The notes under the pieces were generated by a model. It had not been told where the DNA came from and made no database searches. It saw only the letters and a list, made by a program, of their open reading frames with translations. Source: Agathobacter sp. (GTDB lineage: Bacteria; Bacillota; Clostridia; Lachnospirales; Lachnospiraceae). From it: 41,153 bases of DNA. Shown here in pieces: positions 1 to 41,153 of this stretch. How positions within the stretch are numbered: the first letter of the stretch is position 1; the number at the start of each line of letters is the position of its first letter. The stretch is taken from positions 1-41,153 of the forward strand of contig JALEZW010000002.1 in NCBI GenBank assembly GCA_022772675.1, in the 5' to 3' direction. Made by a program: the position numbers and the translations under genes.

Positions 1-123
1 TTGTAGCTGACCATGAAATGGTTGGAGGAATGGAGTAAGAAATCCGGGGTGAAAGCCCCGGAAGTCGTGACAAAAAGATGAGTGAGTTTGTGACAGCGAG
101 TGAGAGCAGAACTGTGACAGCTC
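1..123. other. left-edge non-coding junction
   Basis: No reading frame in this stretch continues into the ParA-like gene that follows. It holds a perfect 7-bp GC-rich hairpin at 43-62 (arms TCCGGGG and CCCCGGA) with no T-run after it, and two short 'gtgacagc' repeats near 91 and 114. It is best read as foreign flanking sequence joined to a broken ParA gene near position 123. Confidence 0.4.
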
Positions 124-630
124 ATGGAATTTTTAACAACATTGAACTTGGCGGCTAGTCCATACAAATTAAAACAGTATATACAGAATGATTTGGGAGA
201 AAAATATGATATTGTAATAATAGATTGCCCTCCTACAATATCAGAGTATACAAAGGTTTCTTTATTAGCATCAGATATGTATTTGGTTCCAATGAAGGCA
301 GAGCCATTGTCTGTATTCGGTTTACCTATGTTGGAAAATTATGTAAAAGAAACAATTCAAAAGCAATTTGAGCATGAAATAAAATTTGTTGGAATAGTAT
401 TGAATATGGTTATTCCTACAAGGTTGCTTTATAAGAAGAATAAACCAATAATACAGAAAAAATGGAAATTAAAACTATTTCAAAATGAATTAAAGCAATG
501 TGAAGATATAGTTAAAGGATTAGATTCTGATTTATCACATGAAAAATACATATTAAATATGAGTGATTTGAATGTTGTTAATCAGATTAAGAATATAACC
601 AAAGAATTAGTTCAGAAAGGAAGGTTATAA
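124..630 (+). CDS. ParA/MinD-family ATPase, 5'-truncated
   Basis: This is the C-terminal two thirds of a ParA-type Walker ATPase, a family that moves or positions DNA and protein cargo by ATP-driven dimerisation. The Walker B region is clear at about residues 29-37 (YDIVIIDCPP), followed by the typical stretch containing LVPMKAEPLSVFGL. The deviant Walker A (KGGxGKT) that should lie some 100 residues upstream is absent, and the 123 bases before the ATG hold no frame that could supply it. The ATG has no convincing ribosome-binding site, so the start is probably an artefact of truncation. Two genes follow in tight succession on the same AT-rich strand (2-bp gap to the next), so it was once the first gene of a three-gene operon. 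It is almost surely unable to bind ATP in this form. Confidence 0.7.
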   Translation: MEFLTTLNLAASPYKLKQYIQNDLGEKYDIVIIDCPPTISEYTKVSLLASDMYLVPMKAEPLSVFGLPMLENYVKETIQKQFEHEIKFVGIVLNMVIPTRLLYKKNKPIIQKKWKLKLFQNELKQCEDIVKGLDSDLSHEKYILNMSDLNVVNQIKNITKELVQKGRL

Positions 631-632
631 TT

Positions 633-1127
633 ATGAAAAAAGAAACTAAAGAAGCATTATATTCTCTTTTGGATTTAATGGATATGCTTGGAAGCATTGA
701 ATTCATTAACATGGATATAGATAAAGCTAATAGCATAAGGAAAGAGGTTCTAGATGTTATAGGAGAAAAGAAGGAGGTAGCAATTCTTGATAGCAATACG
801 GAGGAGTTATTAGGAATTTTACCAATGCTTTTATTGGATGTTAACAAGTTCCCATCAGCAAAAGAAATATTAAAATTTGCTGAGAAGTGTTTGAATATTG
901 AAATAAAAAACTATTGGTTAAAACGTTCTAGAGCAGAAGCGGCAGGAATTGTGCTTAATGAAGTTTATGAGCAAAGCCCACAGCAGTTTAATAAATTCTT
1001 GAAAGCATGGAATAAGTTTAATAGTGAATCAAATTCTTCATCTTTAGATAATAAAAAATTATCTGATGAAAAAGGGTTTATGGAATCATGGTTTGAATTT
1101 TTTGACAGTTATAAAGGTGTTGAGTGA
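633..1127 (+). CDS. hypothetical protein, middle gene of ParA-HEPN operon
   Basis: A 164-residue, mostly helical protein that I do not recognise. It starts 2 bp after the ParA-like gene, with AGGAAGG about 9 bases upstream of the ATG, and its TGA overlaps the ATG of the next gene by one base, so the three genes are translationally coupled. A central segment around residues 72-108 (FPSAKEILKFAEKCL, then LKRSRAEAAGIVL) looks like a conserved core, and the last 40 residues are polar with a Ser/Asn-rich linker. No enzyme motif, signal peptide or membrane segment is visible. Base composition is strongly AT-rich, unlike the core genes further right, which fits horizontal acquisition. A role as adaptor or specificity factor for the flanking genes is only an inference. 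Confidence 0.65.
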   Translation: MKKETKEALYSLLDLMDMLGSIEFINMDIDKANSIRKEVLDVIGEKKEVAILDSNTEELLGILPMLLLDVNKFPSAKEILKFAEKCLNIEIKNYWLKRSRAEAAGIVLNEVYEQSPQQFNKFLKAWNKFNSESNSSSLDNKKLSDEKGFMESWFEFFDSYKGVE

Positions 1128-1900
1128 TGGAAACATTTGGTTATGAATTAGAAGAGGAATTTAATGCAATAACACGGTTTGTAGAAGAGAAGTATGGTAT
1201 TATTATAAAGTCTAGAGAGCAGTCTGTTGATTTTACAAAAAAAGCACTAACTTTTATGATGACTATTAAAGTTTGGAAAAAACATATGACTCCAACTTTT
1301 CAAAAAGCACCTAAGACAGAAATGTATTTTCAGGAGATGTTATCAAATGCCATTCATATTATTTTACTAGGAAATATTGATATGAAGATACCAGCATTAA
1401 TTATGTTGAGAAGAACTCAAGAATTAATATTAACATATCTGTTTTATAGTGAACATCCTGTAGAACTCTTTAAAAAGGAAATGGATGATAATTCAAGGAC
1501 TGTTAGCGGTTTTAATGAGTTAAAAGATTATATAAAAAATTATCCATATTCAATGAAATATAATGTAGAAGATGCGAAAGTACAGGAAATTGCTTCTAAA
1601 GTTATAGATGATTGGACTATGCAATATAGGAAATTATCTAACTTTGTTCATGGGACAAATAGCAAGTTTTTTCAAAGGGCAGAATATGTTGATGAATTTA
1701 AATTTGTAAAAAAAGATGTAAACTTTTTGACAAAACAGGTGGATACTTTATCGAGTATTGTGAATACATTACTTATAATATTTTATTTTCAAGAATATAT
1801 AAAATTTGATGAAAATACAGAAAAAAGCTTGATACGCAGTGCAATATCCAATGATTTAGGATATAAAAAGAAAGTAGTTGAAGTGTTAGAAGAGATATAA
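1127..1900 (+). CDS. HEPN-like all-helical protein (possible ribonuclease)
   Basis: A 257-residue helical protein. The ATG at 1127 is chosen because it overlaps the upstream TGA by one base; an in-frame GTG lies one codon earlier. Near the C-terminal third it carries R168-KLSNFV-H175, which fits the R-x(4-6)-H signature of HEPN nucleases, and the context ('YRKLSNFVHG') resembles the conserved block of DUF5677-like proteins that contain a HEPN-type fold. HEPN proteins are metal-independent RNases common in toxin-antitoxin, Abi and other anti-phage loci. Co-transcription behind a ParA-like gene and an unknown protein suggests a mobile defence or maintenance module, but that is inference. It is the last gene of the AT-rich operon and is followed by a long hairpin at 1925-1972. 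Confidence 0.6.
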   Translation: METFGYELEEEFNAITRFVEEKYGIIIKSREQSVDFTKKALTFMMTIKVWKKHMTPTFQKAPKTEMYFQEMLSNAIHIILLGNIDMKIPALIMLRRTQELILTYLFYSEHPVELFKKEMDDNSRTVSGFNELKDYIKNYPYSMKYNVEDAKVQEIASKVIDDWTMQYRKLSNFVHGTNSKFFQRAEYVDEFKFVKKDVNFLTKQVDTLSSIVNTLLIIFYFQEYIKFDENTEKSLIRSAISNDLGYKKKVVEVLEEI

Positions 1901-1923
1901 TTTATATTTAAAACTCAAAAGTA

Positions 1924-1952
1924 TTGACACCGCTTCGCCCATGACGATAAAT
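1924..1952 (+). promoter_or_regulatory. possible sigma-A promoter for the recombinase
   Basis: TTGACA at 1924-1929 is a consensus -35 box, with ATAAAT at 1947-1952 after exactly 17 bp. It overlaps the left arm of the hairpin at 1925-1972, so the two readings compete. It would drive the recombinase gene that begins at 2064. Confidence 0.35.
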
Positions 1953-1972
1953 CAAGGGGTGAGGTGGTGTCA
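1925..1972 (+). terminator. long hairpin after the HEPN gene (terminator or recombination site)
   Basis: Bases 1925-1940 (TGACACCGCTTCGCCC) can pair with 1957-1972 over 16 consecutive positions if three G-U wobbles are allowed, closing a loop of about 16 bases; TTTCTT follows. It lies 24 bp past the HEPN gene stop and probably ends that operon. The T tract is imperfect, and the position just before a serine recombinase gene leaves open a recombination or regulatory role. Confidence 0.5.
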
Positions 1973-1998
1973 TTTCTTATATTCATAAGTTGTCAGAG

Positions 1999-2026
1999 AA
2001 GAAGGTTGAAAGATACCTTCTTTTTT
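1999..2026 (+). terminator. intrinsic terminator-like hairpin in the recombinase leader
   Basis: AAGAAGGT (1999-2006) pairs perfectly with ACCTTCTT (2015-2022) around an 8-base loop, and the T-run extends to 2026. It sits only about 38 bp before the recombinase start codon, so it either ends transcripts from the left or attenuates the recombinase mRNA. Confidence 0.55.
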
Positions 2027-2063
2027 GATGCCTAAAATTAAATTACGGAAGGAGAATCAGATT

Positions 2064-2639
2064 ATGATTTATGGTTACGAAAGAGTGAGTACAAAAGGAC
2101 AGGCTAAAGACGGTAATAGTCTGGAAGCACAGGAACGGTTGTTGAAAGAGCATGGAGCAGAGGTTATCTATATGGATTCCTTTACTGGTACAAAAATGAC
2201 TAGACCAGAATTTGATAAGCTGCTGAAAGAATTAAAAGCGGGAGATACGCTGGTAGTGGCTAAACTGGATAGGTTCGCAAGGAGTGTGTCACAGGCGAGC
2301 GACCTGATAACAAAACTGATTGATAATGGGATTCGTGTAGATGTCTGTAATCTTGGTATTCTGGATAATTCATCTATGAGTACACTAATGCGGAATATTC
2401 TTCTCAGCTTCGCCCAGTTTGAGCGGGATATGATTGTGGAGCGTACACAGGAAGGTAAAGCGATTGCAAGACAGAATCCTGATTTTCGGGAGGGTAGACC
2501 TAAGAAGTATAGCAGAACGCAGATAAATCATGCTTTGGAACTGTTGGAACATTATTCATATAGGCAGGTGGAAGCAATGACGGGAATCAGTAAGAGTACG
2601 CTGATAAGAGCCAAGAGTAAAGGAAAATCGCCAGTATAG
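2064..2639 (+). CDS. small serine recombinase (resolvase/invertase family)
   Basis: A 191-residue serine recombinase of the Tn3-resolvase/DNA-invertase group, which cuts and rejoins DNA at short paired sites through a 5'-phosphoserine link. The start at 2064 is preferred over the upstream in-frame ATG at 2025 because GGAAGGAG lies about 9 bases before it and the protein then opens with the family's [10 protein letters not shown]. The nucleophile is the serine in ERVST, and the catalytic arginines lie in KLDRFARS (about residues 67-74) and in the [10 protein letters not shown] stretch. The last 40 residues form a resolvase-type helix-turn-helix ([20 protein letters not shown]). Length and domain order are normal, so the gene looks intact. 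It is probably a cargo or mobility gene of the degraded element around it. Confidence 0.88.
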
Positions 2640-2748
2640 GCAAAATATGTATATATATTTTTGGAGCACTTGCTTTCAAAATCTTTAAATTAAAAAAATA
2701 GATTGATACCCGACGGTACTTATATATGAAGTGGAGCAGATTGGAAAA

Positions 2749-3159
2749 TTATAGAACTTTGGCAATACGCAGAAGTGTTTCCCGCTTGTCATTTGGCATG
2801 TCTTTTACAGTATTGAGAAGCTCTTTTTCTAACGCAGAAGTCGGGTTGTGGTACTCATTTTCCAGCAGATAATCTATGGTCACATCTAAAGCATTGCATA
2901 TCTGGACGAGTAAGGTAAGACTGACTTTGACCTTGTTTGTTTCTATGTTGCTGATGTGACTGACATTTACGCCAGTTACATTAACTGCCAAATCGTGAAA
3001 TGGAAGATAAGGTGCATCTGACAAAAGCTCCTTATTCTTATCTCTGTTGACGAGCTTGTAACAGATTTTATCCTGTACATGGTTAAAGTCCGTATAATTA
3101 CCGCCTGAATGAACAATGCATCCATTGGAATCACCACCTTTCCCGCCGTTTACAGGCAC
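2749..3159 (-). CDS. XRE-family transcriptional regulator (aberrant N-terminus)
   Basis: The C-terminal 75 residues match Lachnospiraceae XRE/Cro regulators: a recognition helix and scaffold (GVNVSHISNIETNK), the following helices (LTLLVQICNALDVTIDYLL) and a short tail. The first 55 residues are odd: they begin with a GTG in a Gly-rich stretch and lack the usual opening helix of the fold, which suggests a frameshift or a recombined 5' end. Such regulators bind operator DNA as dimers and often control mobile-element genes. It lies upstream-facing between the serine recombinase and a small DUF6809-like gene. It may be a partly degraded gene, and the true start is uncertain. Confidence 0.55.
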   Translation of the reverse strand: MPVNGGKGGDSNGCIVHSGGNYTDFNHVQDKICYKLVNRDKNKELLSDAPYLPFHDLAVNVTGVNVSHISNIETNKVKVSLTLLVQICNALDVTIDYLLENEYHNPTSALEKELLNTVKDMPNDKRETLLRIAKVL

Positions 3160-3190
3160 AAAAATAAGGCAGTTTTATGACTTGCCAAGG

Positions 3191-3451
3191 TCATGACTGT
3201 TCTTCTGGTAACAGAATTTCCATCAACAGTTTCAGCGTGAATCTTACTCCCAGTCGGAAACCATCTTTCTCTTCCAGAAATGCCGCCCAGTAAATCAGCT
3301 CTTTCAGCTTTTCCAGTTCATCTTCTGAAATGCTTTCTTTCATGGGTTCCAGCTTCTCCGCCACCTTCTGGTCAAACTCTGTACCAAGTGAGATACAGTC
3401 CTTTTCGTAAATCACGATTCTGTCATAGATTTTCGACAACAGTTCTTCCAT
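3191..3451 (-). CDS. small DUF6809-like mobile-element protein
   Basis: An 86-residue helical protein. The ATG at 3451 is chosen because a strong AGGAGG lies 8 bases upstream on the minus strand; a longer reading frame from 3574 would add a segment without its own ribosome-binding site. The C-terminal pattern (FLEEKDGFRLGVRFTLKLLMEIL) resembles the small DUF6809 proteins that sit beside XRE regulators in Firmicutes integrative elements. No biochemical function is known to me. It is probably co-transcribed with the XRE gene, 31 bp downstream. Confidence 0.6.
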   Translation of the reverse strand: MEELLSKIYDRIVIYEKDCISLGTEFDQKVAEKLEPMKESISEDELEKLKELIYWAAFLEEKDGFRLGVRFTLKLLMEILLPEEQS

Positions 3452-3661
3452 GAGATTTTCCTCCTTTCCTGCCATAAAAGGCATAAAATTAGAGCAGTTT
3501 AGTGACATGCTCGGGTCAAATAAAAAAGACACCAAGATTTTCCTGATGCCTTTGATACTCATATATAACCCCACTAGGGTTACGAACTATGAATTGTAAT
3601 TAAGTTTTCCTACCTGCTTGGCTCTAAAAATATACACAAAAAATTTGTCTATACTGGCGGT

Positions 3662-3683
3662 TGTAACATGATGTTACATTTTT
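3662..3683 (+). terminator. short terminator-like hairpin
   Basis: TGTAACA (3662-3668) and TGTTACA (3672-3678) pair perfectly around a 3-base loop and are followed by TTTTT to 3683. The T-run is on the plus strand although both neighbours are minus-strand genes, so its role is unclear. Confidence 0.3.
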
Positions 3684-3726
3684 AATCCCCTCTCGGGAAA
3701 TAAAATTAATTTTCCCTTCTACTCGA

Positions 3727-4575
3727 TTATTTGATAATTTTATATTTTATCTTATTTTTCTTAGCATACTTATGAGCATATGAATTTTTTTTGCATTTGA
3801 TAGTTATTTCGTCACAGAACTTAAATGCATCTTTTTCAATGAATTTCACGGAATTTGGTATTGTTATACTTTTTAAATTCCTACAACTATAAAATGCCCA
3901 TGTTTCAATGGATTTCACAGAATTTGGTATTTTAACACTTGTTAAATTAAAACAGCAGTTAAATGCACTACCTCCAATAGATTTCACGGAATTTGGTATC
4001 TTAATACTTGTTAAATTTTCACAACCTCCAAATGTCCAGAGTTCAATAGATTTTACGGAATTTGATATTGTAATATCTGTTAAATTGATACATTCGGAAA
4101 ATGCATGTTGCCCAATAGATTTTACGGAATTGGGTATTTTAATACTTGTTAAACTGGTACAGAAATCAAATGCTGCGTCACCAATAGATTTCACGGAATT
4201 TGGTATTGTTATACTTTTGAGACGGTAACATTTATAAAATGCATCATTTCCAATAGATTTCACGGAATTTGGTATTGTTATACTTTTTAAATTACCACAT
4301 CCATGAAATGCATTATCTCCAATAGTTTTAATACTCTTGTCAATAATTACATTTTCCACTTTGTCACTTACTTCATCTAATATAGTGTGAACTTCAAACG
4401 AAGTAAGTGAAGTTTCACCAACTATTTCAGCCTTTCCTTCACCGTCCCAGCTAACCACAGCAGTTGTTCCATCAACCTCAACATTTACTCCCGCCTTTAC
4501 CTCCTGAGATGATACCAGCGTGATAGCAATAATTGATAATACCAATACCCCTAACCTTTTTATCAGTTTTTCCAT
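3727..4575 (-). CDS. BspA-type leucine-rich-repeat secreted protein
   Basis: A 282-residue secreted protein. An N-terminal signal peptide (residues 1-28: MEKLIKRLG, hydrophobic core, cut near VKA-G) is followed by a short beta-rich region and then eight nearly perfect 23-residue LRR_5 repeats (about residues 90-262) of the form ITIPNSVKSIGxxAFxxCxxLxS. It ends in the typical basic tail (YAHKYAKKNKIKYKI). BspA-like repeats form curved solenoids used for surface adhesion and protein binding, often in gut and oral bacteria and in mobile islands. There is no LPXTG or membrane anchor. The repeats are so alike that recent expansion is likely. A Big_2-like tail lies just upstream on the same strand, which suggests that a pair of surface proteins was inserted here. 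Confidence 0.85.
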   Translation of the reverse strand: MEKLIKRLGVLVLSIIAITLVSSQEVKAGVNVEVDGTTAVVSWDGEGKAEIVGETSLTSFEVHTILDEVSDKVENVIIDKSIKTIGDNAFHGCGNLKSITIPNSVKSIGNDAFYKCYRLKSITIPNSVKSIGDAAFDFCTSLTSIKIPNSVKSIGQHAFSECINLTDITISNSVKSIELWTFGGCENLTSIKIPNSVKSIGGSAFNCCFNLTSVKIPNSVKSIETWAFYSCRNLKSITIPNSVKFIEKDAFKFCDEITIKCKKNSYAHKYAKKNKIKYKIIK

Positions 4576-4605
4576 AAAAATTTCTCTCTTTCCAAACTAA
4601 GTTTA

Positions 4606-5031
4606 TCACTTTACTGTCACTTTAGTAGTAACTGTTTTCTTTGCTCCATCTTTTATTTTCATGGTTACGGTAATCTTAGCAGAACCTTTTTTCTTACCAG
4701 TTACCTTTCCGCTAGATGATACTGTAGCAACCTTTGGATTGCTTGACTTGAATGTTACTTTTACATCAACAGGGTTACCAGTGTATTTTGTAACTTTTGT
4801 AAAGCCAGTAGGTAATGTGACTTTAATGGTTTGGCTCTTACCTTTGTTTAAAGAGAGTGACGATGTTGCTTTAGCTTTAGATAAAGCGATATTTTTATCA
4901 ATAGAAATAAAATCTGTCTTAGTTACGCCTTCAGCATAGAAAAAATCTTGACCATATGTATTATAACCATAGCTAGTATCATTACAACATTTAGTCAGCT
5001 CTTTTGCAAAATGCTCTGCTGGATTAACTTC
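4606..5031 (-). pseudogene. C-terminal fragment of a surface protein with Big_2-like Ig domain
   Basis: Reading the minus strand between in-frame stops gives about 140 residues ending in a bacterial Ig-like group 2 module: conserved pieces are VKVTFKSSNPKVATVSSSGK, VTGKKKGSAKITVT and a C-terminal KVTVK. The part before it (HFAKELTKCC, then YGYNTYGQDFF) looks like the end of another extracellular domain. There is no start codon or signal peptide; the frame is cut by TAA at 5032-5034, close to where the ArdC-like homology on the other strand begins. It is therefore the tail of a larger secreted or wall protein left by an insertion or deletion whose boundary is near 5030. The BspA-like gene begins 30 bp downstream on the same strand. 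Confidence 0.6.
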
Positions 5032-5826
5032 TTATGTTTTCAAGCTCAATTTTACAACTATTCTTTCGGAAATGCAATGCTGATTTTTTCACAAAATCCC
5101 AACGCTACCTATGTCAAAGGCTATAAGGCATGGAATAAGTTGGGAAGATATGTGAAGAGAGGAAGTAAGGGGCTGGCTATTTTAGCCCCTTGCATCCGAA
5201 AGGTGAAAGTATTCAAAGAGCCTGAAAATAAGAATATGTACCATGATGAAGAAGCAGAAAAAGAGATTCGGAAAGTAGTATCAGGATTTCGTATTACTTA
5301 TGTGTACGATATTGCAGATACAGACGGTGATGACAGTATGCTTCCTGTTCTTGTAACTGGTCTTGCAGGAAACAGTGAACAGGAAAAGGTAATCTATGAG
5401 CGGTTATTCGGTGTGATTTCCAAAGAGCATTGTGTACAGGAAGTGTCGGGTACAGCATCCAAAGGAAGCTTTAATCTGGAAACAAAGGTAATATCCATTC
5501 GTGAGGATTTGGAGTATCTACAGAAGATAAAGACATTGCTCCATGAGTATGCACATCTTCTGGATTTTAAGATGCATCCAGAGGACGATATCAGCAGAAA
5601 CCGCAGGGAGCTAATCGCAGAATCGGTGGCGTTTATTGTCAGCCTAAGGCTTGGTCTTGATACCAGCAGATACAGTATGAGCTACATCAAGAGCTGGCTG
5701 AAAGATAAAGAAGAACTGAAAATCATAGCAGACAGTGTACAGAAAATTGCGTACACCATTATTACAGAACTGGCGGAGTCTTCGGATTCCGCTTTTTCCA
5801 TGTTGAAAGAAGAAAGTGAGGAATAG
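4948..5826 (+). CDS. ArdC-like antirestriction/zinc metallopeptidase protein, 5'-truncated
   Basis: From about residue 31 (5038 onward) this matches the ArdC N-terminal domain found in integrative elements: FYNYSFGNAMLIFSQNP, then YKAWNKLGRYVKRGSKGLAI. The C-terminal half has a zincin signature HEYAHLLDF (about residue 197) with a downstream glutamate in ELIAESVAFIV, as in ImmA/IrrE-related metallopeptidases. ArdC-type proteins bind single-stranded DNA and protect incoming DNA from restriction; the peptidase part can cleave regulators. The first 30 codons are antisense to the Ig-like fragment on the other strand and are not native, so the real start and the first 20-60 residues of the domain are missing. 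It is 3 bp upstream of the YqaJ fragment, an order typical of conjugative-element modules. Confidence 0.7.
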   Translation: MTICIITIASIITTFSQLFCKMLCWINFLCFQAQFYNYSFGNAMLIFSQNPNATYVKGYKAWNKLGRYVKRGSKGLAILAPCIRKVKVFKEPENKNMYHDEEAEKEIRKVVSGFRITYVYDIADTDGDDSMLPVLVTGLAGNSEQEKVIYERLFGVISKEHCVQEVSGTASKGSFNLETKVISIREDLEYLQKIKTLLHEYAHLLDFKMHPEDDISRNRRELIAESVAFIVSLRLGLDTSRYSMSYIKSWLKDKEELKIIADSVQKIAYTIITELAESSDSAFSMLKEESEE

Positions 5827-5829
5827 ACC

Positions 5830-6111
5830 ATGAATGCAAATATTTTAGTGGAAACAGAAGGATTATCAAGAGAGGAATGGCTACGTTATCGTAAGTGTGG
5901 AATCGGTGGGAGTGATGTTGCCGCCATTCTTGGAATCAGTAAGTGGAACAGTGCAATTTCGTTATGGCTGGATAAGACAAACCAGACCAATGAGCCTGTG
6001 GAGGAAAATGAGGCTATGCAATGGGGAACAATCATGGAGCCGATTATCCGTAAGCATTTTGCAGAAGTGACAGGAAAAACGGTTGTGGAAAGACATTTGA
6101 TGACGAGATGA
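5830..6111 (+). CDS. YqaJ-type phage recombinase/exonuclease, 3'-truncated
   Basis: The N-terminal 93 residues of a YqaJ viral recombinase (lambda-exonuclease fold, PD-(D/E)XK superfamily). Typical parts are WLRYRKCGIGGSDVAAILG and the following MQWGTIMEPIIRKHFAEVTG, which contains the first acidic metal ligand. The domain normally runs to about 200 residues and the whole protein to about 300; here it stops abruptly after VVERHLMTR because of a deletion that joins it to another gene fragment. The lysine and second acid of the active site are lost, so it cannot be active. It follows the ArdC-like gene by 3 bp and uses GAGGAA as ribosome-binding site. Confidence 0.7.
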   Translation: MNANILVETEGLSREEWLRYRKCGIGGSDVAAILGISKWNSAISLWLDKTNQTNEPVEENEAMQWGTIMEPIIRKHFAEVTGKTVVERHLMTR

Positions 6112-6284
6112 ACCGTTTTATTGATGCGGTACTCATTGCTGGTGTGGATTATGGTGTCATCCCACATTGTAACAAGCCGACACTACTAAAGAGCGGAGCA
6201 GAGAAGATTTTAAACTATCTGGGGCTGATTGCCAGAACGGAGATTAGTCCTTTTACTGATTCTGATTTCTGCAGTCTGCTTTAG
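6099..6284 (+). pseudogene. internal fragment of a mobile-element protein (DYGVIPxxxKPTL motif)
   Basis: A 61-codon open stretch in the frame next to the YqaJ fragment reads DDEMNRFIDAVLIAGVDYGV, then IPHCNKPTLLKSGAEKI and LNYLGLIART. The DYGVIP...KPTLxKxGAEKI pattern is characteristic of a protein carried by many phages and plasmids beside recombination genes. Only about 48 residues remain: the left side is joined to YqaJ near 6099, and the right side runs out of homology near 6240, where EamA sequence begins. It therefore records two deletion junctions within 150 bp. Confidence 0.5.
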
Positions 6285-6471
6285 TATTTATAATATGCTT
6301 TTAGCCTATCATCCGATTAGCAAAGTTGCTATCTATAATGCCCTGATACCAATATTGGGTGTTATGTTTTCATGTATACTTTTAAAAGAGCCATTCATGT
6401 GGCAGTATATACTTGCAGGAGGTGTTGTTGCAACAGGTATCTACGTAATAAATAAGAATGGGAATTCATAA
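6229..6471 (+). pseudogene. EamA (DMT) family permease, C-terminal fragment
   Basis: From about 6243 the frame encodes the last two or three membrane helices of a drug/metabolite-transporter permease: LLILISAVCFSIYNMLLA, then KVAIYNALIPILGVMFSCIL, LLKEPFMWQYILAGGVV and a final TGIYVINK. The family has ten helices and about 300 residues, so three quarters of the gene are missing; the TTG that opens the frame lies in unrelated upstream sequence. This is probably the chromosomal gene at which the mobile element or a deletion ended. Confidence 0.7.
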
Positions 6472-6510
6472 AAGTTTATGAATTATCTTTTGGAAGTAAT
6501 AAGAAAACTA

Positions 6511-6540
6511 TTGACGAACATCTGTTCTTTGTGATACAAT
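6511..6540 (+). promoter_or_regulatory. sigma-A promoter of the radical SAM/DUF4130 operon
   Basis: TTGACG (6511-6516) and TACAAT (6535-6540) are separated by 18 bp, a good vegetative promoter. A LexA box lies between the two hexamers and a second overlaps the expected transcription start, so LexA would block it directly. Confidence 0.75.
6516..6527 (+). promoter_or_regulatory. LexA (SOS) box 1
   Basis: GAACATCTGTTC matches the Gram-positive LexA/DinR operator GAAC-N4-GTTC exactly, with the preceding C of the longer consensus CGAAC. It lies in the promoter spacer, immediately after the -35 box. It is the exact reverse complement of the second box at 6548-6559. Confidence 0.8.
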
Positions 6541-6547
6541 ACAAAAA

Positions 6548-6559
6548 GAACAGATGTTC
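6548..6559 (+). promoter_or_regulatory. LexA (SOS) box 2
   Basis: GAACAGATGTTC again fits GAAC-N4-GTTC and lies 8 bp downstream of the -10 box. Because the two boxes are reverse complements, with extra matching flanks (15 bp in all: GAACATCTGTTCTTT and AAAGAACAGATGTTC), the transcript or DNA strand could also fold into a hairpin followed by TTTT, which might act as a terminator for anything entering from the left. Confidence 0.78.
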
Positions 6560-6661
6560 TTTTGTGCCACGAAGAAAATTAATGAGGCATAAAAATAGAT
6601 GAAACTGCAGACTGGCAGCGGATTCTGCATGGATTACTGTTCAGGAAAAGAGGTGTGCAAC

Positions 6662-8182
6662 ATGGCAGGGATTATGCAGGCAGACGGTCTTATGGAGAAA
6701 CTGACGGTTTTATCAGATGCGGCAAAGTATGATGTGGCCTGTACATCCAGCGGAGTGCAGAGAGGCGGAGATGGAAAGCACACGGGGAATACCTCGGCGT
6801 GTGGAATCTGTCATACCTTTGCCGGGGATGGACGCTGTATTTCCCTGCTGAAGATTCTCCTGTCCAATGAGTGCGTATATGATTGTAAGTACTGCGTTAA
6901 CCGTGTATCCAATGATATAAAGAGGGCAAGTTTTACACCGGAAGAGGTGTGCCGTCTGACCATGGAGTTTTACCGGCGTAATTATATAGAGGGCCTTTTT
7001 TTAAGCTCCGGAATTATTCAGTCACCGGATCATACCATGGGACTGTTATATGAAACACTTTTTCTTTTACGGAGCAAGTACCAGTTTCATGGATATATTC
7101 ATGTGAAGGGGATTCCGGGAGCATCCGCGGAAGTTGTGGAGATGGTTGGGTATCTGGCGGATCGTATGAGTGTCAATCTGGAGATGCCCACGGCGGAGGG
7201 GTTAAGAACGGCTGCTCCCAATAAAGTACGGAAGAATATTCTATTCCCTATGAGGCAGATTCAGAATGGAATTAAAGAGAGCCGTCAGTATCATGGGATA
7301 TCCAGCATGAAAAGCCGTATGTATATTGATGAAAAGTCTTATTATGAACAGATGGCACAGATTCGTGACAGCTATGAAAGGCTGCAGGATTACCAGAGTG
7401 GAATTAAGGCGATCCGGGAGAAGAATGCCCCAAAGACTGCATTGACCGACGGAGGATTGGAAATAACGCCTTCTGAGAATAGAACGTCGGGGGGATTAAC
7501 CCGGCCGGACCGGTATTTTGTTCCGGCGGGACAGAGTACCCAGATGATCATCGGGGCTACCGGAGAGACGGATTATCAGATTATTTCGGTGACGGAAGCT
7601 CTTTATCAGCGGTTTGAGATGAAGAGAGTTTTTTATTCAGCTTTTGTGAATATCAATCAGGATTCGGCACTTCTTCAGACTCCGCAGGGGCCGCCGCTTC
7701 TGAGAGAACATCGGCTGTATCAGGCGGATTTTCTTTTAAGGTTTTATGGCTTTCGGGCAGATGAACTGTTGTCGGAAGAAAATCCGAATTTTAATGAGCA
7801 GATTGATCCCAAGTGTGACTGGGCAGTGAATCATCTTGAATTGTTTCCGGTTGAGATCAATCAGGCGGATTACTATACCCTTCTGCGTGTGCCGGGGATA
7901 GGAACTAAAAGTGCCAGAAGAATCCTGGCGGCCAGGCGAAATGCAAAGCTGGGGTTTGAAGATATAAAGAAGATGGGGGTTGTACTAAAGCGGGCCCTAT
8001 ATTTCATTACCTGTCAGGGGCACATGCTGTATCACACGAAACTGGAGAAAGATTATATTACCAGACAACTGGCCTATGAGGAGAACCCGGTGCACCTGCT
8101 TTTATCGGACGGAAGCAGCCAGAGCTATAAGCAGCTGTCACTCTTTGAAGAGAGTCCTTTTTATCAGGCTTTGCAGGGATGA
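6662..8182 (+). CDS. putative DNA modification/repair radical SAM protein (rSAM_link_UDG family)
   Basis: A 506-residue radical SAM protein of the TIGR03916 type. The 4Fe-4S cluster motif is CVYDCKYC (CxxxCxxC, about residues 71-78). Upstream lie the family-typical segments LTVLSDAAKYDVACTSSG and CGICHTFAGDGRCISLLKIL; a helix-hairpin-helix DNA-binding motif (VPGIGTKSARRILAARR) is near residues 415-430. The start at 6662 is preferred to the ATG at 6599 because GAGGTG lies just upstream and the protein then begins close to the conserved block. The family is predicted to act on damaged or modified DNA, always with a DUF4130 partner, which is the next gene here. Its substrate is unknown. Two LexA boxes in the promoter indicate SOS induction, direct support for a repair role. 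Confidence 0.9.
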   Translation: MAGIMQADGLMEKLTVLSDAAKYDVACTSSGVQRGGDGKHTGNTSACGICHTFAGDGRCISLLKILLSNECVYDCKYCVNRVSNDIKRASFTPEEVCRLTMEFYRRNYIEGLFLSSGIIQSPDHTMGLLYETLFLLRSKYQFHGYIHVKGIPGASAEVVEMVGYLADRMSVNLEMPTAEGLRTAAPNKVRKNILFPMRQIQNGIKESRQYHGISSMKSRMYIDEKSYYEQMAQIRDSYERLQDYQSGIKAIREKNAPKTALTDGGLEITPSENRTSGGLTRPDRYFVPAGQSTQMIIGATGETDYQIISVTEALYQRFEMKRVFYSAFVNINQDSALLQTPQGPPLLREHRLYQADFLLRFYGFRADELLSEENPNFNEQIDPKCDWAVNHLELFPVEINQADYYTLLRVPGIGTKSARRILAARRNAKLGFEDIKKMGVVLKRALYFITCQGHMLYHTKLEKDYITRQLAYEENPVHLLLSDGSSQSYKQLSLFEESPFYQALQG

Positions 8183-8238
8183 AAGGCGGTTTGCTGAAAT
8201 TATTATGAATGGAATGAGGGAATAGCGGGGAGATTGAA

Positions 8239-9006
8239 ATGGGTGAGGAGCTGATTCTGCGTTGTGAAGATTCTCTGGAGGGAATCTTCACTGCAATCTA
8301 TGATGCATTTGTGTATAAGAATAAGATGGTACATCCCTATAGAGATAGTATTTCTATTGTCCCGGGGGAGGGGAGTATGAGCCTGTTTGCTCAGGAAATT
8401 ATGGTTGTTACCGATGAGCAGAAGGTAGAGAGAACAGTGTATTCCATACAGACCAGACTGGGGTTTTCCGTTTATGATACTCTTCTTCGGACTCTGTGCC
8501 ATTTTGATGAGAATCGTGCAACTATGGTTTTGGGATATCTGGTGAGGGCTTTTTCCAGGGGATGCGATATATCCGATCATCTGGCGGATCCTTATGTGAT
8601 GCGTGTCATGGAGCTGTCCCGCAAGGTGGAGAACGAAAGACAGAAATTCTACGGATTTCTCCGGTTTCGTGAAGCAGGGAATGTGCTGGTTGCGCGGATG
8701 GAACCCAAGTGCAATCTTGCGCCTCTTATGATGGAGCATTTTACGGATCGTTTTCCTAATGAGAATTTTATCATTTATGATGAGAAACGCAGGATTGCAG
8801 CAGTCCATGAGGCGTTTCACAGCTCTGTTCTGGTGGCGGGGGTGGAACTGGACCTGGAACAATATGGGAAGGATGCCTTTGAAGCTCTCTGGAAGCAGTA
8901 TGTCTCTACCATGGAGATCGGACAGCGTCACAATGAGCACTGCCAGAATACCATGATGCCCAAATGGTACCGGAAATATATGTTTGAGACAGAAAAGAAA
9001 ACATGA
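8239..9006 (+). CDS. DUF4130 / SAM_7_link_chp probable DNA metabolism protein
   Basis: A 255-residue protein of the TIGR03915/DUF4130 family, the obligate neighbour of rSAM_link_UDG proteins. Recognisable blocks are the opening LRCEDSLEGIFTAIYDAF, the middle LADPYVMRVMELSRKVENE with KFYGFLRFRE, and the end HNEHCQNTMMPKWYRKYM. In some organisms this domain is fused to a family 4 uracil-DNA-glycosylase domain; here it stands alone at the usual short length. It follows the radical SAM gene by 56 bp with GGGGAG ahead of the ATG and has no promoter of its own that I can see, so it should share the LexA-controlled transcript. The pair is thought to process damaged bases, but no activity has been shown to my knowledge. 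Confidence 0.88.
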   Translation: MGEELILRCEDSLEGIFTAIYDAFVYKNKMVHPYRDSISIVPGEGSMSLFAQEIMVVTDEQKVERTVYSIQTRLGFSVYDTLLRTLCHFDENRATMVLGYLVRAFSRGCDISDHLADPYVMRVMELSRKVENERQKFYGFLRFREAGNVLVARMEPKCNLAPLMMEHFTDRFPNENFIIYDEKRRIAAVHEAFHSSVLVAGVELDLEQYGKDAFEALWKQYVSTMEIGQRHNEHCQNTMMPKWYRKYMFETEKKT

Positions 9007-9119
9007 TTTTTGCGTAATTTGTTATTTGGTGAGTTGCGCTGATGGGGATGTAAGTGTATAGTAAACTCAGCGGAGGGAAATACTATATCCGAAAAAATCT
9101 TGAAAAGAGGTGGATTTGG

Positions 9120-9311
9120 ATGGTGAAAGAAGATGGACTTCCGCTGGGACTGGGTTTCGGGTTAGCAATGAATGAAAAGGCTATGGACAGTTTTGCTTCT
9201 ATGAATGAAGAGGAAAAAAAGCAGGTGATAGAGGCAGCGCGTGGGATGACATCGAAGGAAGAGATGCAGAATCTTGTAAACAATATAGCTGACATTGGCC
9301 GTGCACAGTAA
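9120..9311 (+). CDS. small conserved hypothetical protein
   Basis: A 63-residue soluble protein. The ATG at 9120 is used because AGAGGTGG lies about 7 bases upstream; the longer reading frame from 9054 has no such site. The sequence has a short Gly-rich opening (LPLGLGFGLAMNEKAM) and a helical body (FASMNEEEKKQVIEAARGM, then SKEEMQNLVNNI). Similar short proteins occur beside core genes in Lachnospiraceae, without known function. It lies 45 bp upstream of truA and may share its transcript. Confidence 0.7.
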   Translation: MVKEDGLPLGLGFGLAMNEKAMDSFASMNEEEKKQVIEAARGMTSKEEMQNLVNNIADIGRAQ

Positions 9312-9356
9312 AGAAGAACAGAGGATAACTATACAGGAGAGAAAACAAATCAAGCA

Positions 9357-10100
9357 ATGAAAAACTATAAGATTACCGTTTCCTATGATGGGACCCGTTA
9401 TAAGGGCTGGCAGATTCAGACAAACACAGATGCAACAATACAGGGAAAGCTTTCTATGGTTTTAGAAAATTTTTCGGGTCATCCGGTTGATGTAATTGGT
9501 TCGGGACGCACAGATGCCGGAGTGCATGCACTTGGGCAGGTGGCAAATTTTCACCTGGAGGGTGTATTTAAAAAAAATGAAATATTAGAGTATCTGAACC
9601 GGTATCTGCCGGGTGACATTGCAGTTACAGATATTTCTGAAGTGGATGACAGATTTCACAGTCGTTACAATGCTCTCCGGAAAACCTACAGATATCGGAT
9701 CCGGACCAATCCGGTTTCGGATGTATTTGAAAGACGGTTTCTGTATCACTATGGGATGCCATTGGATGTGGATAAAATGGAAGAAGCTGCGCATTTACTT
9801 ACAGGAACACACGATTTTGCTTCTTTTTGTGGAAATAAACATATGAAAAAATCCACAGTACGTACGATTTATGAGATTTCATTTCAGAAAAATAAGGATG
9901 AGTTTACTATATTTTATACCGGAAACGGGTTTCTGCAGGGAATGGTACGGATTCTCACAGGAACTTTGATTGAAATTGGAAATGGAAAACGGGATATAAA
10001 GAGTATACCTATTCTTTTTCAGGAAAAGAACAGAGCCCTTGCAGGTTTTACGGCACCGCCGCAGGGCCTTAGGCTGGAACGGGTTGTATACGCAGAATAA
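9357..10100 (+). CDS. truA: tRNA pseudouridine(38-40) synthase TruA
   Basis: A 247-residue TruA, which converts uridines 38, 39 and 40 of the tRNA anticodon arm to pseudouridine. It opens with YKITVSYDGTRYKGWQ-type residues; the catalytic aspartate lies in GSGRTDAGVHALGQ (about residue 52), followed by NALRKTYRYRI and the C-terminal FLQGMVRILTGTLIEIG. Length and blocks are normal. An AGGAGA lies about 18 bases before the ATG, further than usual. It ends a run of plus-strand genes; a strong hairpin at 10189-10220 separates it from the convergent pullulanase gene. Confidence 0.97.
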   Translation: MKNYKITVSYDGTRYKGWQIQTNTDATIQGKLSMVLENFSGHPVDVIGSGRTDAGVHALGQVANFHLEGVFKKNEILEYLNRYLPGDIAVTDISEVDDRFHSRYNALRKTYRYRIRTNPVSDVFERRFLYHYGMPLDVDKMEEAAHLLTGTHDFASFCGNKHMKKSTVRTIYEISFQKNKDEFTIFYTGNGFLQGMVRILTGTLIEIGNGKRDIKSIPILFQEKNRALAGFTAPPQGLRLERVVYAE

Positions 10101-10188
10101 TAGGTATTTTCTGGAAAAAAGTTCTGATTAGAACCAGACTCACGAAGTGAGAAAAGAGTGGATTGCTTCGAATAATTGTAAAATGAGA

Positions 10189-10220
10189 GAGGACCGGCAT
10201 GTGGTTTTGTGCCGGCCCTC
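10189..10220. terminator. bidirectional terminator between truA and the pullulanase gene
   Basis: GAGGACCGGCA (10189-10199) pairs with TGCCGGCCCTC (10210-10220), an 11-bp stem with one mismatch and a 10-base loop. On the minus strand it is followed by a T-rich stretch (tctcatttt), so it fits the pullulanase transcript best, while also stopping truA read-through. Confidence 0.6.
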
Positions 10221-10277
10221 CGGGTTTACGTAATACGAACTCTGATGGGTTTCAGAAAAAACCCAGATAAACGGGAT

Positions 10278-12956
10278 TTAGATGTTACCTGTCTTTTTTC
10301 TTCCTGCTACAAGTACACCCGTAACAATCACAAGTGCTGCAATGGCCAGAAGAACGATTGCAATTATTGGCAGGGATGCGCCCTCTTTCACGAGAACCAT
10401 TGCGGAAATCGGTGCTACTACGGCTTTGCCATCCTTAATCGTTGACAACACCTCCGTGCCTGCCTTCTCACCGTCAATATAGACGTTCCACTTGCCTTTC
10501 GGCAGTTCAATGTTTTGTTTCTCATTATTGGCATTGAAAACTACATAGATTTCTTTTGCGGTCTCACCATTTACGCCGCCCGCGATATCAAAAGCAACAA
10601 CATTATCTGAAAGCCCCTCTACCGGCTTTACATTGGCTTCTACATCCGCGGCATCGGACAGCCGGAGGGCTCCATGGGCCTTGCGGAATGCAATCAGTCC
10701 TTTGTAATAGTCATAAGCTTTCCGGTACTCCTCATTTTCCAGATCCGACCATTTCAGGGAATTAACCTCATCTCCGGACATGTAGCTGTTGGAGTCAAAG
10801 GTTTTGTCTTCTTTTACTTTTGTGCGGAGCATCTCTTCCCCGGACATCATAAATGGAACTCCCTCTGCAGTCATATAAACAGCTGCGGCAAGATTGTTCA
10901 TCCGGATCAGATCTTCACGGCTGGCATCCTGGCAGGAGGTTGCAAGACGGTCAAACAGCGTCATATTGTCATGGCAGGACGCGTAGTTGATAGTCTGGGA
11001 CGGGCTGCTGCACCAGTCTGCTTTTCCCATGAAGTTTTCGGTAATCAGTTTTTCCATATGCCGTGCACCGGAAACAAAGCCAACTTCATCGGTATTAAAT
11101 ACATTTCCTTTTAAGCCATCTCTTATGGTATCGTTAAAATATGCGAAATCCGGTGTCAGCTCAGAATTCTTCTGGGTTGCAAGCTTATAGCCTTCCTTCG
11201 TCACATTGGTTTCCAGAGACCATCCCTCACCATAGAAGATGACATCCGGATTGGTCTTATGTACTTCCTCCACAATTTCGTTGACCGTATCGGTATCAAG
11301 CAGTCCCACCAGGTCAAAACGGAATCCATCAATGTGGTATTCGTTTGCCCAGTAACATACGGAATCCACAATATATTTTTTTACCATGGAACGCTCGGAA
11401 GCAGTGTCATTGCCACAGCCACTGCCGTTGGAGTAAGTTCCGTCATCATTGATGCGGGAGAAATATCCCGGAACCAGGCGATTGATACAAAAATTTTCAG
11501 CGGACTGAACGTGATTGTAAACCACATCCATTACCACGCTGATATCGTTATCATGCAGGGATTTTACCATCTGCTTCATCTCAGACACCCGAACCTCCCC
11601 GTGGTAGGCATCTGTGGAATAGGAACCTTCCGGTACATTGTAATTTACCGGATCGTATCCCCAGTTATACAGATTTTCAAAGGTATATGTCTCATCAACG
11701 GAACCGAAATCATAAATCGGCATCAGATGAAGATGGGTAATGCCCAGGTCTTTCAAATGATCCAGACCGGTGGCAACACCGCCCGGAGTCTTTGTTCCGC
11801 TTTCCGTAAGACTTAAATATTTTCCCACATTCTTAATTCCGGAACTTTTATCTGCAGAGAGATCCCGCATATGCAGCTCATAGATAATGGCATCGTTGAT
11901 GCCCTCACCGGCATGGGGATTTGTATCTTTATCCCAGCCTTTTGGGTTTGTGGAAGTCAGATCGATAACCATTGCACGTTTTCCATTGATACCGGTTGTC
12001 CGTGCATATGGATCGCAGGCCTCCTGCTTTGCGCCATCCTGTGTTGCCGTATAGGTGTAGTAGGTTCCGTTTAAATCTCCCTCCTTTGTGGCAACCCAGG
12101 TGCCGTTCTTATCTGCGGCCATGGGAATCTGCTCTATCAGGTCATCAGCATTGGGTATACCACTCTCATAGAGATTGAGAGTAACCTCATCCGCTGTGGG
12201 GGCCCATACGCGAAATGCAGTACGATCCTTAGACCAGACGGCCCCCAGATCATCTCCGGTGTAGGTATACTCCTTCTCAAATTCTTCCGTTGAGTAAATG
12301 ACCGGCATCTGCACCGGCATCTCAGTTCCGTCAAAGGTGATAAAATAGCTTTTTGTATTGTCCAGCTCACCTTCCAGAGTGATGGTGTAATTAAATTCTT
12401 TTCCTTCTTTCACACTGTTTACGGCAACAGCTCCTTCTTTACCGCGGACTGCAAAAGCCGAATCAGCGCCTCCCTCAATGGTACCGGTCATTACGGCCGT
12501 GATGGTTCCGTCCCCATTGTAAACGGCACTCTTGAGTTTTGTACCTGTAACAGCATCAGAACCATATTCTTTTGTATATCCCTCTACACCGGACTCTACA
12601 TATACATCAACAGTTCCCGATACCATCTCGGAAATATCAACAAACTGGTCCGCGGCCACATCCTTTGACCAGTCCGCAGTCTTTACAATAAAACCGACAG
12701 ACGTTGTTCCTGCCGGGACATCCATGGTTGCAACCATATCCCCTTTCTCCTCAGCGAAGGGATAATCCGCTCCTTCCTGTCCTTCTGCCCAAAACCAGAC
12801 CATCCAGCCATCATAGGCTCCATCCGGCCTGTTATAATGCAGTTTAAGCTTTACCTGTCCATCTGCCCGCACTTGCGGCACATTGGCAAAAGCCCCATAC
12901 ACTGTCAGAAACAGCAGCATCACTGCTATTCCAAGTACCTTTACTCGTTTCTTCAT
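10278..12956 (-). CDS. pulA: secreted type I pullulanase (GH13)
   Basis: An 892-residue extracellular starch-debranching enzyme that cleaves alpha-1,6 bonds. A signal peptide (MKKRVKVLGIAVMLLF...) is cut before ADGQ. Then come a CBM41 starch-binding domain (about 32-125; YDGWMVWFW), a linker domain, a CBM48/isoamylase N-domain (about 250-340) and the GH13 barrel. The type I pullulanase signature YNWGYDP is near 429; the nucleophile lies in GFRFDLVG (about 546), the acid in YGEGW (about 575) and the transition-state Asp in CHDN (about 662). The C-terminus has one hydrophobic helix (about 858-882) plus basic residues, so the enzyme is membrane-anchored without LPXTG. ATG 12956 is chosen because AGGGAGGGG lies 7-8 bases upstream; a start at 12995 would disrupt the signal peptide. 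Confidence 0.95.
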   Translation of the reverse strand: MKKRVKVLGIAVMLLFLTVYGAFANVPQVRADGQVKLKLHYNRPDGAYDGWMVWFWAEGQEGADYPFAEEKGDMVATMDVPAGTTSVGFIVKTADWSKDVAADQFVDISEMVSGTVDVYVESGVEGYTKEYGSDAVTGTKLKSAVYNGDGTITAVMTGTIEGGADSAFAVRGKEGAVAVNSVKEGKEFNYTITLEGELDNTKSYFITFDGTEMPVQMPVIYSTEEFEKEYTYTGDDLGAVWSKDRTAFRVWAPTADEVTLNLYESGIPNADDLIEQIPMAADKNGTWVATKEGDLNGTYYTYTATQDGAKQEACDPYARTTGINGKRAMVIDLTSTNPKGWDKDTNPHAGEGINDAIIYELHMRDLSADKSSGIKNVGKYLSLTESGTKTPGGVATGLDHLKDLGITHLHLMPIYDFGSVDETYTFENLYNWGYDPVNYNVPEGSYSTDAYHGEVRVSEMKQMVKSLHDNDISVVMDVVYNHVQSAENFCINRLVPGYFSRINDDGTYSNGSGCGNDTASERSMVKKYIVDSVCYWANEYHIDGFRFDLVGLLDTDTVNEIVEEVHKTNPDVIFYGEGWSLETNVTKEGYKLATQKNSELTPDFAYFNDTIRDGLKGNVFNTDEVGFVSGARHMEKLITENFMGKADWCSSPSQTINYASCHDNMTLFDRLATSCQDASREDLIRMNNLAAAVYMTAEGVPFMMSGEEMLRTKVKEDKTFDSNSYMSGDEVNSLKWSDLENEEYRKAYDYYKGLIAFRKAHGALRLSDAADVEANVKPVEGLSDNVVAFDIAGGVNGETAKEIYVVFNANNEKQNIELPKGKWNVYIDGEKAGTEVLSTIKDGKAVVAPISAMVLVKEGASLPIIAIVLLAIAALVIVTGVLVAGRKKTGNI

Positions 12957-13278
12957 AAATGAACCCCTCCCTTTTGTGAATATTGATTCATACATCAGCT
13001 GCCTTCCGGAACGTCAGCCCGTACGGAAAATACACTATTATTTTACCATAGAATCTTGTATGAGGAAATGAAAATTTTCGTGACATTCTGGTCCGGATGG
13101 AGTCTTTTGTAAAGGTATTTATTTTGTGAGCATTCTGTAGTAAGATATAGGTAGCAAATACTTTATCTGCGATGGATGATATTTTTTTTTCATGACAAAA
13201 AAGATTGTGAAACAGCTTGGTGAATAGATTCCCCAAAAAATAAAAACAGAAAATATTATGCAGGAGTAGATGTTACAT

Positions 13279-13557
13279 ATGTGGTATGTGAGTAGAATAG
13301 AAGAGGCTGATTATGGCTGTGAAGAACGAATGCCGGGGGAACCGTTGCTGGCACTTGTTATATTGGAAAGCGATGATGGCAGAGAGTGTCGTTTTGAAGT
13401 ATCTGAAGACTGGCTTTTGTATCAGAAAATTGAAGAAGGGGATGAGTGGCCTGAGGATATAGACAAGCCGGATGAGAATTCGGAAAATGCTGTACAAATG
13501 GCTGCCTGGATGGATAACTATATGGATGCCCTTAGAGAAGCGGAGGAAGAATTGTAA
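13279..13557 (+). CDS. small acidic hypothetical protein
   Basis: A 92-residue acidic protein (MWYVSRIEEADYGCEE...) that I do not recognise. It combines a beta-rich first half (PLLALVILESDDGRECRFEV) with a helical, Glu-rich tail (AAWMDNYMDALREAEEEL). AGGAG lies 12 bases before the ATG at 13279 and only 3 before the in-frame ATG at 13270, so the former is the likelier start. It is a lone gene between the pullulanase gene and a decayed nuclease gene. There is no signal peptide or membrane helix. Confidence 0.6.
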   Translation: MWYVSRIEEADYGCEERMPGEPLLALVILESDDGRECRFEVSEDWLLYQKIEEGDEWPEDIDKPDENSENAVQMAAWMDNYMDALREAEEEL

Positions 13558-13786
13558 AATAACTCTGCAAAAGAAACAGAACCCTTCTCATTGGGATATT
13601 GAAAAAGTCCATATTTGATACACTGTAAAACAAAAGCTGCTGAGTACATAGCGATTGTGGATAAGGTGAAAAAATTATCATTGTGTAAACAAAAAGTTGT
13701 ATAAAGGTAAGGTGGGCAAATTGAAACAGTAGTTATTGAAATCTGTAATACTACTAAATCATGATAAGGCTTTTCCGTCAGCAGGA

Positions 13787-14455
13787 GATTATAATATTTT
13801 TTCAGTTCTGGGGATTCAGGGAAAAGAAGTATTTCCTTTATAGATGATATCAAGCACTGGTGTGAGAAATGTAAAGAGATTTGCAATGTACAGATGCAAT
13901 CTATTTTGTCTCAGTATATTGACACCATAGAATGTTTAACAGACAGCACAGATAAGGAACGATTGACCATGATCGCAAAGGATTTAGCAACTTCAGCAGA
14001 GAAGTTAAAAGCGGGTAAAAGTATAGCGGATTCCATAAAAACAGCTCAGATTATGGTTATCAGATCCGTGATGGATGAATTCACAGAGCAGATGAAACCA
14101 TTACAGGAAAAGTATCATCTGGAACGAGAGAGTCAATTTAACTGGTATGAGTGTCCGGAATGTGCAGATCTTTCATTCTATGATACATATTCCACATATC
14201 CAGGTATTAACTACATTGTAAAAGATGTGACTATGATTCGGGGATACCAGATGTGGCTTAGAATAGAGATAGACCATAACCTGTTTGCTAGATTTATCAT
14301 CCATCGGGAACAACGAGAGTTACAGATGACGTGCCGAATTTTAAGACTTTTAATGATGCAGCAATTGCGTTGGCGGATAAGGAAAAACGGGTAAAATTTG
14401 TGACAGAGTCTATACAGAGAATTGAAGAATCCTTACCTGGACTCTTAAAATTTTA
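13787..14455 (+). pseudogene. decayed PD-(D/E)XK nuclease superfamily (PDDEXK_4) gene
   Basis: Pieces of one protein appear in successive frames. At 13787 the frame gives DYNIFSVLGIQGKEV, the typical PDDEXK_4 N-terminus. At about 13830 another frame gives FIDDIKHWCEKCKEIC and runs on through SQYIDTIECLT and PGINYIVKDVTM to MWLRIEIDHNLFARFII. Near 14325 the frame shifts again and gives VPNFKTFNDAAIALADKEKR, then FVTESIQRIEESLPGLL, ending at TAG 14453-14455. The nuclease core that should lie between the first two pieces is deleted. The longest uninterrupted frame is 13894-14394. These nucleases often accompany restriction or defence loci; this copy is dead. The rest of 13558-13786 shows only a possible N-terminal scrap (AAEYIAIVDKVKKLS near 13635) and no intact gene. 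Confidence 0.6.
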
Positions 14456-14491
14456 GGATTTCCATAGTCAAATCCTCAGACTATTGAGTAT

Positions 14492-14599
14492 ATGAATCAT
14501 GAAGTTGAGGAGTACAGACTTAACGAGTTCCAGAATAAATTTATTGAAGAAAATCATTGGTATTTTGGCGGCAGAGTCAATGAAATGGCAGAGCAATAG
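14492..14599 (+). pseudogene. 35-codon fragment, probably from a neighbouring decayed gene
   Basis: An open frame MNHEVEEYRLNEFQNKFIEE... ending FGGRVNEMAEQ lies 36 bp after the PDDEXK_4 remnant. It has no ribosome-binding site, and similar-looking coding (YINIFEENDDIQKF) continues in another frame to about 14655. It is probably the end of another decayed accessory gene; I cannot name the family. Confidence 0.3.
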
Positions 14600-14613
14600 A
14601 AACGGAGAATACA

Positions 14614-14739
14614 TCAATATTTTTGAAGAGAACGACGATATTCAGAAATTTGTCCGGCTGCGGCCTCTCTGGACAGATGTGCCTCTTCTCTGCTGATCTG
14701 GTAAATGTTCTTATTTTCTTTCGTGGATTTTCTTCCCAT
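14614..14739 (-). pseudogene. N-terminal stub of an XRE-like regulator
   Basis: The 41 codons start MGRKSTKENKNIYQISREEA, the characteristic opening of a Lachnospiraceae XRE-type regulator family, then break off into EYRRSLQKY. The 5' signals are intact: GGAGGTG lies 6 bases before the ATG and TATAAT lies about 36 bp further up. The helix-turn-helix body expected after residue 25 is missing, so this is a truncated gene that may still be transcribed. Confidence 0.5.
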
Positions 14740-14773
14740 GATGCACCTCCGGCTGATCGGTTTTGGTAACCCT

Positions 14774-14779
14774 ATTATA
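14774..14779 (-). promoter_or_regulatory. -10 box for the XRE stub
   Basis: On the minus strand TATAAT occurs here, about 35 bp before the start codon. The -35 region 17 bp upstream (TTTTAT) is weak, so this is a tentative promoter. Confidence 0.35.
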
Positions 14780-14943
14780 CACGAAAGGTTCCGTAAATAA
14801 AAGTATAGGGCTGTTTGTTTGGGGTCCAAAAGGAGAAATAAAGGGCCCTATTTCGCACCTGTGACACCTTTTTGAAAAAGCAGAGATTTTGTATACTCAT
14901 GCTGTAAAGAAAAATCACAAAATCATATGGAGGAGAACTGTAG

Positions 14944-15099
14944 ATGAGCATACAGGAAAGAATGAGGATGTGCAGGCTGATTGAACAGATGGAGCATCAG
15001 AAGGAATACAGCAAAAAGATTGGTCTTGAGAATCGGTCGACCTTTTGCGAAGTAAGGATGAACGATACTTACGGGAATATGGAGGATATGGAAAAATGA
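14944..15099 (+). CDS. 51-residue small conserved protein
   Basis: A short gene: MSIQERMRMCRLIEQMEHQK, then EYSKKIGLENRSTF and a variable tail ending NMEDMEK. GGAGGAG lies about 8 bases before the ATG, and the TGA overlaps the ATG of the membrane-protein gene in ATGA, so the two are translationally coupled. The basic-helical opening and the KIGLENRSTF block look conserved in small Lachnospiraceae proteins of unknown function. A short single-helix protein of this kind could bind nucleic acid or the small membrane partner, but nothing in the sequence decides it. Confidence 0.6.
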   Translation: MSIQERMRMCRLIEQMEHQKEYSKKIGLENRSTFCEVRMNDTYGNMEDMEK

Positions 15100-15317
15100 T
15101 TACATTTATGATTTGTCTTGCATTGTTAGCAGTTTTGTTCTGGGTAGGATTTGCTGTAACAGGCGCATTGTTAAAAGCCTGTCTGTGGCTGTTTATCCTT
15201 CTGCCGATCGGAGTGGTATTGTGTGTGCTGGGAGCGGTTCTCTGCTGTACCCTGATTCTGATACCGGTGGGGGCGAAGGTTTTTATGGCTGGTATTCATG
15301 TGATTCTGCCGGGATAG
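15096..15317 (+). CDS. 73-residue membrane protein with two helices
   Basis: The ATG at 15096 overlaps the previous stop (ATGA), which fixes the start; upstream codons of the same frame belong to the preceding gene. Nearly the whole protein is hydrophobic: helix 1 about residues 3-26 (MICLALLAVLFWVGFAVTGA), helix 2 about 30-60 (LFILLPIGVVLCVLGAVLCC). It has almost no soluble part. It resembles small Lachnospiraceae membrane proteins with no known role. A hairpin (CGAAGC 15371-15376 with GCTTCG 15396-15401) lies downstream. Confidence 0.65.
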   Translation: MITFMICLALLAVLFWVGFAVTGALLKACLWLFILLPIGVVLCVLGAVLCCTLILIPVGAKVFMAGIHVILPG

Positions 15318-15425
15318 ATACGAGAGGGGAGATTATGTACTGTCTGTATTCCACAGTGGTTCCAGACATGCGAAGCTTCTCACTAAATATGACATGCTTC
15401 GTTACGGGTGGAATTGAGAAATTTG

Positions 15426-15689
15426 GAGAATCACCCGTACAATGAACCGGGGCTGTGCGGGCAAAATTGGACATTATGAAAAATCACCCGTACAACGAGC
15501 CGGAACTGTACGGGTGAATTAAGCATTATGAAAAATCACCCGTACAATGAGCCAAAACTGTGCGGGTGAAATTGAGCATTATGAAAAATCACCTGCACGA
15601 AGAGCCGAAACTATACGGGTGAAACTAAGCATTATGAAAAATAATCCGTACAACGAGTCGAAATTGTATGGGGGAAGTCGGATAATTGG
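15426..15689 (+). repeat. five tandem 52-53 bp hairpin repeats, each with a 13-codon mini-ORF
   Basis: Five head-to-tail units lie at 15426-15478, 15479-15530, 15531-15583, 15584-15636 and 15637-15689; a half-unit may precede at about 15400-15425. Each has a palindrome, best in unit 2 (CACCCGTACA ... TGTACGGGTG, perfect 10-bp stem). The last bases of each unit plus the next unit read ATG-AAA-AAT-CAC-CCG-TAC-AAC-GAG-..., giving MKNHPYNEPELYG and stop in unit 2, MKNHPYNEPKLCG in unit 3, MKNHLHEEPKLYG in unit 4, and a longer version in unit 5. Unit length is not a multiple of three, so the mini-ORFs lie in changing frames. No Shine-Dalgarno site precedes them. The rest of 15318-15915 holds only this array, AT-rich sequence and the hisH promoter. 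Confidence 0.8.
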
Positions 15690-15809
15690 AAAATAACCCT
15701 GCCAAAATCCCTAACCGAATTAGCATCTTCTGTTAAAATTGTTCTGCCCTATCAATTAGGATAAGATTTTTTGTATAAATATTTTATCATCCAGGTGAAA
15801 TATAAATTG

Positions 15810-15838
15810 TCGACAAGGTGCTCTGGGTGTGGTATGAT
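15810..15838 (+). promoter_or_regulatory. promoter of hisH-hisF-ung
   Basis: TCGACA (15810-15815, one base off the -35 consensus), a 17-bp spacer and TATGAT (15833-15838) preceded by TGG make an extended -10 promoter. A small perfect hairpin (AAGCCGT-gag-ACGGCTT, 15858-15874) follows in the leader; it has no T-run. Confidence 0.65.
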
Positions 15839-15915
15839 TAGCACATATGAGACTCCAAAGCCGTGAGACGGCTTAAATACTGGAAAAACGAGGCTATGAA
15901 TGGAGATGACAACAA

Positions 15916-16536
15916 ATGATTGCAATTATTGACTATAATGCAGGAAACTTAAAGAGTGTGGAGAAGGCTCTTCATTATCTGGGAGAGGATTGTGTGATTA
16001 CCCGTGACTTTCACGAGATTGAGGCAGCAGACAAGGTGATTCTTCCGGGAGTTGGCGCATTTGGGGATGCGATGGAGCAGTTGAAGAAATATGAGCTGGA
16101 CAAGGTAATTCACGAAGTGACGGCAGAAAATAAGCCCTTTCTCGGTATCTGCCTGGGACTTCAGCTTTTATTCGAGGGCAGTGATGAGAGCAGTGGAGTA
16201 GAGGGACTGCACGTTTTAGACGGGCAGATTTTAAGAATTCCGGATTGCCCGGGACTTAAGATTCCCCACATCGGATGGAATTCCTTAAAACTTATCAATG
16301 ATGGAAGACTGTTTCAGGGACTTACTCCGGAGCCATATGTTTATTTTGTACATTCCTATTATTTAAAGGCTTCCGATGAGAAAATCGTGAAGGCGACGAC
16401 GGAGTACAGCACCACGATTCACGCATCTGTGGAAAGCGGCAATGTATTTGCCTGTCAGTTTCATCCGGAAAAGAGCGGTACTGTCGGACTTTCTATTTTA
16501 AAGAATTTTGCTAAGATCAAGGAAGGAGACCGATAA
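15916..16536 (+). CDS. hisH: imidazole glycerol phosphate synthase, glutaminase subunit HisH
   Basis: A 206-residue class I glutamine amidotransferase that releases ammonia from glutamine for HisF in histidine biosynthesis. It opens [18 protein letters not shown]; the nucleophile cysteine is in [12 protein letters not shown] (about residue 79), and the His-Glu pair in CQFHPEKSG (about 181-183). Its TAA overlaps the ATG of hisF by one base, so the two subunits are made together. The other his genes are not in this window. Confidence 0.97.
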
Positions 16537-17300
16537 TGTTTACAAAAAGAATTATTCCATGTCTTGATGTGAATAACGGACGTGTGGTAAAAGGAATCAA
16601 TTTCGTGAATTTAAGAGATGCCGGAGATCCGGTAGAGGTTGCGGCCGCCTATGATAAAGCCGGTGCAGATGAGGTGGTTTTCCTTGATATTACAGCATCA
16701 TCCGATCACCGGGCAACGGTGGTTGATATGGTGCGGAAGGTTGCTGAGAAAGTGTTTATCCCCTTTACCGTAGGAGGGGGAATTCGTACGGTGGAGGATT
16801 TTAAAGTGCTACTGAGAGAGGGGGCGGATAAGATTTCCATCAATTCCTCGGCCATTAATACACCGGAACTGATCAGCAACGCAGCAGACAAATTTGGAAG
16901 CCAGTGTGTTGTGGTTGCCATTGATGCCAGACGCAGGGAGGATGGCAGCGGCTGGAATGTCTATAAGAACGGCGGAAGAATTGATACCGGTCTGGATGCA
17001 GTGGAGTGGGCAATGAAAGCCAATCAACTTGGTGCAGGAGAGATTCTTTTGACCAGCATGGACTGTGATGGAACGAAGGCCGGATATGATATCGAACTGA
17101 CTAGACAGATTGCTGATAATGTTTCTATTCCGGTCATTGCGTCCGGGGGAGCCGGCACTAAGGAGCATTTTTTGGAGGCACTTACGGAGGGACATGCAGA
17201 TGCTGCGCTGGCCGCATCACTGTTTCATTATAAAGAACTGGAAATCGCAGATCTTAAAAATTATCTTGCAGATCAGGGTGTTTCTGTAAGGAGAGTGTAA
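16536..17300 (+). CDS. hisF: imidazole glycerol phosphate synthase, cyclase subunit HisF
   Basis: A 254-residue (beta/alpha)8 barrel that joins PRFAR with ammonia to give imidazole glycerol phosphate and AICAR. The two catalytic aspartates are seen in [14 protein letters not shown] (D11) and VVAIDARR (about D130); phosphate-binding loops lie in [12 protein letters not shown] and [11 protein letters not shown]. The start overlaps the hisH stop, and the ribosome-binding site AAGGAG is inside hisH. ung follows after 2 bp. Confidence 0.97.
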
Positions 17301-17302
17301 CC

Positions 17303-17986
17303 ATGGCAATGATTTCCAATGACTGGCTGCCGGCGGTAGAGGGAGAGTTTAAAAAGCCATATTACAGGCAGCTGTATCAGTTTGTGAGGGAGGAGTACAG
17401 CCGCACTGTCGTGTATCCTCCGGCAGATGATATATTTAATGCCCTGCATTTTACGCCACTTAGTAAAGTGAAGGTGCTGATTTTGGGACAGGACCCCTAT
17501 CACAATGAGCATCAGGCCCATGGACTGTCCTTTTCGGTGCTGCCGGAACAGAAAGATATTCCCCCGTCCCTGCAGAATATTTATCAGGAACTTCATGATG
17601 ATTTGGGATGTAAGATTCCCAACAATGGTTATTTGAAAAAGTGGGCAGATCAGGGAGTGCTTTTGCTTAACACCGTTCTGACAGTGCGGGCACATCAGGC
17701 AAATTCCCATCAGGGACATGGATGGGAACAGTTTACGGATGCTATTATTCAGGCAGTAAATGCCCAGGACAGACCAATCGTTTATATGCTCTGGGGACGG
17801 CCGGCACAGAGTAAAATACCGATGCTTACGAACCCGAAGCATTTGATTTTAAAGGCACCGCATCCAAGTCCTCTTTCCGCATACCGTGGTTTTTTCGGGT
17901 GCAGGCATTTCAGCCAGGCAAACCGGTTTCTGGAGGAACATGGAATCCCGCCCATTGACTGGCAGATTGAGGATATAGAAAGATAA
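17303..17986 (+). CDS. ung: uracil-DNA glycosylase (family 1)
   Basis: A 227-residue family 1 UDG, which removes uracil from DNA and starts base excision repair. The water-activating motif GQDPYH is at about residues 62-67, the uracil-binding part is in GVLLLNTVLTVRAHQANSH, and the minor-groove loop HPSPLSAYRGFFG is near 190. Length is normal. AAGGAG lies just before the ATG, inside the end of hisF, so the gene is co-transcribed with hisHF. No LexA box is seen at its start. Confidence 0.96.
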   Translation: MAMISNDWLPAVEGEFKKPYYRQLYQFVREEYSRTVVYPPADDIFNALHFTPLSKVKVLILGQDPYHNEHQAHGLSFSVLPEQKDIPPSLQNIYQELHDDLGCKIPNNGYLKKWADQGVLLLNTVLTVRAHQANSHQGHGWEQFTDAIIQAVNAQDRPIVYMLWGRPAQSKIPMLTNPKHLILKAPHPSPLSAYRGFFGCRHFSQANRFLEEHGIPPIDWQIEDIER

Positions 17987-18080
17987 AAAATGGAAAACTA
18001 TTGTAAAATACGAAAAAAAGAGATATGATAATAATAGATGACTCTGGAACTTTTGTTGTACAGGTTACAGGGACCTGAAC

Positions 18081-18108
18081 GATTGTGACTTTAAGATTGT
18101 GACTTTAA
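18081..18108 (+). repeat. 14-bp direct repeat in the leader of the FliD-like gene
   Basis: GATTGTGACTTTAA occurs twice in perfect tandem (18081-18094 and 18095-18108), 23 bp before the start codon. It could be a regulator-binding duplication or a slippage product. Confidence 0.7.
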
Positions 18109-18130
18109 TTAGAGGAAAGAGGTGAAATAT

Positions 18131-18874
18131 ATGGCAGGAATATCTTTTTATGATTCATCATCCATCAGTACATTGTTTTCCAGTCTGAATTCTTCAAAGA
18201 CTCAGGGCGGAAGTGATCTTCTGGGAATCAATTACAGCGATTATGCCAGCATTCGGAGTGGATCCTACGGAAAACTGGTTCGTGCGTATTATGCAATGGA
18301 TTCGGACAAGAGTACAGGTGCAAAGACCAATTCATCGACTTCTACGTCTAAGGATTCTGAAAAGACCCTGGCGGGAATTGAGGCAGATGCACAGGCACTT
18401 ACTGATTCTGCTAAAAAGCTTTATACCGGAAGCGGTAATACCGTTTTTAAGAAGGATGCACAGGGAAATTATGATGTGAATGCTATCTACAATGCTGTGA
18501 ATGATTTTGCAGAGGATTATAATTCTTTGTTGTCTTCCGGAGAAAAATCCAACACTTCCCGCATCGATAATGCGCTTTCATCCATGAAAAGCAGTACGGA
18601 TGCCAATGAGAAGACATTAAACGACATTGGTATTTCCATTGACGGGAAGACTGGGAAGCTTACGGTGGATGAAAAGAAATTTAAGAGTGCTGACATGGAT
18701 AAAGTTAAGGCTCTGTTCAAGGGAACCGGATCCTATGGATACCGTGTTGCAACCCAGGCATCTATGATTGATTCCTATGCTAAGACGGAAGCCTCTAAAG
18801 CGAATACTTATAATCAGTCCGGAAAGTATAATTACAATTACAACAGTGGAAATATTTTCTATGATGGATTTTGA
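18131..18874 (+). CDS. FliD-like (flagellar cap-type) protein, orphan
   Basis: A 247-residue Ser/Thr-rich protein with no signal peptide. The start at 18131 follows AAGAGGTG at proper spacing; the GTG at 18122 lies inside that site. Residues about 122-185 resemble the FliD C-terminal domain: VNDFAEDYNSLLS, a variable helix, then LNDIGISIDGKTGKLTVDE, the same order as the family's YN...LGI...GkLtlD pattern. Full FliD is 450-900 residues, so this is a short relative. The C-terminal end is Tyr/Asn-rich (SGKYNYNYNSGN). No other flagellar gene is in the window. A surface filament or cap-like role is possible, but the resemblance may be remote. A strong terminator follows. Confidence 0.6.
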   Translation: MAGISFYDSSSISTLFSSLNSSKTQGGSDLLGINYSDYASIRSGSYGKLVRAYYAMDSDKSTGAKTNSSTSTSKDSEKTLAGIEADAQALTDSAKKLYTGSGNTVFKKDAQGNYDVNAIYNAVNDFAEDYNSLLSSGEKSNTSRIDNALSSMKSSTDANEKTLNDIGISIDGKTGKLTVDEKKFKSADMDKVKALFKGTGSYGYRVATQASMIDSYAKTEASKANTYNQSGKYNYNYNSGNIFYDGF

Positions 18875-18888
18875 TATAAGTAATGGAA

Positions 18889-18921
18889 AATCCCCATGGC
18901 ATGTGCCGTGGGGATTTTTTT
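18889..18921. terminator. bidirectional intrinsic terminator after the FliD-like gene
   Basis: AATCCCCA (18889-18896) and TGGGGATT (18909-18916) form a stem extended by GGCA/TGCC, with TTTTTTT following on the plus strand and TTTT on the minus strand. It separates the FliD-like gene from the convergent ABC-F gene. Confidence 0.85.
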
Positions 18922-18939
18922 GTGCGCCTTGCGGCGCAC
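18922..18939. repeat. perfect GC-rich hairpin next to the terminator
   Basis: GTGCGCC-ttgc-GGCGCAC is a perfect 7-bp stem directly after the T-run. It has no T-run of its own and may assist termination of the minus-strand ABC-F transcript. Confidence 0.5.
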
Positions 18940-18995
18940 GTTTCTATGAATGAGGTAACTGTTATTTACGGAAAACAGAACAGATGAGAAAGTCA

Positions 18996-20636
18996 TCAGT
19001 CATCTGCCTCTTCATCTGCAGATGTGTTATAAACCTGACGCTTTCTTGCCATCACATCACTCTCTAAGTATTCATCATAGGTGGATACCTTATCAATCAT
19101 GGTGCCGTCCGGAAGGAACTCAATAATACGGTTCGCTGTTGTCTGTACGACCTGATGGTCACGACAGGCAAAGAGAATGACACCCGGGAATTTAATCATA
19201 CCGTTATTTAATGCGGTAATGGATTCCATGTCCAGGTGGTCGGTAGGCTCATCAAAGATGAGAACATTGCTTCCCATGATCATCATGCGGGAGAGCAGTA
19301 CACGTACCTTCTCGCCTCCGGAGAGAACACGCATCTTCTTGACACCGTCTTCGCCGGCGAAAAGCATACGTCCAAGGAAACCTCTGACATAGGTGGCATC
19401 CTTGATCTCAGAGTATTGTGTGAGCCAGTCCACGATCAGCTCATCGGAATCAAAGATTTCGGTGTTATCTTTTGGAAAATAGGACTGGCTGGTGGTAACA
19501 CCCCATTTATAGGTTCCCTCATCCGGCTCCATTTCTCCGGTGAGAATTTTAAACAGTACGGTTTTGGCAAATTCATTGCCGCCCACAAAGGCAATTTTGT
19601 CATCATGACCGACGATGAAAGAAATGTTGTCGAGTACTTTAACGCCGTCGATGGTTTTACTGATGCCTTCTACTGTGAGAACCTCGTTTCCGATTTCCCG
19701 GTTCGGACGAAAATCGATATACGGGTATTTCCGGCTGGAAGGCCGGATGTCCTCCAGCTGGATTTTCTCCAGTGCCCGCTTACGGGAGGTTGCCTGCTTG
19801 GATTTGGAAGCGTTGGCAGAGAAACGGGAAATGAATTCCTGCAGCTCCTTGATTTTTTCTTCCTTTTTCTTATTGGCTTCCTTCATCTGGCGGACCAGTA
19901 ACTGGCTGGATTCATACCAGAAATCGTAGTTTCCGGCATAGAGCTGAATTTTTCCGTAATCCATGTCGGCAATATTGGTACATACTTTATTTAAGAAATA
20001 CCGGTCATGGGAAACTACGATGACAGTATTTTCAAAGTTGATCAGAAATTCCTCCAGCCATGCAATTGCATCCAGATCCAGGTGGTTGGTGGGCTCATCC
20101 AGAAGAAGAATGTCCGGATTACCGAATAGTGCCTGGGCGAGAAGCACCTTTACCTTGGATGCACCCGGCATATCAGCCATCAAATTGTAATGCTCTTCCG
20201 GTGGGATGCCGAGACCATTTAATAAGGTTGCAGCATCGGATTCGGCGTTCCAGCCATCCATGTCTGCAAATTCTGCTTCCAGCTCACTGGCCCTGATTCC
20301 ATCTTCGTCGGTAAAATCTTCCTTCATATAGATTGCATCTTTTTCTTTCATGATATCGTAAAGACGCTTATTTCCCATGATGACGGTATCTAAAACGGTG
20401 TACTGGTCGTATTTAAAGTGATCCTGCTGAAGAAAGGAGAGACGCTGCCCCGGAGTGATGACCACTTCTCCGCTGGTTGGCTCTAACTGTCCGGATAAAA
20501 TCTTTAAAAAGGTGGATTTTCCGGCACCGTTAGCACCAATCAGACCATAACAGTTTCCCTCGGTAAATTTGATATTTACATCTTCAAACAGAGCTTTTTT
20601 TCCTAATCGTAAGGTAACATTGTTTGCACTAATCAT
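18996..20636 (-). CDS. ABC-F family ATPase (YbiT-like)
   Basis: A 546-residue ABC-F protein with two ATP-binding domains, a cytosolic, ribosome-associated class without membrane helices. NBD1 has Walker A GANGAGKST (about 36-44), Walker B ILLLDEPTNHLD and SHDRYFL; in place of LSGGQ it has PGASKVKVLLAQAL, the usual YbiT-branch form. The linker (FISRFSANASKSKQATSRKR) is highly conserved in this branch. NBD2 is altered: Walker A reads GGNEFAKT, and the H-switch is CRD instead of SHD, while LSGGEKVRVLLSRM and FDEPTDHLDMES remain. The C-terminus is short. Known ABC-F proteins act as translation factors or give antibiotic resistance; this branch is generally housekeeping. A promoter with TATAAT lies about 50 bp upstream. 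Confidence 0.9.
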   Translation of the reverse strand: MISANNVTLRLGKKALFEDVNIKFTEGNCYGLIGANGAGKSTFLKILSGQLEPTSGEVVITPGQRLSFLQQDHFKYDQYTVLDTVIMGNKRLYDIMKEKDAIYMKEDFTDEDGIRASELEAEFADMDGWNAESDAATLLNGLGIPPEEHYNLMADMPGASKVKVLLAQALFGNPDILLLDEPTNHLDLDAIAWLEEFLINFENTVIVVSHDRYFLNKVCTNIADMDYGKIQLYAGNYDFWYESSQLLVRQMKEANKKKEEKIKELQEFISRFSANASKSKQATSRKRALEKIQLEDIRPSSRKYPYIDFRPNREIGNEVLTVEGISKTIDGVKVLDNISFIVGHDDKIAFVGGNEFAKTVLFKILTGEMEPDEGTYKWGVTTSQSYFPKDNTEIFDSDELIVDWLTQYSEIKDATYVRGFLGRMLFAGEDGVKKMRVLSGGEKVRVLLSRMMIMGSNVLIFDEPTDHLDMESITALNNGMIKFPGVILFACRDHQVVQTTANRIIEFLPDGTMIDKVSTYDEYLESDVMARKRQVYNTSADEEADD

Positions 20637-20682
20637 ATGAAATCCTCTTTCATTATCATGTAACTAATAAACCACGCCTCCT

Positions 20683-20712
20683 ATTATAAACACGAGCCGG
20701 CACATATTTCAA
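20683..20712 (-). promoter_or_regulatory. promoter of the ABC-F gene
   Basis: On the minus strand TTGAAA (20712-20707) and TATAAT (20688-20683) are 18 bp apart, about 50 bp before the start codon. Confidence 0.65.
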
Positions 20713-20823
20713 GCTGAAAACACTTTCTTGGTGGAATTGTATATAAATCTGTGAATTAACGGGACTGCATTTGAACGAAATAACTTGTATTTGTAAAAAA
20801 ACAAGAAATGGTGTCGCAATCGC

Positions 20824-20852
20824 TTGATTTTTAGGGGCATTCATCATATATT
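20824..20852 (+). promoter_or_regulatory. probable promoter of nifJ
   Basis: TTGATT (20824-20829), a 17-bp spacer and TATATT (20847-20852) lie about 100 bp before the PFOR start. The leader that follows contains a weak GTCTG/CAGAC stem. Apart from this and the opposing ABC-F promoter, the 315-bp gap 20637-20951 shows nothing else. Confidence 0.5.
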
Positions 20853-20951
20853 ATTATCTTAGAGGCATTATGATTCGATGTCTGACAGTCTGGTCAGCTG
20901 AGGCAGACCGGATTGTTTGAACTTTTTTATTAAAAACAGGAGGATTTATTC

Positions 20952-23900
20952 ATGAAACGTTCAATGAAAACCATGGATGGAAACCATGCTGCTGCTCATG
21001 TATCTTATGCATACACAGACGTAGCAGCTATCTATCCGATTACTCCTTCATCTGTTATGGCTGAGGCTACAGATGAGTGGGCAACCGCTGGTCGTAAGAA
21101 CATTTTTGGACAGACCGTTCAGGTTACAGAGATGCAGTCTGAGGCTGGTGCAGCAGGTACTGTTCACGGATCTCTTGCAGCCGGTGCATTAACAACTACT
21201 TTCACAGCTTCCCAGGGTCTTTTACTTATGATCCCGAACCTGTACAAAGTAGCTGGTGAGAGACTCCCGGGCGTATTCAACGTATCCGCTCGTTGTGTTG
21301 CTTCTCACGCACTGAACATTTTCGGTGACCATTCAGATGTTTACGCCTGCCGTCAGACCGGTGTGGCTATGCTCTGCGAGTCATCCGTTCAGGAAGTTAT
21401 GGATCTGACTCCGGTTGCACACTGTGCTGCGATCAAGGGAAGAGTTCCGTTCATCAACTTCTTCGATGGATTCCGTACTTCTCATGAGATTCAGAAGATT
21501 GAGACATGGGATTATGAAGATCTGAAGGATATGGTAGATATGGATGCAGTTGATGCATTCCGTAAGAATGCCTTAAATCCAAACCATCCGGTAGAGATGG
21601 GATCTGCTCAGAACCCGGATATCTTCTTCCAGTCAAGAGAGGCCTGCAACAGCGCATATGATGAGCTTCCGGCAATCGTTCAGGAATATATGGACAAGGT
21701 TAATGAGAAGATCGGCACTGATTACAAATTATTCAACTACTATGGAGCTCCGGATGCAGACCGTATCATCATTGCAATGGGGTCTGTATGTGAGACAATT
21801 GATGAGACAATCGATTACTTAAGAGCTAAAGGTGAGAAGGTCGGTGTTGTAAAGGTTCGTCTTTACAGACCATTCGTTAAGGAAGCTTTAATCGATGTTA
21901 TTCCGGATACCGTTAAGAGAATCGCTGTATTAGACAGAACCAAGGAGCCTGGTTCCCTTGGAGAGCCGTTATATCTTGACGTTGTTGCTGCATTAAAGGG
22001 ATCTAAGTTTGATCAGGTTCCGATTTTCAGCGGACGTTATGGATTAGGATCTAAGGATACAACTCCTGGACAGATCATCGCTGTATATAACAATACAGAG
22101 AAGCCGAGATTTACCATCGGTATTATCGATGATGTTACCAATCTTTCTCTTGAAGTTAAGGAGAATCCGGTTACTACTCCGGAAGGAACTACCAACTGTA
22201 AGTTCTGGGGTCTTGGTGCAGACGGTACTGTAGGTGCCAACAAGAACTCCATTAAGATCATTGGTGATAACACAGACATGTATGCACAGGCATACTTCGA
22301 TTATGATTCCAAGAAGTCCGGTGGTGTTACTATTTCCCACCTGCGTTTTGGACATACTCCGATCCGTTCTACATACCTGATCTCCCAGGCTAACTTCGTA
22401 GCATGTCACTGTACCGCATACATCTACAAGTACAACATGGTTCAGGATCTGGTACCGGGTGGAACATTCCTGTTCAATACCCAGTGGACAGTAGATGAGC
22501 TGGATGAGAAATTACCGGGACAGGTTAAGAGATATATCGCTGAGAACAACATTAACTTCTACATCATTGATGGTGTAAAGATTGGTAAGGAAATTGGCCT
22601 TGGAAACCGTATTAATACGGTTCTTCAGTCTGCTTTCTTCTCACTGACGGGATTGATTCCTCAGGATGAGGTTATTAAGCTTATGAAGGATGCTGCTACC
22701 AAGTCATATGCTAAGAAGGGTGACGATGTGGTTAAGATGAACCACGACGCTATCGATGCAGGTGCTACAGCATATGTTAAGGTAGAGGTTCCGGAGAGCT
22801 GGAAGAACTGCCCGGATGATGATTACTCTAAGGAAATCACAGGAGATAAGCCTGAGGTTGTAGATTTCGTTAAGAATATCCAGTCAAAGGTTAATGGACA
22901 GCAGGGTAATACAATTCCTGTTTCCGCAGTAAAGAAATATGAGACAGGCTGGACTCCGTCCGGTACAGCAGCATACGAGAAGCGTGGTGTTGCAACAGAT
23001 GTTCCGGTTTGGGATTCTACCAAGTGTATCGAGTGTAATCAGTGTTCTTATGTATGTCCTCATGCAGCAATTCGTCCGGTTGCCATGACTGAGGCTGAGG
23101 CTGCTGCAGCTCCGGAAGGAATGCAGATGAAGGATTTGAACCAGATGCCTGGATACAAGTTTGCAATCGTTGTTTCTGCATTCGACTGTACAGGATGTGG
23201 TTCCTGTGTAAACGTATGTCCGGATAAGGTACAGGCTATCACCATGACCGGTTTCGAGGCACACGAGGATGAGCAGAAGTACTTTGATTATGCAGTTACA
23301 CTTCCGGATAAGGAAGATGTTATTGAGAAGTTTAAGCTTAACTCTGTTAAGGGATCGCAGTTCCGTCAGCCATTACTTGAGTTCTCAGGTGCCTGCGGCG
23401 GATGTGGTGAGACTCCATATGCGAAGTTACTGACCCAGTTATTTGGTGACAGAATGTACATTGCAAATGCAACCGGATGTTCTTCTATCTGGGCTAACTC
23501 TTCACCATCCACACCATACACTGTAAATAAGCAGGGTCATGGTCCTGCATGGTCTAACTCCTTATTTGAGGATGCGGCAGAGTTTGGTTATGGTATGTTA
23601 CTTGCTCAGAGAGCAATCCGTGACAGATTAAAGGCAGAACTGGATGAAATCGCTGCAAATTCAAGCAACGAGGATGTTAAGGCTGCTATCAAGGAGTGGA
23701 ACGACACCTTTAACTGTGGTGTAACCAACGGACCTGCTACAGAGAAGTTAGTAGCTGCATTAGAGGCTTGCGGATGTGATGCTTCTAAGAATATCTTAAA
23801 AGAGAAGGATTTCCTTGCCAAGAAGTCCCAGTGGGTATTCGGCGGTGACGGATGGGCATACGATATCGGATTTGGTGGTCTGGATCATGTACTTGCATCC

Positions 23901-24482
23901 GGCAAGGATATCAACATCATGGTTTACGATACTGAGGTATATTCTAATACAGGTGGACAGTCTTCCAAGGCTACTCCTACCGGAGCAATCGCACAGTTTG
24001 CTGCAGGTGGTAAGGAGACCAAGAAGAAGGATCTCGCAGGTATTGCAATGAGCTATGGTTATGTATATGTTGCACACATCGCTATGGGTGCTGACATGAA
24101 CCAGTGCGTAAAGGCTATTGCAGAGGCTGAGGCATATCCGGGACCATCTCTGATCATTGCTTACGCTCCATGTATCAACCATGGTATCAAGAAGGGTATG
24201 AGCAAGGCTCAGACTGAGGAGAAGTTGGCTGTTGAGTCCGGTTACTGGTTCAACTTCCGTTACAACCCACAGCTTGCTGCTGAGGGCAAGGATGCATTCA
24301 CATTAGACTCTAAGGAGCCGACCGGTGATTATCAGGCATTCTTAAAGGGTGAGAACCGTTACGCTTCCCTTGCTAAGTTCAATCCGGAGAGAGCTGCTGA
24401 GCTGTTTGCTACAGCTGAGAAGAACTCTAAGGATGAGTATGAGCACTTAAAGAAGTTAGAGACTCTTTATGCAGGCAAATAA
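20952..24482 (+). CDS. nifJ: pyruvate:ferredoxin (flavodoxin) oxidoreductase
   Basis: A 1176-residue single-chain PFOR, which turns pyruvate and CoA into acetyl-CoA, CO2 and reduced ferredoxin, the central step of anaerobic pyruvate use. The pyruvate domain opens with AAIYPITPSSVMAEATDEWA (about 26-45). Two ferredoxin clusters follow: CIECNQCSYVCP (about 692-703) and CTGCGSCVNVCP (about 746-757). A third set of cysteines begins at CGGCGETPYAKL, and the TPP-binding part is GDGWAYDIGFGGLDHV (about 965) with DTEVYSNTGGQSSKATP. Length is standard. A perfect AGGAGG lies before the ATG and codon use is strongly biased, as in a highly expressed gene. It is monocistronic, with its own terminator. Confidence 0.97.
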   Translation: MKRSMKTMDGNHAAAHVSYAYTDVAAIYPITPSSVMAEATDEWATAGRKNIFGQTVQVTEMQSEAGAAGTVHGSLAAGALTTTFTASQGLLLMIPNLYKVAGERLPGVFNVSARCVASHALNIFGDHSDVYACRQTGVAMLCESSVQEVMDLTPVAHCAAIKGRVPFINFFDGFRTSHEIQKIETWDYEDLKDMVDMDAVDAFRKNALNPNHPVEMGSAQNPDIFFQSREACNSAYDELPAIVQEYMDKVNEKIGTDYKLFNYYGAPDADRIIIAMGSVCETIDETIDYLRAKGEKVGVVKVRLYRPFVKEALIDVIPDTVKRIAVLDRTKEPGSLGEPLYLDVVAALKGSKFDQVPIFSGRYGLGSKDTTPGQIIAVYNNTEKPRFTIGIIDDVTNLSLEVKENPVTTPEGTTNCKFWGLGADGTVGANKNSIKIIGDNTDMYAQAYFDYDSKKSGGVTISHLRFGHTPIRSTYLISQANFVACHCTAYIYKYNMVQDLVPGGTFLFNTQWTVDELDEKLPGQVKRYIAENNINFYIIDGVKIGKEIGLGNRINTVLQSAFFSLTGLIPQDEVIKLMKDAATKSYAKKGDDVVKMNHDAIDAGATAYVKVEVPESWKNCPDDDYSKEITGDKPEVVDFVKNIQSKVNGQQGNTIPVSAVKKYETGWTPSGTAAYEKRGVATDVPVWDSTKCIECNQCSYVCPHAAIRPVAMTEAEAAAAPEGMQMKDLNQMPGYKFAIVVSAFDCTGCGSCVNVCPDKVQAITMTGFEAHEDEQKYFDYAVTLPDKEDVIEKFKLNSVKGSQFRQPLLEFSGACGGCGETPYAKLLTQLFGDRMYIANATGCSSIWANSSPSTPYTVNKQGHGPAWSNSLFEDAAEFGYGMLLAQRAIRDRLKAELDEIAANSSNEDVKAAIKEWNDTFNCGVTNGPATEKLVAALEACGCDASKNILKEKDFLAKKSQWVFGGDGWAYDIGFGGLDHVLASGKDINIMVYDTEVYSNTGGQSSKATPTGAIAQFAAGGKETKKKDLAGIAMSYGYVYVAHIAMGADMNQCVKAIAEAEAYPGPSLIIAYAPCINHGIKKGMSKAQTEEKLAVESGYWFNFRYNPQLAAEGKDAFTLDSKEPTGDYQAFLKGENRYASLAKFNPERAAELFATAEKNSKDEYEHLKKLETLYAGK

Positions 24483-24531
24483 TCGCAAGAAGCAAAAAGA
24501 ACAGCTGTAATAAGCTGGAAGAATAAACATG

Positions 24532-24571
24532 AAAAGTCCCGACGCAGATTCATTTGCGTTCGGGGCTTTTT
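24532..24571 (+). terminator. terminator of nifJ
   Basis: AAAAGTCCCGACGCA pairs with TTGCGTTCGGGGCTTTT (one or two mismatches) around a short loop, followed by T residues. It is the usual strong stop after a highly expressed gene. Confidence 0.85.
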
Positions 24572-24605
24572 AATTTTTGGGTTTGATTAGACGCGTAATT
24601 ATTCA

Positions 24606-24634
24606 TTTACAAATGTGGCAAGGAATGATACAAT
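24606..24634 (+). promoter_or_regulatory. promoter of the coiled-coil protein gene
   Basis: TTTACA (24606-24611) and TACAAT (24629-24634) with a 17-bp spacer, 33 bp upstream of the start codon; GGAGG precedes the ATG. Confidence 0.7.
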
Positions 24635-24666
24635 AGTAAAAGAGTATATTACCGCGGAGGAACACA

Positions 24667-25491
24667 ATGGCAGGGTTATTGCTTGAATTGCGTCGCCAGA
24701 TTGCACGCAATCGAAGAAAAGATGCATATGGAAAACCGACGGATGCACAGGTACATAACGGCCGCCATAAGGATGATGATACAGGTGGCAAATCTAATGT
24801 GTCGGCTTCGCAGACTTTAAATGAGCCGGTCAAAAGTTTGAGGAAAGAAGAAACAGTCCAACAGGCTTCAGAGGGTAATATTCAGGAAAGGAACATTGAC
24901 GTTGTGAGCAAAGAAGATTTTTTACTAAGCCAGATAGATGAGTTCAGGGAACGCGCAAAGCAGTTACAGACACTGCTTAATTCCAGGGAATCTGAGGCAC
25001 AGGAACTTAAGACGCTTGTAGATGAGCGTCAGGAGAAGGCAGACGAGCTGGATCAGATTTTAAAGGAACGTCAGGAAAAGGCAGACGGCCTTACCGCTGA
25101 GGTAGAAAAACAGGTCGATATATTGATTGAAAAGGTTGCTGCCAAGATGGAAGAAATTGAAGCTTCCATGAAAGAGGATGTTGCAGATGGAAAGCGTTTG
25201 AACGAGGAAAAGGCGAAAGAGATTAAGGATACCCTTGCACAGATTGAAGAACAACTCACAGCAGCAAAGACAGAACTCTCTGATAAGGTGCATACGGAAA
25301 ATGTGAAGTGTTACCGTAATATATCTGATTTGTTCCGCGGCATGGAAGAGCGTCTGGACAAGCTTACTGTAGTAGACAATAAGCTGGGTACATTAAAAGT
25401 GATGGCACTGTCAGGTGTGATATTAGGTGGTATCAATTTGATTGCCCTGATTTTTGTTATGTTGATCAGCCTTGGTCTTATCCGTATTTAA
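24667..25491 (+). CDS. coiled-coil protein with C-terminal membrane anchor
   Basis: A 274-residue protein I cannot assign to a family. After a basic opening (LLLELRRQIARNRRKDAYG) and a polar linker comes a long coiled coil (about 85-230) with a clear internal tandem duplication of 14 residues: DERQEKADELDQIL (119-132) and KERQEKADGLTAEV (133-146). Only one hydrophobic helix is present, at the very end (about 244-272, GVILGGINLIALIFVMLISL), so the protein is tail-anchored with the coiled coil in the cytoplasm. It has its own promoter and terminator and lies between nifJ and the pyrophosphatase gene. Such proteins can tether or organise others at the membrane; no direct clue to a partner is visible. 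Confidence 0.7.
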   Translation: MAGLLLELRRQIARNRRKDAYGKPTDAQVHNGRHKDDDTGGKSNVSASQTLNEPVKSLRKEETVQQASEGNIQERNIDVVSKEDFLLSQIDEFRERAKQLQTLLNSRESEAQELKTLVDERQEKADELDQILKERQEKADGLTAEVEKQVDILIEKVAAKMEEIEASMKEDVADGKRLNEEKAKEIKDTLAQIEEQLTAAKTELSDKVHTENVKCYRNISDLFRGMEERLDKLTVVDNKLGTLKVMALSGVILGGINLIALIFVMLISLGLIRI

Positions 25492-25500
25492 AAATATAGC

Positions 25501-25531
25501 GCAATTCCCGGTACAGGGGATTGCTTTTTTT
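25501..25531 (+). terminator. terminator after the coiled-coil gene
   Basis: GCAATTCCC (25501-25509) pairs with GGGGATTGC (25516-25524) and is followed by eight T residues. It ends 36 bp before the pyrophosphatase start codon. Confidence 0.8.
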
Positions 25532-25566
25532 CTATAGAAATAGAAATACAGAAAGGATTACTTGTT

Positions 25567-27237
25567 ATGGCAAAGAAAGCAGTTTGGGTAGTGGGACATA
25601 AGCATCCGGATACGGATTCCATATGCGCTGCAATTACCTATGCAAATTTAAAAAATGAAATAGAAAAACGGTCTGGCGGAAACAGTACAGGACTTCAATA
25701 TATACCGAAACGTGCAGGCTCTGTCAGTGCGGAAACCGCATATGTGCTGGAGCGTTTTCACGTGGAGGCACCGGAGCTGATTACAGATGTGGGAACGCAG
25801 ATTAAAGATATTCATATGCGAAAGACGGAAGGGGTCAGCAGTCATATTTCCATGAAGAAAGCATGGGAAATGATGAAAATACTGGATGTGGTGACACTTC
25901 CTGTGGTTAATGAAAATAAGCTGGAAGGTCTTATTGTGACAGGGGATATTGCAAAATCCTATATGGATGTCTATGACACCACAATTCTTTCCACGGCAAG
26001 AACACAGTACAAAAACATTATAGAGACATTGGATGGACAGCTTCTTACAGGTAATGAGCATGCATATTTTGTAAAGGGAAAAGTCGTAATCGGAATTGGA
26101 ACTCCAGATGGAGTAACCTCTGCAATTGAGAGGGATGATCTTGTTATTATCGGGGACAGCGAGGAAAATCAGATGCGTGCCATTGCATCGGATTGCAGCT
26201 GTATGATCGTGACCAATGGATATGAGATCAGTCCGGAAGTGGTAGAAGCAGCAAAGGCACGGGAAATTGTGTTGATCAGCACGCCTTATGACACATTTAC
26301 TACTGCAAGACTAATCAATCAGAGCATTCCCATTAAATATTTTATGACAAAGAAGGACATTATCGGCTTTGATCTGGATGACTATGTGGATGATGTCAGA
26401 GAGACTGTGGCAAAAATCCGGCATCGGGATTTCCCAATCCTGGATGAAAATCAGAATTACGTGGGAATGTTTTCCCGTCGTAATTTGATGAAGGTAGATA
26501 AGAAGAAACTGATTCTTGTGGACCATAATGAGAAGTCCCAGGCAGTGACTAATATTGATGAGGCAGAAATTTTGGAGATTATTGACCATCACAGACTGGG
26601 AAGTTTAGAGACCATGGCACCTGTATATTTCAGGAATCAGCCTCTCGGCTGCACTTCCACAATTATCTATCAGATGTATCTGGAGCAGGGGGTGGACATT
26701 ACACCACAGATGGCGGGGCTCATGTGTTCGGCCATTCTTTCAGACACATTAATGTTTCGGTCGCCCACCTGTACGGAAGCAGATAAGGAGGCTGCTCTTC
26801 GCCTGGCAGAAATTGCAGAGGTAAAGGTGGAGGAACTTGCATCTGCCATGTTTGAGGCAGGAAGCAACTTTGCCAATAAGACGGAAACAGAAATCCTAAA
26901 TCAGGATTTTAAAATCTTTCATGCAGGGAATGTAAGCTTTGGTGTGGCACAGATCAGTGCCATGGGACGGACGGAACTGGATAAGGTTCAGAAAAGGGTA
27001 GAACCAAAGCTGGAAGAAATGATGGGAGAAAAACAAATCCAGATGATATTTGTGATGCTTACAGATATTCTGAACGAATCAACTTTTCTGATATACAAGG
27101 GAGAAGAAGCAGCACAGCTGGTGGCAGCAGCTTATAACTGTGCACCGTCTGCAGAGGGAATTATGCTTAAAAATGTGGTTTCCCGAAAAAAACAGCTGAT
27201 TCCGGCACTTATCAATACGCTGGCAGAGAGAAAGTAG
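25567..27237 (+). CDS. CBS-domain family II (Mn-dependent) inorganic pyrophosphatase
   Basis: A 556-residue family II PPase, which hydrolyses pyrophosphate and so pulls biosynthetic reactions forward. The DHH catalytic part is split: metal ligands are in VGHKHPDTDSICAA (about 9-22) and DHHRLGS (about 340-346), with DHHA2 at the end (about 460-550, containing SRKKQLIP). Between them is an insert with two CBS domains (about 70-125 and 255-310) around a DRTGG domain. In the known CBS-PPases this insert binds AMP, ADP or diadenosine polyphosphates and regulates activity; cytosolic. GAAAGGA precedes the ATG. dapF follows after 15 bp, so the two are probably co-transcribed. Confidence 0.95.
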   Translation: MAKKAVWVVGHKHPDTDSICAAITYANLKNEIEKRSGGNSTGLQYIPKRAGSVSAETAYVLERFHVEAPELITDVGTQIKDIHMRKTEGVSSHISMKKAWEMMKILDVVTLPVVNENKLEGLIVTGDIAKSYMDVYDTTILSTARTQYKNIIETLDGQLLTGNEHAYFVKGKVVIGIGTPDGVTSAIERDDLVIIGDSEENQMRAIASDCSCMIVTNGYEISPEVVEAAKAREIVLISTPYDTFTTARLINQSIPIKYFMTKKDIIGFDLDDYVDDVRETVAKIRHRDFPILDENQNYVGMFSRRNLMKVDKKKLILVDHNEKSQAVTNIDEAEILEIIDHHRLGSLETMAPVYFRNQPLGCTSTIIYQMYLEQGVDITPQMAGLMCSAILSDTLMFRSPTCTEADKEAALRLAEIAEVKVEELASAMFEAGSNFANKTETEILNQDFKIFHAGNVSFGVAQISAMGRTELDKVQKRVEPKLEEMMGEKQIQMIFVMLTDILNESTFLIYKGEEAAQLVAAAYNCAPSAEGIMLKNVVSRKKQLIPALINTLAERK

Positions 27238-27252
27238 GAAAGGGGTTGTATT

Positions 27253-28080
27253 ATGGAATTTACAAAAATGCAGGGATGCGGAAATGATTATGTATATGTA
27301 GATTTATTTAAGGAAAAAATAGAGAATCCGGCAAAGCTTTCGATTGCAGTGAGTGACCGCCATTTTGGAATTGGCTCAGACGGACTTATTACCATTGGCC
27401 CTTCTGAGACTGCTGATTTTCAGATGCATATTTATAATGCGGATGGGTCGGAAGCTGAGATGTGTGGAAACGGAGTCCGGTGTGTTGCAAAATATGTGTA
27501 TGACCATGGTTTAACAGATCAAACGGAAATCACTGTGGAAACAGGGGCGGGAATAAAGACATTACTGTTAACGGTAGAAAATAAAAAAGTATCACAGGTT
27601 CGTGTGGATATGGGAGAGCCAATCTTAAATCCGGAATTAATTCCTGTTGAAGCTGATGGAGATACTGTAATTGATGAGAAGATTTATGTAGATGGAAAGG
27701 AATGGCATATGACCTGTGTATCCATGGGAAATCCACATGCTGTTGTATTCGTTGAGGATACGGATGCTTTTGAACTGGGAAAATATGGTCCCCAGTTTGA
27801 GAATCACCCGCGTTTTCCTAAGAGGACGAATGTGGAATTTGTCCATGTCATCTCCAGGACAGAAGCATCCATGCGTGTGTGGGAACGCGGTTCGGCAGAG
27901 ACTTTAGCCTGCGGAACCGGAACCTGTGCTTCGGTCATGGCATGTATATTGAATCATAAAACGGAAAATAAAGTGCTGGTTCATTTACGGGGCGGAGATT
28001 TGACGATAGAGTATGATCCCAAGAGTAATCACATTTTTATGACAGGACCAGCGGTTGAGGTTTTTCATGGCACATTCTGA
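27253..28080 (+). CDS. dapF: diaminopimelate epimerase
   Basis: A 275-residue DapF, which converts LL-DAP to meso-DAP for peptidoglycan and lysine. The two catalytic cysteines are in GSEAEMCGNGVRC (about residue 71) and ACGTGTCA (about 219), both present. The opening FTKMQGCGNDYVYVD is typical. It lies between the pyrophosphatase and murE, which uses meso-DAP: a metabolic link. The 108-bp gap to murE holds only a 30-codon frame of no evident coding value. Confidence 0.97.
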   Translation: MEFTKMQGCGNDYVYVDLFKEKIENPAKLSIAVSDRHFGIGSDGLITIGPSETADFQMHIYNADGSEAEMCGNGVRCVAKYVYDHGLTDQTEITVETGAGIKTLLLTVENKKVSQVRVDMGEPILNPELIPVEADGDTVIDEKIYVDGKEWHMTCVSMGNPHAVVFVEDTDAFELGKYGPQFENHPRFPKRTNVEFVHVISRTEASMRVWERGSAETLACGTGTCASVMACILNHKTENKVLVHLRGGDLTIEYDPKSNHIFMTGPAVEVFHGTF

Positions 28081-28188
28081 TTCGATTATTCAGAAACAAA
28101 GGGATGAGCTGCTGGTGCGTGGTATGAAGGGCATATCAGAACAGAATTGCCTGAAGTGATTGAGAAACATAAAAGAGGTAGAAAATAA

Positions 28189-29661
28189 ATGAAAATTAAA
28201 CAATTACTTGAAGATCTGCAATATGAAGTGCTGGCCGGGAATGTTGAAACGGATATTTCTACGCTGGTCTATGATTCCAGAAAAGTAGTGGAGGGTTCCG
28301 TTTTTGTGTGTATCAGTGGCAGCGTGAGAGATGCCCATGATTTTATTCCGGACGTTGCCCGGAAGGGGGCTGCCGCAGTGGTTGTGGAAAAAAATGTTCC
28401 ATTGATCGAAGGACTGACTTATATTAAAGTAGAAGATACACGCCTTGCCCTTGCCTGCATGTCGGCCGCTTATTTTGGTCATCCGGCTCAAAAATTAAAG
28501 ACAATTGGAATAACTGGCACGAAGGGAAAGACCACCACCACATATATGGTAAAATCCATTCTGGAATCAGCCGGGATTAAGACCGGCCTGATTGGTACGA
28601 TTGAGGCTGTGATTGGAGATAAGAAAATACCATCTGCCAATACAACTCCGGAATCCTACCGGGTGCAGGAACTGTTTAGGGAGATGGTGGATGCAGGTCT
28701 TGATGCAGTGGTGATGGAGGTATCCTCCCAGGCTCTGATGCTTCACCGGGTATCCGGTTTTACCTTTGATATCGGGGTGTTTACTAATCTTGAACCGGAT
28801 CATATCGGGGAAAATGAACATAAGGATTTTGCGGACTATATGCACTGTAAGAGTCTTTTATTCCAGCAATGCAGACATGGAATTTTTAATGGAGACAGTG
28901 AACATTTAAGTGGAATTTTAGAGGGACATACCTGTACCGTGGAGACTTTTGGATGCGGGGCGGATAATGATTTAAGGGCAGAAAATATTGAACTTAAGAA
29001 AGAACATGGGGCTCTTGGCGTTTGCTATCATGTCAGCGGGGAGATGGATTTTGATGTGGAAGTGAATGTGCCTGGAAGTTTTTCTGTATACAATTCCCTG
29101 ACTGCAATTGCAATCTGTCATCATTTTGGAATTAAGGAGGAAAAAATCAAACAGGCGCTCCTGCATGTTAGTGTCAAGGGACGAATTGAGATTGTACCGG
29201 TTACCAAGCGATATACGCTGATGATAGACTATGCACATAATGCAATGGCTTTAGAGAGTCTGTTAACGACTTTAAAAGAGTATGAGCCGGGTCGACTGGT
29301 ATGTCTTTTTGGCTGTGGAGGGAACCGCGCAAAGTCCCGCCGTTATGAGATGGGAGAGGTTTCTTCCAGGCTTGCTGATCTCACTGTGGTTACATCGGAT
29401 AATCCAAGAAATGAGGAACCGATGGATATCATAAATGACATTTTAGAGGGAGTGCATAAGGCCGATGGGGACTACGTGACAATTCCGGATAGAAAAGAGG
29501 CGATTGCCTACTGCATGAAGCATGCAGTAGATGGGGATATTGTTGTCCTTGCGGGAAAAGGGCATGAAGACTATCAGGAAATTAAAGGGGTCAAGCATCA
29601 TATGGATGAGAGAGAACTAATTGCAGAAATTATAAAAGAAAATCCGGATTTAAAATTATAA
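28189..29661 (+). CDS. murE: UDP-MurNAc-tripeptide synthetase (meso-DAP-adding) MurE
   Basis: A 490-residue Mur ligase that adds the third amino acid to UDP-MurNAc-L-Ala-D-Glu in peptidoglycan synthesis. The P-loop is TGTKGKTTTT (about 110-119); the central domain has VMEVSSQALML and the carbamylated-lysine loop near MHCKSLLF. The amino-acid specificity loop reads DNPRNEEP (about 403-410); DNPR is the signature for meso-diaminopimelate rather than lysine. That fits dapF upstream. AGAGGT precedes the ATG. A structured non-coding element starts about 20 bp after the stop. Confidence 0.95.
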   Translation: MKIKQLLEDLQYEVLAGNVETDISTLVYDSRKVVEGSVFVCISGSVRDAHDFIPDVARKGAAAVVVEKNVPLIEGLTYIKVEDTRLALACMSAAYFGHPAQKLKTIGITGTKGKTTTTYMVKSILESAGIKTGLIGTIEAVIGDKKIPSANTTPESYRVQELFREMVDAGLDAVVMEVSSQALMLHRVSGFTFDIGVFTNLEPDHIGENEHKDFADYMHCKSLLFQQCRHGIFNGDSEHLSGILEGHTCTVETFGCGADNDLRAENIELKKEHGALGVCYHVSGEMDFDVEVNVPGSFSVYNSLTAIAICHHFGIKEEKIKQALLHVSVKGRIEIVPVTKRYTLMIDYAHNAMALESLLTTLKEYEPGRLVCLFGCGGNRAKSRRYEMGEVSSRLADLTVVTSDNPRNEEPMDIINDILEGVHKADGDYVTIPDRKEAIAYCMKHAVDGDIVVLAGKGHEDYQEIKGVKHHMDERELIAEIIKENPDLKL

Positions 29662-29680
29662 GTGACTATTTAGCCCCGTA

Positions 29681-29836
29681 GAATATGATAAGCAGAATCG
29701 TCATGCTTGCATGTAAGAGGCTGCTTATCTTATTCGTAAGGTGGCTCGAATAGAGTCACCGCCCCATGTATGAGCAAAATTAGCTGCGAAGCAGCGGGAA
29801 AGCACGTGAAACGTGCGGTTTTGCGAATGCATGGGG
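29681..29836 (+). ncRNA. complex structured element (candidate RNA or leader)
   Basis: The sequence folds into three successive elements without strain. (a) GAATA-T-GATAAGCAG (29681-29695) pairs with CTGCTTATC-T-TATTC (29721-29735): 14 pairs and one mismatch, with CATGC/GCATG inside its loop. (b) GGTGGCTC-gaata-GAGTCACC (29740-29760). (c) A nested multibranch: CCCCATG (29762-29768) with CATGGGG (29830-29836); inside it GCAAAA (29774-29779) with TTTTGC (29819-29824); inside that GCTGC-gaa-GCAGC (29783-29795) and GCACGT-gaa-ACGTGC (29802-29816). A single-stranded GGGAAA joins the last two. The element fills the gap between murE and the flavin-reductase-like gene and ends 32 bp before that gene's start. 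It matches no riboswitch I know. It could be a regulatory leader, an independent RNA or a mobile palindrome. Confidence 0.7.
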
Positions 29837-29868
29837 GAGGGGGCATAAAATTATAAGGGAGTGAAACA

Positions 29869-30438
29869 ATGGGAAAACAAAATTGGAAAGCCGGTAATAT
29901 GCTAAATCCTGTTCCGGCAGTGATGGTGACTGTGGCAGATGAGGATGGCAGGGCAAATATCATAACGGTAGCCTGGGCAGGAACCGTCTGCACCAATCCG
30001 CCGATGGTTTCCATTTCTGTGCGTCCCTCCCGGTATTCCTATGACATCATTCAAAGAACCGGTGAGTTTGTCATCAATCTGACGAATGAAAAGCTGGTAC
30101 GCTCATGTGATTACTGTGGTGTGGTAAGCGGAAGAGATGTGGACAAATTCAAAGAAACCGGACTTACTCCCTTTCCGATGGAACATGTGAAAGTTCCGGG
30201 GATTGCAGAGAGCCCGGTCTGTATTGCCTGTCGCGTGACGGATACAAAACTGCTTGGCAGCCATAGGATGTTTCTTGCAGAGGTTCTGGGAGTCACAGTA
30301 GATGATTCCTATCTGGATGAGACTGGAAAGTTTCTGATCAACGAATCCGGTCTCATCATGTATTCCCATGGGGAATATTTTTCACTTGGGAAAAAACTTG
30401 GAAAATTTGGCTTTAGTATTCAAAAAGATAAAGCTTGA
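29869..30438 (+). CDS. flavin reductase-like FMN-binding protein
   Basis: A 189-residue protein of the flavin-reductase-like (FMN-binding split barrel) family. The FMN-binding parts are visible: PAVMVTVADEDGRANIITVA (about 16-35), then PPMVSISVRPSRYSYDII and GEFVINLTNEKLV. The conserved cysteines (VRSCDYCGVVSGRDVDKF) and the LGSHRMFLAEVLGV part match the anaerobe branch. Such proteins bind FMN and pass electrons or reduce small substrates; the substrate here is unknown. GGGAG lies about 8 bases before the ATG. The structured element at 29681-29836 directly precedes it and could control it. Confidence 0.85.
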   Translation: MGKQNWKAGNMLNPVPAVMVTVADEDGRANIITVAWAGTVCTNPPMVSISVRPSRYSYDIIQRTGEFVINLTNEKLVRSCDYCGVVSGRDVDKFKETGLTPFPMEHVKVPGIAESPVCIACRVTDTKLLGSHRMFLAEVLGVTVDDSYLDETGKFLINESGLIMYSHGEYFSLGKKLGKFGFSIQKDKA

Positions 30439-30456
30439 TTTGATTAAAATCGCCCA

Positions 30457-30972
30457 TTATTGAAGAAGAAGATCCATCAGTAATGCATATACATCTTCGT
30501 TTAAATTTTTCCAGTTATTGCAGATGGTTTCGGCCTGCTCTTTTGTGGAGACACTTATGGTTAAATCAATAAGTGGGGCTCCGTCAGAGCGGACCTGGCA
30601 GCGTACTGCATATTTCTGATAGGTGGTTTTGTAGTAGTCTGCCAGAATGGAATTTTCCTGACGCAGTTCTAATTTATTCTGTTCAAAAAATTTTAGCACA
30701 TCAGATTTTATTTCTTCATTTAATTTGTCTTCGAAAAAGCATAAAGTCTCTTTTCCGGCGGCGGTAAGAGAGTATTGGGTATTGCTGTGGGTTGGCTCTG
30801 TCAGAATAAGATCCGTATCTGTCAGATCCTTTAATACTTCCTGTACTCTAAAGTAATCTGTGTATTCATGCTCCAGAAAAAAATCAGAAATTTGCGTATT
30901 TGTAAGTGGAAATCCTGCCTTGTCAAGCATATATAAAATCGTAAGTTTATAAATTGTGAATGGTTCAGCCAT
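30457..30972 (-). CDS. DUF4364 winged-helix-like protein
   Basis: A 171-residue protein of the DUF4364 family, widespread in Clostridia. The first 80 residues look like a winged helix: IYKLTILYMLDKAGFPLTNT, then QISDFFLEHEYTDYFRVQEVL and LTEPTHSNTQYSLTAAGKET. The second half is an alpha/beta domain (YAVRCQVRSDGAPLIDLTIS). The role is probably DNA-binding regulation, not proven. Its start overlaps the end of the radical SAM gene by 8 bp, so it is the last gene of the malic enzyme operon. Confidence 0.88.
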   Translation of the reverse strand: MAEPFTIYKLTILYMLDKAGFPLTNTQISDFFLEHEYTDYFRVQEVLKDLTDTDLILTEPTHSNTQYSLTAAGKETLCFFEDKLNEEIKSDVLKFFEQNKLELRQENSILADYYKTTYQKYAVRCQVRSDGAPLIDLTISVSTKEQAETICNNWKNLNEDVYALLMDLLLQ

Positions 30973-31885
30973 GAAAAAGTTCTCCTTGTCTGGTATTACG
31001 TTCTTTCATTCGATGGTGAATGGTATTTAGTATGCGTTTTTTATCTGTACTCCAGGAAGGAGCAATCAGTAATTTTCGGGGACCGTCGCCTGTGAGCCGG
31101 TGGATGACCATATTGGGAGGAAGAAGCTCCAGACAGTCGATTACCAAATCACAGTATTCTTCCAGCGACATAATGGGAAACGGATTTTTTTCATAGGTAT
31201 CTGCCAGTGCTGTACCCTGCAGGACATGAAGCAGCTGCAGTTTGACTCCGGATATTGGAAGTGCTGCAATGTGGCGGATGGTCTCTTTCATCATATCAGG
31301 TGTTTCACCCGGAAATCCAAGTATGACATGGACAACTACGGAGATACCACGGGCTGAGAGCGCATATACTGCAGCATCAAACTGATTTACAGTAGTGTGA
31401 GTGTTCATCTGTATAAGCGTCCGCTCGTGAATGCTCTGTAAACCCAGTTCAATCCATACCGGCTTCTTTTGGTTAAGAGAAGCCAGCAGGGAAAGAACGG
31501 GGTCCGGAAGACAGTCGCTTCTGGTTCCAACGGAAAGTGCCACGATCTCATCCGGTTCCATTGCCTCTGTAAAAAGCTGCTGCAGTCGTTGGACGGAGGC
31601 ATAGGTGTTGGTAAAGGATTGAAAATAGGCAATAAATTTTTTGCAGGCAGTTTTCTTCTGTATGAGGGTTTTGGCCTGTTGAATCTGTTCTGAAACAGGA
31701 AGTACTGCATCTGCTGCAAAATCCCCGGAGCCTCCTTCACTGCAGAAGGCACATCCACCGTAAGCGAGGGTGCCGTCACGGTTTGGACAGGTCATGCCCC
31801 CGCTTAAACTGAGACGGTATACTTTTTCTCCGAATGTTTCCTGACAAAAATCATTTAGAGAATAATACCGGTTAGTCTGCGGCAT
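30965..31885 (-). CDS. TIGR01212 family radical SAM protein (YhcC-like)
   Basis: A 306-residue radical SAM protein. The cluster motif has the family's long spacing: MTCPNRDGTLAYGGCAFC (about 28-48). Other typical blocks are GTRSDCLPDPVL, ELGLQSIHERTL and VHVILGFPGETPDMM. The reaction is unknown; E. coli YhcC is the named relative. The start overlaps the malic enzyme stop by 14 bp and lacks a separate ribosome-binding site, so translation is coupled. The order malic enzyme - radical SAM - DUF4364, all overlapping, suggests one transcript. Confidence 0.9.
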   Translation of the reverse strand: MPQTNRYYSLNDFCQETFGEKVYRLSLSGGMTCPNRDGTLAYGGCAFCSEGGSGDFAADAVLPVSEQIQQAKTLIQKKTACKKFIAYFQSFTNTYASVQRLQQLFTEAMEPDEIVALSVGTRSDCLPDPVLSLLASLNQKKPVWIELGLQSIHERTLIQMNTHTTVNQFDAAVYALSARGISVVVHVILGFPGETPDMMKETIRHIAALPISGVKLQLLHVLQGTALADTYEKNPFPIMSLEEYCDLVIDCLELLPPNMVIHRLTGDGPRKLLIAPSWSTDKKRILNTIHHRMKERNTRQGELFHG

Positions 31886-33026
31886 GGGATTTTACGGCCT
31901 GACTTACGACCTCAGCTACACGTGGGTCAAAAGCTTCGGGCATAATAAAGTCTTCATTTAATTCATCATCTGATACCAGGGCAGCTAATGCTTCAGCAGC
32001 GGCAAGCTTCATTTCTTCCGTAATCTGTTTTGCGTGTGCCTCCAGTGCACCCCGGAAAATTCCAGGGAATGCAATGACATTATTTACCTGGTTCGGGAAG
32101 TCACTTCGTCCGGTTCCCACAACTTTCGCACCGGCGGCCTTTGCCACATCCGGCATAATTTCCGGTATGGGATTTGCCATGGCAAAGAGGATGGCATCCT
32201 TGTTCATGGAAGATACCATTTCAGGAGTTACAATATTCGGGGCGGATACACCCACAAAGATGTCTGCACCGCAAAGGGCATCTGCAAGGGTTCCGGTCTT
32301 GTTTTCCAGATTGGTTACCTCCGTCATCTTTTTCTGCATCCAGTTTAAATTCGGGTAATCTTTTCCTATAATTCCCTCGCGGTCGCACATTGTAATATGT
32401 TTAAACCCATAGGTAAGTAAAAGTCTGGTGATGGCAACACCGGCAGAACCGGCCCCGTTCACTACCACCCGGCAGTCCTCTTTTTTCTTTCCGGTTACCC
32501 GCAGACCATTGATGATTCCGGCAAGAACCACAATGGCAGTGCCATGCTGGTCGTCATGGAAAACAGGTATATCAAGGATTTCTTTTAAACGTTCTTCGAT
32601 TTCAAAGCAGCGTGGGGCGGAAATATCCTCTAAGTTGATTCCGCCGAAGCCCGGTGCGATGTTTTTGACTGCCTGGATGATTTCCTCGGTATCCTGGGTG
32701 TCAAGGCAGATGGGCACAGCATTGACGTTTCCAAACTCCTTAAACAGAACGCACTTTCCCTCCATGACAGGCATGGCTGCATAAGGTCCGATATTTCCAA
32801 GTCCGAGAACGGCACTTCCGTCTGAGACAACGGCTACAGTGTTTGATTTCCAGGTATAAGTGTAGGCAGCGGATTTATCCTCTGCAATCACCTTACAGGG
32901 CTCTGCAACACCCGGGGTATATGCGATGGCCAGGTCTTCCCGGGTCTGTACCTTTGATTTTGCAGTCGTTTCCAGTTTTCCGTTCCACTCTTTATGGCAC
33001 GCAAGTGCCTTTTCCTTGATGTCCAT
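31872..33026 (-). CDS. NAD(P)-dependent malic enzyme (short bacterial form)
   Basis: A 384-residue malic enzyme, which oxidatively decarboxylates malate to pyruvate. The active-site tyrosine and surroundings are in LAIAYTPGVAEPCKVI (about 32-47); the metal and substrate part is SDGSAVLGLGNIGPYAAMPV, then EDISAPRCFEIEERLKE and VFHDDQHGTAIV. The Rossmann fold reads VVNGAGSAGVAITRLL (about 187). Length fits the short single-domain bacterial type without a phosphotransacetylase extension. AAGGAG lies 7 bases before the ATG. First gene of the minus-strand operon; it supplies pyruvate of the kind used by PFOR. Confidence 0.95.
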   Translation of the reverse strand: MDIKEKALACHKEWNGKLETTAKSKVQTREDLAIAYTPGVAEPCKVIAEDKSAAYTYTWKSNTVAVVSDGSAVLGLGNIGPYAAMPVMEGKCVLFKEFGNVNAVPICLDTQDTEEIIQAVKNIAPGFGGINLEDISAPRCFEIEERLKEILDIPVFHDDQHGTAIVVLAGIINGLRVTGKKKEDCRVVVNGAGSAGVAITRLLLTYGFKHITMCDREGIIGKDYPNLNWMQKKMTEVTNLENKTGTLADALCGADIFVGVSAPNIVTPEMVSSMNKDAILFAMANPIPEIMPDVAKAAGAKVVGTGRSDFPNQVNNVIAFPGIFRGALEAHAKQITEEMKLAAAEALAALVSDDELNEDFIMPEAFDPRVAEVVSQAVKSHAAD

Positions 33027-33242
33027 TCAAATTCTCCTTTATCTTTTGCCACTGTTTATACAGTAACATTCTTTTCCTATCACGATACCATTCTTAAAAA
33101 AGAAAAAAAAGACTTCCTATTTTGCAAAAATTAGTGTATAATGAGTTTATTAAAAAATTAATTGAAACTATTCACAGTCGTTTCTGACAGTTATCCCAGG
33201 TGAATAATCGTGATATTTTCATAAAAATTAAGGAGTGAAAGA

Positions 33243-34736
33243 ATGCGGGAAAAGTATGAAAGCCTGTCGTTGGTTGTCCTTAAGGATCTGGCAAAGGCAA
33301 GAGGAATTAAGGGAATTTCGGCAATGAAAAAGAGTGATCTGATTGAGCGTATGCTTGAGGAGGATGAGAAGGACAAGGCAGATAAGCCGGCACCAAAGAA
33401 AGTGTACAGTGTGCATGCACAGACAGAGACTGAGGGGAAAAAACGCACGGGAAAAATTCGCCGTGAGGAACCGGCAGAAGAGGGGGAAAATAAGTCTGCT
33501 GCTTCCACTAATGGAACAGAAGCTTCTTCGCAGCCAAAACAGGATATGACATATGATACACGCACGGAAACGGATTCTGCTGCAATCAAGGAGGATATCG
33601 TGAATCTTGACAGCGGATATACCGCCAGTGGAATCTTAGAGGTAATGCCGGATGGATTCGGATTTATCCGGTGTGAAAACTACCTGCCGGGTGAGCACGA
33701 TGTATATGTGGCACCATCGCAGATTCGCAGATTTAATTTAAAGACCGGAGATATTGTGACAGGAAATACCAAGATTAAATCAGAGCGTGAGAAGTTTTCT
33801 GCTTTACTTTATGTGACCACTGTAAACGGTTATCATCCATCCGAGGCACAGAAACGGACAAGCTTTGAGGATCTGACTCCGATTTTCCCCAATAAGAGAC
33901 TGCGTATGGAACGTCCGGGAGGTTCCGTTGCCATGCGGGTTATGGATATTATTTCTCCCATTGGAAAGGGACAGCGTGGTATGATTGTTTCCCCGCCAAA
34001 GGCCGGTAAAACCACACTCTTAAAGGAAGTTGCAAAATCCGTAAAGACAAATAATCCGGAGATGCATCTCATTATCCTGCTGATTGATGAACGGCCGGAG
34101 GAAGTAACTGATATCAAGGAAGCGATTGAGGGGGAGAATGTAGAAGTTATTTATTCTACATTTGATGAAACTGCGGAGCATCACAAGAGAGTTTCTGAGA
34201 TGGTAATTGAGCGTGCCAAGCGTCTCGTGGAGCATAAGAAAGATGTTATGATTCTGCTTGACAGTATTACAAGACTGGCACGGGCATATAACCTGACCTG
34301 TACACCCAGTGGTCGTACCTTATCCGGTGGTCTGGATCCGGCGGCTCTCCATATGCCGAAGCGTTTCTTTGGTGCTGCCCGGAATATGAGAGAGGGCGGC
34401 AGTCTTACCATTCTTGCAACGGCCCTTGTGGATACGGGAAGTAAGATGGATGATGTGGTTTTCGAGGAATTTAAGGGAACCGGTAATATGGAACTTGTCC
34501 TTGACCGGAAGCTTTCCGAGAAGAGAATCTTCCCGGCTGTGGATATTGTGAAATCCGGAACCAGAAGAGATGACCTTCTTTTGGATGCCGATGAGCGTGA
34601 GGGCGTGGAAAATATGCGCCGGGCTTTAAACGGAATGCGTTCCGATGAGGCTGTGGAAAATATCCTGAACATGTTTTCCCATACCCGGACCAATGTGGAT
34701 TTTGTAAATTTGGTAAGAAAAAGCAGAATCTTATAA
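33243..34736 (+). CDS. rho: transcription termination factor Rho
   Basis: A 497-residue Rho, the hexameric RNA-dependent helicase that ends transcription. The N-terminal Rho_N helical part (about 8-40: LKDLAKARGIKGISAMKKSD) is followed by a 75-residue polar insert, the cold-shock-like RNA-binding domain (ILEVMPDGFGFIRCENYLPG, about 128-150), the Walker A VSPPKAGKTTLLKE (about 249-262), Walker B VMILLDSITRLARAYN and the C-terminal arginine-containing parts. The insert is longer than in E. coli, as in many Firmicutes. AAGGAG precedes the ATG; a TATAAT at 33137-33142 may be its -10 box. Confidence 0.97.
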   Translation: MREKYESLSLVVLKDLAKARGIKGISAMKKSDLIERMLEEDEKDKADKPAPKKVYSVHAQTETEGKKRTGKIRREEPAEEGENKSAASTNGTEASSQPKQDMTYDTRTETDSAAIKEDIVNLDSGYTASGILEVMPDGFGFIRCENYLPGEHDVYVAPSQIRRFNLKTGDIVTGNTKIKSEREKFSALLYVTTVNGYHPSEAQKRTSFEDLTPIFPNKRLRMERPGGSVAMRVMDIISPIGKGQRGMIVSPPKAGKTTLLKEVAKSVKTNNPEMHLIILLIDERPEEVTDIKEAIEGENVEVIYSTFDETAEHHKRVSEMVIERAKRLVEHKKDVMILLDSITRLARAYNLTCTPSGRTLSGGLDPAALHMPKRFFGAARNMREGGSLTILATALVDTGSKMDDVVFEEFKGTGNMELVLDRKLSEKRIFPAVDIVKSGTRRDDLLLDADEREGVENMRRALNGMRSDEAVENILNMFSHTRTNVDFVNLVRKSRIL

Positions 34737-34743
34737 TTTCCTA

Positions 34744-34772
34744 TTGCATTTGAAAAATAGCTATGTTACAAT
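34744..34772 (+). promoter_or_regulatory. promoter of rpmE
   Basis: TTGCAT (34744-34749), 17-bp spacer, TACAAT (34767-34772). It leaves a leader of about 120 bases before rpmE, containing a GTTTA/TAAAC stem (about 34783-34799), long enough for autoregulation by L31. Confidence 0.6.
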
Positions 34773-34900
34773 AAAAAAGCTGTTTATCGGGATGTAAACG
34801 GACGAACGTGTCACTCTTGCATTAAGTATCATATGCGAATCGGGTATACGGGTATAAAGAGTGAAAACATAAACAATACGATTTTAGAAGAGGTGAAAAA

Positions 34901-35101
34901 ATGAGAGAAGGAATCCATCCAGATTATTATCAGGCTACAGTTACCTGCAACTGCGGAAATACATTCGTTACAGGTTCTACAAAGCCGGAGATCCACGTAG
35001 AAATTTGTTCTAAGTGCCATCCATTCTATACTGGACAGCAGAAGGCTAACCAGGCTCGTGGACGTATTGAACAGTTCAACAAGAAGTATGGCATGAAATA
35101 G
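34901..35101 (+). CDS. rpmE: 50S ribosomal protein L31 (zinc-binding type)
   Basis: A 66-residue L31, a large-subunit surface protein. The opening [19 protein letters not shown] and the end NKKYGMK are typical. Four cysteines (C16, C18 and the pair in CSKCHPF, about 37 and 40) mark the zinc-holding form rather than the Zn-free paralogue made under zinc shortage. AGAGGTG lies before the ATG. Between rho and DUF1385, as in many Clostridia. Confidence 0.98.
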
Positions 35102-35122
35102 AATTGATGAGTTGCGTAAAAA

Positions 35123-35153
35123 GGTTGAGGCTGTGAAAGGTCTCAACTTTTTT
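35123..35153 (+). terminator. terminator of rpmE
   Basis: GTTGAG (35124-35129) pairs with CTCAAC (35142-35147), followed by six T residues. It lies 23 bp after the rpmE stop. Confidence 0.75.
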
Positions 35154-35209
35154 AAGTTTAAGGTAACTTTTCAGAAATAGAGTCGTTAGGTGACTCTGGG
35201 AGATATGAA

Positions 35210-36160
35210 ATGAAATATTCAGGAATTGGCGGGCAGGCGGTCATGGAAGGCGTGATGATGAAGAACGCTGACCGGTATGCCGTTGCTGTCCGTAAGCCCA
35301 ATCATGAGATCGATATAAAAGTTTCCGATTACAAGGGAACCTTAAAGAATGAAAAACTTCGAAATCTTCCCTTTGTGAGAGGAATTGTAAATTTCGTGGA
35401 GTCATTGATTCTTGGGATGAGTACCCTTATGTATTCCGCTTCTTTTTTTGAGGATGAAGAGGACGAGGAGGACAGGAAGAAAAAAGCGTCCATGACAAAG
35501 GAAGAACGAACCGCACTGGAAGCAAAAGAAAAGAAGCAGGAGAAGGCGTTAATGGGTGGAACAGTTGCATTTTCCATTGTATTTGCCGTACTGTTATTTT
35601 TCTGCCTTCCGTATTTTTTATCTGGATTTTTCCATAAGATCATAAAGTCTGCTGCGATTATTACCCTTTTGGAGGGGGGAATCCGTCTGGCAATTTTTAT
35701 CTTATATATTGAGGTAATCTCACTGACTCCGGATATTAAACGGGTATTTATGTATCATGGAGCAGAGCATAAATGTATCAACTGTATCGAGCATGGACTG
35801 GAGCTTAATGTGGAAAATGTAAGGAAAAGTTCCAGACAGCATAAGCGCTGTGGAACCAGTTTTCTTCTGATAGTAATGTTAATTTCCATCGTATTTTTTA
35901 TGTTTATCCGGGTGGATTCTAAGATACTGCAGCTTTTGCTCAGACTGCTCCTGATTCCGGTCATTGCAGGAACTGCCTACGAGTTTATTAGACTGGCGGG
36001 ACGCTACGATAACTGGTTTGTAAACCTTTTGAGTAAACCGGGGCTTTTGATGCAGAAAATGACAACCAGAGAGCCGGATGATGATATGATTGAGGTGGGA
36101 ATCGCCTCAGTGGAAGCTGTTTTTGACTGGAAAAAGTGGCAGAAGGAAGAGAACGTATGA
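35210..36160 (+). CDS. DUF1385 family membrane protein
   Basis: A 316-residue protein of the DUF1385 family, found in most Clostridia just upstream of prmC-prfA. The opening YSGIGGQAVMEGVMMKN is the family hallmark; EVISLTPDIKRVFMYHGAEH, then KCINCIEHG and the RCGTSFLL block are also typical. Three or four membrane helices lie at about 118-145, 155-175 and 215-260, with a charged Glu/Lys linker (about 80-112) before them. Function is unknown. Its TGA overlaps the prmC start (ATGA). A short AGAGTC/GACTCT hairpin (35179-35197) lies just before the ribosome-binding site. Confidence 0.9.
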   Translation: MKYSGIGGQAVMEGVMMKNADRYAVAVRKPNHEIDIKVSDYKGTLKNEKLRNLPFVRGIVNFVESLILGMSTLMYSASFFEDEEDEEDRKKKASMTKEERTALEAKEKKQEKALMGGTVAFSIVFAVLLFFCLPYFLSGFFHKIIKSAAIITLLEGGIRLAIFILYIEVISLTPDIKRVFMYHGAEHKCINCIEHGLELNVENVRKSSRQHKRCGTSFLLIVMLISIVFFMFIRVDSKILQLLLRLLLIPVIAGTAYEFIRLAGRYDNWFVNLLSKPGLLMQKMTTREPDDDMIEVGIASVEAVFDWKKWQKEENV

Positions 36161-36987
36161 CATATCGGGAAACGATTGCATCAGGAGAGAAAATCCTGAG
36201 TGAAGCAGGTATTGCAGATGCCAGAAATGATGCGTGGCTTTTGATGGCAATGGCATGTAAAATTGATCATACTTTTTACTATATGCACATGGATGAGGAA
36301 ATGCCGGAAGAATCGGAGCATGAGTTTGATGTGCTGATCAAAAAGCGTGCAGAACGTGTGCCCTTACAGTATATTACCGGAGAACAGGAATTCATGGGGC
36401 TTAAGTTCCGGGTAAATTCCAGTGTGCTGATTCCCAGACAGGATACGGAGACTCTTGTGGAGGAGGCACTTAAGGTGGCAAAACCGGGAATAAAGATCAT
36501 GGACATGTGTACCGGTTCCGGATGTGTGCTGATCAGTATTCTTAAGAATGTACATGACGCGGAAGGCTATGGTTACGATATTTCCAAGCAGGCCATCAAT
36601 GTGGCAAAGGAAAATGCAAAGATTAATGAGGTTGCAGCAATTTTTGAGCGGAGTAATCTGTTTGAGGATGTAGTAGATGAGAAATTTGATATGATCGTGT
36701 CAAATCCCCCTTATATCAGAAGTGGGGAGATTGATGGGCTGATGCCGGAAGTGTCCTGTTTTGAGCCGAGGGAGGCACTGGACGGAAAAGAAGACGGACT
36801 TTATTTTTACCGACAGATGATCGGGCAGTGCAGCAACAGGCTTACGGCTGAGGGATATCTTCTGTTTGAAATCGGATATGACCAGGGAGAGGAAGTATCT
36901 TCCATGATGAGAGAACATGGTTTTAAGGAGGTCAGTGTGATAAAGGATCTGACGGGAAATGACCGGGTTGTCAGAGGACACTTGTAG
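36157..36987 (+). CDS. prmC: peptide chain release factor N5-glutamine methyltransferase
   Basis: A 276-residue PrmC, which methylates the glutamine of the GGQ motif in release factors using SAM. The start at 36157 is taken because it overlaps the DUF1385 stop as ATGA; the longer frame runs inside that gene. The N-terminal helical substrate domain leads to QYITGEQEFMGLKF and the SAM fold IMDMCTGSGCVLISIL (about 112-127); NPPY is at about 183-186 in IVSNPPYIRSGE. Its substrate, RF1, is the next gene. Confidence 0.96.
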   Translation: MTYRETIASGEKILSEAGIADARNDAWLLMAMACKIDHTFYYMHMDEEMPEESEHEFDVLIKKRAERVPLQYITGEQEFMGLKFRVNSSVLIPRQDTETLVEEALKVAKPGIKIMDMCTGSGCVLISILKNVHDAEGYGYDISKQAINVAKENAKINEVAAIFERSNLFEDVVDEKFDMIVSNPPYIRSGEIDGLMPEVSCFEPREALDGKEDGLYFYRQMIGQCSNRLTAEGYLLFEIGYDQGEEVSSMMREHGFKEVSVIKDLTGNDRVVRGHL

Positions 36988-37071
36988 TGTCTGAATCAGG
37001 AATGAAAGAGAAAAGAGGGGCAAAATACCTTTTGACTCTCATATTATAAAAATGATAAGAAAGGGTATCTT

Positions 37072-38145
37072 ATGTTTGATAAATTAGAGGATCTGCTCCA
37101 CCACTATGAGGAGCTTATGAATACTTTGAGTGAGCCGGATGTGGCAAATGATCCAAAGCGGTTCCGGAAGTTGATGAAGGAACAGAGTGATTTACAGCCA
37201 ATCGTGGAAGCTTATAAAGAATACAAGCAGTGTAAGCAGAATATTGAGGACTCTCTTGCTATTCTGGATGAGGAATCCGATGAGGAAATGAGGGAGCTTG
37301 CCAAAGAGGAACTGAGTGATTCCAAGGCAAAGCTTGGGGAGCTGGAGCAGAAACTTAAGATTCTGCTTCTTCCTAAGGATCCAAACGATGATAAGAACGT
37401 TATTGTGGAAATCCGTGCAGGTGCCGGCGGCGAGGAAGCTGCTTTATTTGCGGCAGAAATTTACCGTATGTATGTCCATTATGCAGAGCGCAGAGGATGG
37501 AAAGTGGAAACTCTTGAGGCAGATGAGACCGGTATTGGCGGTATGAAATCCGTGAATTTCATGGTAACGGGGGACGGTGCATATTCCGTACTGAAATATG
37601 AGTCGGGAGTACACCGTGTACAGCGTGTGCCGGAGACAGAATCTCAGGGACGTATCCAGACATCAACCTGCAGTGTTGCAGTGATGCCGGAGGCTGAGGA
37701 TGTAGAAATTAACATTGATGAAAAGGATATCCGTATCGATGTTATGCGTGCATCCGGAAATGGTGGTCAGTGTGTCAATACAACGGATTCCGCTGTCCGC
37801 TTAACCCATTATCCCACCGGCATTGTAATCTACAGCCAGACGGAAAAGTCCCAGATCCAGAATAAGGAGAAGGCATTTGCATTACTGCGTACCAAGCTGT
37901 ACGATCTGGAACTGCAGAAAAAGCAGGATGCGGAGTCTGAGGAGCGGAGAAGCCAGATTGGTACGGGAGACCGTTCCGAGAAGATCCGTACCTACAATTT
38001 CCCACAGGGCCGGGTGACAGATCACAGAATTAACCTGACACTGTATAAGCTGGATAAGATTCTGGATGGAGATATTCAGGAGATTATCGACGCATGTATT
38101 GCAGCAGACCAGGCAAAAAAGCTGGCGAAGATGCAGGATAACTAA
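37072..38145 (+). CDS. prfA: peptide chain release factor 1
   Basis: A 357-residue RF1, which reads UAA and UAG and releases the finished peptide. The codon-recognition loop is the RF1-type VPETESQGR (PxT form, about 185-193), and the catalytic GGQ lies in [20 protein letters not shown] (about 226-245). The [15 protein letters not shown] block is present. The residue after GGQ is Cys instead of the common His (GGQHVN), a minor variant. Directly downstream of prmC. Confidence 0.97.
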
Positions 38146-38203
38146 TACACCGAAAATGGGTATTAGATAAGTGGAGTGAAGATTTGAAAATAAGGAGCAA
38201 AAA

Positions 38204-38803
38204 ATGGAACATATAACAAGAGATGCAGCATTTGAATTGCTGCGGAAATACAACAAGGATCCGTTTCATATCCAGCATGCACTTACTGTGGAGGCGGTGA
38301 TGAAATGGTTTGCGAGGGAACTGGGACACGGAGAAGATGAAGAGTACTGGGGAATCGTTGGACTTCTTCACGACATTGATTTTGAATTGTATCCGGCAGA
38401 ACACTGCCTGAAGGCACCGGAGCTTTTGCGGGAGGCAGGTGTCGGAGAGAATATCATTCATGCCGTTTGTTCTCACGGTTACGGAATCACTGTGGAATGT
38501 GGAACTACCATCGATGTAGAACCGGTGCATGAGATGGAAAAGGTGCTTTTTGCAACGGACGAACTTACCGGTCTGATCTGGGCAGCTGCTCTGATGCGCC
38601 CTTCTAAGAGTACGAAGGATATGGAACTGAAATCTCTTAAGAAAAAATATAAGAGCAAGGGTTTTGCTGCAGGCTGTTCCAGGGAGGTCATACAGCGTGG
38701 AGCAGACCAGCTGGGATGGGAACTGGACAAGCTTTTGTCCATGACCCTTGAAGCTATGGCAGCTTCAGAGGATACCATTTGTAAGGAAATGGAGAAGGTA
38801 TAG
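38204..38803 (+). CDS. HD-domain hydrolase-like protein
   Basis: A 199-residue protein with an HD-type metal-binding core: HIQHALTVEAVM (first His, about 25-29), GLLHDIDFELYP (HD pair, about 55) and the later His in HAVCSHGYG. The second half carries the conserved block FATDELTGLIWAAALMRPSK. This short HDIG-like branch is common in Firmicutes; the substrate, probably a nucleotide or phosphoester, is unknown. AGGAGC precedes the ATG. It closes the prfA group and is followed by a strong terminator. Confidence 0.88.
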   Translation: MEHITRDAAFELLRKYNKDPFHIQHALTVEAVMKWFARELGHGEDEEYWGIVGLLHDIDFELYPAEHCLKAPELLREAGVGENIIHAVCSHGYGITVECGTTIDVEPVHEMEKVLFATDELTGLIWAAALMRPSKSTKDMELKSLKKKYKSKGFAAGCSREVIQRGADQLGWELDKLLSMTLEAMAASEDTICKEMEKV

Positions 38804-38813
38804 AAAACAGAGA

Positions 38814-38847
38814 GGGCTATGCATATTTGCATAGCCCCGTTTTTTTT
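38814..38847 (+). terminator. terminator after the HD-protein gene
   Basis: GGGCTATGCA (38814-38823) and TGCATAGCCC (38828-38837) form a perfect 10-bp stem with a 4-base loop, followed by CG and eight T residues. The minus-strand gene ends at 38846 inside its tail. Confidence 0.92.
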
Positions 38848-39439
38848 ATTCGACTCGCTCTCTTATATAGTTTTCCAGCACCCGGATGGTTCCTTCAATC
38901 CCCAGAGGACTGCTGTTTATGCATAGGTCGTAAAGCCTTGAATCTCCCCATTTTGCATCGGAATGCCGGTTGTGGTACTGTTTTCTTTTGCGGTCGTGCC
39001 GGAGCATCTTGGCGATTGCTTTATTTTCCGGAAGATTAAAGTGTTCCATCACACGTTTAATTTTGTGCTGTCTTTCACCTGTGATGAAAATGGAAATCAG
39101 CTCCTCAAAATCTTTTAGAACTGTTTCTGCACAGCGTCCCACAATCACAAAGGATTCTCCTTCTTCCGCTTTTTTCCGGATAAAATCAAACTGATACTCT
39201 GCAATGATTTCCTCCATGGAATTGGTATGATTTCCCACTCGGCGGGAGAGCATATAATTCCGTGGCTTTTCATCGTATTTTTGAAGAACCTCCACGTCAA
39301 CATTCATGTTTTCTGCAATTTCATCCAGCATTCCCCGGTCGTAAAATTTAAGGTCGAGATCACGGGCAATGTTTTCAGCAATTTCGTGTCCGCCGCTGCC
39401 GAATTCGCGGCTGATGGAAATGATCATCTGTTTTTTCAT
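38846..39439 (-). CDS. cytidylate kinase-like family protein
   Basis: A 197-residue P-loop protein of the cytidylate kinase-like family (not the classical Cmk). The opening IISISREFGSGGHEIAENIA is the family signature, in which SREFGSGG holds the phosphate-binding loop; then FYDRGMLDEIAE and the arginine-rich lid RHDRKRKQYHNRHSDAKWGD are typical. Its substrate is not known. GGAGGGGG precedes the ATG. It lies 66 bp after the permease on the same strand, and the two are often paired, so an operon is likely. Confidence 0.9.
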   Translation of the reverse strand: MKKQMIISISREFGSGGHEIAENIARDLDLKFYDRGMLDEIAENMNVDVEVLQKYDEKPRNYMLSRRVGNHTNSMEEIIAEYQFDFIRKKAEEGESFVIVGRCAETVLKDFEELISIFITGERQHKIKRVMEHFNLPENKAIAKMLRHDRKRKQYHNRHSDAKWGDSRLYDLCINSSPLGIEGTIRVLENYIRERVE

Positions 39440-39505
39440 AAGATTTCCCCCTCCTTTTGTATCGCATGAATGAAAGTATCATGCAATGTCTGCCTGCGGC
39501 ATAGA

Positions 39506-40864
39506 TTAACAGTAACGTATGAAAATACATATCAGTGAAATGAAAATCACAATGAGTGTTGCAGGAACTGCAGTTTTGCAGTATTTTCCCCAGCCGATAA
39601 TATGTCCGTTTTTCGCGGCAACCGATGTGCCTACCACATTGGCGGATGCCCCGATGGGAGTGGCACTGCCACCGATATCGGTACCCATGGAAAGGGCCCA
39701 TGCCAATGTTGCCAGATCCACGCCCTGTGCAGCTGCAAGGCTTTTGATCACGGGAACCATGGTAGCAGCAAAGGGAATATTGTCCACTAATGCACTGGCC
39801 ATACCGGAAACCAGAATGATGATGGTAATCATCAGCTTGAAATTGCCATGGCTTACGGAACCGATCCATGCGGCAATCAGTTCCAGAATACCGGTTTTCT
39901 CCAGACCGCCTACTACGATAAAAAGTCCAATGAAGAAAAGGAGTGTTTTGTAATCCACCTTTTTCAGAAGCTTTATGGCATATTTTCCGGAGGTAACTAA
40001 TGTAACAGCTGCAATGACCGCTCCGATAAAGGCAACGGTAAAACCGGTCTGTGCATGAGTTACCAGCAAAATGACGGCACAGGCAAAGATGATACAGCTG
40101 ATAATAAAATCCTTTTTGTTTGTAATGGCTTCTCTGGGAGCCGGCATAGAGGCTGCCAGAGCTTTTATATCTTTCTGTACGGTAAGTTCTTTACGAAAGA
40201 CCAGAAGAAAATAAAAAACAATAAAAACCAGACTGATTGCAGCGATGACACCGGTGTTGGTGATAAAATCCCCAAAAGAGTATTTTAAGGAAGTTCCGAT
40301 AATGATATTTGGCGGATCTCCGCACATGGTTGCGGAACCACCCAGATTGGCACAGAAAATCTCAGATAATATCATAGGTACCGGGTTAAAGTTTAACAGT
40401 CTTGCCAGTTCAATCGTAACCGCTGCCAGAAACAGAATTACGGTAATGCTGTCAATAAACATGGCAAGCACAAAGGACATCAGCATAAATGACACAAACA
40501 AGGGAATTGTTTTATAGCGGACCAGCTTAGCTAAAAGCATGCAGAGCCAGCGGAAAAATCCGGCTTTTGCCATGCCCTCTACCATGATCATCATGCCGGC
40601 AATAAAGATAATTGTGGACCAGTTGATTCCCATTGTGGATTCTTCCGCACCTGCGGCTTCATACCAGAAATTTAATGTAAAAATGCTTTTCACATTTAAT
40701 GTTTCCAGTATGGCATTCCAGTCTTTCATGATAATGCCGAATACTCCAATCAGCGTGAAAGCACCACAGGCTAACGTTACATAGTGACGCTCAATCTTGT
40801 CCATTACAATAAGTAAAAACATAACAATAAATATTGTTACAGCTAAAATCCGGGCTCCCATCAT
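39506..40864 (-). CDS. ArsB/NhaD-type (SLC13-like) ion permease
   Basis: A 452-residue membrane protein with 10-12 helices of the ion-transporter superfamily that includes ArsB, NhaD and SLC13. Two inverted halves show the key loops: SATMCGDPPNIIIGTSLKYS (about 185) and GTDIGGSATPIGASANVVGT (about 410), with AMFIDSITVIL and ALVDNIPFAATMVPV as paired acid-containing helices. The substrate (anion or sodium/proton) cannot be told from sequence. The start at 40864 is chosen because GGAG lies 8 bases before it; the ATG at 40882 would put that site inside the gene. Confidence 0.9.
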   Translation of the reverse strand: MMGARILAVTIFIVMFLLIVMDKIERHYVTLACGAFTLIGVFGIIMKDWNAILETLNVKSIFTLNFWYEAAGAEESTMGINWSTIIFIAGMMIMVEGMAKAGFFRWLCMLLAKLVRYKTIPLFVSFMLMSFVLAMFIDSITVILFLAAVTIELARLLNFNPVPMILSEIFCANLGGSATMCGDPPNIIIGTSLKYSFGDFITNTGVIAAISLVFIVFYFLLVFRKELTVQKDIKALAASMPAPREAITNKKDFIISCIIFACAVILLVTHAQTGFTVAFIGAVIAAVTLVTSGKYAIKLLKKVDYKTLLFFIGLFIVVGGLEKTGILELIAAWIGSVSHGNFKLMITIIILVSGMASALVDNIPFAATMVPVIKSLAAAQGVDLATLAWALSMGTDIGGSATPIGASANVVGTSVAAKNGHIIGWGKYCKTAVPATLIVIFISLICIFIRYC

Positions 40865-40966
40865 AGCAGTTATCTCCTTCAATAAATACTGTTGTTACGG
40901 TATAACTTGACGAAACAGTAACAGGCAATAAGCACCTGTATATGCTTGACGCATGTTTCTAATAAA

Positions 40967-40996
40967 ATTATACTATAAAATACAATACATATTCAA
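40967..40996 (-). promoter_or_regulatory. promoter of the permease-kinase operon
   Basis: On the minus strand TTGAAT (40996-40991) and TATAAT (40972-40967) are 18 bp apart, about 100 bp before the permease start codon. Confidence 0.65.
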
Positions 40997-41052
40997 TGGT
41001 TAAAAGAAATAAGGGCCGCGTAATTTTACCTTCGGAAAAAATAGGATAGAGC

Positions 41053-41151
41053 TCACCAACGATGCACTGACAAAGTATCATGCATAGACTTGATGGTTAC
41101 ACTATACTCTTTTCTTGCTTCAATTGCAATACCGCCCCTTGGGGCATACTT
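41053..41151 (-). CDS. possible 3' end of a gene entering from the right (partial)
   Basis: On the minus strand one frame is open from the window edge to TGA at 41055-41053 and reads KYAPRGGIAIEARKEYSVTI, then KSMHDTLSVHRW. Only 32 codons are visible and I do not recognise the family. The other two frames have stops within this stretch. It could equally be chance; nothing else is seen in 40997-41153. Confidence 0.25.
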   Translation of the reverse strand, partial: KYAPRGGIAIEARKEYSVTIKSMHDTLSVHRW

Positions 41152-41153
41152 CT

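What the first reader, a model, noticed from the sequence alone, without database searches (positions are those of the whole stretch)
15426..15689. Tandem 53-bp hairpin repeats that each encode a 13-residue peptide
Five head-to-tail units each combine a 10-bp palindrome with a start-to-stop mini-ORF (MKNHPYNEPELYG in the cleanest copy). Seen directly: the stem is kept in unit 3 by a G-U wobble and in unit 5 by a shift plus wobbles. One leucine codon varies only silently (CTG, CTA, TTG) and the first glutamate stays Glu in all copies (GAA or GAG). Because the unit is 52-53 bp, the mini-ORFs lie in different frames, so this is not one repetitive protein. No Shine-Dalgarno site is seen. Either structured RNA or palindromic DNA is the selected object and the peptides are a by-product, or this is a multi-copy small-peptide or attenuator device before hisH.
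Basis: partly seen in the sequence, partly recalled or inferred. Interest (0 to 1): 0.72.

Follow-up and report, generated by a model that had tools for sequence, protein, structure and literature searches.

The report
Tandem inverted DNA-site arrays between genes
Upstream of a histidine gene lies one of about a dozen scattered arrays, found so far only in this bacterium and one close relative, that look like rows of paired DNA-recognition sites rather than genes for tiny peptides or an RNA switch.

Summary
The repeat is real. Half-sites L (CACCCGTACA) and R (TGTACGGGTG) alternate at window 15401-15674. It belongs to a family of arrays scattered through this genome and one same-genus genome, G018; I placed 28 elements in the two (13 + 15). 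A model of the unit found none in the 34 other same-genus genomes searched, and an exact pattern hit 1 of 397 family genomes, the own one.

Comparing arrays re-phases the unit. The constant part is about 41 bp, GTACGGGYGAAA-n-AAA-n-AAAA-n-CRCCCGTAC.

The peptides are a by-product: 18 of 154 left half-sites carry a start-to-stop mini-ORF, 3 of 5 in this array. Half-sites show little or no co-variation as stems. No array lies at hisH in G018, so it is no conserved his attenuator.

Best reading: a BIME-like, lineage-specific intergenic array of double-stranded DNA sites for an unidentified protein. No RAYT was found. Main rival: tandem minus-strand terminators.

The parts
15401..15674 (+). Whole array by half-sites: R L R L R L R L R L R
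   Evidence: Half-site chain; TRF 15403-15676; covariance model matches
15401..15441 (+). Unit 1 (R-21-L), degenerate R, no in-frame ATG
15454..15494 (+). Unit 2 (R-21-L)
15507..15546 (+). Unit 3 (R-20-L)
   Evidence: exact family pattern at 15508-15545
15559..15599 (+). Unit 4 (R-21-L)
15612..15652 (+). Unit 5 (R-21-L), degenerate L
15665..15674 (+). Last R half-site, degenerate
15442..15453 (.).
   Evidence: information content
15476..15517 (+). By-product mini-ORF MKNHPYNEPELYG
15528..15569 (+). By-product mini-ORF MKNHPYNEPKLCG
15581..15622 (+). By-product mini-ORF MKNHLHEEPKLYG
15319..15802 (.). Stretch without homology to G018 at either flank; contains the array
   Evidence: left homology ends at 15318 (G018:C21), right homology starts at 15803 (G018:C10)
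15096..15317 (+). Left neighbour, 73-aa hydrophobic protein; a 96% identical copy lies elsewhere in G018, with no array in the some 740 bp between it and the contig end
   Evidence: no Pfam family
15810..15838 (+). Promoter-like site of hisH, downstream of the array, inside the region shared with G018
   Evidence: consensus scan only; homology from 15803
15916..16536 (+). hisH (glutamine amidotransferase class I)

Best explanation
It is one member of a lineage-specific family of intergenic arrays of about 41-bp inverted-repeat DNA units (GTACGGGYGAAA ... AAAA-n-CRCCCGTAC) joined by 12-bp junctions. I infer that each half-site is read as double-stranded DNA by a symmetric (dimeric) protein. Half-sites recur at 22 and 30-31 bp, close to 2 and 3 helical turns (10.5 bp per turn, recalled), so they would face one side of the helix and could be bound cooperatively along the array. 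Shown: the units, the spacing, the conservation pattern, near-confinement of the half-site word to arrays, and different unit numbers in the two species. Inferred: the protein, same-face binding, growth by unequal recombination or slippage, and a structural or selfish role like that of BIMEs. It is not a his-specific device.
For: Over 19 of 24 array consensuses (five G018 ones with a likely ortholog in G000 dropped) half-sites hold 1.39 (R) and 1.51 (L) bits, the outer 12 bp 0.17 bits, and inner A-tracts reach 1.9 bits. L to R is 22 in 111 of 133; R to L is 31 or 30 in 139 of 146 (the chaining allowed only +/-2). Within-array shuffles: L-R pairing 8.496 versus 8.482 of 10, p 0.32; R-L standard pairs p 0.30. 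Across arrays Watson-Crick cells exceed expectation, and G-U and A-C cells are both depleted (R-L: G-U 93 of 113.8 expected, A-C 98 of 119.5; L-R: 80 of 94.7 and 104 of 116.6), as expected of DNA rather than of one RNA strand. The 12-mer GTACGGGYGAAA lies in arrays at 17 of 18 places in G000 and 50 of 50 in G018, and occurs once in four relatives together. Some arrays share a position in both species with other unit numbers, e.g. beside a sigma-factor gene one unit (C63) versus five (G18_C20).
Against: No cognate protein is identified and no binding was tested. Isolated exact sites, usual for a regulator, are nearly absent. R-L Watson-Crick pairing within arrays is slightly above shuffles (p 0.03), and shuffles across arrays give p 0.0014 (L-R) and 0 of 5000 (R-L) for Watson-Crick pairs. 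Anchoring on half-site scores inflates their bits, though not those of the A-tracts. A-tract spacing of 8-9 bp is not in helical phase. On the minus strand most units resemble intrinsic terminators. Array ends do not settle the unit phase: R-first is 20 of 25 at the loosest threshold but 15 of 24, 13 of 23 and 11 of 22 at stricter ones. The 19 consensuses are not all independent: G18_C53 and G18_C59 have near-identical units and abut contig ends, so they may be one array.
Confidence: 0.5

Rival explanations
1. Tandem intrinsic terminators for minus-strand transcription: each L-12-R hairpin read on the minus strand is followed by a U-tract, and the array blocks read-through or antisense transcripts.
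For: On the minus strand 71% of 131 L-R hairpins have 5 or more T in the next 9 nt, against 0% on the plus strand, with median dG -13.5 kcal/mol. One unit of the window array passes a terminator scan. Minus-strand folding z is -6.2. Exact copies of the stem occur singly in other bacteria, a few with a T-run right after it (e.g. L034, L035, by eye).
Against: Gene orientation does not fit: the gene on the 3' side reads towards the array on the minus strand in 14 of 25 cases and lies on the plus strand in 11. The 12-nt loop is long and mostly kept at 12 although its sequence is free. Stems are not compensated within arrays for L-R pairs. The A-tracts beside R and in mid-unit are unexplained.
Confidence: 0.22
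2. Neutral satellite DNA: slippage-made tandem repeats spread by chance, with no recognised part.
For: Unit number differs between the two species and units within an array are often near-identical. Only two genomes were found to carry them.
Against: Neutral drift should erode all positions alike, but conservation between arrays is very uneven (half-sites against outer junctions, Mann-Whitney p 4e-6; partly inflated by anchoring).
Confidence: 0.14
3. Structured RNA or regulatory leader (RNA device, type III antitoxin-like repeat or his attenuator).
For: Both strands fold better than shuffles. R-L Watson-Crick pairing is marginally above within-array shuffles (p 0.03) and clearly above shuffles across arrays.
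Against: RNAalifold gives no consensus pair; no covariation above shuffles in the 42-unit alignment; no Rfam match at the gathering score (best sub-threshold E 0.67). The flanking genes annotated differ from array to array. Absent at hisH in G018. The one ToxN gene found in this genome has its own 33-bp repeat upstream.
Confidence: 0.09
4. Multi-copy small-peptide genes.
For: Three of five units of the window array read ATG to TGA.
Against: 18 of 154 left half-sites overall; in the related array C72a 0 of 9 have an in-frame ATG; no third-position bias.
Confidence: 0.02

Closest known systems
BIME-2 / clustered REP arrays (bacterial interspersed mosaic elements)
   Same: Extragenic, dispersed, regularly spaced elements in alternating orientation, several repeated in tandem (BIME description from the abstract and passages of PMC2817692).
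   Different: The repeated element is a 10-12 bp non-palindromic half-site, not a 20-40 bp palindrome; no GTAG or CGTC tag (tags as in passages of PMC3733652); no Y1/RAYT transposase found in either genome.
Intrinsic transcription terminators
   Same: Minus-strand hairpin followed by a U-tract in most units.
   Different: Several in tandem on one strand, 12-nt loop, no matching gene orientation.
DNA uptake sequences paired as terminators (mentioned in a passage of PMC2267715)
   Same: Short non-palindromic word in close inverted pairs.
   Different: Uptake words are scattered singly in very many copies (recalled); here 17 of 18 (G000) and 50 of 50 (G018) exact copies lie inside arrays.
Type III toxin-antitoxin RNA repeats (ToxI)
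   Same: Short tandem intergenic repeat (recalled).
   Different: The neighbours annotated are not toxin genes; the ToxN of this genome has a different 33-bp repeat.

Membership tests
REP/BIME | Regularly spaced repeats in alternating orientation (PMC2817692, passages) | tested here: met
   R and L alternate; L-R 22 in 111 of 133, R-L 31 or 30 in 139 of 146
REP/BIME | Extragenic and dispersed | tested here: met
   26 of 27 arrays overlap no called gene, one overlaps a gene end by 27 bp (own simple gene caller)
REP/BIME | REP itself a 20-40 bp palindrome tagged GTAG or CGTC (PMC3733652, passages) | tested here: not met
   Half-site consensus GTACGGGYGAAA, no such tag in the consensus
REP/BIME | Usually more than 100 copies per genome (PMC2817692, abstract) | tested here: inconclusive
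   54 model matches at E<=0.01 in each genome; 157 half-sites in G000 and 155 in G018
REP/BIME | RAYT / Y1 transposase in the genome | tested here: not met
   0 of 2 genomes at E<=1, 10 of 14 control genomes ring; genomes 90.9% and about 80% complete
REP/BIME | Bound by gyrase, IHF or DNA polymerase I | not testable with these tools
   -
Intrinsic terminator | Stable hairpin followed by a U-tract | tested here: met
   Minus strand only: T>=5 in 9 nt in 71% of 131, dG<=-8 in 77%
Intrinsic terminator | Lies at the end of a transcript of that strand | tested here: inconclusive
   14 of 25 arrays have a gene reading towards them on the minus strand, 11 do not; no transcript data
Structured cis RNA | Compensatory base changes | tested here: not met
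   83.5% paired versus 83.4% shuffled; no RNAalifold pair; within-array p 0.30-0.32 for standard pairs, against p 0.03 for R-L Watson-Crick pairs
his attenuator | Conserved upstream of his genes | tested here: not met
   No array at G018 hisH; homology starts at 15803
Type III toxin-antitoxin | Toxin gene of the ToxN kind next to the repeat | tested here: not met
   In the two genomes ToxN was found only at G000:C45, with its own repeat
Peptide-coding repeat | Frame and start-stop kept across copies | tested here: not met
   18 of 154

The most novel reading that the evidence does not exclude
A new kind of dispersed multi-site DNA element: rows of helically phased paired half-sites, present in one narrow bacterial lineage and bound by a dedicated, still unknown protein that organises the chromosome or moves and amplifies the array, without a RAYT.
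Probability: 0.2. Interest if true: 0.75.

Novelty: new variant of a known kind. Interest (0 to 1): 0.45.

Why it matters
Tagged REP families are reported mainly from Proteobacteria (abstract of PMC3733652) and many are tied to RAYT transposases (PMC2817692). A family with a BIME-like layout but non-palindromic half-sites and no RAYT found, in what is probably a Lachnospiraceae (record title of the G018 contigs), would offer a narrow, countable case for asking what recognises such arrays and how they grow and spread. It also warns against reading peptide genes or attenuators from one array: comparing many arrays re-phases the unit.

Tried and rejected
Peptide device, RNA device, his attenuator and type III antitoxin: see rivals. 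RAYT: negative twice. Viral contigs, exact pattern: 0. Plasmids and phages, blastn: 0 and 0. Exact stem pattern in genome contigs: 14 stretches; L032 and L036 are the G018 arrays; the other 12 are single hairpins, a few with a T-run after the stem and one apparently inside a gene (by eye). DNA-uptake-like scattered words: rejected. Unit phase from array ends: only suggestive, depends on the threshold. L and R consensus of one array are not clearly more alike than between arrays (p 0.07). A HisH tree did not resolve whether G000 and G018 are sisters. Literature: searches on layout, family and unit length held no paper that, by its title in the listing, is on this repeat (one search listed 15 of 18). 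A search for the letters listed 20 of 46 papers; by title I took them for unrelated sequence matches and opened none. One search found the REP papers. Papers seen in passages only: PMC2817692, PMC3733652, PMC2267715.

Mistakes corrected: minus-strand loci were not turned, so the L110 and L111 text, its upstream matches for minus-strand loci, and the tree are void; one search repeats both with turned loci (G005 gave only 21 residues there and was left out of the tree). One search is a recount made while checking this report. L143 was fetched and not used.

Full report
What is there. The window holds a tandem repeat of period 53 (52 once) at 15403-15676. Read as half-sites L (CACCCGTACA) and R (its reverse complement), it is R L R L R L R L R L R at 15401-15674. 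Three of the five L-R pairs carry a clean ATG-to-TGA 13-residue ORF; unit 1 has no in-frame ATG and unit 5 reads on to 20 residues.

A family. The own genome (G000, 2.8 Mb, 73 contigs) has further arrays of the same half-sites with other spacers. A covariance model of 42 units from six arrays gives 54 matches at E<=0.01 in G000 and 54 in one same-genus genome, G018. It gives none in the other 34 same-genus genomes or the 24 same-order genomes of that run, which used stricter filters. An exact R-L pattern hits only the own genome among 397 of the family; G018 is not in that list. I placed 28 elements, 13 in G000 and 15 in G018. G0_C59 is weak, G0_C63 is a single unit, and five G018 elements are cut by contig ends; two pairs of these (C53/C59 and C56/C9a0) may each be one array split by the assembly.

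Anatomy. L to R start distance is 22 in 111 of 133 and R to L 31 (98) or 30 (41) of 146 (tolerance +/-2 by construction). With one consensus per array, 19 of 24 used (five G018 ones with a likely ortholog in G000 dropped), R holds 1.39 bits, L 1.51, the outer 12 bp 0.17, and the inner 21 bp 0.89 with three A-tracts, the outer two up to 1.9 bits. Over 88 exactly spaced units the consensus is tGTACGGGtGAAA.....aAAa...aAAAA.CACCCGTACA. Anchoring on half-site scores inflates the half-site bits but not the contrast between A-tracts and junctions. Array ends (R first, L last) agree with this phase clearly only at the loosest threshold.

DNA or RNA? For the 42-unit alignment, paired cells are 83.5% against 83.4% shuffled, and RNAalifold predicts no pair. 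Over all placed arrays, within-array shuffles give p 0.32 for L-R and 0.30 for R-L standard pairs; R-L Watson-Crick pairs alone give p 0.03. Shuffles across arrays give p 0.011 and 0.028 for standard pairs and lower for Watson-Crick pairs, so arrays differ in matching L and R variants; but G-U and A-C cells are both depleted by similar shares, which points to DNA rather than to one RNA strand. No Rfam family matches at its gathering score, and the best weak match has E 0.67. Against this, on the minus strand 71% of 131 L-R hairpins are followed by a U-tract, so tandem terminators remain the main rival. Gene orientation does not support that: of 27 arrays, 3'-side genes are minus in 14 of 25 known, and with both sides known the layout is convergent 8, both plus 7, both minus 4, divergent 3 of 22.

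Peptides. 34 of 154 left half-sites have an in-frame ATG in the spacer and 18 an ORF that closes within the unit. Among units 2-5 of this array and of G18_C20, variable columns by codon position are 9/6/9 and codon-pair differences 35 synonymous, 127 non-synonymous. The HPY...YG-stop frame follows from half-sites 22 bp apart.

Place. Left of the array the window matches G018 only up to 15318, at G018:C21; to the right it matches from 15803 on, at G018:C10. Neither place in G018 has an array, though the left one lies some 740 bp from a contig end. The stretch 15319-15802 is thus specific to G000 in this comparison and sits at a synteny break. A promoter-like site of hisH lies at 15810-15838, downstream of the array and inside the shared region. 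Other arrays seem to hold orthologous positions in both species (C72a/C36b and C53/C9a by both flanks; C72c/C36a by one flank; C53b/C56+C9a0 across a contig break; C63/C20 on the sigma-factor side only), with unit numbers that differ where arrays are whole.

What recognises it? A Y1/RAYT transposase was not found in either genome; they are 90.9% and about 80% complete. The 12-mer GTACGGGYGAAA occurs 18 times in G000, 17 in arrays, and 50 times in G018, all in arrays; among four relatives it occurs once. So it is neither a scattered uptake word nor, by exact sites, an ordinary regulon. The layout (alternating orientation, two spacers, extragenic) resembles BIMEs (PMC2817692, passages), but the REP palindrome, the tag and the RAYT are missing, so I do not file it as a BIME.

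Verdict. A real, lineage-restricted family of intergenic arrays, best read as rows of double-stranded DNA sites for an unknown symmetric protein (0.5), with minus-strand tandem terminators next (0.22). The peptide and attenuator readings should be dropped.

Noticed in passing
G000, e.g. C40:8405-8467; 41 matches in G000, 18 in G018, some overlapping on both strands: A second, separate dispersed hairpin repeat (GTCAGAAC...CCTGCAAGCAGG...GACCC) of about 50-63 bp; five arrays (C31, C40, C53b, C72b, G18_C2b) have one within some 400 bp; several copies sit near contig ends.
   Followed up: partly
G000:C45:47087-47596, locus L147 1353-1451: A ToxN-family toxin gene with a 33-bp x 3 tandem repeat just upstream, a likely type III toxin-antitoxin pair, unlike the arrays.
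   Followed up: partly
window 3823-4329: A 69-bp period repeat inside a 282-aa minus-strand ORF (3727-4575); 69 bp is 23 codons, so probably a repeat protein.
   Followed up: no
window 15319-15802; G000:C63 versus G018:C20: Two arrays coincide with synteny breaks between the two species; arrays may be recombination points or just assembly-prone.
   Followed up: partly
L142 (G010 hisH upstream): In G010 the stretch matching window 15798-15849 and that matching 15851 onward are about 1.4 kb apart, with text between them that looks by eye like a tyrosine-recombinase gene.
   Followed up: no
L087:9875-10672: A 265-aa protein without a Pfam family starts 38 bp from array C72b.
   Followed up: no
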